Shown here piece by piece: positions 1 through 64,000 of a stretch of 64,000 bases of DNA (position 1 is the stretch's first letter; every line of letters begins with the position of its first letter). The position numbers and the translations under genes were made by a program. The notes under the pieces were generated by a model, which did not search any database, was not told the origin of the DNA, and saw nothing but the letters and a program-made list of their open reading frames with translations. The stretch lies in NCBI GenBank assembly GCA_021234155.1, contig JAJEKV010000023.1, positions 8,252,610 to 8,316,609 on the forward strand, written 5' to 3'. This stretch comes from Isoetes taiwanensis (lineage: Eukaryota > Streptophyta > Lycopodiopsida > Isoetales > Isoetaceae).

Positions 1-542
1 TACATAGAAGCAGAGGTCGGATGTGGAGAGTGTGTGCAGGATTTTGAGCATACAGGGATCTTACTGTCGTGAAAAAACCGGCAGGAGGCTTGGAGTAAAA
101 TCGCATGAAAATAACAGAATAGGGTGGATCAAAACAGAGAAGGCGCGAAGTTAGCCTTAATTGGCTCTAGCTGAGTCGACTTGCTTGAAGAAGGAGAATC
201 GGTTGTTGCCGAAATCTTCTAGTGCCCTGTCTTGTAGCAGAAGGAGTATTGGAAGCAAGATTACAGGAGCCGTGATTGTTGGAGGCTGAGAACTGGAAAT
301 ATAACTGGGTTCAATTCCCAGCCTCAAGATAGGACCGAAAGTGTTGCAAAATGATAGCTGAGGATTGGAGAAACCGGATAGAGAATCCAGATTGGGTGTT
401 GCTTTCTGGTTGGATCCTGCTGCAGGTACCGCAGCCAGCTTGTTACAGAGATATTTTACTGAGAAGTTTTGCTGCGAAGGAGAATTTGTCCGGTAAGTCT
501 AAGCATAGATTGGGTCTATTTTATTGCCTTGAATTTCTATCA
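1..542 (+). repeat. 5' LTR of the outer copia element (left end outside window)
   Basis: Matches 7195-7730 along its length, with scattered substitutions and short indels. It ends in CTATCA immediately before the initiator-Met tRNA primer site. At 305-321 it contains CTGGGTTCAATTCCCAG, a perfect 5-bp stem with a 7-base loop resembling a tRNA T-arm; the other LTR has the same at 7495-7511. Confidence 0.93.
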
Positions 543-543
543 T

Positions 544-554
544 TGGTATCAGAG
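544..554 (+). other. Primer binding site (initiator Met tRNA)
   Basis: TGGTATCAGAG one base after the LTR end. This is the standard plant Ty1-copia minus-strand primer site, complementary to the 3' end of initiator methionine tRNA. Confidence 0.9.
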
Positions 555-565
555 AAAAGTTCGCC

Positions 566-2244
566 ATGAAAAAGGATTCAGCAGCAGTTTCTTTGACTAT
601 TGATTCCGGGGCAGAAAGAACCGTTATTGCATCAGAGAAGTTGATAAAGAAATTGAAGGAGCCTGATACCCCTTGCGTACAAATGGGAAATGGTAATTTA
701 CATGAAGTCAAGGGTTATGGAATTTGGAGTTCTTTCACAATGGTGAAGAGAAAGTGAGTCTGGAAAACGTATTGTATACTCCTGGTATGTTGTTCAATTT
801 AATTTCAGTAGCAGACTTGGTAGATGCAGGGTACAAAGTAAACTGATGCATCTCGTTGCGAAATGGTGGGTAATGGTAGAAATATATATGCTAGAAGAAG
901 GGGTAAATTATATTGTTTGGATGCTTTTCCTTGTATTGGGAGTATTAGCTCTCTAGAATTGTGGCATCTGAGGTGTGGTCATGTGAGTGATGGGACTATA
1001 AAAATCATGAGCAAACATGAATTGGTAGAGGGTTTGCCTACCAACATAGATGCAAGTGAACATAGAATATGCCATGGGTGTATGCTTGGGAAGCAGACTA
1101 GAAACACTTTCCGCCTCCTTGCGTTGCTAAAACATTAGGAATTTTGAATTTGGTGCATAGTGACTTGTGTGGTCCGATGCGTGTTCAAAGTATGAGTGGC
1201 AAAACATACTTTATGACATTCATAGATGATTTTTCTCGGAGGACGAAGTGTTATTTTTTGAAATCAAAGGATCAAGCATTCCAGGCATTCCAATTGTATC
1301 AGGCAGAAGCAGAACGAGAGACGTCTAGAAAGTTGAAGCGCTTGCGCTCAGATTCAGGGGGAGAATATATGTCTGGGGCATTCATGCAGTTTTGTCGTGA
1401 GAAGGGGATTCGACATCAATTTACTTGTAGGCATACCCCGCAGCAGAACGGTATTGCCGAGAGAAAGAACAGAACTCTTATGGATGCAGTAAGATCTATG
1501 TTAAAGCATGCAGGGTTACCAAACTATTTGTGGGCAGAAGCAGTGCAGGCTGCATGCTATATCCAGAACAAGTTACCGTCGTCTGGTATTGAAGGAAGAA
1601 TTCCTGAGGAGGTGTGGTCTGGAAAAAAACAGTCTGTGGAAAGATTGCGTGCATATGGTTGTTTAGCATATATGCATGTACCCGAAGTATTGCGATCTAA
1701 GTTAGACGATCGAAGCATAGAAACTTATCTTGTTGGTTATGAGGAGCAGGGATACAGATTGTATGATCCCAAAACTAGAAAGATCTATGTAAGTCGAGAC
1801 GTGGTGTTTGATGAAACTAAGTTCTATAGAGATAGAGTTGTGACACAAAGTTTGGCACCGAGAAAGGAAGAAAATCAACCTTGGGCTCCAATAGGTTGGT
1901 TTGACGATGATGACGATGACATAGAAAAGGAAGAACATCCAATAGAAATTGTACAAGCTCAAGAGGTAGACGATAATGATGTGGAGGAGCAACCGGAAGG
2001 CGGAATATCAGAACTAGAAGATCGAAGTATGGAGATAAGCTTGGAAGAGCAGACTGAAGAACAGGCAGAAGAATTAGAGGCAGAAGAATTAGAACCTGTA
2101 AGTGTAGAAGAGCCGTCCATGGAAGAAACTCATTTGCATAGAAGTGATGCAGAAAGATTGAAGCAGGAAGTATCTTTTGATACATCACTGTATGGGAGAA
2201 ATGAGCATGGTAGAAGTACTCGTGAGCGTAGGCCACCATCAAGA
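566..2244 (+). pseudogene. Copia polyprotein, first half: protease, GAG-pre-integrase, integrase
   Basis: Three frame segments make up the half. 566-757 has the aspartic protease active site IDSGA. 863-1138 carries the GAG-pre-integrase zinc-finger pattern (H-x-R-C-G-H ... CHGCMLGK). 1144-2244 is the integrase: HSDLCGPM, the first Asp in FIDDFSR, the second in SDSGGEY, and the Glu in QQNGIAERKNRTL, which is the D,D-35-E arrangement, then the GCLAYMHVP C-terminal region and an acidic Glu-rich linker towards RT. The segments are separated by a stop at 755, a frame change near 841 and a stop at 1136. Reading ends in the nested element, which enters after an Arg codon at 2242-2244. The gag domain expected upstream is missing. 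Confidence 0.9.
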
Positions 2245-2799
2245 TGTTAGGGGTTTTCCACCCTTTGAATGCATTAGCACTATGGCTATTAAATTTGAAG
2301 ACACTATCATTATTGGCATGGGTCCACATCATCAAATGTTATTCATATTCCTATTGGTCCATGTCAGTGATCCTCCCACATCATTGCCATGTCATTGATC
2401 CATGGGAAAAGGCACAAAGAAGAAACACAAAAACTACCCTTGGTCCATGTCATGTGCCACATCACTGCCATGTCATTGCCACCTAGGCCATTCTTGTTTA
2501 TAAATAGGCATTTTACATGACTAAAGAGGGATCATGTATGGAGCGAGAGAGAGATCATTAGTGAAGAGCATGATCATGTGGGTATTCTTGTTGTATCTTG
2601 TGAATTTCAATAAAGAAGTGCAGTTTGAGTATCTTTTGTGATGTTCTTGTAATGTAAGTGTGGATGTAAGTGTGCTTTTGATTATCTTAATTCTGGGTGA
2701 GAGGCAGAGTTAAGTGTCTTAGTTTGTGTGCTGATGAAGGCCTTCGGGCCAAGTCCAAGGTCTTGAATTCTGTCTTGAAAGGGAGATTTTCCCTTAACA
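2245..2799 (+). repeat. LTR of nested element, left copy (plus orientation)
   Basis: TGTTAGGGG ... CCCTTAACA, 555 bp. It holds a TATA-like TTTATAAATAGG at about 2498-2509 and an AATAAAG signal near 2609, so U3-R-U5 order reads left to right. A tRNA-Asp-like primer site follows it. Confidence 0.9.
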
Positions 2800-2802
2800 T
2801 TT

Positions 2803-2819
2803 TGGTTCCGTTGCCGGGA
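2803..2819 (+). other. Primer binding site, tRNA-Asp-like (left arm)
   Basis: TGGTTCCGTTGCCGGGA, three bases after the LTR end. It resembles the TGGCGCCGTTGCCGGGGA site complementary to tRNA-Asp used by plant Athila/Tat-type gypsy elements, with a few changes. Confidence 0.75.
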
Positions 2820-2852
2820 CCTTGGACGTTTCAGCAAGGTTTCTTGATCCAA

Positions 2853-3626
2853 TCAAAGTGCAGTTTGGACACATACTTCATTTATATTGCCATTTTGAAG
2901 CTCCTGGATTTTCATAAAATCATCAAGAATCATTTTAACATTTCCTATTTTGTATGGATCAACCTCATTGCTCATAGAGTTGCCACTTCCACATGAATTT
3001 ACATAGTCACATGTACTATGTTTCTTATCACAACTTTCCTCAAGTCTATATTCCTCCATTTCGTTCATCTCTTGTGCCTTACTATGCACAGAGCTCTCTA
3101 GTTCTAGTTCTTCATGCTTCCTAGCACCTAGAACTCTTTTAACCACAACAGCTCTCTGGACTGCTTGGTCTAATGTAGGAGGATTTTCTATTTGTAACCT
3201 TTGGCATACTTCAAATGGAAATCCATTAATATACCATTCAATTATATCTTCTTCATGCGGTCTGGGTTGCATTTCTGCAACTATATCTTGAATTCTCAAA
3301 GCAAACTCTCGAGGATGTTCTCCTTCCTCAATTTTCATTGTATCCAATATTTTTCTACATTCTCTATATGATAATTCTTCTTTGAACATGGAAATAAAAT
3401 AACTTTTCATTTCATTCCATGTAGACATAGAGTCAATATTTGAGTACATCAGGTTAGCGGCTACACCTTGCAAGGTTGTTGGGAAGATCAACACCCTTAT
3501 AGAGTCTTCGTCATGCCCATTTAACATGCTTAGAGCCTCGAATTGCTTTACATGAGTTTTTGCTCTCACCTTGTGAGGATCATCATGATCATAGAAGGAA
3601 TATTTTAAAGCCATTTTTTTTTTCAC
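2853..3626 (-). pseudogene. Truncated gag of the nested LTR element
   Basis: A 257-residue open frame. Its middle looks like the Retrotrans_gag capsid family: a DDPHKVRAKTHVKQFE segment, then FPTTLQGVAANL, MSTWNEMKSYFISMF, and a GEHPREFALRIQ ... EEDIIEWYINGFP segment. This pattern is typical of Athila/Tat-like gypsy gag. The C-terminal zinc knuckle is absent: at 2873 the frame runs out of gag and into the antisense of the leader, picks up about six unrelated residues and stops. Protease, RT and integrase are missing altogether, so the element must have moved in trans. The assignment to gypsy rests on gag style and primer site, not on a pol gene. Confidence 0.75.
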
Positions 3627-4808
3627 GTTTGTTTCAAATTATGTTTGTTTTGAAGTAATTTGAAATGCAAGACTGAAAAAATCTAGCTCATTACATTTCA
3701 AAATCCATTTTTGCTCAAAATTTGTGTTAAGCTGGATTTGAACTAATGACTTTGGAGTTTACAAACAAAGCCTTTACCAATTATCCACCATATATATTCC
3801 TTATCTGAATATATATAAATTATAAAGTTATATAAGATTTTCTTTATGTTAACCCTTTGAATTTTTATTTTTTATTATTTTTTTTTTACTCGTTCCTTTT
3901 CTTTGCGCGCGGGATGCGGTTAGGGTAAAAATCCGGCCTCCGCTTCTGGTTCTGCTCACCTATCTGCGCCGCCTCTCGGGTCGGTCTAGTCGGAGGCTTG
4001 CTTCTTTGCTCAGATCTGCTGTGTTCCCCTCTCTAAAATGATAACCTGGCTTTCTTTGGATGGTTCTTTTAATCAGGAGAGTCGGGACAGAAATCAGATG
4101 GTAACAAACGGATATGGCAAATCAGAGCATATTAGGTATCGGCCATTGGCGAGTATCTGCTGTACACATCATGTTTTTAGCATCCCACATCTGTTCTGTT
4201 AACTCTGAAATCTTCTGCAGAGTTTGGCTATCACAAGAAATCACTTTTGACTTAGCTTTTGCAATGTGTTTTTGCAATTGGTATGGCAATGAGAGGTTAC
4301 ACCAAAGATTTGTCTATGAGAATATGAATTTTACATGAACCTTACAGTTTCCTTCTTTTTGTTTACAAGAGAAATCCACAACAAGATTTAAGCATTCTGG
4401 GAGGTCTTCGGGAACTAGGAAGCTTACGTAACATGTAGCTTTTCAAGCAAGGAAGGTAACTTGCTTTACACCCTATAGCTTTATTTCTTCTAAATTTATA
4501 TCACGGGAATTCCAAAGAAATGGGGTTTCAAGAACATCTCGAGAAAAGAAACTTGTGCGTAAGAGGCTTCGTTACGTTTTATAGAGAGCCGAGTTTCCAA
4601 GAGAATAACTCCTTTGTATATCGTGCTTTTCTGATTTTAGAATTATGCAACGTATAATGTTCAATCTGGAAACCATTTGAGTTTATATAAATATAGAGAT
4701 TTGAACTCTAGAGAATTGTTTTCTTTTTGTAATAACATGAGACCTTTTGTCCTAAACCTGATATATAGAACATGGAGATTGTAATTCATTTGAAACTTTG
4801 TTGAAATT
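3627..4808 (-). other. Leader region between primer site and gag of the nested element
   Basis: No gene recognised; only short random ORFs. On the minus strand at about 3729-3795 there is a tRNA-like stretch (ATAATTGGTAAAGGC, then about 30 bases later TTAGTTCAAATCC) resembling weak A and B boxes, but the stems pair poorly. A GC-rich patch lies at 3905-3995. Confidence 0.4.
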
Positions 4809-4862
4809 TGTGTCCAAACTGCACTTTGATTGGATCAAGAAACCTTGCTGAAACGTCCAAGG

Positions 4863-4879
4863 TCCCGGCAACGGAACCA
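4863..4879 (-). other. Primer binding site, tRNA-Asp-like (right arm)
   Basis: Exact inverted counterpart of the site at 2803-2819, at the same distance from the right LTR. Its presence on both arms shows that both ends of the element derive from the 5' end of the parent element. Confidence 0.75.
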
Positions 4880-4882
4880 AAA

Positions 4883-5437
4883 TGTTAAGGGAAAATCTCC
4901 CTTTCAAGACAGAATTCAAGACCTTGGACTTGGCCCGAAGGCCTTCATCAGCACACAAACTAAGACACTTAACTCTGCCTCTCACCCAGAATTAAGATAA
5001 TCAAAAGCACACTTACATCCACACTTACATTACAAGAACATCACAAAAGATACTCAAACTGCACTTCTTTATTGAAATTCACAAGATACAACAAGAATAC
5101 CCACATGATCATGCTCTTCACTAATGATCTCTCTCTCACTCCATACATGATCCCTCTTTAGTCATGTAAAATGCCTATTTATAAACAAGAATGGCCTAGG
5201 TGGCAATGACATGGCAGTGATGTGGCACATGACATGGACCAAGGGTAGTTTTTGTGTTTCTTCTTTGTGCCTTTTCCCATGGATCAATGACATGGCAATG
5301 ATGTGGGAGGATCACTGACATGGACCAATAGGAATATGAATAACATTTGATGATGTGGACCCATGCCAATAATGATAGTGTCTTCAAATTTAATAGCCAT
5401 AGTGCTAATGCATTCAAAGGGTGGAAAACCCCTAACA
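4883..5437 (-). repeat. LTR of nested element, right copy (minus orientation)
   Basis: Reverse complement of 2245-2799 and the same length. The translated arms agree over the long stretches I compared, with one substitution noticed. It precedes the leader and gag in minus-strand order, so this is the 5' LTR relative to gag. Confidence 0.9.
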
Positions 5438-5442
5438 CAAGA

Positions 5443-7092
5443 TTTAAAGAGTATGAATTAGGAGGCAGCGCACGGGAGCAACGGCCACCTACCGTGTCAA
5501 GCGTCATGGAGCCTAAAACATATGATGAAGCTATCAATTCAACAGATGCAGATAAGTGGAGGAAGGCTATGTGTGAAGAACTCGAGTCATTCAGACATAC
5601 AGGTACCTATGATCTTGCACCTCGACCGAAGGAGAAGAATGTGGTCGGATGTAAGTGGATTTTCAAATTAAAGAAAGGACCGGACGGGAAAATTGAAAGG
5701 TACAAAGCAAGACTTGTAGCTCGTGGTTTTACACAGAAGTATGGTAAAGATTATCATGATACATTTTCTCCTATTGTCAAGCTAACAAGTTTGCGAGCTT
5801 TAATTGCTTTAGCAGTAGAGCATGACTTGGAACTTGATCATATGGATGTAAAGACCTGCATTCTGAATGGAGATTTGGATGAAGAGATCTATATGGAGCA
5901 GCCAGTTGGCTTTGAGGTGCAAGGTAACAAAGTCTGCAAATTGAAGAAAGCAGTGTATGGGCTTAAGCAAGCGGCTAGACAATGGTATGTATGCATAAAT
6001 GGGTTTCTATTATCTCAAGGATTCGAGAAATTAGAAAGTGAGGGTAACTTGTACATAAAGAAAGTAGATGGTAAATTCTGCATTATTGCTTTATACGTTG
6101 ATGATTGTGTTATGAGCGCAAGTGATCGAAGTATTTTAGATGATTGCAAAGCTATTTTGAAAAATAGATTTCAAATGAGTGATCTCGGTGGTTTGAAGAA
6201 ACTTTTGGGTATGGAGGTTTATAGAGATAGACAAGCTGGAGTGTTGATCTTAACACAGGTACAGGGTATTAGAAAAATGCTGGATGATTTCTTTATGACA
6301 GAGTGTAAGCCAGTACCAACTCCTTTGGTGGTTAATAAGAGAATATGTGGAGATATGTCTCCTGTGACTATTGAAGACAAGAGAAAAATGCAAAGAATAC
6401 CATACAGGGAACTTGTCGGGAGTTTGCTATACGTGGCAAATGCCACTAGACCAGACATTGCATTTGCAGTAAATTTATTGAGTAGATATTTGAATAATCC
6501 AGGCTGGGAACATTGGATTGCAGCTAAATGGGTTCTTAGGTATCTAAAGGGTAACGTTAAAAGCTTGGAATCTGTTATACTAGAAGTCACGACAAAAATC
6601 CTGAGGTGGTCGGTTATGCAGAATTAACTGGCTATACAGATGCAAATTGGGCTGGAGACTTAGACGAACGCAAATCCCAAATGTGGTATCTCATGTAAAC
6701 TCAACGGAACAGTTATCTCATGGTGTAGCAAGAAACAGAACTGTGTGGCGATGTCTAGCGCAGAGTCTGAATATGTATCTGCATCTCTGGCAAGGAGAGA
6801 AATTGTTTGGTTGAGGCGATTATTGAATGAATTAGGAGAAAAACAGTCATGCCCAACAAAATTATATTGCGATAATAAGAGTTGCATTGCCATTGCTAAG
6901 AATCCTGTGTTGCATTCGAGGACGAAGCATATTGATCTTCATTATCATTACATCAGGGAAATAGTTGCCAGAGGTGAAATTGACTTGCAATATATAGCTA
7001 CAGGTAAACAACAAGCAGATATTTTAACGAAGGCATTGAATGAAGGAAAACATCTACAATTTAGAAAAGACATTGGCATCACAGGAAGATAA
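5443..7092 (+). pseudogene. Copia polyprotein, second half: reverse transcriptase and RNase H
   Basis: Reads on from the nested insertion. RT (RVT_2) is recognisable from WRKAMCEELESF, VGCKWIFKLK, YKARLVARGFTQ, KAVYGLKQAARQWY, the catalytic ALYVDDCVMSA, the MSDLGGLKKLLGMEV region and YRELVGSLLYVANATRPDIAFAV. The frame is lost near 6570-6620, just after VLRYLKG. RNase H continues in another frame from about 6630: GYTDANWAGDLDERKS-like residues, then MSSAESEY, LYCDNKS and SRTKHIDLHYHYIRE. The coding end at 7092 is 18 bases before the 3' LTR. The frameshift makes RNase H untranslatable as part of the polyprotein. Confidence 0.92.
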
Positions 7093-7098
7093 ATGCTG

Positions 7099-7110
7099 GC
7101 TGTGGGGGAG
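7099..7110 (+). other. Polypurine tract of the copia element
   Basis: GCTGTGGGGGAG directly before the 3' LTR start TGTTGG; the usual position for the plus-strand primer. Confidence 0.85.
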
Positions 7111-7730
7111 TGTTGGAAATCGGCATCCAGCATTCAGGATGACGTGGCAACAAATAAAAAAAGAAAAATTGGAGGAAGCGGTGTGCAAATAAGATACATA
7201 GAAGCAGAGGTCGGATGTGGAGAGTGTGTGCAGGATTTTGAGCATACAAGGATCTTACTGTCGTGAAAAAACCGGCAGGAGGCTTGGAGTAAAATCGCAT
7301 GAAAATAACAGAATAGGGTGGACGAAACAGGAGAAGGCAGAGTTAGCCGGAATTGGCTCTAGCTGAGTCGACTTGCTTGAAGAAGGAGAATCGGTTGTTA
7401 TGAAATCTTCTAGTGCCCCGCCTTGTAGCGAAGGAGTATTGGAAGCAAGATTACAGAGCCGCGGATTGTTGGAGGCTGAGAACTGGAAATATAACTGGGT
7501 TCAATTCCCAGCCTCAAGATAGGACTGAGTGTTGCAGTCGGATAGCTGAGGATTGGAGAAACCGGATAGAGAATCCAGATTGGGTGTTGCTTTGTGGTTG
7601 GATCCTGCTGCAGGTACCGCAGCCAGCTTGTTACAGAGATATTTTACTGAGAAGTTTTGCTGCGAAGGAGAATTTGTCCGGTAAGTCTAAGCATAGATTG
7701 GGTCTATTTTATTGCCTTGAATTTCTATCA
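7111..7730 (+). repeat. 3' LTR of the copia element
   Basis: 620 bp, TGTTGGAAAT ... TTTCTATCA. Apart from the first 84 bases it aligns with 1-542. Flanking sequence resumes at 7731 (TATGC...). Confidence 0.93.
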
Positions 7731-8587
7731 TATGCTGATTGGAATACTCCAACTTCTAGGACTTAGTTTTTGCTGGTTGAATGTTGGGAATTAAATGGCC
7801 TTATTATCAGCAGACATGTCATCTCTAGAATATTTGAACGGTTTAGTCCTACCCACATGCTCGTTATCAGTTGTGTTGGTGTTGGGATAGGGCTACTAAT
7901 TGTCCAAATTGTTGCTTCGTGGATCTTATTGCATTGTCCTGCATTGTTGGTGGTCCATTGCCAACTTCACTGTCTAGCCCACTTCATTGCTAGTGGATTC
8001 AGATGCATAAAACACTGAGTTAAGCTAAGGCAATGCTTACATAGTTACATATACACAGAAGCCAAGTCAGCAACATTTAATTGCTGCTGTAAAGTTTCCC
8101 TGGGTAGAGGGGAAGGTAACCGTGAGAGCCAATAATTCATACATGTGAGAACCTATGTCTGGTTGTGTAGTGTATTAGTCTTAGATGTATCACTATAGGC
8201 ATGCAACAAGTGTGCTGCCTTGCAATAAAAGTGTTCTTGAGGATTGCAAATCCAGAACGGATGTAAATGCACAACTAAAAAGCATGCACCATAGTCAAGG
8301 CCCAAGACCTTTCTAAAAAAACACTTGCTCTATGTTTGCCCAAAATCAAAGGAACTTACAATTTCCAAATCTTTCAAAAGACACAATCAAAAGATAGATG
8401 TACATCAAAGGACATGTCAATGGCTTACGTCTAAAATCTGTCTTGTGGCACGTTATAGTTGGATTTAATAAGAAATTATAAGCCACGCCATGTATCCCAA
8501 TTTCTTAGAGCTTCAATTCATTACTTGAGTGTTTGATCTGTTTTCCTTGAGGGGGCACCTTGTCCTTTTGTGAATCTCCAATTTTCT
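7731..8587. other. Gene-free flank
   Basis: Only short ORFs with no recognisable motif. Confidence 0.5.
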
Positions 8588-9227
8588 TGTGGTGCATATG
8601 TAGCCTTTCGAAATTTTCTTCCAAATTGACATCTACTATCTTCTTTCTATCAAATGATCTATGCAATCTTTTTACCTATTCCTATACGTATTTTGCCAAT
8701 TTAAGAGCTGAACCTTTTCGATTCATATCCGTTGATAGTAGAACTATTGCCATCACCATCAATTCGCCGAACTTCTCTAGATGGTTACAAACCACTTCAC
8801 ATGCAAATTTAACTAAAAAATTTATCAAATGCTAGGCATTAATAGTAATTCCCTAGTGAACATGGTTGGAGCAAAAAAAAAAAAGTTCATGGCTTAGACT
8901 CCGTGTTGTCATACTGTGGTGCATATGTAGCCTTTTTAAATTTTCTTCCAAATTGACATCTACTATCTTTTTTCTATCAAATGATCTATGCAATCTTTTT
9001 ATCTATTCCTATACGTATTTTGCCAATTTAAGAGCTAAACCTTTTCGATTCATATCCGTTGATAGTAGAACTATTGCCATCGCCATCATTTCGCCGAACT
9101 TCTCTAGGTGGTTACAAACCACTTCATATGCAAATCTAATTCAAAAATTTATCAAATGCTATTCCCTAGTGAACATGGTTGGAGCAAAAAAAAATGTTTA
9201 TGGCTTAGACTTCGTGTTGTCTTACTA
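8588..9227. repeat. Tandem duplication, period 327 bp
   Basis: Copy 1 is 8588-8914 and copy 2 is 8915-9227. Both begin TGTGGTGCATATGTAGCC and both contain GATTCATATCCGTTGATAGTAG. Copy 2 lacks a short segment near its end. Divergence is a few percent. The ORFs here (8560-8835, 8866-9228) are the same accidental frame read twice. Confidence 0.9.
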
Positions 9228-9505
9228 ATAGAAATATTGGTCTTAGCATTCCTAGAGTAGGTGTAGATTTAGGTGTGTGAAAATTATGGTTTGTTATAGA
9301 ACTAGTTTTGTCTTTTACTAGTGATGCCTTTTCCCTTGATTTATTATGTTATTATGTATCCAGTATATGTATGGTTGAAATTATACGTCCAACTATGTGC
9401 TACTAGCCGAGAACAAAGAAAGGCAGTGAAGAAAAAAGTCATGTAAGTTACCCTTTACACCATTGCAATAAGGGATTCATATAGATGTGAATTTTCTTTC
9501 ACTAG

Positions 9506-9574
9506 ACATGGCTCGAGATCGAAATGCATATCGTAGACATTGGTATGCAAACTTGAGTGAGGAACAGAGAGAGA
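9506..9574 (+). pseudogene. 5' part of a YANLSEEQ-repeat ORF, interrupted by a LINE
   Basis: After an acceptor-like TTTTCTTTCACTAG, an ATG at 9508 opens a frame of basic residues ending YANLSEEQRE, which then runs into the LINE tail and stops at 9579. The same repeat style (QRYTNLTEEQ) appears beyond the LINE at about 13290, in the same frame relative to the 10-bp target duplication. Short basic repeats of this kind (STPR-like) are known from several plant and animal proteins and near Helitron helicases. The function is unknown. Confidence 0.55.
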
Positions 9575-9628
9575 AATGAAATGAAATGAAATGAAATTTA
9601 TTATTACGTCTTCGAGACCGCCAGGTCT
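9575..9628 (-). other. LINE 3' end: hairpin and ATTTC-repeat tail
   Basis: Minus strand reads CTCATAGACCTGGCGGTCTC, then GAAGACGTAATAATAA, then (ATTTC)n. The hairpin plus short-repeat tail recurs at other LINE relics in this window. Confidence 0.75.
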
Positions 9629-12600
9629 ATGAGACGATTACATTGCACTCAAAATTATAAAATAAGTCATCCAGTGCGTCCTCAGAGAACAACACACTGG
9701 GCTCCTCTACCTCAATCTCCGTCACCCTTTGTTGCTTCATCAGGACCTCTCTATGGTTAAGAATGTCCATAATACAACCTCCAATGCATGAGCCTGCCTG
9801 TCGAAAGAAATCAACAAGCGAAATAGCACTGACCCCATGCTTGACCCGGATATCCGAATAAGCGCGACAAAAAAGCAGGACATGGGCCTCATCTTCTACT
9901 ACTCCCGCATCACATAGCTGACAATGTCTAAGATCATGCGCGCCAATCCGCCCATCTCCCGATCTCCACACCAAGTCGGTGTGAGCTCAACCGTATTCTT
10001 GCGATTGCATGCCTAAGTTTCAGCGATATGGGTTCCCTAAGATAATGCGGCTTCTTGCGAGAGATGGATTTATGTGAGCCTTATAATACTCTTTCTTCAC
10101 AACCGGGCACGCTCCATGACTTACTCAAGAAACTATCTCGAACCCAACCACTAATGTCCTCTTTGTGCATCTCCAAATCTCGTATGTTCATCCCCCATTT
10201 CATAAGCCATCTGTCTATATCCGCACACCAGCTTTTTACTTACGGTTTCCTCTAAAGCAAGTCTAGGCAAGCTATTATTTAAGCATATCATATAGGACTT
10301 TGCACATATAGCGCAAGATAGTCTACAAAGAGCCTCTTCGAAAGTGGCATCATTCCACTTTCAACTAGCATCATGTCATATGGTGTTTGCATCTTTGTGC
10401 CCAACTCCGTATGAAAAAATTTCTTTCAGATATCTTTTCCACCTTTTGCCAGCTATCATTAGCAAGGCCTGGTCCCCAGACTTCATAGCCATATAGCACA
10501 ACCGTCTGGACAAGCACCTTGTAGAGCATATGCTTCATCTCAAAATTCCATATCTCTCTGCATTCACACACTTCCTTTGCATAGCATACAACGCTTTTAG
10601 ACCAAGATTCACCCTATGTTCCACCGCCTCGATTCCAATTAGGACTCTTATCTACGGTTAGGGCCCAAATATTTGTAATTCTCTACCACTTCCACTTGCC
10701 TATCCTTATAGTAGAATCAACATGTTCCGTCTTTTTGCCCCAAACACCCTTTGCCTTGGTCTTATCTAGATTCACCCAAGATGCCCTTATCCTCGCAAAA
10801 TGCTTCAAGCACATCCAAATGCTTTTGCATCCCTTGTATGCTCCGGGACAACAATACTACATCATCAGCATATAATAGAAGCATGAATACATACTCTCTC
10901 AGAGCGGTACCATCTCCCCCATGTGCTCGTACCCACCCTTCAAGTTGGTCTATGAATAAGTAAAAAGAGTAGGTGACAGTGGACATCCTTGCTTTACTCC
11001 CATATTGCTTTCTACCATCTCATCACATAACTCCACAAAGGGGAATGACAGCTGCACTAGAACCTTGCCATAAAGCACACCTACCGCATGTCTGAGCTCA
11101 ATCGGGATGTTCAGGTCTACCATTCTCTGCCACAAATTCCGCCTATTAACCATGTCGAAAGCTTTGCTAAAGTCTACAAAAGTAGCATACAGTGGTTTCT
11201 TCTTGCCGACTACTGAGTCCATCATAGCACGGAGAGTAACCAAGTGGTCAATTGTGGACTTTTTGGGTCTAAAGCCCGCTTGTCCAATGGCTCTAGCATT
11301 GTTATCCTCTGCCCAAGCACTTATCTTGCGCTCAAGGATAGAAGCGAATAATTTTGCATATAGACTGCCAACCATAATAGTGCGGTAGTTACTCGGATTG
11401 GATACTTCCCCTGATTTATGTAGCGGTACCACCCTATTCACCTGCCAGGATGTTGGAAAGCCATCTCTCAGTGCCATATTAAACATATCTATCAGCTTAA
11501 GTGCTACTTCTTCTCCTGCCCATTTAAGCATTTCAGCCATAAGACCACAAGCGTCTGCAGCTTTGCCATTGGCAAGCCTTTTAAGCCCATCTTGCACATC
11601 GCCTATGAGTGAAAGCAAGTGTATCCGATATAGCATATGTGTCTTCATTTGCCTCCATCATAGCTTACGCCTCGGGGAACATTATACGACTTACATTACA
11701 TGTGCCATAAGTGCCTCTACATGTAATCCATCCGTTCTATATTTCATGGGTTTGAGTCTTCTCCAGAACTTCTTCGGATCTACCAGCAATTCCTCCATCA
11801 TTTTCTTATGTTTCTTGTATAGGTATGCCTTCTTTTTATTTTTAATCAGCCTAATGTATATCCTCCGTTCACATGCTTTCTCTGCCCCCTTCGCCGCTCT
11901 AAATTTTGCCCTCTGATGCTTGCACTGCGCATCGAACCAGCTATTGCAAGGCAGCCCCATCCTTTGACGATATGATACAAAGCAACTATCCGCTGATTGC
12001 AACAAAATCTCGGACAATGCATCACTTTTTCCTTGTAATGTGTCAGGCCATACAATAGAAGTCACTTTATGTTCACATATATCACCATATTTATCTACTT
12101 TGTCGTATTTCAAATATATTCGTTTGCTTTTATGTATGGCTTCACCCTTACAGCTCCATTGCACCTTAATCTTTATAGAGATGGGCACATGATCTGAATT
12201 TTCATTTTCATCTCCAATTGACATACCAACAAGCTGTTCGGCAAAAGAGGGTTTGGCAATGACATAATCTACTACACTGGCATTTCTGCAGTACGTTTGC
12301 TCGATCCGGGTATCTAGCGGTGCCATTAAAGATTACCATCTCAAAGCCACTACACAAATGCAAAGACATGACGCCCTGCGGTGTTGGCCATTTCACACCA
12401 TCATCTAATAACCTTGTTGCGCCCTGATTTTTTTTTTAGTTCGTCATTATCCATCATCTCCAACCACTCTGTTTCTCCATCCGGACTAACCATAGCTGCC
12501 TGTTGGTTTCCCGTTCGTCCATTAAAATCCCCTAACAATACTACTTCCCCCGCCATGCTCGGTGTTAGTATATCCCGCCCGGATGAAAAAATGGGTCATC

Positions 12601-12986
12601 TTTATCCAAATCCCCTTTGTTTATACTGGCTGACTCTCTTGGTGGAAAATAACACCCTACCACGTAGATCTTACCAATTCTACCCGGTAGCTCAATCCAA
12701 ATGTCTTTGTCTTTGATGCTTTATGTTCCAACACACAAACTGCATGGGCAATTTCATTCCTAGCATAACATGCAATCCCTCCAGAACCCTTAAGATTCCA
12801 CCCTTTATTATTCCATACCGAATGCAGCATTGTGAATCCAAAAATATCCGGGAGACCTTTCTCTTCATGCTCACATGTTTCCAAGAAAAAAATTACATCT
12901 ACATCATCTAACAGATCTGCCATAGTGCATACTTTGCTATGTTTTAAGGTATTTATATTCCAACATACTAACCTGGCGGTCGCTAT
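9627..12986 (-). pseudogene. LINE ORF2: endonuclease, reverse transcriptase, zinc-knuckle end
   Basis: Read on the minus strand. The AP-type endonuclease begins LVCWNIN, followed by DVDVIFFLETCEHEE and GSGGIACYAR (12657-12960), with its end SDHVPISIKIKV at about 12200. RT lies at 10762-11648: [50 protein letters not shown] and the catalytic LLYADDVVLLS. The C-terminal CxxC...H...C finger (CQLCDAGVVEDEAHVLLFC) is at about 9850-9920, and the stop at 9627 overlaps the 3' hairpin. At least five frame changes separate these blocks, so the copy is dead. Endonuclease plus single RT places it among APE-type LINEs; I cannot choose a clade. Confidence 0.9.
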
Positions 12987-12989
12987 TTC

Positions 12990-13193
12990 CTATGCATCTT
13001 CTATCACCGCTTTTCCTCCTCTCCAGTAAGTACGTCTTCCTGCTGCCCTAGCCTCCTTCATTTTCACAATGTCTTCTTTCCTCTGCTGAAATTGCATCCT
13101 GGTTAAATCATCGTTAATCCAGATAAATTGGCCCTTAAGCGCCGACCGTTTCTGCATCACTCTCGCTTTAGCTTCTTTGCTTGCACATTTGAC
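12990..13193 (-). pseudogene. LINE ORF1, C-terminal fragment
   Basis: An open frame enters at the truncated 5' end and stops at 12990. Its residues include the pattern FIWINDDLTRMQFQQRKED followed by KEARAAGRRTYWRGGK. This resembles the last part of LINE ORF1 proteins, where the chain ends in a basic, aromatic strand. ORF2 starts a few bases downstream in another frame. Confidence 0.65.
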
Positions 13194-13766
13194 CAGAGAG
13201 AGAGAGAGAGAGTGCGTGAAAGAGAGAGAGAGCGCATCAGAGAATGTCGAGCATCAAACACGATCCAAATTAAAACTCAAAGATATACAAATTTGACTGA
13301 GGAACAGAGTGAGATAAGGCGAACACGATCGAGAGAACATGCAAGACGACGTCGAGAGATGGGGAGTACTACTTTTAGTACTGTAGGATCCACATCTACT
13401 AACACATTTACAAATCAAGACGCGTGTATATCTGTAGAGGCTATAACGTCAGACACAAGCTCGATGGGTGCATACTCCAATAGAACATCAGAAAGTATTA
13501 GCACATACAAACACTCACAAACTGAGAATAACCGATCAAGCGCAGAATTAAAACTCAGCTCTACTAGGGTCGATGCACAAACGATGTGCATGCCTATGGC
13601 AATGTGTAGTTTTTCAACTTGTGATGCTTTACTAAATTCAGATGCTATTGAGTCAGATGTAACACACACCATTAGAGTGTCGTCGGATGTGACTGGAGAG
13701 AGAAGGCAGGAGAGATTGATAGAAATCGCTAGAAAGCATCGAGAAAAGGAACTTATACAGGTCTAG
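13194..13766 (+). pseudogene. 3' part of the LINE-split YANLSEEQ-repeat ORF
   Basis: Starts in the second copy of the target duplication CAGAGAGAGA. It reads through an Arg/Glu-rich stretch encoded by (GA)n, then a second QRYTNLTEEQ repeat, a basic HARRRREM end, and a Ser/Thr-rich tail to a stop at 13766. Upstream codons from 13128 belong to the antisense of the LINE and are not part of the original gene. A 59-bp tandem duplication begins at the stop. No catalytic domain is visible. Confidence 0.5.
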
Positions 13767-13875
13767 TGCTCTATATTCTTAAGGTGGCATATTCTTAGCC
13801 TAGTCCCAGTATTATGCAGGTCTAGTGCTCTATATTCTTAAGGTGGCATATTCTTAGCCTGGTGCCAGTATTATG
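13758..13875. repeat. 59-bp tandem duplication at an ORF end
   Basis: Two copies of CAGGTCTAGTGCTCTATATT... at 13758 and 13817, differing at a few positions. Confidence 0.9.
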
Positions 13876-15206
13876 CAACAACTTTGCATGTTCTTACTGG
13901 TTTTGGTTCTTACTGGTTTTGCAAAAATTAATCTTTTGGATTGACCACCTACAAATTTAAACTAATCATCTGTCAGGTTTGTCGTAAATTTTGATCCAAT
14001 GTAATTTATTCATCAGTTCACGCAACTGGCTGCATCTCTCAAAAGTTGAATTATCGAACTTTGATGTTGCTTGCACAGAACGGATTACAAATAAATAAAT
14101 CACCTTGGTTTCCTTCTGGATCGTATTTTACTGCTATTCAAACCATATTGTAGAAGATTCAAGAAGCAATGGAATAGAGACATGCTTTTCACCTTCGAAA
14201 GCCTTCGAACAAACAAAACAAGAAAGATTCGGCTTATATAGGCAGCAAGCTATGGCTATGTCGGCGAGTCCTTGCTCATGGATTTCGCCACCTAGGGCTT
14301 CAAACCTCAGATCCGACGACCACGCCTAAACGCGTGCTGAAATAGATGCTGTTGAAGCAGATAAGGATAAGAACGTGGCTTCCTCTGCTATTTTTTTCCC
14401 AAATATTTTTCCCTCACGATTTTTCCCCACTCAGGAATCTAAGGCATCAAGGAATTGAATATTGGTGAGAATCAATTATATATACAAGAAATTTATCGTG
14501 GCGGCCAAGGCCGCCGCGAACATTTCTCTTTCCTGACTCCTCTACATTTGGGAAGTAATTTTTACAAAAGCAGCACCCAAGCAAACAGTTTATACAATGA
14601 ATGCCTGTCGGTTCAAGAAGACACAGGATTTGACCTGTGAGCCATTGTCGTAACAACCATGGAGTTGTCCATGGAGTCTATTAAATATGGAGTTTCGGTT
14701 CATAACAACCATAGTATTCCCACTATCGTGTATCTAACCAACAATGAGAAACATAACAAAGGCCTTGTCTAAACATTTATCATTTTTACTCGAATGGAAA
14801 TGAAGTTAGTAATGTTTAAAACTAGTAATGTCTAAAGGAAGCTATGGAAAGGGATTTAATGTGTTTGTTAATGTAATTTTTCAATCCTGCCAAAAGGTTG
14901 TTCTCGTAATATAATTGGATCAATTTTAAATGCATTCTGAAACTGCATATCTGGCAACCCCAATTTAGATGTTACATTTGTTGGGTGCGAGATATAGTTG
15001 CAAGTTTAAGGGACATCTATATGATGGAGTGGCTTCTAGAGAACTAGAGAACCAATGGGTTGCTGAGGAATGACCGTGGCAATGTCAGTGAGTACTGCAA
15101 AAGTGTAGTAAATAATATTTTTTTAAGAACTAATGTTTCCTAAAACTAGCTAGCATTTTATGTAATTTACTAAGAAAAGAATACAGTATGGACCATTTAC
15201 TCTCCC
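13876..15206. other. Gene-free stretch with a GC-rich palindrome
   Basis: No gene recognised. At 14499-14515 GGCGGCCAAGGCCGCC is a palindrome in AT-rich surroundings; a near copy with similar flanks (ATTTATCG ... AACATT) is at 33006-33041. Confidence 0.45.
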
Positions 15207-15413
15207 CTACAACATAATTGAGGAAGTAATTGGCAGGATCCATCTCCACCAGCCTCTCCTTTGCCCAAAAAACCAACCTGGCACCTGTATGTGAAGGCCA
15301 TAGAAATCAGAGACGATGGGCCAGATGCTATGAAGAGGAGCAGAGATTACACCCTTCACTTCTTCGTATACTAAACTAGGACATTCCATATCCATATCCA
15401 TAGCCATAGCCAT
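15207..15413 (-). pseudogene. Fragment resembling the start of a Bet v1/START-like (SRPBCC) protein
   Basis: The minus-strand ORF begins with a Met-Ala/Met-Asp run and continues CPSLVYEEVKGVISAP, then IWPIVSDFYGLH. That is the opening beta-strand and first helix pattern of plant polyketide-cyclase or lachrymatory-factor-synthase-like proteins, where W-x-(I/L)-V-x-D-F-x-G-L precedes the ligand cavity. After the LH residues the similarity fades, and the next plausible block (CQVGFLGKGEAGG) is in a different frame. I found no further exons to the left, so it may be a first exon of a lost gene or a frameshifted remnant. Similarity rests on about 30 residues. Confidence 0.35.
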
Positions 15414-15419
15414 CGCACC

Positions 15420-17087
15420 TAAGCTTGGGAAAAAAGATGGGCAATGGAATGGTGTGGCATTGGGTTGGGGAGCAGTACTTTAGAAAGGGGACCACGAAAA
15501 TTCACCGACCTGGGCAGCAATCGTCCATTCGATATCCAATCTTTTTTATCTTCTCCTGTTTTTTTTTTTTTTCTTCCAACCAATTCTTCATTTATGTATA
15601 TGTATAGGCTTGCATCCTCAATTTCCGGCCCAATTAGAGCATTTCCCAAGCTAAATCCACCGAAACCCAAATCATTTTGTTCACAACTGAAGTTTTTGTG
15701 ACATCTTCATCCTCGAGATGATTTCTGCAAATAGATCCTACATATAATCTTTGAATTTTGAGGCGGCTTTATACATTCACACAACACAAACACGTGGAAT
15801 CTTGGTAACAAAACTAAGCGAAGAAAGTGAACAGTTGCAATCGGTCTTTAGTGATTCTTCATAAATCACGGGTTCTGTGATATGGAGCAGGCACGGGGGA
15901 GTGGTCCATGCAAAAAGGGTTAAGGCAATTATGTAAAGGCTAGTTCTTAAAGTTCCCAAGAATATAAGCAAAAGGGACTTGGGAAGGCATTTCTCCAGGC
16001 CAATATCAAAGTTATCTAAGCAAAATGAAAAAGGGGCTAAAATAAATCAAGGGAGAGCGGATCATAAAGACTTCTAGGGTTTGTTTATGACAGTCGAAAT
16101 TGCCTCGCAAATCTTCATGCACAAGGCTCCAATTTGTTGATTTATATTGCCTTCTTTCCTCCTCTGCGCTGGTTTCCATTTTTCTCTGAAATTTTCCCCG
16201 CATTCATTGCCTCTGTCTTCGCAGAATAATTTATTTCCATGCTTGTGCGAACAGGAATGATGGTTCTAACTCACCCATGTACTGATTAGAACAAATGGGC
16301 CAGGCCCAAATCCCTGTGCCGGAGTAAAGATCAGCTTAACCAAGATCAGTTGATCCTGCTTCATCATTTTTTAACCCACTTGGACCTTTTCTTTTGTGGG
16401 TTTTTATTTTGGGCACCTTTTCGTTTGGTGGGTTTATCTTGCCCGGAGCTCAAAATACTCTGATCTTGTTGTTTCTTTTGGGCGCAAGATCTAGTTTTGT
16501 GATACACAGGTTGTCGGATGAGAAAAAATGCTTAAAGAAAACTTGTTTCGCAGGTTTAAATCTAGTGAAGCAGAAGTTTCAAAGACGGACATGGATTCAG
16601 CTTCTACTTCCGCGCTTTCTGAGGAGGCTCAAGAAGCCGATCGAGGGTCCCCTTTGGGTCTTTCTTCGCGTCTAAAGGCAAACACATTATCGTCAGTTGG
16701 AAGTTCCGAGCTGGATGTGTCCCAGGCCCAATTCGATTGCTTCAGAGCACATCTGAGCCTGTAACTGTTGTAGAACAAATGGTCTCCTTGGCTATGGCGG
16801 CTGACGGTGAAGGCGGTGCAGGCCTCAGGAACCAAGCATCATTTTCTCATTTCTTTTCTTCTCCGTGGATGATAAAAATACCTTCCTTCCTTCCTTCTTG
16901 CAAAAAAAAGTCCGGGAAAAACATGCGTTAACGTTAGAATGCATGGCTTGTTGCCACGTGGGCGTTAGTATCGGACATAATAGATTATATATGTGTAGAT
17001 ATGTGTAAATATTTCTGAGCAGTTTATTACGCGAGGGAATCTCATTAGAGGAAATTTCGCGCACGACAGATCACTGAAAACAGAGCT
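15420..17087. other. Intergenic region upstream of the cupin gene
   Basis: No convincing coding region. ORFs at 16394-16675 and 16528-16764 overlap in different frames and show no motif. The last few hundred bases should contain the cupin promoter, but I see no clear TATA box close to the ATG. Confidence 0.4.
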
Positions 17088-18046
17088 ATGGCGTATACGG
17101 CGGAAGAGCTACGAAGGGTGTTAGGGTTGAGCCAACATCCGGAAGGCGGCTTCTTCGTTGAAACTTTTCGTGATACGTCGTTCCAGATCCCTCATAGTCT
17201 GCTGCCTTCAACGTGTTAGTGTTCCACATTTGTTGCACTTTTCATTTTAAGCTGTAATATACTAGAATTAGTAGCTGCTTCAGTAAAATAGGATGTATGC
17301 CTTCCAAACTAGATGGTTCAAACAATAGATCTGTCGCTTCTCAAACATACCATATAGCTACAGTATCACGGGATTTCTAGGTGGAGGATTCCCTTTCGAA
17401 AGACAAGAAGATATGACTATTGATTTCTACGTGGATGTATTGGATTTTTTTTATGGTTATTAAAAAAAAAACCAATCCAGCTTACTTGTTTGTCTCTAAT
17501 ATTCGAATGTCTAAGCTGAGGCTTAACCCAAAAATTTTGGCTGCAGTTAAATTAGGAAGGCCTGTAAGCACTTCAATTTATTTCCTTTTGCCAAGTGGAT
17601 GCATATCTCGTTTGCACCGCATTCCATCAGCAGAAGTTTGGCATTTCTACCATGGAGATCCTTTGACAGTAAGTTCTTGATTGAGTTGTTAATTTTCTTT
17701 ATGCATGTCATCACTTTGAATGCTATTTTTCTAGGTGTTTGAGATTGATAAAGCTGGAAACACCAAGCACACGGTTTTAGGACTTGATTTAGCTGCTGGA
17801 CAGAAGCCACAATATGTTGTTCCACCGTTGGTTTGGTTTGGGGCATATCCAACTAAAGATATAGATATTAAAGATGGGATTCCTGTAAAAGCTGAACCAC
17901 GAGATCCTGAACAGCATTATTCACTTGTTGGCTGCACTGTGGCACCAGCGTTTCAGTTTGAGGATTTTGAGCTAGCCACGCGTATCGACCTTGTAAACAA
18001 GTATCCTCTAGCTAGCCCATTCATTGAGCTCCTAACTGATCCATAG
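17088..18046 (+). CDS. DUF985 / Cupin_5 family protein, three exons
   Basis: Exons 17088-17214, 17547-17668 and 17735-18046 join with matching phases into 186 residues plus a TAG stop, the usual size for this family. Introns are GTTAGT...CTGCAG and GTAAGT...TTCTAG. The first intron's donor is weak; a donor two bases earlier is possible with another acceptor. Seen: an N-terminal HPEGGFFVETFRD, then STSIYFLLPSGCISRLHRI and AEVWHFYHGDPL, which carry the His and Glu residues of the cupin metal site, and a C-terminal GCTVAPAFQFEDFELA. DUF985 proteins are small single-domain cupins present in bacteria and plants. Their substrate is not established, so no reaction is assigned. No signal peptide is evident. 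The frame is clean; this is one of two intact genes in the window. Confidence 0.88.
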
Positions 18047-19172
18047 AATGAACAAATTTGAGCTTCTTAAGCTTCTTTGACAAGCAGATTCAAAATGGCA
18101 AATAAAGTGGCTGCTATGAAAAATATTGGTTTCGTTCCTGCCTTTATGGTGGCAAAATCTGATATACTATTTTACCATCAAATTGCAGGCCAGTAGGAAG
18201 GCAGGATATAAGATTGAAGGCAACTACGAAAACAGTTAAAATAAGAAGGGGAGAAAAAAACTGTTTGTATTCTTTAAAGGAAATCTTCAGCACAACACAC
18301 TTAATTAAAATAAAGTTGAACATGCAATGTTTCACACCAAACCAGATGGTTTATAACCCTGATCTGGTTTATAACCCTGAACAAACGGTTTGTTTTTATT
18401 TCTAAGCTGCTGTATTTCTAGGCCGTTCCAGCCTTGTTTTCTACGCAACCTCAAAATGAAGTGGCTGTTATGAAAAATATTAATTCATGGTTCCAATCCT
18501 CCCTTTATGCTGAATCCAATTGCAAACTATGCAAACTGGCCTGTGCTTGGCTAAATCTGATATATTATTTTACCAAGAAAAGTTGATGGCTAAGAGGAGG
18601 TTAACCTCCTCTTCGAGAGGGTTATGCAAAATAACCTTGGAGGCCAATTTGGAAATCACCCAACTCGACTACTCACCTAGCAATACCAAGCTGTAACATA
18701 AAGACAATAAGACAATATTTGTCACTCGGCATCCTTACACCAATTTGTAGCTCCTCTCCTCGAGCAAGCAGTCCACAAATCTAAAACTCCAAGAATTAGG
18801 CTTAGGAGCAATAGGTTATTAAACAAGATCAGCAGAAGCTTGAGGAAAAAGTAATGGCTTTCTTTCGAAGCAGATTTAATATTGAAGGATTATAGCGATC
18901 TTCTTTGACCCCTTATGCCTCGTTTGACAATTTCTCACTCATATGGATGAACACCGGAGAAAGTCCTGCCCCAATCAGAATTAGACTCCAAGAAAGTTCC
19001 AAGAAAGTAAAATTCGTCCAAAACATATCTCCGGTTGCAGAGAGATTGCCAATTGAAACTTTGCTCCTATTTATAGATGTCTCTACGACTTTAGCCTTTC
19101 TTTGCGGACCTTTGTCTTTGTCTTTTTGCATCCAACCCTAATATACTCATGGGAGCTACTAGCACTATTGAA
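18047..19172. other. Gene-free stretch downstream of the cupin gene
   Basis: Contains a diverged duplication (about 18100-18180 and 18450-18580, ending TCTGATATAYTATTTTACCA) and a perfect 22-bp palindrome at 18592-18613 (AAGAGGAGGTT and its complement). No gene recognised. Confidence 0.5.
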
Positions 19173-19390
19173 CTTCCAACACGTGTTGGAAGATACACTA
19201 CATAGAAGGTGGCCAAGAGAAACATGCTAAAATTGGAGCACTATGTCTTGTCATATGCTAGACTTCTAACATCTGTTAGAAGTTGCACATGACGGTCCCA
19301 AGGTTCTATTGTGCTACATATTGGAAGTCACAATACATGGGAATTTCTAGCACTTACAAAACTTTTAACTTCTAACACGTGTTAGAAGTT
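19173..19390. repeat. Three spaced palindromes, two with a CACGTG core
   Basis: Perfect palindrome CTTCCAACACGTGTTGGAAG at 19173-19192. Near-perfect palindrome at 19262-19283 (ACTTCTAACA, TC, TGTTAGAAGT). Perfect 24-bp palindrome at 19367-19390 (arm AACTTCTAACAC). Centres are about 90 and 106 bp apart. The last has longer arms broken by a 7-base insert (CTTACAAAACTT on the left). Confidence 0.85.
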
Positions 19391-19721
19391 TTGTAAGAAA
19401 GATTGGCCCAACAAGACATGACAAGCACTAAAAAACAAGAACTAAAAACTTGAATGAGCAAAACCATATTCGAATTTTTCAACTATGTTTTGCATACAAG
19501 AAAGAAAGAATGGAGCCAAATATACTTCACATTCAAATCTAAATTCAGTGCACATTCAAATCCAATTTAAAAGAGTATAGATACATCATCAAAACTGACT
19601 CCAGCAACCAATTTGCAAAGCAAAAAATCAATTGTTCTTAAACATAAGAAAAAATAGTTTCTTTAAAGAGCAAATTTGGTATTTCACTAAATAAACCTAT
19701 CTTTCTTCGTTGCCATAACAG

Positions 19722-19907
19722 TTCTCTTCTGAATATGTGCTTTCTCCTTGTTTGTTGATAAAATAACTAAATTTTGTCTTCTCGTGTTGCTGTACTTCAC
19801 TGTCCTTGGAACAATTCTCTTTTGAATAGGTGCTTTCTCCTTGTTTGTTGATAAAATAACTAAAATTTGTCTTCTCTTGTTGCTGTACTTCGCTGTCCTT
19901 GGCACTT
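19722..19907. repeat. 93-bp tandem duplication, open on the minus strand
   Basis: Two copies at 19722 and 19815 translate on the minus strand into a 31-residue unit (containing FSYFINKQGESTYS) repeated twice. No start context or neighbouring exon identifies a gene. Confidence 0.7.
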
Positions 19908-20439
19908 GCAGTCTCCTTCCTTGGCGCTTGTACTCTCCTTGGCGCTAAATTGATCAAACAAGAAAAGAGGAAACGACAATAGATGCATGTACCAACAAAA
20001 TAAAGAAAGCACTAAATATAGTACGCATGTACTTTCAACTCATATGAGGTTAAAAAGCTAGAAACTCACATGCCTTAAATCTCTTCAAGGTTTTGGGTGT
20101 ATGACCACATTTTTAGCTATAAGCTATTCATTTCTTTACTCTGTATTGTGCACATTCAAAACATGTTTGATGTTAGGTTCATTAATATCATAGTGTGAGG
20201 TGTTCAGATATATATCTCACTGAGATAAGCACATGGTAACCTTAGGGACTCATAACTTGTGTATAATATAGTTTTATGTTGGTTCCATGTGTTCTAGACA
20301 TAGATTTTTCCATTATGGTAGATTATTTGAATAACCTGTTTGCAATAACTTGATTACATTCAACACACGTTCCATGTGTCGCTAGGTTTCCTTTTGTTAG
20401 TGAGTTTCTATACATTTTGTATTTGCTTAACAGTTTCAC

Positions 20440-23310
20440 CTCTTCTTCCAGGAGACACTAAACTTTGCAGATGGGATGAATGTCATTTTGCTGAAAATGA
20501 TATTGAGGTGGCAAAAGGCACAATATTAACTATTGATCCAGATAGATTTTGCTACAATGAAAGGTTGGGCGAGAAAAATGTGAGCATATCCCTGGAGGAT
20601 GTGTACAACAACCCAGGGTTATCATGTTATGAATATTTGGTTGAGCATAAAGGTTCCTTTGTAATCCAAGTGCGCATTAAAATTGCAACAAAATAAGAAA
20701 GAGGATAGTCATTTTAATCCAGAAGACCAATTTACTTGGCCAGGAAATAAAGTTATTCTGATAGACAAGGACAATAACTGTTTGGCAACAGCTTTTATTA
20801 TGGTGGCTTTTACAAATGAAGCCATTGATGGTACCCGGTTAGGCGGGAAGATATTGGAATTACAGTCACTGAGGTAGCTATTGACAAAGACATGTTTGAG
20901 ATTGGAAAGTTGATAAGATGGCCAATCAAACACTCGATATTAATAACTGGAGAGCCGCTGGTTAAGGATAATTACTCTATTAATGATTATCAGCTTCAAG
21001 GAGATAAGTTCTATGAATTGGAAGGACTACATAGATATAAACGCATCTACCAGAAAGCGAAAAAGGAAACAGAAAGAGAGCAAGAGACCTAAAGGTGATC
21101 CATATGATATGCTAGTAGTTGCCAATGTTGCAACAATTGATTGTTGCCACCAGCAATGTTGCCAATTTGCAGATCGGAAAAAAGTTTTAGCAGCTCGTCA
21201 GGAATATCATTCACTCAAATATGAAGATAAAGTGACGTTCATTTATGATAATTTTTCTGCTAGTATAATGGATGAAAATGAAAAATACCAGGGTATGTTA
21301 TTTGAAGGAAATATAGTTTGTTGCAAAGGTTGGTACACAATATATGGCGTGAAGAAAAGCACATTTTTTAGAAGAAGAAACGAGTGGTTGCATGGTGCAA
21401 AAAAAGGGAATTCATGGTAACAAGTTGGTAAAGCGAAAAACAGAGAGAGTCGTTGCAGCCAAGGTAGCACTTAGCCAGTTTATTGATATTACTGCCAACC
21501 AGATGCCTCATCGAAGTAGAACTACTGCTGATGGTGAAAGAGATTGTCAAAGGGTCATGCCATCAACACATACTCTCAAATCAATGTTAAAGGAAGTGAA
21601 TGACACACTCAGCATGCAAGGGCTTCCTCCTATTTCACAATCAAGTATTAGTAGATTATGGAACACAAAGTTCAAAGATGTCATTATTGCTCGTAATAGT
21701 GGTGACTTTTCAAAATGTGAAATACGTATGGATTTGAAAATAGATTATCATGTACAAAAAATCCACAAGAAAGGGTGAAGCTCTTAGAATTGATGGAGAA
21801 GCATAACTTTGAGCAAAAGAGTTGTCGCAATATTTATTACTCATGGCGATACTTGCCTATCTTCCATCCGAAAGAGTACATATGTTTGATACATGATAAG
21901 GTGGATCAAAAGAAAACATGCATTCCTCGGCTTAAGCCAAATCCAAATACAACAAAGAATGCTATGCAATTACCCATGGCTCTAGCGGGGATACTCACTC
22001 ATGGGCATAGGCCTCACTCCTTTGGCCATTTTTCCACATGGAATTGGGCATTTGATCCTAATTTTACAATTGGATCTATAGCAAAATGCTTGAGAAGTTT
22101 GGAAAGTTTTAAGGACAATGATAGGGGAGATTTAACCCCAAACTTCACCTCCACAACGCAACCTCTTCATAAAGCATTGTTAACTAGAGCTAATGGGCAA
22201 GAACTATCAAGAAATGATGAAGCATCTCAGTTTAAGCCTTTGCCTAAAGTTCTACTGTTGCAGGTTGATAACTGCGTGTCAGAAAATAAAAATAGATATG
22301 TTTTAGCATATCCACCATTGCTTGTGGCCAGAGGTCATTTCAAAGAAGTTAACATGGCATTTCTTATGGTTGGGCATATACATGAAGATATTGATGCCTT
22401 TTTTAGCAAATTTGGAGAAAGCTTAAGGAAGAACCATGCTCACACATTGCCTCAGTTATTTGAGATATTTGAGAAATGCTCCGAATCTGCAAAAAATATT
22501 CCACATCTAATGCAAGAAGTACCAAACTTTAAGAATTTTTTACATGGTTATATAGAAGATGGTCAGGAAAAGTTGATTGGGCATACTAAGCCATTGCATT
22601 TTTAGTTATATATGGATGGGAATGTTCCAAATTTTCAATACAAAGTTCATCCAAAGGAAACTAGTTAGAAGCCAAAAGAAGGGTGTGAACTAATTAAAAG
22701 GGACGAAGATAGAAAAGTATTGCTGCCAATGGGGGAGCCAAAACCATTGCCTCTAGTTGAGCGGATGAGAGAACATGATAACATTATATCAGGCATTTCT
22801 AAATACTTAGACTTTTGGAAAATTGGCCTGGGTCATTTTGGACAAACTTCTAGTTATGATGACGTAATGAGACCTGTTATTGAATATTGGAAAAATGTTC
22901 TGAAAGAACTTCAACAAAGCCCTATAAGATGCAATGTGCTACATGAGGGGTTTTGGCCTCGTTCCCAATGGAACTCTGAAGAACCAAATGTTCAAGTAGT
23001 ACAGGAAGAAGCGAACAACTTAGAAGAAGAAGAAGAAGATTATTATGGTCCTGCTAGTGGTCGACCTAAAGAAGTTCTTAAGGCCTGAGAAACATGTTTC
23101 ACAGGGAATGTTTCTTATTGTGAGGCCTGAGAATGTCAATGAGACACCTTTCTGGTTGGGTGTAGCATTAACAAATCCAACAAGACATCCAGATGGGATT
23201 ACAAAAGATTTATATGTTCATGTTCAGTGGTGGAAGCCGTTACGTCGAGGTGCGAAAACAATTCAAGCTCAGTATCGTGAATGTTGGACCAAAAAGTGAA
23301 AATGTAATCC
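20440..23310 (+). pseudogene. Decayed DUF7869-type gene (DDE-transposase-like)
   Basis: Five or more frame segments in one direction show the order seen in DUF7869 proteins of plants and animals, as I remember that family. About 21110-21420: a Cys-rich segment (DCCHQQCCQFADRKKV, CCKGWYTIYGV). 21392-21778: a helical region (NQMPHRSRTTADGE, FSKCEIRMDLK). 21775-22605: the core, with LIHDKVDQKKTCIPRLK, LLLQVDNCVSENKNRYV and FLMVGHIHEDIDAFFSKF, which hold conserved acidic and His residues. About 23100-23380: a C-terminal FWLGVALT...VHVQWW unit that looks like a small BAH/SH3-type fold. Breaks: a frameshift in an A7 run near 21400, another near 21770, and in-frame stops at 22603 and 22663. No clear TIRs were found. 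A host gene relic is equally possible. Confidence 0.6.
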
Positions 23311-23621
23311 ACAAGATCCGCAACAATGGTTGGATGTTTTGTCAATCATTCATTCTTGGAAACCCAAAAAGTCTGCTGTCACAATGAAGTGCCTTCAGCA
23401 AATTCCAAAAAAATAGTCAAAATTGTACAAGACCATCTTGAATTATGTAACCGTTGAAAGGATTCAATGTAAGCTCATGTTACAATAATGCAGTACTAGC
23501 ATGTGTCTTGTTCACTTTCAAATGATTTTGTTTATTTTTGTAAACGTTACTCATAATTTAATCTTCATACTCATTTATATTTGCCATATTTGTTCCACGT
23601 TTTCTAAATAAACTAGAAAAT

Positions 23622-23970
23622 TGCCCACCGTTGGTGGGCTTTCTATGTGATTGTATATGAAATTCAGAAGAAGGAAATTCAGAAAAGCAGGGAATATTGT
23701 TGAGAATTGCCTCGCCCTGAGATGCATAGACAAAATTGATTTTTGCTTTGATGTCTCGGATCGCTTGGCCAGCTCTAAACTGCAAAGTGTGTGTATATAC
23801 AAAGAGAAAAAATGGAGGTTCTAGTAACCAGGAAGAAAATCAGGATCTGGAAAAGAAAAATCCTGTGCATCTGCCGAAGCTACTGAAACATTTCTAGTAA
23901 CCAGGAAGAAAATCAGGACCTAGGTTCTGGAAAAGAAAAATGCTGTGCATTTGCCAAAGCTGCTGACACA
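23622..23970. repeat. Hairpin and short imperfect tandem duplication
   Basis: GCCCACCGTTGGTGGGC at 23624-23640 is a 7-bp stem hairpin. At 23819 and 23892 a unit starting TTCTAGTAACCAGGAAGAAA is repeated, the second copy with a small insertion. Confidence 0.75.
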
Positions 23971-24248
23971 TAAGCCTGCATTATGCTTGAGAATCCAAAT
24001 CTGGTACTAAAGGTTGGTGAAAGAGGCAACGATGATTCTGGTCTGGAGCTTAAAACACTGCCTGATACTTCTCCGATAGCAACAAATTGTGCGAACCGCG
24101 TCATATTTGCACTGGCAGGCGATTCCAGCCCATTAGTCCACATATTATTCCCACCCAAATTCGAAAATGGAAAGGCGGGCACAGAAGAAATCCTTTGCTG
24201 CGAAATAGGGTTTGGATTTTGCAGTGAAAGCGAGGGCGACAATGGCAC
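23913..24248 (-). CDS. Hypothetical first exon, Ser/Pro/Ala-rich
   Basis: Minus-strand ORF of 111 codons with an ATG at 24248. A TATA-like CATATATAGGC lies about 300 bases upstream (24543-24553 on the plus strand). Composition (Ser, Pro, Ala, Phe) and G+C are higher than the surroundings, which suggests a real exon. I recognise no domain. No downstream exon could be tied to it; the ORF ends in the tandem duplication at 23819-23960. An opposite-strand ORF (23983-24393) overlaps it and cannot be excluded. Confidence 0.25.
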   Translation of the reverse strand: MPLSPSLSLQNPNPISQQRISSVPAFPFSNLGGNNMWTNGLESPASANMTRFAQFVAIGEVSGSVLSSRPESSLPLSPTFSTRFGFSSIMQAYVSAALANAQHFSFPEPRS

Positions 24249-24399
24249 GGGAGCTATGGTCGTGATGGGGAAGCCGATACCTACGCTTGTGAATTATTTA
24301 ACCTATATGAGAATCACGGACGCATGGGTCTGCGAAGGTAGCGTGGCGGAGGCACTATTTTTTCAAGAGGCGAAGATTAGGGGTTCTTGTTGAAGAAGC

Positions 24400-27369
24400 G
24401 GCTATAGCAGGATGAGCCCTATTTTCTCCAAGAAGGCGAAGAAAACCTTGCTCGGTTAATTCTCGCATCGATTTCGAACCCTTCCGGCCTTCGCGATATC
24501 TTCCCCCACGCTTTTGAACATCTTGGCCTTTTTTGGGCGGTGCCTATATATGTTGGAACTTGTAATGTTGGGGACATCAGTGGATAAAATTTCCTTGTTT
24601 AACGTAATCAAATGTTTAGTTCCTCATTATTGAGAACTCTAAAAATCGAATCAAAGTCACAGATCGCACCATCTGTGTGTCTTGTTTGCAATGATAAGGA
24701 TTTTTCATGTTGTGTCAATGTTCATTAGAATGCCACAATATGAATTTAGGCCTTCCCAGGAAGTGCAGTGCAGGCAAACATGACATATCTGCAAAATGCA
24801 TGCTACAAGCTCAATGGAACATGTATATTCTCTGAAAATGCTTCATAAGTGTATGCGAGGATAGACAACATTTTGAATTATGAACACGAAACCTCTGTGA
24901 TAAAAAGATCCGATATTCAAGATCCAAAACTGAAAAATGAGATGTAAAGACTTGTATTGAAAGAATACCTTTTAGATGGCTGATGTAGATCAAGCCAAAG
25001 GATACCATTTGAAAGCATAATGAAAATCGTCGTTCCTTTTCAACACTCCATTTTGCAATCATTGCTCAATCATATTGCCCATCTTCTGCTTCCTTTTAAC
25101 GTTTAAAAAATGTGGAAATAACAAACTTTCAAAATTAATAAACAAAATTAAATGTGTGAAACCTAATACACTTCCCACTCCAAGAGCGTTAGTTCCATGA
25201 AGACAATGCTCTAATAAATAGAATAGGTTTTTAGCATCCACGGAAACCAATTGGCCTATGGGGTAAAGACTATCCTAGCTTGTTGATTCATGGAAAAAAA
25301 CAAAATGCATTGTCTAGAGCTGTTTCATCATCATTTTGCAATAATCTTTGGAAAGTAAGCTTGACCTCCATTTTGAACATGTCAATAATGTATTTTGTGT
25401 AATCATGTTTTCTTGCTTAGTAACCAAATGTGGCACCCAAGACTTTTTATCATACAGATTCGCAGTACTATGTGGGCATATTTGTCCCCTTAGGCCTGGA
25501 TAAATAGTAGACACTGACCAAGTTAGTTATAAAAAAGAAAAGCATTTACATGTCCGCCATAATAAAAAAAAATGCGCTTGCTTATCTCTACGGTTCCATC
25601 TGAGCTAATAGATCTTTGAGCGTAAAAAAAAGCATATGGTATCAAATATCTACAGGTCAATAGATATATCTTCAAATGAGTGCCATGAACCCATACGCAT
25701 AACCAAAACCCAAGCAAAGACTGTTTTCATGACAAAAGTAACCAAACCCATTGCACCAAAAGTAACCAAACCCACTGCATAAGCATTGAGAAGAGGAAAC
25801 AAAAAGTACGTAAATAGATCTCTAAATAAATCTCTGTTGGCCATATTGTAAGCATTACCTATAGACTTGAGAGCCAAACATACGCTTTTTTTCTTTGGTA
25901 AGGAATCCTCACGTCTGGCTGGGCAATAAGCTCTGAAAAAAGCCCAAAAGAGCAAAAGACTTTTTAAAGTTAAGCATTAAAAGCTTTATAAAGATGGAAG
26001 AAAAAGGGGATTTCGAGCATTCTAAGGCACCTGAAATGAGCACTAACATAGTGAAGGTGCTTTACGCTAGAAAGATGAGATAAACTTGGCGAGAGCTAGA
26101 ATTAGAGAGGCCACTCATATCTCGATAGTTAGTGTAGTGTACTTGTAAGCATTTCTGCCAAAACTACTGCGTGCTGACTGTGGCCTCTTCCGGATCATAG
26201 AATGGGTGTAAAATCAATGCTCTCGTGTATCGAAAGTACATTCTTCTGTTAAAGTAAGTGTGCATTGCATTGCATTCACAAAAATGGCACTGTATTTTTA
26301 AACAACAACCACATATTTGCAGATTTATGAAGCATCTCATAACAAATTTGCATTTATGTTTTCAACCCAAGCAAATTATGTTGATCTGTTGTAGGTCCAT
26401 TAAAGTATGGCTATAAGTCGCTTCAACGAAGCTCCCACCTCTGAAAATGGCTGGTTCCTTGCTCCATCGGACATCCCCGAGAAAAAATATTAGGGTATAC
26501 CTATACCTATTAAGAAGCGAGACCTCGCCAAATTGCCAAACATGAATTCAAAAACTTAATGCTTGAAAAAATACTGGGAGGAGAAGGAGACAGCTCCTCC
26601 TAGTCTTTGCCATATCGCTAGCCGTTTGGCTAAGAAATGCCATAGAAATCGGGCACGGCATGAAGTTTGATGTAATATCGAAAGAGGTATGCCACGAACC
26701 CGGTTGGATGCAAAAGCTCAAACGTTGATCTGTTTGTGCATGAACAAAGCTTGGTGTAGATTGAAGCACTCCTCTCCACCCGTTCCATAGGCACATACGA
26801 AAAAGACATTTTGCTTGCAAAGGGCATGCATTAGATGTGGTTAAAACTGCCGTTAAAACTCAAAACAAAATTTAGAGAAGCCCCATTTGGCGTGCTCAAG
26901 TTTTGCATTCAGGAGAAGAAAAAAAGGAGGATGAAGCAAGCGGGAGGAAGCCGAAAAAAAAGAAAACAAAGGGGAAAAAAAGCAAGAAAAAGAATAAGAT
27001 GTTACGTGCCATGGCTATGGAGGCAGACTTCGCCCGATTTCAGCTTCTGATTTGAGGCTTCGGTAGAAAAATTCGACACCGCCCACGGTATGTTTGGTTC
27101 TCCTACTCCCATTCTACTCTGGCATGGAAAAACCACGAAGAAACGACGTTTTAAAATCTGCCCTGGCGTGCAAAAGTCACCAAGAAGCGGTGTTTAAAAA
27201 TCTGTATACGCCTCATGAGTCATTTAGCCACGTGGCATGATTTAGGCCGTTCATGTGACCGGGACAAATCTGGGCCGTCCGGCGGGGGGCAGGGACATTG
27301 GCGCGATCTCGGCCGTCGATCGGGCGCACAGACCGACGCCACGGTTTTATAATATAGGATAATGAAAGT
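24400..27369. other. Gene-free region
   Basis: Only short unrelated ORFs. 26930-27000 is purine-rich and encodes an accidental Lys/Arg run. 27225-27240 contains GCCACGTGGC, a G-box palindrome, ahead of a GC-rich patch (27265-27345). Confidence 0.5.
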
Positions 27370-28440
27370 AGAGCCACATGTTGGAACATTATAGTTTCAA
27401 AACATTGAATAAGTCTCACTTTTCTTGAATATGTGATATGTAAAACGTTTTAGAACATTCTATTTTGGTTCTTTGCAAAGTTTCAAAAATAAATCTCTAG
27501 ACTGAGGTGCTTATCATAAACACCTTGAACATACTATAACATTCTATAATATTTTATTTTGGCTCTCATGCACATCTGGAACATTAAAGAACTTTCTAAA
27601 ATTATCTAAACCATTATAGAACATTCTATTTTGACTTTCATAAATTAAAAAAAAAAAACTTTCTATTTTTAGGTGCTTACCCATGACTATCTACAATATT
27701 CTAGAACAATACATTCTAGAATATTTTAGAACTTCCTAGAACTAAGATTCCCCTGGGTTCTGTAAGAATTTATGAAGATCCCCTTAGATTCCCTTAGACT
27801 CCCTTAGATTTTATGAGATTGCCCTGGGTTCCCTTACATTATATGAGATTCAAATAGATTCTATGAAGATTCCCCTAGATACTTTAAGACCATCAAGATT
27901 CCCTTAGATTTTATGAAGATTCCCTTAGATTCCCCTAGATTTTAAGAGATTCCCTTAGATTTATGAATATTTTCTTAGATTCTCTTACATCTTATGAGAT
28001 TTTCTTAGATTCCCTTAGATTCTCTTAGAGTCTTTTACATTGTAGAACATTCTAGGACTTTCAGAAACATTCTGAAACTTTCAGAATATCCTAGAACTTT
28101 CTGGAAATATTTCCTTAGATTCCCTTACATTCTTGTAGATTCCCTTACAACTTTGTAGAACATTCTAGAACTTATTAGAACAATTTGGAACTTTCTGGAA
28201 GGATTCTCTTAGATTCCTTTTCTTCTAGAACATTCTAGAACTTTCTACAACGTTTTGGAACCTTCTAGAAGAATTCTCTTAAATTTTCCCTAGATTCTCT
28301 TATATTCTAAAACTTTTTGAATTTTCTAAAATATTCTGGAACTTTCTAGAACTATCTAGAAGATTCTAGAACTTCTAGAGCTTTCTAGAATCTTCGAGAA
28401 CATTCTAGAACTTTTTAGAACTATCTAAAACATTATAATG
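27370..28440. repeat. Low-complexity tract of TTCTAGAACW decamers and TTCCCTTAGATT units
   Basis: Three zones. 27370-27740 is diffuse GAACATTCTA. 27740-28030 is dominated by CCCTTAGATT units. 28030-28440 is dominated by TTCTAGAACA/TTCTAGAACT decamers. Runs such as 28231-28257 and 28375-28420 alternate TTC and GAA at 5-bp steps, which is the heat-shock element pattern. The period is about 10 bp. No gene is adjacent. Confidence 0.85.
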
Positions 28441-28559
28441 TGTATTTTATCTTAGTTAAGTCATTCACCTTAAGTATATTTGAACATTAATTATTTTAAT
28501 GAATCAATGCCTGGTCTAATGGTTAGAATGAGGGGGTTTGAGGGGCAATCACTGAGGTC

Positions 28560-29050
28560 CAAATAACATAAAAATTTTAAAAGCTTCTCCTAATGGCCGA
28601 GCATTCAACGTAAGCCATAGGATCTTGAGCCCAATCAAGGGTAGAGATCACCCCAGGTGGCAAAAATCTAAAGCAACATGAGCCCTAGGATCTTGGATCG
28701 ACAATCAAGATCAAGAACAATCTAGACCATCGGATCTATTACATATAATTCACAAATCTATGTGCACCGTAGGATATGTCCCCAAGCAACGTGAGCCATA
28801 GGATCTCAGATCAAGGATCAGGATCAGATCAACCTGGACCTATATAGAAACTCCCAAGCCATCTGGGCCGTAGGATACGTCCCAAAGCCACGTGAGCCAT
28901 AAGATTTCGGACCGACGGTCAGGATCAAATGAGCCTGGACTGTAGGATCGCCTATATAGAATCTATATAGAAACTCCCAAGCCATCTAGACCGTAGGATA
29001 TGTCCCGAAGCTACGTGAACTGTAGGATCTCGAATGGATGGTCGGATAAG
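28560..29050. repeat. Diverged tandem repeat, about 100-125 bp units
   Basis: Units share CGTAGGATAYGTCCC-AAGC-ACGTGAGCCATAGGATCTC at about 28768, 28868 and 28990, with a weaker relative near 28610. They are separated by variable ATCAGGATCA-like fillers and CTATATAGAAACTCCCAAGCCATCT. Confidence 0.75.
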
Positions 29051-29174
29051 CGCGGAAAATATAAGAACATATATATGTTGATAGATATTAGATAGATAGA
29101 TATATTGCTTAAGGTCACATATCTTTATAACACGAATCTCTTGAGCCATTCTGCTGCGAGCACAGCAAGCAATC

Positions 29175-29489
29175 TGATATGGTCTATGGAGCATGGGATA
29201 AGCCTCGAAAAGTTTGGGGCCCATTGGATAACGATTTCCTTGAAGGATCCACCCTTTTGATGTGTTGATTATCACTAGAGGTTTGGTATCAGAGCCAAGT
29301 TTCAATTCCTCGTGGCAACATTGGTGTGTTCCACATGCTTGAGGGCAAGCATCTCGAGGAGAGGGAGGAATTGATATGGTCTATGGAGTATGGAATAAAG
29401 CCTTAGAAAGATTGACGCCCATTTGATAACGATTTCCATGAAGCTGCCCTTTTGGTGTGTTGGTTATCTAGAGATGCTAGTGTATAACA
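29175..29489 (+). mobile_element. TRIM-like miniature LTR element
   Basis: LTR-like copies at 29175-29281 and 29372-29489 both start TGATATGGTCTATGGAG. The second ends AGATGCTAGTGTATAACA, while the first has lost its last few bases. Between them are a perfect 12-base primer site TGGTATCAGAGC (29284-29295), about 75 bases with no coding capacity, and a polypurine tract GAGGAGAGGGAGGAA just before the second copy. The total is about 315 bp, the structure of a terminal-repeat retrotransposon in miniature. I see no target duplication, so the ends may be eroded. Confidence 0.7.
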
Positions 29490-31121
29490 TTGATTGTTAT
29501 GGTACAAGCACGGGGGATTGGTTGACGGTGAAAGTGCTATACGGTTAAGGCAAAGCTATATGAAATATTATTCCCTCAATGTTGCCTAATAATATAATAT
29601 AACGATGGCAAGGGATAATATTAAGGAATAATGCTTTCATAAGCCTATTGTTATTAAAAAGAGCAATGCCTATTTTTGGAAGGACCTTTACCTTTTCCTA
29701 AAGGGCCAGCTACTATAAAACGAAGGCCAGCTTTAAAATGTCATAACTACCTTTCTGGAAAGCTCTTGAAGTCTAGTTTCAGAATTGGGTGATAGCACTT
29801 ATAACACCTTATGGTTTGAGAGATATTACAGAAAAGGTGGACAGGGGCCAAACTAGACTACACGTAAAGATATGCAAAGAGAGATCTCAATTTTGTGATA
29901 TCTTTTTTTAATTGAAGGCAGTCTCAATTCTGTGATATCGTTGCAAGTGTTTGCATTATTACATGTTGTCTTTATTATATATGCATAGTGGAAATGCATG
30001 TGAGATGTGATACTGGATACTTGAATCATGGTGATGAATATGATTTAAACTTTGACATGTAGGCCATGTGATAAGATTTGGATTGACATATGAGTGCATA
30101 TGCTCTGGGGCCTAAGTTCATTTGCGGTGGCTTGGACTCATGATTGTTCTTGTTCTTGACATCGGGCGTTGTCACCGTGGCGAGGGTACTTCGTTGCGCT
30201 ACATGGCTTAGAAGAGGTCCCCTAGTGCTGGACGCAGGCTAGGAGGGTATATACACATGAGGCTTACCCCGCCCGTATTTGCTGCAGGGCCTGATCAGCC
30301 TGGATGGTGGCCGTAGGAAGTGGAGTCGCACTGCATACTTATGGATACCTCATGGTTATTTTATGATTTCTCATAGTTTATGGTTGTCTCATGAATTGTA
30401 AAGGTATAGCATGTGTATTTTCAATGTATTTGGATCGCTTGATGATGTTCAGGCATTTCGCATGATCTGAGTTCTTATTATTATGTGCTAATATTGTATT
30501 ACTTGATAGTATAGAGGGATTCTTAGGTGAGGTATGAAAGTCTAAGAGTGATTCAGGTGATTGTTACGTCACACATATATCTTGCTGATTATGCCAGTAT
30601 ATCCTAAATGCTTCAAACCCCCACTTAGTCTTTATGACTAACCCCATATGTGTTTATGGTGTAAGCAGATAGACATGAGGCTTGAAGGATTATTGTGCAA
30701 TGGAGAGCCTTTAGCAAGGTTTTGTGGCTACAAATTGATATTGTGGATTCTTAGAGCGTGAAGCATTTTAGTTGAGTAGATTCAGATATTATGTAAATGA
30801 GGGTTGCACCCAACATGTAATTGGATGTACTAAGATTTAAGATGCAATTCTTTACCTTGAGTTTTGTGAGAATGTTGTTGCATTGACATATTTCATGCAT
30901 ACAAACTTATCAGTGTTAATGCAAGTCTTTAATGGGATCTCGAGTTACCTGAAGGGTTAACCTGGCAGGCCTGTTACAGCAGGCCTGTTACAATTAATGC
31001 AAGTCTTTAATGGGATCTCGGGTTACCTGAAGGGTTAATGTGGCAGGCCTGTTACAATATGTAACGTTCCAACGATATTTCGGGTCATAGTTGCCTCCAT
31101 GGAGAGTCGAACTCGAGCCCT
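29490..31121. other. Gene-free region, possibly an old LTR
   Basis: No ORF of note. A GC-rich stretch at 30130-30330 and repeated CCTGTTACA near 30970 and 31050 would fit a decayed gypsy LTR, but I found no partner copy. A 78-bp tandem duplication (30916 and 30994) contains GGGATCTCGRGTTACCTGAAGGG. Confidence 0.35.
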
Positions 31122-31431
31122 GCTCTGATACCATATAATGTTTCTAACCGGCATGCCCTTGAACAACTAGGCAAAATTGTCTAGATGTTTATGAGTAGTC
31201 GCTTCTACCCATTTATGCTGGCAGAATGCGACACCCAGATCTACTCGAGTGGTCTCCCATGGGTCCTTATAGCTTTCAACAATGCCACAAGTGTAAAATT
31301 GCTACAAATAACATGGTCATCTTGCACTCGTGGGTATAAGCCAAAAGAATGTTTTGATTGCCCATTCTTTATATATTCTAACATAAGCTGAGGCCAAGAA
31401 TGCTCACCGCGATAAGGCAAACTGTTAAACA
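31122..31431 (-). mobile_element. Solo LTR plus primer site, minus orientation
   Basis: GCTCTGATACCA at 31122-31133 is the exact reverse complement of the initiator-Met primer site. Five bases to its right a possible LTR runs from 31139 (TGTTTCTAACC) to about 31431 (TGTTAAACA). On the minus strand its ends read TGTTTAACAG and GGTTAGAAACA, and a TATA-like AATATATAAAG lies near the upstream end (about 31370). No body or second LTR was found to the left, so this is a fragment. Confidence 0.4.
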
Positions 31432-33313
31432 CATGTTAGGCATCAGAGGCACTTCCACATGCCAAAAGTACCCCAAGACATGATTTCCAGCAATTGCATG
31501 ATTTGAACAAGGCATTTTGCATCTTGTAGATTCTTTACCCTCTTTCCCCCCTCTATAATGCTGATAATGTCTCTAACAAAATATAACTCTGCTTTTGGAT
31601 ACCAAAATCTGATGATCATATTTAAGGTAGCTTTTTGGCTAATTGTTTCTAATGCACCTCTATCATCAATCCTTAACTTCTCTAGTTCAAGTACCCCAGG
31701 ACATAGGTTAATATCTAACCAACGTGGGCTATATTAAACGTTCATATGCATCTCTTATTCTGTTTAGCCATGATTCTCAATAATAACCTACATCCTAAAG
31801 CATAACCGCAAACGAACCCAATTAGAAACTTATAGTTTGAGAATCTTCTAATGACATAATCAGCTGTGGATGAGCTAGAAAATAAGCAGGAGATAATCAT
31901 TGTAGGCGCCATTTCCCTTTTATTACAGCTGACACCAGTTGCTCACACGATTGCTGGGCAGGAGTTGGATGCTTTTCCACCTTGCCGAAGATCTCCAGCC
32001 CACATAAGAGAGAGAAAAAAGAAAAAGGGCCTAACTACTCTGAGCTGTAAAAATCACAAAATTCATCGAAAAAATAGTTTTTAGATTACGTCGAACCAAA
32101 ATGGAGCGATCAAAATACACATAATCATCCATATTTCAGAGTTTCCTCGGCAACTCTGACTTCGAGAATCTTCTACTTTGAGGCTCCAACCCGAGCATCT
32201 CTACTAAAGCAGAAGAATAAGTATGGGAAAATTACTTGCATTGGCAGGTTTAGGCCAACCACATAAAATGTATCAGTATATTCTGACATATTTTAGAATA
32301 TTCTCACCTACACACAAAAGCGAGGGTTTGCCCTTCAGGGAATTTAATTGAGTTCATACCTCCCCATTTAAATTTTTGTTTACTCGGCCCCGTTCATACG
32401 AGATCATATTAATATGTAAAAATTAACAATTTTATAAAAATTTAATAGTCACACTGCAAGTATTTAATCTCTCCCTGAGAGAAGACTTAAAACAACTTGA
32501 TTTTCTTTTGGTCACCCACTAACATAGCAACTTATGTGTGAACCCATTCTTAAAGAAATTCGTTATATTAGTTGTGAACTTCCTAATTGAATTGTTATGC
32601 TAGCCGTTATGCTAGTCATTAGCCTACCATTTTGTATATGTGAGTGTATTTTTTTTATCAAATGTCCCGAAGGACATGTGAATGCAATTTTTTTTTAATC
32701 AAATTTGTTAAGTAAAATTGCTTACATATTATATAAAATGCCCGTGTGGGCTTTTACGCTCTAAAAGAGAGAAATGCAAGGCGAAGTGGTGGGCGAACTG
32801 TGGAGGCAGCGAGTCCATGGCCAAGCCTTGCACTGAGCCCCTTGCATGGTGTAAAGCCCCACAAAGGCATTCTATAAAATATAAATGGACTTTGGTTAAA
32901 TTACGTGCATACAGTAGCAGTATTAATTTTACATCTAAAAAAAGTGTAATTTGATTATAATTTCAGCAAAAGTTCTTTTATTGCAAGATAATCTAATCAT
33001 ACAACAATTTTATCGCAGCGGCCACGGCCGCCACAAACATTTTTTAGTTCCAACGTTGAAAAATTGGACTTCACCATAAGTTCCAGGCCTTGCAACCTAT
33101 AACAAAAAGATAATACCAAAGAACCATTTCAAATGTTTCTAGCCTTTAATACATTGTGAGAGAATGCAGTCAATTTCTCAAACACTTCATGTTGTATGGC
33201 CCTTCTGCAAAAATTCGGCGAAGATTCTCATATTAGCTCCTCATCATTGCTATGGTATGTTGCACAACATCTATCCTGCACAACATCCAACCATCCAAGT
33301 TACCTAGGTTTTT
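31432..33313. other. Gene-free region
   Basis: Short accidental ORFs only. It holds the second copy of the GCGGCC-AC-GGCCGC palindrome motif at 33006-33041. Confidence 0.5.
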
Positions 33314-34112
33314 TTATATGGTATGTGGGGTATGGAATAAAGCCTGGAAAGGTTGGGTCCCATTGGATAATGATTTCCTTGAAGGATCCACCCGTTTGGT
33401 GTGTTGGTTATCACTAGAGGTGCTAGTGTATAGCATTTGGTATTAGAGCTAAGGTTCAATTCCTCGTGGCAACATTAGTGTGTTTCATATGCCTGAGGGC
33501 AAGAATGTCGAGGAAGGGAAAGAATTGATATGGCCTGTGGGGTGGAAAGATTGAGTGCCATTGGATAACAATGTCGAGGAAGGGGAAGAATTGATATGGT
33601 CTGTGGGGTATGGGATAAAGCCTGGAAAGATTGAGTGCCATTGGATAACAATGTCGAGGAAGGGTGGGGTATGGGATAAAGCCTAGAAAGATTGTGTCGA
33701 GGAAGGGTAAGAATTGATATGGTCTGTGGGGTATGGGATAAAGCCTGGAGAGATTGAGTGCCATTGGATAACAATGTCGAGGAAGGGGAAGAATTGATAT
33801 GGTCTGTGGGGTATGGGATAAAGCCTGGAAAGATTGTGTCGAGGAAGGGGAAGAATTGATATGGTCTGTGGGGTATGGATAAAGCCTGGAAAGATTGAGT
33901 GCCATTGGATAACAATTTCCTTGAAAGGTTGCGGGCCATTAGATAACGATTTCCTTGGATAAAGCCTGGAAAGGTTGAGGGCCATTGGATAACGATTTCC
34001 TTAAAGTTTGAGGGCCATTTCAATTTCCTTGAAAGGTTGAGGGCCATTTCAATTCAATTTCAAGAACAATTTACTCGAAGGATCCGCTCACTAGAGGTGC
34101 TAGTACTTAACA
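33314..34112 (+). mobile_element. TRIM relative with an amplified internal array
   Basis: Same family as 29175-29489. The left LTR is 33314-33435, ending GTGCTAGTGTATAGCA. A primer site with one mismatch (TGGTATTAGAGC) is at 33438-33449, and the right LTR ends at 34112 (CTTAACA). Between them the polypurine tract and the start of the right LTR are repeated about six times from 33504 to 33920 (TGTCGAGGAAGGGGAAGAAT followed by TGATATGGTCTGTGG...). The unequal spacings are roughly 43 to 80 bases. The minus-strand ORFs here (repeating LSRLYPIPHRPYQF) are accidental products of the array. Confidence 0.75.
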
Positions 34113-34731
34113 TTTCTGTTATATTTGTTATATAAAGAGGGACAACGGGGAATGGACATCGTGGACAAACAATTCGTCTTCAACAGTAACTCAGCGACTT
34201 GCCGCAGTACTTTCGACGACCAGTCTCTGCAGATTAAATCTCTTACTTCGAAATTCTTCCTACTAAGCCTGAACTCTTGTGCGGATTGACGGATTGGAGA
34301 ATCCTTCCATCCTTTGTGAATTCCCGGATTCCTGCCTAAGCCTGCTCTTAAACCTAGCTTCTCCTTGGATTTGCAAATTTGTTTGAGCAGAGTCTCAAGT
34401 GGTTTAAATTGTTTATCCTCAGTCTTTGTCGGAGTTTCCCTTGCTCAGGATAGCCCGTTGGGTGAGAATAGCGCGGTTGGGTGGTCAGCTTTGCCCTTAA
34501 AGGGTGGATTTGTGATTATTTCCTGTGTTTCCTAACAACTGTTGTTGCAGAAACAGGATTGAGTTTGCAGTTAGTTTCAAGCTCGTATCATTTTTTCTTG
34601 TTGATTAGTTAGTTAATTTATCATATCAATGTGCCTATGCCTAAATTTATGAGGAATGTATGAGGCAAATGTATGTATATTTCAGAGCTATCAAAATCGC
34701 GTATCTACCTTGACGTTCTTCTCCATTATCT
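34113..34731. other. Region between TRIM and the 3' end of CFAP44
   Basis: No gene. GTTATATAAAGAGGGAC near 34128 looks like a TATA box of an old LTR. The CFAP44 poly(A) site should lie here on the minus strand but is not identifiable with certainty. Confidence 0.35.
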
Positions 34732-37700
34732 CTAAGGAAACTCTGATCTAAATGTCCTCTTCGTCGTTTGAATATCACCCTCAAGCTTTTTAATTTGGGC
34801 CGCTTGTTTATTTAGTACCTGCATATCATAAAAGAAAAAAAATGTTGAAATGCTGCCAAAGTTGGACGTGAACTAAGAAAGGTGAGCAAAAACTACCTGG
34901 TGGAGGTGATTGAAATCAATTTCCTCCTTTTTCTGCTCAATCAGAGGATCTCTGAACCTGCTTTTAGCTTTTTCTTTCATACCCTGCATAAATTGTTTGG
35001 TAGAAAGATCTGGGTTATCAAGTAAGTACTCTCTTTTAACTCTTCTTAGATTGTCTTAAACGTTACCCGTTCAATATTGTTTATTTTCTCTTTCAAATCA
35101 GCAATCATGTAAAGGGTTGCAGCGTTTTGCTTCATAGCATCTGCAAAGGCATCATATTACTCAATTGTAGACAAGAACATCAAAACTCGCTTAACAACTA
35201 GGCTTACTGGCAAGCTCATCAGTAGCAACAGCAAGCTTGTGATTCCACTCAGCAACTTCATGTGCATAGCCAATTTCTTGATCCCTTACGCGCTCCTTTA
35301 ATTCTATGGTATCCTTCTTCACACGCAAGGTGTCCACTACATCCAAGTCTATAACCTGCCATACAGCATGCCCAACAAAAGGTTTATAGAATAGTCTTCA
35401 ACTTCAATAAACGTTTTGGTTCATACCTGCCCAAATCGTAGCCTCTGAACATCAACAATACGTTCTTCTAAGTCGGCAACCTTAGCTTCCCTTTCCTTCC
35501 TTTCATGATGAAGGTTTTTATGGTGTTTATGCAGGTCCCTTAGCAGGCGTCTTAATGCTGTTTTTTGTTCTACATGTTTCTCAATTGTCAACTTGAGCGA
35601 TTTAAGAGTTGCATCACTAAAGACCAGGCCACCTGACAGGTCGTTTGGAAGTGCTCCATCTATAAAGTATTCTATCTGTAGAAGGTGCAGATATAAGCAC
35701 AAATCCTTCTATCACTTTGATAATAACCTCAGTATAAAAACTAGACCTGATGCATGTATAGTCTCAAAGCCACGTCAATTTGGTTAAGTGCCGTTTGTTT
35801 TTCTCTTTGAAATACTTCCATATCCTTTTTAATGGCCAACATTGCATTCTCTAAAGCCTTTCTCTTTTTCAGCTTGCTTTCCTTTTCCTTTTGGAGCGCT
35901 GATAGAAAACATACAGCATATTTATCACATAAAAGAGGTGCTGGGACAAATGCGAATACTGAAACTAAACATGACATTACAAATAAAAGCAAGATAATGT
36001 AAAAGCTACTAGCTCGCATGTATTTTATATTATATATAAAAAAAAATGACTCTGTGTCAAATACTCACCATCCAATTGCTTAACATTAACAGAAAACACT
36101 TCGTCTACGTCAAGTCTTCTTTCTCGCAAACTGCAAACGCTTTGGTATAAAGCTTCATCGCATCCATTAGGGCAAACCTCCACAATCTGCTTTCCACATC
36201 ATAATATCAGAACACTTTGGGTCATGAAGCACACATTTATTAGACAGTAGATGCCGTCCTTTATTAATAAAGCAAATAGATCATACCTCTTCTTCCTCCT
36301 CTTCATCATCTCCTTCATCTTCCACATCAGAAATTTCTTCTTCCTCGTCCTCCTCACCTGTATCTTTAATGCGCTTGATCTTACGCTGGTAGGTTTTCAG
36401 CAATGCATCTCTGAATGGGTTTTCCTCTCCCATTAGAGACTCAAACTCCAAAAGCAGCTGCTTTTCAAAGTTTCAAGTAAGATAATGTAGTCTAGAACTG
36501 ACAACAAAGGAATTCTATGGTACCTGATGCTTCTGCTCATTTAGAACTCCAATTTCTTGCCTTTTCTGCTCCAATAATTTATCTTGGTCAAGAAGCTTGA
36601 GCTGATAAATACAATTAGAAAAGAAGAATTTTTAGATGAATGATATAGAAATCATGATACTACAAAAAAATAGTTTGCAGCATCATACTTGAAGATCAGC
36701 ATCCTCTTGTAGCTTGGAGGTTAGTCGACCTTCTAATGCTGCTTCTTGAGGCTGCAAACCTTGCAGAAGTCTGAGTTCCTACATTACATGAACAACAGTC
36801 AGAAGTAAATCTAAGACAGAATGCTGTATATATATTGGAAAACAGCACATAGACTTTTATACCATAGACATCCAGAATTCTAGATGGATTTTCATGCAAC
36901 ATCTGGCATAGCATACAGTGGACATACTTCAACCTACAGAATTTTATCTTCTGAAATAAGGGAACAAGGATTGGGTTCATGTTTCTTCAAATCTCCTCCT
37001 ACCTGATAAAGAACCAAAGTTCTCATTTCTGCACCTTTGAAGTTGATTTCATATAAAAACCGTTCGTGCCTCAGTTCCTCCAAATCATTATCAAACTTAT
37101 TTGTCAGTGAGTAGAACTTTTGGAGCAGCCTTTGTTTCTCTAGCTTGACTCTGATATGAAGTGCTTCAAGTTCAGCTTTCTGTAGGAAAAAGGAATCACT
37201 TATCACGACATACTAATTAGAGGATAAAAGAGTACGATATATCCACTGCACATGAATTTCAGAAATGATAATTAACCTCTAGAGGGGATGCAGGAAAAGT
37301 TCGCAAAATAACAGGAAGTCCAGATTCCTCGGTAGGTTTTTCTGCTGGCTCTTTTGATTGTACTGTCTTTGCCTTTGAGTCATCCACTTTCTCTTTCTCT
37401 TTTTCTTTTTCTTTCTCTTTATCAACGTTTTTTGTCATGCCACCAAATCCTCCGAATCCACCAGCTTTGTTTTCCTAAATGGTACAAGGATCTTACACTT
37501 TGAACAAGATACAGTTAAAGACTAGATGATTGATTTAAGTTTCACATATATACTTGATCTTAGCCCGTACCTTCACTTTTTCCTCGGAAGCTCTTAATTT
37601 TTCTTTGAACTCATCTATGTCCTGGAAGATATATCAAATAAACAGGTTTCTTTCTAAAAGAAAATCTTACTGGTACTTTTTTATTCACCTTTGGTGACAC

Positions 37701-39759
37701 AATGCCTCGATCTTCAGGAGACTCATCCTTGAAGGTTTCTGGCATAAACAATGTCTCGCCCTTGATTCTGTAAAATAATCCCAAGAATCATAAAAAGGAG
37801 TCCTTTTTTGTCACTGATGTCGACCCAACATGCAGTAAAACACATCTCAGGGATCTTTAAGCAATTTTAATTATCTGATTTTTTATTTGTACATTTTCTT
37901 TAAATCTTCTGTTTACATTGGTGCCCTAGTTCCCTTTCTTTTTAAGAACCTGATACAGTATCAGCAGGCCTAAACAAACAGTGGAAAGCTGGTACAGTTT
38001 AGCTACTTATCTGCAGTGACAAGTTGCAGTTTTGGAAAAGAAGGGTTAATCAGATTCCTAAAATCAAGTTTGGCACTCGAATCAAGCATTGGAAGAGCCT
38101 AATTATTTAGATCTATTAGAATACAGTTAGTCTAGTCAAGGAGACCTTACTTGAGAATGCGATTTATATCAGCAATTCTTTTGTTCATGTCCTGTATCAT
38201 CTTTTTTATCTTCCGTTTTTTATCCCTCATTTCAAGAAACTTTTTGTTGAATTCCATCTTTTTAGAATGAATAGAACAAAGGAGGATAACTATCTCAGTT
38301 TTCTTCTTCGTGGCATTTGTGCGTAGTTCCTCAGGTATTACATAATGAGGATCAGTTTTCAATTTGAAATCACCTTTGGTTGTTTCTGCCCATTGAATTC
38401 CCGCACTAACATCTTTATTAACATGATTCTGCAAAATTCAAATAAATGTTATACCAACTGCCAAAAGAGAGAATAGAAAATGAATTTATATGCACCTCAT
38501 CTGGTTTTGCATTGACATATTCCAAATAAGCTGCATCTCTCTGTTTCATCTGAATCCTCCTTATATCCTGCTTGGTCAGATGACGATCTTCAAGTATGGC
38601 TTGATCCAATGGAGCTTCCTCTGGCAACTGAAATGTTGTCCAACGTACCCTTCCCTTCACAAAATATCCAACATAAGACCACTTTGAGAATTTTATTCAC
38701 ATCGAAAACACCTTAAGATCACAAAGCTAGCGCTCTAATTCGTTTCAGAAAATTGACGACACCACCACAGGAACCGGAAAATGATTATCTATATTTAAGG
38801 AGAACTGCTGGCCAGGTGGCATTTCAATGTTTTGCATGTTAACATCTATGAGGGCTATTGGTATATGACTCTGAGGGCGATCAGGGTATGAGATTTCGCT
38901 CCACTAAGGAAGAAATTGCTAACAGTAAATAAGCCGTTTTATTGGATTTGAACCAATAATATTCCAATTGGAAATTACGGTATGTGAAAATATAAACAGA
39001 AAATCCGTCACCCTCAAGACTCACTTTATTACATATATTGTAAATAATTACTGTAATAACAAAATAAAAAATTATTGAATACCTCAATCAGATTAGCCAA
39101 AGGATTATGCACTGAGAATAACGGATTTGAACTTTCTGTCTCATTCGCTGAAGCAACAATAGCCTTCACATGAATACAACAACAAACAAATTGGGACATG
39201 ACTGCCAAAGTTGAATAAAATTATTTATGATAATTTGCAATTTTTACTCCTTGACACCAACCAAAGGGCAAAGTTTTCCTTGTCGTGCAATATAACAGTA
39301 CAATAACTCAATTAAAATGTAGTATGAGCCTTAGAGAAATGGAAAAAAACTATTATTACAAGCTTGAAGGGCAAAACATATTGGTATCGGATTGATGTAA
39401 GCCTGACCTGAAACTCGGGAAGTAATTTCTCAGTCCTAAAGCTCCAAACATGCGTACCAGATTGGAATGAATGTAAAACTATGTGCTCAACCTGCAAAGC
39501 AAGGCAAATTTACTAATCTTAGGAACGTAACGCAAGCTCACAGGGTAATTGACATGACGACCTCTAGATTGTCAAGAAAGAACAAATTTACTAATCTTAG
39601 GAACGTAACGAAGCTCACAGGGTAATTGACATGCCGACCTCTAGATTGTCAAGAAAGAACGTCTGCAATTTGGAAAGGGCAATAGATTTCTTCTCACTTT
39701 CCCATAGCATCTCTTTTCGGGCATCTTCAATATTCTGCTGAATCTCCTTTTCAATGATA
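34732..39759 (-). other. CFAP44: CFAP44 exons 21-40: coiled-coil half
   Basis: Exons in transcript order: 39759-39639, 39491-39408, 39163-39083, 38903-38775, 38654-38496, 38428-38151, 37767-37689, 37621-37571, 37474-37277, 37179-37003, 36778-36689, 36601-36524, 36457-36287, 36186-36069, 35898-35747, 35675-35427, 35355-35208, 35140-35067, 34983-34897, 34818-34732. Most encode Glu/Lys/Leu-rich helices. 37474-37277 has a Gly-Phe stretch (GGFGGFGG) followed by a Lys-Glu repeat, and 36457-36287 ends in an acidic run. The exon at 39163-39083 has a weak acceptor, and 38903-38775 has no counterpart I remember in animals; both fit by phase. Confidence 0.8.
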
Positions 39760-42700
39760 CTGTTAAAGAACGTAATGCCATAACGAACTTATAATCCAAG
39801 ATTTCAAGCAGTGGTAAGTTGCCACAAAGAGTCTTAATAGTTATTTTATGACAGAAATAACATTTATTAAAGATCTAGGAGGCATGTGCTTCCTAGACGT
39901 TTAATAAAAGTTATTGCAAACATTTATTAGAAGAAATAACAATAAATATTAAAAATTGTCTCAAAGGTCCTCAATTTGTAGAGGTGCTCTATTTGCCAAT
40001 GTTCTTCCAACTCAATCATATCAGGTCAGAATGGGTATTTCCTCGTCTCCATTTGAGATATGAACTAGGATGAACCAATAAGAATTGCCCCCTTGGTGCC
40101 GGAGGCACATGTATTTTACAGATTCTGTCCACTTCTCAAGCTATGAATCCGTCCAAGTCCTTCTTAGCCTGTTATTGAGGCTTTTGACCCCTTATATCCA
40201 CAGCAGCACTGGAATCAAAATCGTACCAGAAATAGCATTATTGAATTGAACCTGTTTATCTCTTGTTCCTAAGAAATCCGCAATGCCATGGGCACAATCC
40301 AGATCAGTATATTTGGATTTCTTTGGTAAGAAATAGCAAACCGCAATATAAGATTCTGGCAAGTTTGATCCAATGAACCTCGTTTCATCCTCATTTCCAC
40401 AGCCCGCCATATACTGCCTGCAAGTACTAGAAGGCTTTCTTTCATTTCCTATGTTTCAGATTAGCCTCCAGCTTAATCTCCAGCTTAATCCAACCAATCT
40501 CCAGCTGGTGGGAAAGAACTTCATGTTGTTTGGGAGGTCAACATCTAAATAGCCGGCCTCATAATAAAGACATGAGCTCAAATGTTAGAAAAGTTCAGGT
40601 TTGTAGCAGGGTGTTTACCCTTGCGTTCGAGACATAAAGATGCTCCAAATCACTCCTGATATTCTAAGGCAGCTTGCTACCATCTTTCAGAAAGCATGGG
40701 ATTATTTAGAACAGACATATGCATTGAAAGGATTAGGAAGGGTGAAGCATTTTAAACAGCAAATGGAGAAACTCACCATCGAAGAATGCACTGGAACCTC
40801 AAATTATATTCAGAAACTTCAAGAAACTTCGAGCTCTTAAGGAGGAAGTTATTTCTGCAAGAGGGGGTTTCCAAAACCACATTCAACTCGGATGGCAGCA
40901 TAGTAAAGCATCAGGGCAAAGGTATATCCCCAAGAATTTGGCATTGACTATACTGATGTTTTTGTCCGTGTAGCCCAAATGCCAACAATCAGGGCAGTTA
41001 TTGCCTTAGGTGTGAGTAAAGGTTGGCCTATACACCAGCTAAATTTTAAAAGTGTATTCCTGAATGGCAACCTGCACCGAACCATTTTCATAGAGCAGCC
41101 TCAGGGATTTGTGGAAAAGGGAGAAGATGCACTTGTATGCAACCTTAAGAAGAGCTTGTATGGTCTAAAGCAGGCCCCGAGGCGTCGGCATCACAAAATT
41201 TATGTTTTCTTGCTGAAACTTGAACATAAACATTTTACAGCAGACCCAAGTCTCTATTATCAGCAAGCTAATGGTCAAGTATGTATTCTGTCCCATTTAG
41301 GTAGATTATTCCATAATTACAGAGGATGCAGCTCCCCTTATTAAAGATCTTAAGGAGCAACTGAACAAATTATTTGAAATTACAGACCTAGGACTCTTGC
41401 ATTATTGTCTAGGTATTGAAATTTGGCAAAAGGATACTTCTATCATGCTTACCCAAACTAAACATATCAAAGAAGTGTTGCAAAGATTTCATATGGAAAC
41501 CTGCAAGCCAGCTTCTGCTCCATAAGGCCTCAAATTTACCTTGGATATCACTGAAGAACCATGTGATACCACTTTGTTCAAACAACTGGTTGGTTCTCTC
41601 ATCTATGCTACAATTACTAGGCCTGACATAGTATTAAGGAAGCATATTCCCCTTTTGTTTGCGTTAGGATCAGTTTGTGGAGTATCAGCATATGAAACTA
41701 AACCCTAACCCTAATCTATGACGTGGCCTACATATATGCCACCTATATGTGACATGGCCATCTAACTATATAAGCTATCACAGTTCCTTTTTCTAGTTCC
41801 TTCAATCTATCTTTATCGTCTTCAATCTATCTTTACCATCATCTTCTAGAATTTTACTCCGCAAGAAGTTAATCAGCTTATGCGCCATGACTTGGAGTGC
41901 CTTTATGTTTCAAATACATGGGTAAATCCCGTCAAAGATCTGCCTGCTAAAAAGAAATTCTATACGGATAACTTCCTAAATATATCAGCAGATGGTTTCA
42001 TCGTAAGGCCTGGATATTTGGATATTGATCTGAGTGAGATACTCTATGGGGCAGTTTAGAGTGTCATCTCACCAGTTGGAGATTGAGGTTGGTAGGGCGA
42101 AAAATATTAGTAGAAGATCGGAAATGCCCAATGTGCGAACTAAACATGGTTGAGTCAGAAGAACATTTTATTTTTACCTGCCCAACCTACTACATAGAGG
42201 CAGATATCATTGTCTTTTTAGAGACCCCACATCTCTACAACAACTGGTAGATTATTACGATCAGAAATGTGTATCTCACTTTGCATATGGACTATCTCTA
42301 GAAAGGAGAAATATTCTCAAACAAAAGAATCCAACGGGCCTGAAGCAAACAGAAATAACTAATTTCTTTTCATCTGAGTCAAACGATGATAAGATGAAAG
42401 TGGAGTCATCACAGAAGAGGAAGTATCCTGACCCTAAAGGGGTGACTTTGGCACTGTCTAAGAAGATTAAATGATCAGCAGCCATGAAACATAAAAGGTC
42501 TTTCCAGAAGATGCCGAGCATCAAGCACCAAAGCAAGCCAAGAGGGAACAAATGGGCTATCTCCATCAAACCCTATCTGAGCAGATTCTTAGATTTTCAC
42601 TATAAGTTTTGTTAACTTAATATTTTTGCTTCCATTCCCCCTGGAGGTCTTGAAGTCTGTTTGTGTTATGGTCTCATAGACCCTTCGGGTCTTACGTAGA

Positions 42701-45700
42701 CGTTAATAAATCTTTCTTTCTTTCTTTCTTTCTCACGTTTTACACACTTATGCAGATGAATGGCATTCCTCCCATAGGCATACGATCATGTCAAAAAGAA
42801 GGGCTTTCTATCAGCATCCTGAAAGTATTTTTTAGCGTTGTTTGTCTGATTTGCATATCTTTTAGCAATCCTGGTTCGGGGTGCATTCTTCGATCTGAAA
42901 AGGTCACCCTCAAAATCCCACTCCAAATATGTTCCATAAGACTCCCATGAATCAGAACTCAAAATGAAAATTAAGTTTAAAGCAGTATAGATAGTATTCA
43001 TGTATCATTGAATCCGATAGGGGGCTGTAATTGACCTTTGATACTGGTGGAAACAGTAAAGCCTCAACAGCAAGGAGCAAGTAACTCAGGCGTTTGTTCT
43101 ACTATCTGGGAAAACTACGAGGTAATTCATGTTGTTCCTTTTCTTCTGAAAGACTACTCATAGTCCTTTAAGATCAACTTTGGTTCGTATGAGGTAATCC
43201 ATGTTGTTCCTTTTCTTCTGAAAGACTACTTAGTCCTTGAAGATCTAGTTTAGTTCATATGGTTCTTTTCATCGCTGATAAAGAAAAGGGTTATTGGAGC
43301 TGTGTAACTTAGCAATTTCTGGTTAGAAACCTGCCCTTAATGATTAAGAAAGAGACTTGGGTTTAAGAATAGTCTTCAAAGCTCCATACTCTTACTTATA
43401 ACGGGAATCTTATCCCTGTTGAGCGACAAAAGAGGCTGCCGTCCAAACACTTGCGACTCCATAGCTGATGCACTCAAGCATGCCTCCTATAATGGGCACA
43501 ATATGAGAGCTTATCTGATGCCAATAGCTCGGGGCTTCATAGTTCACGCATCAAAATATGCCTTCTGTAATGGGCACAACATGAGCTTATCTGATGCCGA
43601 TTTTAAAGTATATGTCTGTGTTTCTGTTAGTGTTTTTGTTGCATCAAAAAAATTGCGTCAAATGCAATCCCTGTCCAGAAATCTTGGCATGCACCATCTG
43701 AAGATATAGGTAAAATGTTCTAGCTGAGAAGAATGGAGGAATAATATGGAAACATCTATCCAAGCTCATGTTCCCAGCTCTCTTTCTTCATTTGTTCTTG
43801 CTATGCCCAAATAGACATCCTAGGTAAAAAGTAAAAAAAAAAATGTATGCTCCAAGGTATAATCTGCTTCAAGATTTTTACCTTCGTAGACTGGCATCTA
43901 TTTCAAAATCTTCAATTGGAAGTTGCTCACTTGAACTTAGTTGTGCATTTTCTCGTAAGAGACCTGTTAGTGTCATCCGGATATTTTCTATTCTCTCCTT
44001 CACTAAAGACTTTTTCTGCATTGCAAGCCTCAGCTTGCTTTCTTCCTCAGTTTTTTGTTTGTCTTCTTCAATGCTATATACATTTAACCCTACATCTTCT
44101 GCATCCGCTTTATCCTCGAGTTCTGCCATCTACAAATTGTCAAGTAGAGTAAACCTAAAGAAGTTATGTTAAATATACAACAAATATTAGAATGAACCAG
44201 ACAGAGATTGATTGAGAAGAGAATATTTATTAGCACCATTTGAAGTTCTTAAATCTATGACACCAACCTGCATCTGGCATCTTTCTAACTCAAAATTGCA
44301 TGCAAGTACGCCTCCAAAAACGTAAATTCAGAACCAACCCATATTTGTAAGTATCCTACAATTCTATCTACGATGACGGATTTCTAGTTCGAGAGGATAC
44401 AGTATGTGTCCTATCAAAACATCCATTGAATTGCTTAAAGATATTTCTAGTTCGAGAGGACACAGTATGTGTCCTATAAAAACATCCAATGAATTGCTTA
44501 AAGACATTTCATTCAGCCGTATGAGATCTCTTTTAATTTTAGGTTTTGCATGATGCACCTCTTGCATAGCAGGTGGGCGTTGCATCCATTGATTTCAGAT
44601 GTATCAAGATACAATATAGGAATAACAAGAAAAAAAATAAAAATTCAGATGCACTGCAAATCCAAAATAGGCTCTTTGACTGTTTGTCTTTCTGCTGCAT
44701 CTCATTTTGACTTCCTAAAAAAAATTGTTACTGCTTTGCAAGTTTGAGCATACCTCCACCTTGGATTTCCCCAGCTTTATCTGAAGCAGCATGAGGAATT
44801 TGTACCACGCCACAAAAGATGCCATATAAGCCATGCATGTGTCATGGGAGCACCACATCCTGGCTACAACATCCTTCTCTTGGAGGAACTTGTACCACAC
44901 CACAAAGATGCCATATAAGCCATGCATGCATCATGGGAGCACTACGGTGTTTGAGAAAGGGCTGGCTACAAGGTTTTTTTATAGATTTCAAAATAATTAA
45001 GGGGTTCCTTATAAACCTCAACCCTCGCAATCCAACATGATTTTGAGGATAATTACAATTAAAATGTATGTGACAGCGGAATATGCATAATAGCCAGACC
45101 TGTCTCTATTGCAGTCTCTTTATATGCTGGAGCTAAAATTGCCTCATCCAGCTTGTTTATAACAAAGCTCCCATCATGAGCAACGCTTGCCTAACAACAA
45201 GAAAGACTTCTCAGCCAAGAGGGATGTGTACAAGTTACATTTAGAAAAACATGAGGAGCATACCAAATATCGGTCATCGTAACTCAGAACAGCACCACCT
45301 ACAATGCCAACAAAGCTATCGTGCAGAGTACCCTGTTTTAAAGAAAATAACATTTACCTCAAGTTTCATCTTATGTTCTCCTTTCAGGACATAATAAAGT
45401 TCCACTTGTCACAGATCTCATATCAAATGACACCACATGAAAACAATAACAAAGATTTATTACCATATGTGAGGGCCACAGTTTTCATTCCTGACCTGTT
45501 ACACAGATAGTAAATAACCCACGGATATCGGGGCTTCCCATGGTTTACCTAAACTGGAACACCAGTAACCTTACTAGGATGGGTCCATATCATCCCAAGT
45601 TATTTCACATTTAAATATTAGAAAAACTATAACTTAACCACAGATGAGGTGGGGTGGGCTGAAGAGGGCTGGGCTGGGGTGGGGGGGATGAGATCTCTCT

Positions 45701-48700
45701 TAAAGACCCTGCGGTCTAGGAGGTGAACAAATTACAAACCATTAGGAGCTAAAAAAGGAGCTATCTCATAACCAATCTGAGTATCACCTACCTGCACTAA
45801 ACTTGAGTCCAATAGATCCCTATAATTAATAAGATCCATATACATTCTACCTACAAATTGCTAGGAGCAAAGGATTGCGCTCCAGGATGTCTTTGAAATT
45901 TCTTTTTGATGTCCAAAATTTGGCATCTGCCACTTTTTGCCAGAACTTGAGGTAATACCAATGTGCCTGTTGGAAGAGCAGAAACTTCCATGTACTTGCT
46001 GCCAATACAACCTGCTACAAATGTTTTTGGCATATCCAAAGTACGATGTTTAAATCGCATATTTAACTTTACTTAGCTAGACTTATACTTGATGGGATGG
46101 CTCCACCCGACCATCACACCAGAAATAATACAAGTTAAAATTGTCAGAAAACGAAAACAAAAAGCTTCTGATGATAATTTCCAATTTGTGCAATGAAAGT
46201 GCTTTCTACACTGACCTCCCAATACTTTTGCTGCTGCATCAGAGAAAGCTGGCCCGGCAAAGGAGCAGTGTGTATGTGAACCAATCCATTATCAGATCCA
46301 GAAACAACATATTGACATGAATGAGAATATCTGCAAAATTGGAAATAGAGCACACATAGTAATATCAATAGTGATATAAACAATTATTTTTATATTATTA
46401 GAAAACCATCTCAGAAAATGCAAGAATAGATACGTGAGACAGGAGAGAGAACCCGGGCTCCATTTAGAATAGCCAAGGACCTCGGGGGTGTCAATATGAC
46501 ACTCATAAAGTAAGCCTGCCGCTTTTCCCTGCAAAATCCATTTACCAACAAGAACATAAATAGCACAACCGACAAGGAAAGAAAACCAGTGACCTATAAA
46601 GAAAAATAACAAAAAAAGAAATCGGGTTGGCCATTTGGATAGCAATCTAGATGGATGGGAGATTATCGTTGTCCAAATTCCTTACCTCTAATGCAACATA
46701 AAATGTATTCATAACACCGTTAGTGTACATCACAGCTCGAACAGGAAATTCAGAAGAATAATGATCTTCCTCGGGCACCACCACTGACGATTTTTTCCGA
46801 GTTGTCACTTCTGGTTCTATGAATGCATCTGCATCTGCTTCTTGTGGACTTGATTCAGACCCCTCTGCTGGTCTTGCTTCACGGATGGATAATTCTTCAC
46901 CGATGGATAATTCTTCCTGAGGATTATCCATATCCTCTAAAGGGTCGTTAGTTTGTTCACTGTTACTTTCCCCTTGAGGTTGTGCTGATGAGTCCTTTTC
47001 ACTTTCAACAACTATATTTTTCTCCTTCTCTTCCTGGACAAATATCAGATTGTATTGCAAGCCTAAGGTGAAAAGTGATAACTTTAGTAAGATACCTCCT
47101 TCGTATTACTAGCTTGCTTTGGAGATGAACTTTTCCGCCGAGGCCGTTTTATCTTGGGCAAAAGGAATCTAAATGACTTGATTGGAAGCTTGAGTTCAAA
47201 AGTGAATCTGGTATCAGTATTTAGTTCTGCAGCAAAGGTTGCAAAATTAAACAATAAAATATTGTAACTAAATGTGTTTTACAAAAAGTTGATGCATCAA
47301 GTATAGGACTAGTATCCATGAAAGACAAATTGTCTTGAATTAGGATTTATGTCCAGGAATAGCCATGCTTATTGCCAATTATTTGCCTGTCACAAATAGC
47401 AAGCAATTTGTCGCAGCTAAGATAAAATGGCTTTCATGCGGTACCCATTTATCTAACCAAACAGGCATGTCCACCATGACATTCTCTCCTCATGCACATG
47501 AACATATGTTTTGTGATAATATAAGCTAATGATAGCTATTAAGTAGCCTGAAATACATGCTAAAAAACCAACACAATTCCCTCTTTATTCACAAGCTGTA
47601 CACCACCCTTCATAATGGGTTCACATACCTGGGCGGGCAACTTCCAGAATATCACCATTTGAGCACCCCAAAAGCACATGCATGCTAGTCGGTGACCAGT
47701 CCAAGCATTTCACAGGCCCAGTAGTTTTAACAAACCTGTATAGAAGATTCATAATCATCAACACTTCTAGAATTCATTATAGACATGACAAATAAAGCAG
47801 GAAATGACTGAAAAGACAGGAAATGACTGAAAAGACAGGAAATGACTGAAAAGATGAATGATCTAGTTTGTAACAAGCAACCGCCGGACGTCGTAAAGCA
47901 AGACAAGAAAAAAAAAGACAAAAAAGAGCTTATTAATGTCTACGCGAGAGAGCCATATGGTCTATGAGACCAACTAAATACACAAGGAGCTAGTGGTAGT
48001 TAAATCTAGCAAGAAAGAAAAACTAGAACCTAGTAATAGAGCTTACCATTGGTTCTGCATCCTATGAGTTCATTAATGCACCCCCTTGTGGTCTAAAAAA
48101 CCTGTGATCATAGCAGGAAATTACCTAAATCCCCCCATTTTGCTATAATTACCAAAATGCCCCAGAAACGAGGTGTTTGGCTAGCTACAACCGCAATAAC
48201 TTCTTTGGGTGACCTCTCAAAAAGAAAGTGCCATTCACAAAACTTATAGATGAAGTAAGACGTTTCCAAAATCATCTAATTTGGTGTTGGAATCTTCAAG
48301 TTAAAGTTTTAAATAAGTGTTTTGTTTAACAACTCGAAAGAGAATAACTTGTGGTTTCTAACTCCAATATTGAATTTCATCTCCTTGGAAGGACCTTATT
48401 CTTATCTCCACTGTTAATAAAGACAACTTTCGAATTTGATGAGCCACAAAAGCTATATTACTATATTACCAAAATGCCCTTCATTTGGAGGGCGTTTTGA
48501 CAAGAGGCATTTTGGTAATTTATGTCTACATCAACGTATGCATAACAAAGCTCTAACAATGCTAACGTGTCAATGCTCACACGGTATTCAAATTTCGCGT
48601 ATGCATATCCGTTAACAGGATCTCTTAAGCCATATTGGATTGCTTGCTAACCTGCTGCTATTTCCTCAAGCTAAATCAAGGAAAAACACATCTGATCTTA

Positions 48701-51700
48701 CCCATAGGCTTTGAGAGAGCGTGTAAATTTAGGATATGGGGGTTTCAGGTGATGTTCCCTGTTTCTACACAGGCATTGGCCATGCCAATTCTAAATGATT
48801 TGCTGCAGCAACGGGCCGCTTCAAATGGGTACAATCTCAGCCAAGGAAAGCATCTCCAACATGCTCCATTCTTCAACCTTAGGAGCCCAATGTGTTAAAA
48901 AGAAATTGCAAACCAGACCCGAGTGAGTGGGACTTCCCTGAAATCAACATAGGCAAATCATCCAACCACAAAGGCAACTTGTAAACCATCAAGGCTGAAG
49001 TCCTGAAAGAAACCTTCCAAATTGCTGCAGGGTGTGTACAAAAAGCTGCTGGAAATAAAGACTCCTACTGCAGCATCAGGCCAGTTTTGTTTCTCGATGC
49101 CACAATCGACCATAAGCACATCTGGCTGCATGCTAACAGTCTTATTCGATCTCTGAGTTCACCATTATTATGAACCTTGTCATGATCAAAGCAGAGTCTT
49201 GCAATGAGGGTATCATCATATCCTTGAAAGATGAATCACGACCTTCTTTTCATCCTTCTAACCTTCTGCTCATCTTGAGATTCCAAATGGTCTCTAACCT
49301 GCTTGGAAGGTGAGGTATAAGACCCCTTAAAGGCTGCACCAGTCATCAAATGTCGCCGCTTCGGTCTTCGTCAAGCAATTTTGGAACTTCCAAAGACTTC
49401 ATGCATGAAATACATTGTCCGGCAGCCATAATCCATGTAAATTTCTTTACCTCGTGTTCATCAGCAAGGCCATTTCTTTGTATAGCAAGAAGAGTTGTTA
49501 CAATCCTCAAAAGATTGGTTAAAAAATGCAACTTCTTGGGGGCAAGATGATTCTACCTGAATAGCCATGAACATGGATTCATCATGTGCTCCTTATCTTC
49601 ATGAGCAAAGTAGTTTTGTGTATCTTTAGGCTCCGATTTCATGATCCTTTCAGGGCATATTCCCTAATGCATCTTTTGGTTCTTTCTTGCACCAGCAATC
49701 ATGCTTTGAATAATTATCATTCTTTGACCCCTTTGAATCGTTATGAACAAAGGCTGAATCATTTCCACTTTGTTGTTGCAGCTTCAAATCTTGCTGCAAC
49801 AAGACTCCAGTCACCTTTACTAAGGTCTTTCAGATTCTCTCATCTCAAAATTGTAACCAGCAGGTGTCAAACCAGCAGCATAGCTTGGATGACATTATCT
49901 GCATCAACTGTTTTCCTTTGCTTCTTATGTTGCTAATGTGAGCATGCATACTCCTGCAACCCGACAAACTTGCAGCTTGTCCTTGAGATAAAATCCATAC
50001 AGCCTGAGAACCTACAATTCAAATTTCTGAAATTTGCTCATCATGGCTGTTAGAATCTATCCATTGCAATTTAACTCGCTTGGCACTGGCAGTGACTTCA
50101 CTTGGAGGATCAAAGTATTTCATGCCCATGGCATAGTTTCTAGGTTGCAGCAACTATATAATTGTATTGCCTTATTCAAAAATTTTCATATAATTTTGCA
50201 ATTGTATTGTATTAGTACATTTAGAATGCGATGTATTCCTATTTTTGTACAGGCATTTGATTTGTGGTTATTTTCTGCATTTCTGGCCTCCAATTTGTAT
50301 TCCTATTTTGGATTCATTTTCTTTTTGGTATTTGGGAGGATCGATCTGTCCCTCTGTAAGTTCCACATTATAGGTATTTGAAACTTTTGAAAGTTCAAAG
50401 TACCTGTTCGAAATCTAGCCAGAACATATGAAATCATTGACTTGCATTTTCTATGATTGAAACTTCTTAACGTGTTAGCAGATAAATCAGCTGGAGGAGA
50501 TATGTATAATGGGGTTATTATAGCTCGAATGTAAGTATCAAAATTAGAACTACTTACCCAATAGGTCTGTAGGAGTCAACAATATGAAAGAAGAAAACAG
50601 TCGCATCTTTTGAACCAGTTGCCAATATCTCTCCATCTGGGCTTGCTCGAAGTGCTGCTACATCCATCTTCAAGACAGCAATATCAAACAGTGAGCTTCA
50701 TGGCTGAAACGTCTTCCAAAAAAACATGCATGACACTAATAAAATCTTAACAAATACAAACAACAGTATATCAATTATTTGCAGACATGGTGACCTTGCA
50801 TAGCCTTTAGATGCTAGCTGCCATTTTTTCCTGCTTTTCTCTGACTTTTTAGAACCAACGGTTTAAATAAAAAATTCGACTACAGTCTATGTTTTCACAT
50901 TCGTTATTCATCTTTGTATCAAAAAGTAACTTTGCCTGCACAGAAATATCAGATGACAGTTGATCATATAGAACAGGCTTTATATTGGACAACATTTATG
51001 CTGACAGCTGCGCGTATCTTTATATAGACCATAAATTTAAAAAACAAGTTTAATAATCCAAGATACACTTTTGACAGGATGCTTGAGATAGCACAAAGCT
51101 ATACAGAGAAAGAACGTAAGCAAATCAAGAGCCCATGGGGTGTTTAAAAGCAAATCTATTTCCCATCTAACAATTTTCTGAATGGTACGAGGTTGCTTTA
51201 AATATCGGATAGGCAAGTTTAAAAAGAAGTTGGTTGAGGGTTCTCAAAGGCATAAAATTTTGCAATGCAACTCAGTCAATTTCCCCTAATTGTAGACCTT
51301 ACCAATAACTCTAGAGATTGATATAAAAACATTTGAGAACCATAAATCAAAAGAGAAAGGTCATGAAGTACGACATTTCACTCTTCCTGATAGATCAGAG
51401 ATGCCAGCACTAAAATATACTGAGTTTTCCTGTTCATATTATTGAGTTTGCTTTTCCCACTCAAGCTACAAGTTAGAAATTAAGTTCCACTATCTGTAGT
51501 TAATCATTAATTCCCTTATTTATCTGCAAGAGAATAACTCATAACTGTGTGAGGTTTCATCACATGAAGAAGCGCCCATTTTGAGCGGCACTGCTGCAGC
51601 ACTCTCACGACTCCATCAGTGAAACCAACAGCGACTGTCTTACCTTGTGCATCAACCGCCAAAGGAAACCATGTAAGTGCGGTGGCACCAGAAGAAAACT

Positions 51701-54700
51701 GTCTCATGTAAACTTGTGACTGCTGGCTGAAATTATACAGCCTGACCTAAGAAAACCCAAACAAATACTGGGATTAGTTCATTCTAAACGATTGGGATCA
51801 TAAAGCAGAAATGCTTGAGAAGGATAAATTGCTAACCGTGCCATCAGAACCAGCACTGGCAATGTAATAGTTATTAGGCGAACTTGCAGCCGCAATTATG
51901 GAACCAGAATGAAATTCCATGAGCTTTTCTAGCTCAAATGATGGAATATTCACTCTCCATATTGCTCCAGCTTCATCCTAAAGATGTAAAGAAATTAAAT
52001 CTACTGCGAACATCCCTCTGGTCTAACATTGCTGCAACCCTAGCATTAAGAAATTATTTATCCAAACCTGAATGACCCAATGATCTGCCTCAAAAATAAT
52101 TCCTTTGATGCGGCAATCAGAGCCAACTTGAAGTTCCCGAAGAGGGTCCACCTCACAAATAAGCTTTTCATCCCCATCATCAGCAGCATCTAACCACTAG
52201 ATTGACCAACAAGTAATTGAAGTGTAAACACTCTGTATACTCCATGAATAATCTTTAGGCATATTTTAATACCAAGGTGAATCAGATCCGTACCTCACCA
52301 AAGCTCCAGAATTTGATATAGCCATCAGCCCCAGCAGTTATAAGCTGATTTGCTTCTTCATCTAATATAACTAATTCTATCATCCCATCATGGCATGGCT
52401 TCCCACCTTGTCTCTTGAGCTGACATTTAACAAGCTCTCCTTCCCAGACAATTATCCCTCCTGATTCGGTACCAGAAATTACCTGATTCACATAATCCAA
52501 CTTTAGGCATTCCTAGATAACATTTTAGCAGCAATAAACATCAATACAATTACATTAAAGAATTCTATTTTTAATTGAAAGCCTTTCAGAAAAAAAACGA
52601 CCACAAATTTTATCATGTATTTATAACCACGTATATACAACCTGCTCGCATTACACATCTTATCACATGAAAAGACAAAAGTATGGAAAAGAAAGAGTAT
52701 ATTAACATCTGCGGGAGAACGCTTGTGTCTACGAGACCAATTATCACAGCTGATCACGTATAGCTAGAGGGGATTGTAGCATCCTAGATATGTGCACAGC
52801 TATTCAAGATTCCAAGGAATGTTATATTACCCGGTTTCAACCCTTTATTTTGCATGTGACCCAAGAGCTCTATAGCATTGCTGAGATAGTTATACCTGTT
52901 ATATAAAGTGACCACAGAAATCCATAAGACCAAGCCTGGTTCAAGTAGCTTATTTAATATGAGCCATGCATTATCTAGGTCCCCAGATTTTTCATACACA
53001 TAAAAAGTACAGTTCCTATGACACATGCCATTTTTTGCAGGTATGGGCTTTTTACAGAAAGATTTTGGCAAGTGGACAAATTGTTTTATGAGAGAAAAAC
53101 TAGGCAAAAGTTGAGTAATGACTTATATAGTCATTAGTGATAATGTGGCATGTGATGACGTGGCATCATCTCAGCCACACAAGTATTATTTAGGGTTAGG
53201 TTAGAGTGAAGGTTTCTAACTCCAACAAATCTACCCCGGATCTCATAATATACTGGGCATCAAAGTGCTCCTCCAACTCATTAGATTCATATGCACAGCC
53301 TGGAGCTCCTCTTGGAGCATTTAACCTGCCTGACCAGCCTCAATCTCAAGCAGAAAATGAGACCCTGAGCTGATCAACTTCATGTCTCACTTTGTGTGCT
53401 AAGTGAATATTCACATACCCTGGATGCAGAATTATTGCACCTTGATGGGAAGCTCTCTTGGGATCCGCCGTGTTTGTGTTGTGTTAGGCTCTGGACCTAT
53501 ACATGAAAGAAAGATACAACAGAAAAGGAATGTCTAACAGTAACACTTTAGCCAGTGAAGACAATAACTACTCTATAGGTGTGTGATTATGCCTCTTATA
53601 GGAATGCCATGGCAACAACAGATGGTTGACTCAGAAGTGTGACGTATCTAATACCTCTAAGAACCCTCCTGATTACTAACACTGAGAAACTAAGACTTCT
53701 GGAAGAGTGAAGCATGTACAGCAACCCGAGCCACAAGAGAAGCCATGTCTGCAATAACACCATAGTTTTTGAGCTATACTTCCCTTGTCCTATACCATTC
53801 TTGCTTCTGAGTGATATAAAGCAACAAAATAAGCTGCGCCTAACAGAAACACTCTAACTAGTGAAGACAATAACTATTCTAATGGTGCATGACTATGTCT
53901 CTTATAGGAATGCCACGTCAATGGCAGATGGTGACTCAGCACTGTGGCACCATCTATACCTCTAATAGGTTGTATATAAGTAATCAAGATCATGATTCAT
54001 GTCTTTTTGGAACCTCTTCTCAGTTCCAGGGTTGCCTGCAATATTGACTGCATTCACATTATAATGGAAAGAAAGCAGGTTTTCTAGACCAAATCCCATA
54101 GCTGAGATGCCTTTGCAAAGCAACATTCTTTAACGCCCTTATCAACCAATCTTTTTGAAGACTTAAAAGCGAGCCATGGAAGTCTACTTTACTTCGCTGC
54201 AAGGTCCCAAGCCGATGCAATTTTTGTATAAAAGAAAAAAGCTGGAATGATGCATCCTTTTGTACAGGGGCGGCTGTGAATTCTGCTAAAGTGATTGGAG
54301 GAACAGAAATTTTGTTCATAATAATTTTGCGACAAGAAGTATATTTGAAGCCTCTCTCAATTTGCGCCCATTCCTTGGCTCTCATGTTCAACCTCTCCCC
54401 CCAACACAAAAAAAAAACCCCAAACACACAAAAGCTTGGGAGCAATTCTTTTGTAATGTTGCGAGCAAAGCATATCCATTTGTAAGCCTTGCATATGCTG
54501 CAGCATTCATGCTAAAGATGAGACCCTTAAATTGTATCCCCAAACATGTGTAATGAGAGACATGTTCACTCTAAGTTCTCGCAGCTTGGTTATTGCACAA
54601 TAACATTGTATAGCACAAAGTTTGACGAGGTGATAATGTTTTGGCATCCTTTCAGTAAGGCTTTCGTATGCAAGCTTGGGCTTAGTAACATTGAGAGTGC

Positions 54701-57502
54701 TTGTTCCAAGATTCTTGTTGACATTTTAAAGATTGTCCGTTCTTTAAAAGGTAACTGACATTACATTTCTCTGTGTGCAAAAGTTCCCGAGTGCCAATCA
54801 ATCCCTGTGTTTAAGGCCTTCAAGGGGAGGAGAATATAATCTGCATAAAAAAGGATGGATATGCACTCCTCATCTAGAGAAGACCCTTCACCTCCAATTG
54901 CTACTGCATGGTTTTCCAGCTCATCAATGCATAAGCCAAAAAGCGTAGGGGACAAGGGACAGCCTTGTTTGACCCTTCTTGTGCTGTTTATTTCATCCGA
55001 CCAGCCTTTACTTGATTTCATGCTTACCATTATATTAACAAAGTAAATATAACAGAAATATAAAGACCATTTTATTATAAACCTTCCATTATACAATGTG
55101 ACCTTTTTCTTGAAAAGCTTGGCCCTTTACGAGGATTTAAACATCTACTTAGGGGCTCCTACAATTGGGATGGGCCTTTTAGCATTAACAAACACATTCT
55201 TAGGTTGGCTGGTCTTAAATGTCCGTTTCCAAGGAAGAAGTTAGATGCCTCCTCTTCCTAGAGTGAAGATTGGCTGGTCTGTTGTTCCAGACAGATGCAA
55301 ATGCACCATTAGGGCTTTGAATAATCTAGACACATTGGCAGATGTTCATTTACGGGTTGGAGTTTGCGCTGTTTACTGCTAACTATGGCTGCAACCATAT
55401 CCAGCAACTACTGCCCTAGATGTATTTATCATCACAGCTTTTGTTTCTAATTATCACTTGCCAAAGAGGCAGAGTTGTGACAAATAGAATTTCATATAAG
55501 ACCATACTTTATACAATTGCCAACAAAGAGTCAAACTTGACAGTATATCTCTTACCTTGCCATTCGAAAGCTCGACATATCCTGCAATATCACTGATTGT
55601 GACCTGTCCGAACTTCCCAATAAAACCCTAAAAAGATACAGTGGCGTTCTTAGTAACTAGCACAAAGAATATGGCACAGATTTTATCTTCCAGGACCGTT
55701 TTCCAATATGGCACACACTACTAACTGAACAGCTGAAAAATATACATAGGGTGGGAAAATAAAAGCATACAAGAGTCGGTAAAATTTGAAAAAACTTTCT
55801 CTTATTGCAATGCTTACAGCATGGACTTATTTTGATATGCACGAATCGTCTAAGAATATTGATCCAACTATTAAGAAGTTTGGACATGTTTATTAGTTTT
55901 CCACCTATATTTGGTCTCGATGATGTAAAGGATATAGACTAAAACAAACGGGGTAGTCACAGGATTTGCACTAGTAGTGATCAATTGACAAAAAAGGAAC
56001 GTTGTACCATGCTGTGCTTCATTTGGTAAAGCAGCGACTCAAATTGATTTTCTTCGAATTAAAAGCATGTCTTAAATGTTAAAGGTATGCCACGACGTCA
56101 AAAAATACTAATACGATGCGTCATGTGTACCTCAAGCTTCAAGCCTGTAAAAGTATAAGCCATTTTCCAGAAACGTATATGACCAACTCCTGATGTCAGT
56201 AGCTGACCTGAGAAAAATTTGGAAAAGGAAACCTATACACAGAAGCAGAAATCAGTCTTTACGAGCAGCTCTCCTTCACATAGAAATAGAAAGTTTCAAG
56301 CTTAGTGCAATGAATATTTTAACATTCCAACACAACTAGCATACCGTGAAAACATCTTGCGAAAATGCCTTCGCTCTAAGAATAATGGTTTCATTGGACC
56401 AATCCCAAACAGTAAGCCAATAATCAGGAAACCCACCAACCTGCAAGCTTCCATAATAGAGTTCAGCATTAACTGCTTTCGGCTCCACATAATCCTTAAT
56501 AACAGAATCATACTGTTGCAAGTTGTGTTCCATCGTGATTAAATGCTGCTGCAGTGTACAGTCTCTCAGTTCCATCTCTAAGGATCTGCCCATGTAGATA
56601 AGAAAAATAAGTCATGTTCATTATGGTCAATATGATTGTGTATCTAGGTAAGTTAAGAACCTTAGATGATGTCAGCATCGGATACTCATAAATGTATATA
56701 CTCGGATTTGATCCTTTCTCACATACAGCAAACCATTGTCTAGACGGATGTACAGTCACGGCACCAATTCCACAGCCCTCTACGCACTGGAGCAAATGGC
56801 TTGTTATATGAACTTGATTGTCAGTTACTAAAATGCTTTCGCGACTTACTGGAAGGTATGTTGTTGAGTTCTTTTGTATGTCCCAAACATGAACGATGTT
56901 TCCACAAGAATGCAATAAAACGGTATCTGCTATATAGCATAAGTTGTGCCTCCGATTACCCTGTTCATTCAAGAAGAACTGTGTTTGTACAACTGTTCAA
57001 AAAGCAGCCTATAAAAAATAGATTAATGAACTTGTTGCTTTGTTATCTCTTGGATGTGTCATAAAAGATGTTTTACGATCTGCTGCATTTTTAGCTAATC
57101 CTATGGACGGATTGCCAAGCTCTGGGTCCCATGATCTGAGCAGAAAAGAGTGACCGCATACACCAGCGTTTATAAACTTTTGCAGACATTTGCCAACTCT
57201 CTTAATACTTAAAATGAACATGTGATCTCTCGGCTCTATGGTTTACCATTTATACCTCACACATGTGCCATTCGTTCATTGACAAATTCTTATTATTTCA
57301 AGGATTAAGTAGCAAGTCCTATTTAGAAACATTGCGCAACGCTCCCAAGCTGAATTATGGTTCAAGGTTAGGGCTTGCAATACTTATATTCTCACATAAG
57401 TGCAATGCAGTCGGAATGACTGACCTCAAAACCAAGTGAAAAAAGAAAGGCAGCTGCATTGTCTGGAAGTCTTTGTGGCTCCTCTGGCTCCGGGGTAGCC
57501 AT
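34732..57502 (-). CDS. CFAP44: Cilia- and flagella-associated protein 44, 40 exons
   Basis: CFAP44 (WDR52; FAP44 in Chlamydomonas) is an axonemal protein. With CFAP43 it forms the tether/tetherhead complex that holds the I1/f inner-arm dynein motor domains on doublet microtubules. I assembled 40 exons from ATG 57500-57502 to TAG 34732-34734. All GT-AG phases agree, giving 1774 codons, close to the 1,850 or so of the human protein. The N-terminal half is WD/beta-propeller, and the C-terminal half is charged coiled coil with an acidic stretch. Diagnostic pieces: [41 protein letters not shown] ... LLRENAQL ... EDFEID, and [18 protein letters not shown]. Introns carry copia, LINE and PPR relics. 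No premature stop was seen, so the gene looks functional. Exon 2 could start 18 bases earlier. Confidence 0.93.
39500..39665. repeat. 80-bp tandem duplication covering an exon-intron boundary
   Basis: Two copies of a unit containing AATTTACTAATCTTAGGAACGTAACG and GACCTCTAGATTGTCAAGAAAGAAC. The right copy includes the last bases of CFAP44 exon 21 and its GT donor; the left copy repeats them inside the intron. Confidence 0.88.
40640..41640 (+). pseudogene. Copia relic in a CFAP44 intron
   Basis: 40640-40840 encodes a gag (UBN2-type) fragment, [19 protein letters not shown] ... [10 protein letters not shown]. From about 40937 it jumps directly to [56 protein letters not shown], then in another frame a [13 protein letters not shown]-like motif, [18 protein letters not shown], and [19 protein letters not shown] to about 41635. 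Protease, integrase and RNase H are gone. It lies antisense to CFAP44 in the intron between exons 20 and 21. Confidence 0.88.
42060..42735 (+). pseudogene. LINE 3' end relic in a CFAP44 intron
   Basis: A CxxC...H...C finger ([19 protein letters not shown], about 42125-42182) like the C-terminus of LINE ORF2, then decayed sequence. The short 3' end is GGTCTCATAGACCCTTCGGG (42671-42690), then CTTACGTAGACGTTAATAAA and a tail of (TTTC)n to 42732. The region 41850-42060 may be part of it but is unassigned. Confidence 0.7.
42786..43001 (-). other. Unassigned ORF in a CFAP44 intron
   Basis: 71-codon minus-strand ORF containing [15 protein letters not shown] and [17 protein letters not shown]. It looks protein-like, but I recognise no family. 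It has no place in CFAP44 by phase or by comparison; probably a remnant of another mobile sequence. Confidence 0.25.
43119..43610. repeat. Two short tandem duplications in an intron
   Basis: A unit of about 70 bp (GAGGTAATYCATGTTGTTCC) at 43119 and 43189, and a diverged unit of about 75 bp (CATGCCTCCTATAATGGGCAC versus TATGCCTTCTGTAATGGGCAC) around 43480 and 43555. Confidence 0.75.
44381..44945. repeat. Two further tandem duplications in an intron
   Basis: 66-bp unit (TTTCTAGTTCGAGAGGAYACAG) at 44381 and 44447. 91-bp unit (GAGGAAYTTGTACCACRCCACAAAGATGCC-like) at 44791 and 44882, immediately beside the 27-base micro-exon 44754-44780. Confidence 0.8.
45690..46085 (-). pseudogene. LINE-like 3' end relic in a CFAP44 intron
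   Basis: A minus-strand frame ends with [14 protein letters not shown], followed within about 15 bases by the hairpin AGACC-GCAG-GGTCT (45704-45717 on the plus strand). This is the same 3' hairpin as at 9615-9628 and 42679-42693. The upstream ORF 45851-46060 is in another frame and carries no recognised domain. Confidence 0.45.
47797..47860. repeat. 19-bp unit repeated three times
   Basis: AGGAAATGACTGAAAAGAC, three near-perfect copies in a CFAP44 intron. Confidence 0.9.
47905..47975 (-). mobile_element. LINE-type 3' tail remnant
   Basis: Minus strand reads GGTCTCATAGACC (47959-47971), then CGCGTAGACATTAATAA and a T-rich tail. It matches the 3' signature of the LINE relic at 42671-42732. 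No coding part remains. Confidence 0.5.
48000..50500. other. Intron interior without recognisable elements
   Basis: Inside the 47736-50557 intron of CFAP44. ORFs at 48635, 49346, 49586 and 50034 show no family motif. Confidence 0.4.
52680..52745 (-). mobile_element. LINE-type 3' tail remnant next to a PPR fragment
   Basis: Minus strand: GGTCTCGTAGACAC, about 15 bases, GCAGATGTTAATATACTC, then a T/C-rich tail. This is the same signature as at 47905-47975 and 42671-42732. Confidence 0.45.
52785..53107 (-). pseudogene. PPR protein fragment in a CFAP44 intron
   Basis: The ORF ends in a recognisable pentatricopeptide pattern: [17 protein letters not shown], then a W-x-x-V-V-x-L-Y segment, then [15 protein letters not shown] and [13 protein letters not shown]. 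This is the S/L1/L2 order of plant PLS-class PPR proteins. Only about two repeats survive and there is no start or C-terminal domain. PPR genes are usually intronless and nuclear, so a retrocopied or truncated piece is likely. It lies in the same orientation as CFAP44 and right next to a LINE-type 3' tail. Confidence 0.75.
53540..53970. repeat. Diverged duplication, about 306 bp apart
   Basis: Blocks around 53543-53660 and 53849-53970 share AGTGAAGACAATAACTAYTC and CTCTTATAGGAATGCCA. Confidence 0.75.
54059..55140 (-). pseudogene. LINE reverse transcriptase relic in a CFAP44 intron
   Basis: 54761-55096 encodes an RT fragment: [22 protein letters not shown] and [16 protein letters not shown], where the second catalytic Asp of YADD is replaced by Tyr. 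54059-54445 continues with the thumb/connection part ([37 protein letters not shown]). The stretch between is broken by stops. It is in the same orientation as CFAP44. No hairpin tail is recognisable at its 3' side. Confidence 0.78.
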
Positions 57503-60500
57503 GCTGTGCTTGTTTCAGAAACTGATGTATTTTAACCGATTCAACAAATTTTTACTTCGGCTTGTCGAATATTTCAAAACGTGATGAATATTCTTGACGT
57601 CCTCTGTCCTCTGTTACGGCGCTGCAAACGCGGTGCTTTTTATTGGCTCCAAATTTTCGAGTTGGATTCCAGAAGGGAGTGTTGGGCAGACTTTTTAATC
57701 CCTACTGGAAAATTAAAAGCACATTTTCAATCATAAATTTGTAATCTCTTTATATATAACTAGCAAAGATTGGCAACGGAAAGTTTTGAGCATTAAGCAT
57801 AATTTAAAAGATGCAATAAAACCAACACTAAATGCACCTGTCTTAAAACTTTGTTAACGGAAACTCTGCAGCAGAGGAAGTGAATTTGGAACCCGCAAAT
57901 GTTTGACGGAAATCCTCTCTAATTACATATACTTATATGTACTGCAATCCATAAAAGTTTTTTATTCCACACGAGGAACGGCCATGAAATATTGATTGCT
58001 GGCCTAAAATGCAATTTTTTGTCCTCCTAGAGAGGTTTTTAAGTGGCAATCTTCGCTTTCGCCTTCTCACCAAGCCCAATCTGCTTTTGCTGCTAATGGC
58101 CACAAATTGCTATTGAAGGTATATGTTGCAAAGAATTTCGGTCTCATTGAAGAAGGAAGAAGTTATAACTTTCGAATGCTAAGGATAATGCTCTGTTAAT
58201 GCTCTGTTAACAGAATGCTAAGGACATTGCTCTATTAACAAAAGCCAACCAGCCTTTTAAATCCGTCCTCAACCCTATTTTGAGTTCTGCATGAATAGGC
58301 CTTTTTGCCTACATTTTGGCAAAGATGCGTATGCGTACCTTACAAATCACTACCTTACAAATCACTGGAGCGCTTGTTGTCGAGCAGCCAGTTTGCAACA
58401 AATGCACACTTAGAATCTGTGGATTCTGGGCAACTGTTGAACATTGTATTATTATATTTACCTTAAAACTCATCATGAATAGTGACAACCTAGTGGCCGC
58501 ATATTAGGCTTGATTCAAATCCTTGTGCTTTCGTTTATTTTGAACATTTGACTCACCTCGTTGTCACCAATATATGCTCCGCTATATTTGTTTTCTCATT
58601 ACATTGTTTACACCAAATTTCCCTTCAATTCATTCATATCTCATAAATCCTCATGCCCTTTTCTTACATTATTCATGTGAATTTAAGTTGTCTTTGTATA
58701 TCTTTTAAAACAATGCTCTATAAACTTCTGCGATTTTGGTTTGGTATTTGGGAATCAGTGGTTAGGACTATGATTTTGATGTCGTATTGTATGAAAAAGG
58801 GTATATTTTGGCATGTTTGAGGAGCTTAATGCATTTAGTGGTCACCTATTTTGGGCTGTTTTAGATGTTTTTTTTTCCTGCTATTGTTAGGAGCTCCGAT
58901 TTCTAGGACATGGATAAGTCTTCACGCCACTGTCTATGTTTAGCGCAGAGCAAGGGCAGAGCAGGGAGATGTGCAGGGCGGATGCGGAAGGCATGCAGGG
59001 ATTGGTAGGCTTCTTGCGGTCAGAAAAGGATTTGAATATGAAGCCACCAAGCTCCATATCTGGAAAAAAGAGGCAGGAAAAGCCAGCTGAGATTCTGCGG
59101 TGAACCTAGGCCATTCTACATACAGATGTTCAGGAGTTGCACATACGCACAGGCGCCAGAACACATGCAGAACCTCTAATTTTTTTGCCGCAGTCAGAAG
59201 ACACATTACTGGCAAGGAGGAGTTGGGTCCAAGTCTTGCACAGATTTGGGATTTTCTCAATGTAGTTGTGGTCAAATATTTTGTACAGAGCATTGCATCG
59301 GTTGGAGGAGGCGCCCAAGAAGATCTGGGCCTCCAAATGGTCGATGATGGCAGGCTCTTACAAATGGTCGATGATGGCAGGCGTTTTTGAATTTGGTTGT
59401 TTGCATGCAGGGTAGAGCTGGGATTCTTGATGGCTTCTATCTGCTTTCCCTCCATCTTCCGACCATGCCAGGCCCATGCAGCAGTAATCCGGCAGCAGAT
59501 TCTTCACCAGTTGAACTCTTGAACCGTTGGGTTAGGATTGGGTTCATATTTGGTTCTTAATCGGCGGCGGCTACCATTGGGTTCTTATTTGGTCCAATTC
59601 AATGAATGGTAATGTTGGAAATCGACCTTAGAAAGTGGCGAAGCTTTTTTTGGGGAAAAAGATGTGAGCCGTTGATTTGGTATCATGCTGGGGATATGCT
59701 GAAGACCAATGGTTGATATTGAACGCTAAAAACAATCCCATAAACCCAGGAAAAAACATAAAATAAAAATGCTAACACTCTACATTGTTTTCACATGTTC
59801 ATAATCTCAGTACATTTTGTTATCATATTATTTAATACAATTCCATTCCGAAAGCTTAAAAAAACTATATCTAATGGATGTGACTACCTTTTTCCATTTT
59901 ACAGAGTGAATTCAAGCTTAAAATTGCCCAAGCCTTTTGCTGCACCTTTTTGCTATCCCTTTTTTTTTGGGTCAAGGATACATGTTGCATTTGTTTAAGA
60001 TAAAAACACACAAGCATATCTTGTTGAACAAGACCAATTAAGGCCAATATTGCAAGATAATCAAGACCAGCTAAGGCCAATATTGCAAGATAGCCAAACA
60101 AGACCAATATTGCAAATTAGCATTGAGCAACAAACAATGATGTCAACTTGATATAAAAATTTTAGCATTAAAACCACTCTCGTGTTTCAAACCTTTAGAA
60201 ACCACATCATGGTACGAGTGTGTGCTTATGTTATGATCCGAGATGGTAGTAATCACAACAGAGCATTGTTTGCAACAGTTGTCTTCAGTCACATTTTGCA
60301 GAGCTCATTATTAAGAATGCTACAATACTAGAGCTTTCAAGTCAAGTGCAATACTATAGCTTTCAAGTCAAGTTCTATTGGCGTGTTGACTCAATACTTT
60401 TTATTTATTCTCTTCTATGATATAAGATATAAGTCACGAGATCGAGCATGGAGAACTATGTATGGTATCTTAGGATATAGGTTACGAGATCGAGCATGGA

Positions 60501-61900
60501 GAACCATGTACAAATCGCTGACAAGTAGAATATGTTCTAATATGGTGGCATATCAAAATATGGGATGTCCTTGCATCCCATTCGTAACCATGTGGAAAAG
60601 ATAATTCTCTTAGACCATCATGTGGAGAAGATGATTCTATTACACCACATAGGAGGTACGCATCTATTTGCCATGCTCTGCTTAAAAGTGAAACCATGCA
60701 TCTGGAATGATCTGCTAGTGGTATAAATAGATAATCTTGTCACATAGAATAAAAACAATGATAACCTTCATCAATTAAACCCCTACAACAATGAATTCTT
60801 ACTTCTTACTCGTAAACTTTTAGCAATAGTAAACTTTTAGCAAAGTTTTCGTAAACTTTTAGCAATAGCAGGTCGCTCCATATTCAAGTTCTGCAAAAAA
60901 ACAATATGCATTGTCGTAACTCCCAACAAGACAAGCTAAAGTTAAATGTAAATAATCTTTAGACATCTCCCTCACAAAGCATTGATGTTCTCATTGCATT
61001 GTTGGACCGTATGGCTGAGAGGCCGTTTCTCTCGACCATTTCTGTACTATTGAGTAGCAGCTTATCCTCTCTGCCCACTAGAAACCAGCATCTCAGTCTC
61101 ATCTACATAAATCTGTACCATTGCTCATAGTAAACAGTGTGTGCAAGCATATCACCATATCTGGGACTGTATGTAGTTGTACTATGCACTTGTACTAGGC
61201 CCTCAACTTTTGTTGTTTTCATCATATATCATGGTTATTTAAAAGCAGGAATTTTTAAACGCTGCTAGTAGATGTGGTTTCTTTTCTTACTAGAATTTCA
61301 ATTTAAGTCATGTATTGGTTTCAATGGCCAGTTTTACCAAGTAAGAACAACCATGGGCTAAACTATGTAATGACAGGAAAACACAAGAGGTTCGAACCAG
61401 CAATTGAACTAAAATTCGCTGGAAATGCTTGACAGGTTCGTACACACCCGATTAGTTAGTCATCTGGAAATTTTTTGAGTAGCTTCTACTTGACAGGTTC
61501 GTACACACCCGATTAGTTAGTCAAGTTCAATTGCCTCCAGGCATAGGATATAAGGCCCCTCTGAACCCTGATAGAATAGCACTCCCTTGTGCCATCTATG
61601 ATCCTTTACTTCCTACGAAGTTCTGAAGGGCATAAATAACTTCACTTAGGGTCCTCCTCTGTGCCTCCTTCCCTTGCATTCATGCTTAAACATTCGAGCA
61701 AAATATGATGCATTCACAAACCTGCTTGTCATAAGCACCAAAAATTCATGCGGATGTGGATGTTCTTAGCAGTTCTAATAATTGTTTGCTTTGTTTCATA
61801 CGTTGTCTAAAATATTATGATTCTTCATGCAGTCTTGCCTTTGATACACAGTAAAATAGAGTTTTTAATGGAAATTTATAACCTATAAATAAACAAGAAA
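57503..61900. other. Intergenic region upstream of CFAP44
   Basis: No gene recognised. The CFAP44 promoter should be in the first few hundred bases, but I see no diagnostic element. A 171-codon minus-strand ORF at 58940-59455 has no family features. Small duplications: 58190-58230, 60015-60105 (GGCCAATATTGCAAGATA), 60425-60510 (ACGAGATCGAGCATGGAGAA), and 61431/61491 (TGACAGGTTCGTACACACCC). Confidence 0.5.
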
Positions 61901-61908
61901 GCACTTAC

Positions 61909-63781
61909 AGTAGAACTCCAGCAAGGTTTCCATTTGAACCAGAATAAAGACCCTTAAGAGCTGCCTGCAAAAACCTGCATATGCATAACACGATATCGTC
62001 TATAACCGTAATAAAAAATCCTCAAACAAGTATCTTAAAAATAGAAGTTACAATAAGAAAGAACTAGATAGTTAGGCATTACCCACCAAACAAAATATGA
62101 AGAAAGTTAGCGGACAAGACTGCAGCAGGTTACGGCAGGGTGAGGGTCCGCTACAAGACTTTCTTGAAGTTGGAAGCGACAAGACTTTCTTGAAAGGACA
62201 CAAGCAACTAATTCTCAACATAATTCAGCTAAATCATGCTGAGCCTAAACCGAGAAAATAATTTTCAACAAACAAATTAAATAACGCCAAATGGATATTT
62301 AACTGTTCCAAAGAGGAATTGTCAATTCTATTGCATCCATACTCCTTGGGAAGGCTTAGTCAACAGTTTAGAGGATCCCTATGCAGAGGTATCCTATTAT
62401 ACTGAGCATATGCACAGCCCTAAACATGACAAATATATTCTGATGCAATTGCCTGGAATTGGGAAGCTGCCAAACTATAATACTCCACCTAGCCACTAGT
62501 TTAGAGGATGCCTATGTCTAGCCACTAGTCTATGCAGAGGTACCCTATTATACTGAGTATAATCACAGACCCTATAATCCAAGAGAAGAGAGGAGGCTTA
62601 CAAAGCAATATGCAGAGTCATAACCTCAAAAACGAACCAAGAATTGACCTTGTTCCAGCACATATACGTTCTTTACCAGTTTGCAACATTATGTGCTGAT
62701 AATAATTGATTAAGATAAACCTAGGAAAGAAATGGCAGGCTGAAGAAGCGATGAGTGGCCAGATTAGAGATACAGAATGCTGCATTTTCATATAGAATTT
62801 TTGGTTCTGCAACACATCAGCAGGTTACGGCAGGGTGAGGGTCCACTACAGGACTTTCTTGAAGTTGGAAGCGACAAGGCTTTCTTGAAAGGACACAAGC
62901 AACAATTTTCAACATAATTCAGCTAATCATGCTAAGCCCCTAAACGGAGAAAATAATTTCAAACAAACAAATTAAATAACGCCAAATGGATAGTTAACTG
63001 TTCCAAAGAGGAATTGTCAATTCTATTGCATCCATACTCCTTGGGAAGGCTTAGTCAACAGTTTAGAGGATCCCTATGCAGAGGTACCCTATTATACTGA
63101 GCATATGCACAGCCCTAAACATGACAAATATATTCTGATGCAATTGCCTGGAATTGGGAAAGCTGCCAAACTATAATACTCCACCTAGCCACTAGTTTAG
63201 AGGATGCCTATGCAGAGGTCCCCTATTATACTGAGTATAATCACAGATCCTATAATCCAAGAGAAGATAGGAGGCTTACAAAGCAATATGCAGAGTCATA
63301 ACCTCACAAACGAACCAAGAATTGACCTTGTGCCAGCACATATACGTTCTTTACCAGTTTGCAACATTATGTGCTGATAATAACTGATTAAGATAAACCT
63401 AGGAAAGAAATGGCAGGCTGAAGGAGCAATGAGTGGCCACATTAGAGATACAGAATGCTGCATTTTCATATAGAATTTTTGGTTCTGCAACACATCAGCA
63501 GCAAGGTATGTAGATCAAAATGTGGATTGACTACCATTATTGTCCTACATATAGCAAAGGGGGACGTTTTGGTCTTTCAAATTCGAATCATTAATGTAAA
63601 AGAGTCATAGCCATATGCTGATGCATTGAGCTCAAATCGCCCCTTCTTATTTCATGCATTGAAGGCAGCTGGCAACTCAAGAGACATACAGACTGGCATA
63701 CCTTTGTGTTGACGAATTAAAAGCCATAGACTGCATAATTGCCATATAAAGGCTAGCACCAGAGAAATTATCACTCAGGCC
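61909..63781 (-). CDS. Possible exons of an unidentified gene
   Basis: Two minus-strand segments with good splice signals. 63781-63702 reads GLSDNFSGASLYMAIMQSMA and further between a CAG acceptor and an AAG|GTATGC donor. 61964-61909 reads AALKGLYSGSNGNLAGVLL between TTTTTGCAG and GTAAGT. Their phases do not join directly, so another exon would have to lie between, in or near the 695-bp duplication. The residue composition looks coding, but I recognise no family. Upstream exons would lie beyond the right edge of the window. Confidence 0.3.
62123..63497. repeat. Tandem duplication, period about 695 bp
   Basis: Copy 1 is 62123-62817 and copy 2 is 62818-63497, both starting CAGCAGGTTACGGCAGGGTGAG and ending in CTGCAACACATCAG. 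Identity is high, with point changes and small indels. Inside each copy a smaller repeat (TTTAGAGGAT..CCTATGCAGAGGT) occurs twice. The paired ORFs at 62618-62815 and 63296-63493 come from the duplication. Confidence 0.93.
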
Positions 63782-64000
63782 CTGTTCATCAGATAAAACT
63801 TTTAATCATGTCATGCAGAGGTTTTTACTAAAGAATGCATTGCACATGCCTTTGCAGCTAGAACTGACCCCACCACATCTAAACATAAACTTGCACAGAT
63901 TACAGAGCACATTCTGGCAAATAGACATGTTGGTCCATACCAAAGTGAGAAATGCAAATGGCATGGCATAGTAACTCACGTCTCAAATGCCTGTGATGGC

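What the first reader, a model, noticed from the sequence alone, without database searches (positions are those of the whole stretch)
2245..5437. Retrotransposon integrated with inverted LTRs and a perfect 5-bp target duplication
Two 555-bp LTRs face each other, and identity extends through primer site and leader (629-bp arms), so both termini are U3 ends of the same parent 5' end. The insertion is flanked by CAAGA on both sides and has TG...CA termini, so integrase apparently used two U3 ends. A normal copy has direct LTRs with one U3 and one U5 end. Such a molecule could come from an intermolecular strand switch or self-primed palindromic cDNA during reverse transcription.
Basis: partly seen in the sequence, partly recalled or inferred. 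Interest (0 to 1): 0.78.

Follow-up and report, generated by a model that had tools for sequence, protein, structure and literature searches.

The report
Jumping gene integrated with mirrored ends
A short plant retrotransposon whose two end repeats point towards each other instead of the same way appears to have been inserted in one step into another retrotransposon, which suggests that two front parts of its DNA copy had been joined head to head before the integration enzyme pasted them in.

Summary
Observation confirmed. Window 2245-5437 is a 3193-bp insertion in a tandem copia array. Two 555-bp LTRs face each other; with primer site and leader the arms are 629 bp, matching at 628 positions. 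CAAGA flanks both sides, and 5 of 5 host paralogues compared have an uninterrupted site with one CAAGA, so one integration event is indicated. Both termini are U3 ends.

Related loci have direct LTRs: 20 direct against 2 inverted neighbouring pairs among 65 U3 starts. Both arms carry a leader base found at 2 of 12 genome matches, the arms themselves, suggesting one parent. The inner junction spans 1 of 40 reported matches, the window itself, and shares no bases at the join.

Best reading: two 5' cDNA ends were joined head to head before integration, by reverse-transcriptase strand switch or end joining, and integrase used two U3 ends. The joining step is unresolved.

A second inverted-LTR copy (L008) has its own target duplication, other junctions and a 16-nt U5 end, so inverted-LTR cDNA probably formed at least twice. 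New variant of a known kind (aberrant pre-integration cDNA), not a new system. Raw reads were not available.

The parts
2240..2244 (.). left target-site duplication CAAGA
   Evidence: empty site with a single CAAGA in 5 of 5 host paralogues compared
2245..2799 (+). left LTR (555 bp), U3 end outward
   Evidence: same U3 start at 65 genome sites with up to 3 mismatches, the two arms included
2803..2820 (+). primer-binding-site-like segment after a TTT spacer (tRNA partner not tested)
   Evidence: sequence; identification rests on recalled LTR-element anatomy
2821..2873 (+). leader, left copy, up to the junction; private G at 2838
2873..2874 (.). novel junction between inverted leader and gag-like segment; no shared bases exactly at the join
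2874..3626 (-). 5' part of a gag-like ORF: 251 codons that align with the start of the 366-aa ORF of L001; cut by the junction, after which 6 residues are read from the inverted leader (ORF 2853-3626, 257 aa)
   Evidence: Pfam Retrotrans_gag below its gathering score
3627..4808 (-). internal region without a long ORF, colinear with other copies
4809..4861 (-). leader, right copy, in normal continuity with the internal region; the private base at 4844 (G in element sense)
4862..4879 (-). primer-binding-site-like segment, right copy
4883..5437 (-). right LTR (555 bp), U3 end outward; identical at 555 of 555 aligned positions to the 3' LTR of L004
5438..5442 (.). right target-site duplication CAAGA
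1144..2239 (+). host copia ORF, integrase part (Pfam rve), before the insertion
5443..6627 (+). host copia ORF, reverse transcriptase part (Pfam RVT_2), after the insertion

Best explanation
This is one integration event of a rearranged derivative of a short LTR-retrotransposon family (gag-like ORF, no pol in the copy checked) whose linear cDNA was a head-to-head fusion of two 5' ends. One part ran from U3 through LTR, primer site, leader and 5' gag. The other ran from U3 through LTR and primer site and stopped 74 nt past the LTR. Shown by sequence: the fused structure, both U3 termini, the 5-bp target duplication with its empty site, direct LTRs in other copies, and one variant shared by the two arms and by no other of 12 genome matches. 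Inferred: the fusion existed before integration, both parts came from RNAs of one parent locus (or one molecule), and integrase paired two U3 ends. Not resolved: how the parts were joined. My split is about 50% strand switch of a nascent plus strand onto another (or its own) plus strand during reverse transcription, 35% end joining of two incomplete double-stranded 5' cDNA fragments, and the rest other pre-integration routes.
For: Arms 628 of 629 identical, CAAGA on both sides. Empty site uninterrupted in 5 of 5 host paralogues compared, the best (L020) 99.67% identical over 601 bp. The leader G at 2838 is found at 2 of 12 genome matches, both of them these arms; 10 of 12 have T, and in the arm alignment 13 of 13 other leader rows have T. 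Three other copies (L001-L003) match the internal region over its whole length and in order; 17 of 17 loci that reach the switch point continue past it with gag sequence, not leader. Of 23 fetched loci with two or more recognised LTR pieces, 22 are direct and one, L008, is inverted. The joined sequence 2821-2960 is spanned by 1 of 40 reported matches, the window itself. The second inverted copy, L008, has TSD CCTTG and other junctions. An HIV-1 integrase paper compares U5/U5, U3/U5 and U3/U3 end pairs in vitro and says that U5 pairs were preferred (PMC8742673, passage seen).
Against: No raw reads. No parent copy with the private G was found, so 'one parent' rests on one base plus near-identity. 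A hairpin from self-priming would still need a second strand, for which there is no evidence. The junction has no shared bases, which is not typical of homology-guided strand switches. L008 ends in a short U5 piece, so it does not repeat the U3-U3 arrangement. The in vitro passage reports a preference for U5 pairs, not for U3 pairs.
Confidence: 0.86

Rival explanations
1. Post-integration rearrangement: a normal minus-strand copy inserted at CAAGA, and later its left (3') LTR was replaced by an inverted copy of its right end through template switching or gene conversion in the chromosome.
For: The right arm, leader and gag-like segment are in normal order, so only the left end is abnormal. The arms are near-identical.
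Against: The inverted tract would have to end exactly at the last base of the element, leaving CAAGA and the host flank in normal orientation with no homology to guide it. A chromosomal copy tract would be expected to run on into inverted flank. The host is uninterrupted outside the TSD.
Confidence: 0.06
2. Two independent insertions in opposite orientation, followed by deletion or recombination between them.
For: Two LTRs in opposite orientation; nested insertions are common in plant genomes (background knowledge).
Against: One perfect TSD with an empty site and continuous host flanks. A leader variant seen at 2 of 12 genome matches, both being these arms.
Confidence: 0.02
3. Assembly or library artefact (fold-back read, mis-oriented repeat).
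For: Raw reads were not seen. Internal regions of this family vary at scattered short motifs in a way that could be base-calling noise (impression).
Against: A fold-back would give mirrored flanks, but the two flanks are the two sides of one copia pol region. Mis-orientation of a normal copy cannot put U3 starts and a TSD on both sides. The arms differ at one base. The locus lies inside a 19.7-Mb contig.
Confidence: 0.04
4. Autointegration: integrase joined one cDNA end to a site inside the same or another cDNA, giving the inversion, and the product was then integrated.
For: Autointegration gives deletion or inversion circles (PMC2644782, passages seen). The left junction of L008 lies about 4 nt after an LTR end, at a T-run.
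Against: In the window copy the inner junction lies 74 nt past the LTR, not at a CA end. Autointegration products are described there as circles, and this copy has two U3 termini with a TSD.
Confidence: 0.02

Closest known systems
Template-switching complexes of LTR retrotransposons (Sabot and Schulman 2007, PMC1950507, whole text seen)
   Same: Proposed aberrant reverse transcription between packaged templates, one integration event, flanking 5-bp TSD, highly similar outer LTRs.
   Different: Those have a third, internal LTR and two core sequences, explained by a switch between R regions. This is a head-to-head fusion of two 5' ends with two LTRs, two U3 termini and a non-homologous junction.
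Autointegration products (inversion circles) of retroviruses and retrotransposons (PMC2644782, passages seen; the Ty1 study it cites is not held)
   Same: Extrachromosomal cDNA can carry inverted segments.
   Different: Circular dead-end products made by integrase at a CA end. Here the junction is inside the leader and the product was integrated as a linear molecule.
DIRS-1 and relatives (PMC5633606, two passages seen; the rest recalled)
   Same: Retroelement flanked by inverted LTRs.
   Different: Inverted LTRs are the full-length form of DIRS-1, which encodes a tyrosine recombinase and integrates from circles; absence of a TSD is recalled. Here other copies have direct LTRs and there is a 5-bp TSD.
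Locust Gypsy-25 element (PMC8786324, passages seen)
   Same: The paper says that its classic structure has an inverted pair of LTRs.
   Different: The passages give no TSD or junction data for it and call the inverted pair the normal form; I could not test what is meant. Here inversion is the exception in the family.
Gag-only non-autonomous LTR elements of plants (TR-GAG type, recalled, no paper seen)
   Same: LTRs plus one gag-like ORF and no pol in L001.
   Different: The window copy is a rearranged derivative that also lost the gag 3' part, polypurine tract and 3' LTR.

Membership tests
LTR retrotransposon (canonical copy) | Long terminal repeats with TG...CA ends | tested here: met
   555-bp LTRs, TGTTAGGGG start and CCCTTAACA end
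LTR retrotransposon (canonical copy) | LTRs in direct orientation | tested here: not met
   Window copy is inverted; 20 of 22 neighbouring U3 pairs within 10 kb are direct. Hence it is described as a rearranged derivative, not as a canonical copy
LTR retrotransposon (canonical copy) | 4-6 bp target-site duplication | tested here: met
   CAAGA with empty site in 5 of 5 paralogues compared
LTR retrotransposon (canonical copy) | Primer binding site matching a host tRNA, and polypurine tract | tested here: inconclusive
   PBS-like segment present twice, tRNA not tested; G/A tract before the 3' LTR in the 14 copies printed, lost from the window copy
Gag-only non-autonomous element | gag ORF, no pol | tested here: inconclusive
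   L001: one 366-aa ORF, the other two ORFs of 80 aa or more are under 100 aa; Pfam gag at E 0.005, under the gathering score, so the gag name is tentative; other copies not checked for pol except L025 in part
Template-switching complex (Sabot and Schulman) | Single integration (TSD) and highly similar outer LTRs | tested here: met
Template-switching complex (Sabot and Schulman) | Internal third LTR and two core sequences | tested here: not met
   Two LTRs, inverted, one core
DIRS-type element | Inverted repeats as the normal form, no TSD (the latter recalled) | tested here: not met
   TSD present; 22 of 23 fetched loci with two or more LTR pieces are direct
DIRS-type element | Tyrosine recombinase | not tested
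   No long ORF besides the gag-like one in the window copy; no recombinase search was made

The most novel reading that the evidence does not exclude
Head-to-head cDNA dimers made of two 5' halves are a recurrent by-product of this family, and the integrase that serves it accepts two U3 ends in vivo. This would give a natural route to long palindromic, hairpin-forming insertions from an ordinary LTR retrotransposon.
Probability: 0.4. Interest if true: 0.65.

Novelty: new variant of a known kind. Interest (0 to 1): 0.52.

Why it matters
It looks like a chromosomal record of integrase using two U3 ends, which I otherwise know from test-tube reactions (one HIV-1 passage that compares end pairs, PMC8742673; the rest recalled). 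It suggests that cDNA of this family was sometimes joined head to head before integration. Such insertions carry 0.6-kb inverted repeats that could make hairpin transcripts (small-RNA sources, inferred). They would probably be missed by annotation programs that look for direct LTR pairs (inferred), so their frequency is unknown and could be measured.

Tried and rejected
Other copies with the same junction: none among 40 reported matches, apart from the window itself. U5-U5 copies: 55 U5 sites (all matches with 0 or 1 mismatch out of the 82; the 27 two-mismatch sites were left out) gave 14 direct, 2 inward (the two inverted copies) and 0 outward neighbouring pairs within 10 kb. Microhomology at the switch point: none at the exact join; TGAA is shared 3 nt away, judged not meaningful. 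A single-strand fold of 2810-2940 gave nothing (z -1.03). An autonomous partner was not found, but little was searched: of the ORFs of the 8.4-kb copy L025 two stretches were scanned, one giving a weak gag match and one nothing; its longest ORF (297 aa, minus strand) was not scanned. Variants strictly private to the two L008 arms: none; two rare ones are shared with L009 and L015.

Literature: all ten paper searches were used. For the LTR-orientation terms I opened the matching passages of PMC2151762, PMC8786324, PMC5633606, PMC3747184 and PMC3536649: primer geometry, a locust Gypsy element said to have an inverted LTR pair, DIRS-1, a chicken endogenous retrovirus with 'opposing LTRs' meaning its two LTRs, and yeast LTR clusters. 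The other listed papers of those searches were seen only as listings. None of what I saw reports an integrated U3-U3 LTR retrotransposon with TSD, but the locust statement could not be tested and most subscription papers are not held, so this is weak evidence of novelty. PMC9324142, PMC12789967 and PMC11054761 were seen as passages only.

Rows dropped: the arm alignment has 34 rows (two window arms, two L008 rows and 30 others from L001-L033). Left out wholly were LTRs of L014, L017, L018, L026, L027, L029, L034 and L035, and in part those of L002 (third LTR), L006, L007, L012, L015, L016 and L028; several of these are near full length, so counts are of the rows given. The genome-wide search does not depend on that choice. 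In one search, 5 host paralogues were compared out of 39 reported matches other than the window.

Full report
Observation. The window lies at G000:C1027:8252610-8316609, inside a 19.7-Mb contig of a 1.66-Gb genome. Between 2245 and 5437 lies a 3193-bp insertion. Its arms, 2245-2873 and the reverse complement of 4809-5437, agree at 628 of 629 positions; the one difference is 2544 (C) against 5138 (T in element sense). At that site 31 of 32 other rows of the arm alignment have T and one has A, so the left arm carries the change. Past 629 the arms diverge. No other inverted repeat of 100 nt or more is reported in the window.

Single integration. CAAGA flanks both sides. The host is a copia element: integrase domain before the insertion, reverse transcriptase after it. 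I joined 301 bp of left flank to 300 bp of right flank and compared this with 5 host paralogues (L020-L024; one search reported 40 matches and gave loci for the best 6, one being the window). All 5 run through without interruption with a single CAAGA; L020, about 15 kb away in the same contig, is 99.67% identical over 601 bp. Chance identity of five flanking bases at this spacing is 92 of 60,787 positions.

What the element is. The internal region read on the minus strand is colinear with other copies; L001-L003 match it over its whole length, others in part. L001 spans 3755 bp, has direct LTRs, and has AAATA before and AAATC after it, so no perfect TSD. It has one 366-aa gag-like ORF; its two other ORFs of 80 aa or more are under 100 aa. 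The Pfam gag match is E 0.005, under the gathering score. Direct copies with clear 5-bp TSDs include L009 (CTTTT), L010 (GAAAC) and L011 (AGTTG). Among 65 U3 starts found by pattern, neighbouring pairs within 10 kb are 20 direct, 2 outward-facing inverted and 0 inward; these are pairs, not elements, and two loci with three LTRs give two pairs each. The two inverted pairs are the window copy and C1002 (L008). Read locus by locus, 22 of 23 fetched loci with two or more LTR pieces are direct and L008 is the exception; six fetched loci (L005, L030-L034) show one LTR piece only.

Junction and parentage. At the switch point 17 of 17 loci that reach it go on with gag sequence (most with ...GAAGTA|GAATTC or ...GAATTA|GAATTC); the window copy goes on with TGTGTCC, the reverse complement of the leader. 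No bases are shared exactly at the join. The joined sequence is spanned by 1 of 40 reported matches, the window. In the leader both arms have G at 2838/4844, where 13 of 13 other leader rows have T. A genome-wide exact search allowing G or T gives 12 sites: G at 2, both of them the arms, T at 10. Copies with other changes inside that 26-mer are not counted. Both arms therefore most likely descend from one parent RNA source or one molecule; this rests on one base plus near-identity. The right LTR equals the 3' LTR of L004 at 555 of 555 positions, so these two are very close. One difference in 629 would mean roughly 60,000 years at a recalled rate of 1.3e-8 per site per year, an order-of-magnitude figure only.

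Second inverted copy. L008 (C1002:94600-99250) has a left LTR at 2305-2858 and an inverted LTR at 3862-4417, with leader and about 0.93 kb of internal sequence between. Its right end continues as TATTT and then AGATTTTCCCTTAACA, the last 16 nt of a U5 end, and then CCTTG, which also flanks the left end. TATTT is the complement of the AAATA that precedes U3 in 13 of the 14 copies printed (GAATA in L013). This end junction is found once in the genome (up to 1 mismatch). L008 thus has a U3 and a U5 terminus and different junctions, lacks the private leader base, and carries two rare LTR variants shared with L009 and L015. I take it as an independent event (inference). It supports formation of inverted-LTR cDNA before integration, but it does not repeat the U3-U3 use. 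Its empty site was not tested.

Mechanism. Because the target duplication sits exactly at both U3 ends of an otherwise abnormal molecule, the abnormal structure was most likely already present when integrase acted. A linear duplex with two 5' ends could come from a plus strand switching onto a plus strand (intermolecular, or on itself), or from end joining of two incomplete 5' cDNA duplexes. The junction alone does not separate these. Pairing of like ends has been examined in vitro for HIV-1 integrase: the passage says that U5 pairs were used in preference to U3/U5 or U3/U3 pairs (PMC8742673, one passage).

Comparison. Template-switching complexes in cereals (PMC1950507, read in full) share the single integration with TSD but have three LTRs. 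Autointegration gives deletion or inversion circles (PMC2644782, passages). DIRS-1 has inverted LTRs as its normal form and a tyrosine recombinase (PMC5633606, passages). A locust paper says that the classic form of Gypsy-25 has an inverted pair of LTRs (PMC8786324, passages); no junctions or TSD are given there, so I cannot tell whether that is comparable. In ten searches I saw no report of an integrated U3-U3 LTR retrotransposon with TSD; only open-licence papers are held and most listed papers were not opened.

Limits. No reads, no second accession, no other plant genome and no named organism. Counts of repeats are lower bounds according to the tool. Short-motif variation inside the family may partly be base-calling noise, so base-level ages are uncertain.

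Noticed in passing
L008 (G000:C1002:94600-99250), 2305-4438: Second inverted-LTR copy with CCTTG on both sides, U3 left end, and a right end made of inverted LTR + TATTT + last 16 nt of U5. Six differences between its LTRs all lie in the last ~110 bp of the left LTR, next to the junction.
   Followed up: partly
G000:C1027:8236685-8260349 (window 1-7740 is its last part): The host copia forms a head-to-tail array: five RT segments and six LTR-like segments, period about 3.97-4.0 kb; the inverted element sits in the last unit. Looks like units sharing LTRs.
   Followed up: partly
L002 (C1067:976700-981550), 3465-4564: Copy with two LTRs in direct contact at its 3' end, 10 bases missing at the LTR-LTR joint, GCAAC at both outer ends: resembles a two-LTR junction made by end joining.
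   Followed up: no
L012 (C1025:10333100-10338450), 230-900: LTR and first 11 nt after it joined directly to the region before the polypurine tract and a further LTR; GAAAC at both outer ends. Another aberrant multi-LTR copy.
   Followed up: no
L028 (C1039:7308000-7312000), 3317-3850: Both LTR pieces are preceded by the polypurine-tract sequence, as expected for the inner LTR of a multi-LTR complex.
   Followed up: no
window 3870-4720 against L001-L004 and L008: Differences between close copies cluster at short CAG/CTG/CG-type motifs with small indels, as if base calling were disturbed at methylated sites (impression, not counted).
   Followed up: no
window 10950-11648, minus strand: Reverse transcriptase ORF of RVT_1 type (Pfam E 2e-13), LINE-like.
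   Followed up: no
window 62244-63501: Direct repeats of 222 and 294 nt with spacings 695 and 678, 97-98% alike.
   Followed up: no
L031 (C1068:4420500-4428000), 3275-3860: LTR followed by 16 nt of the primer-site region and then sequence not recognised as this family, starting AAAATATGTTAAGGG, possibly another element's end.
   Followed up: no
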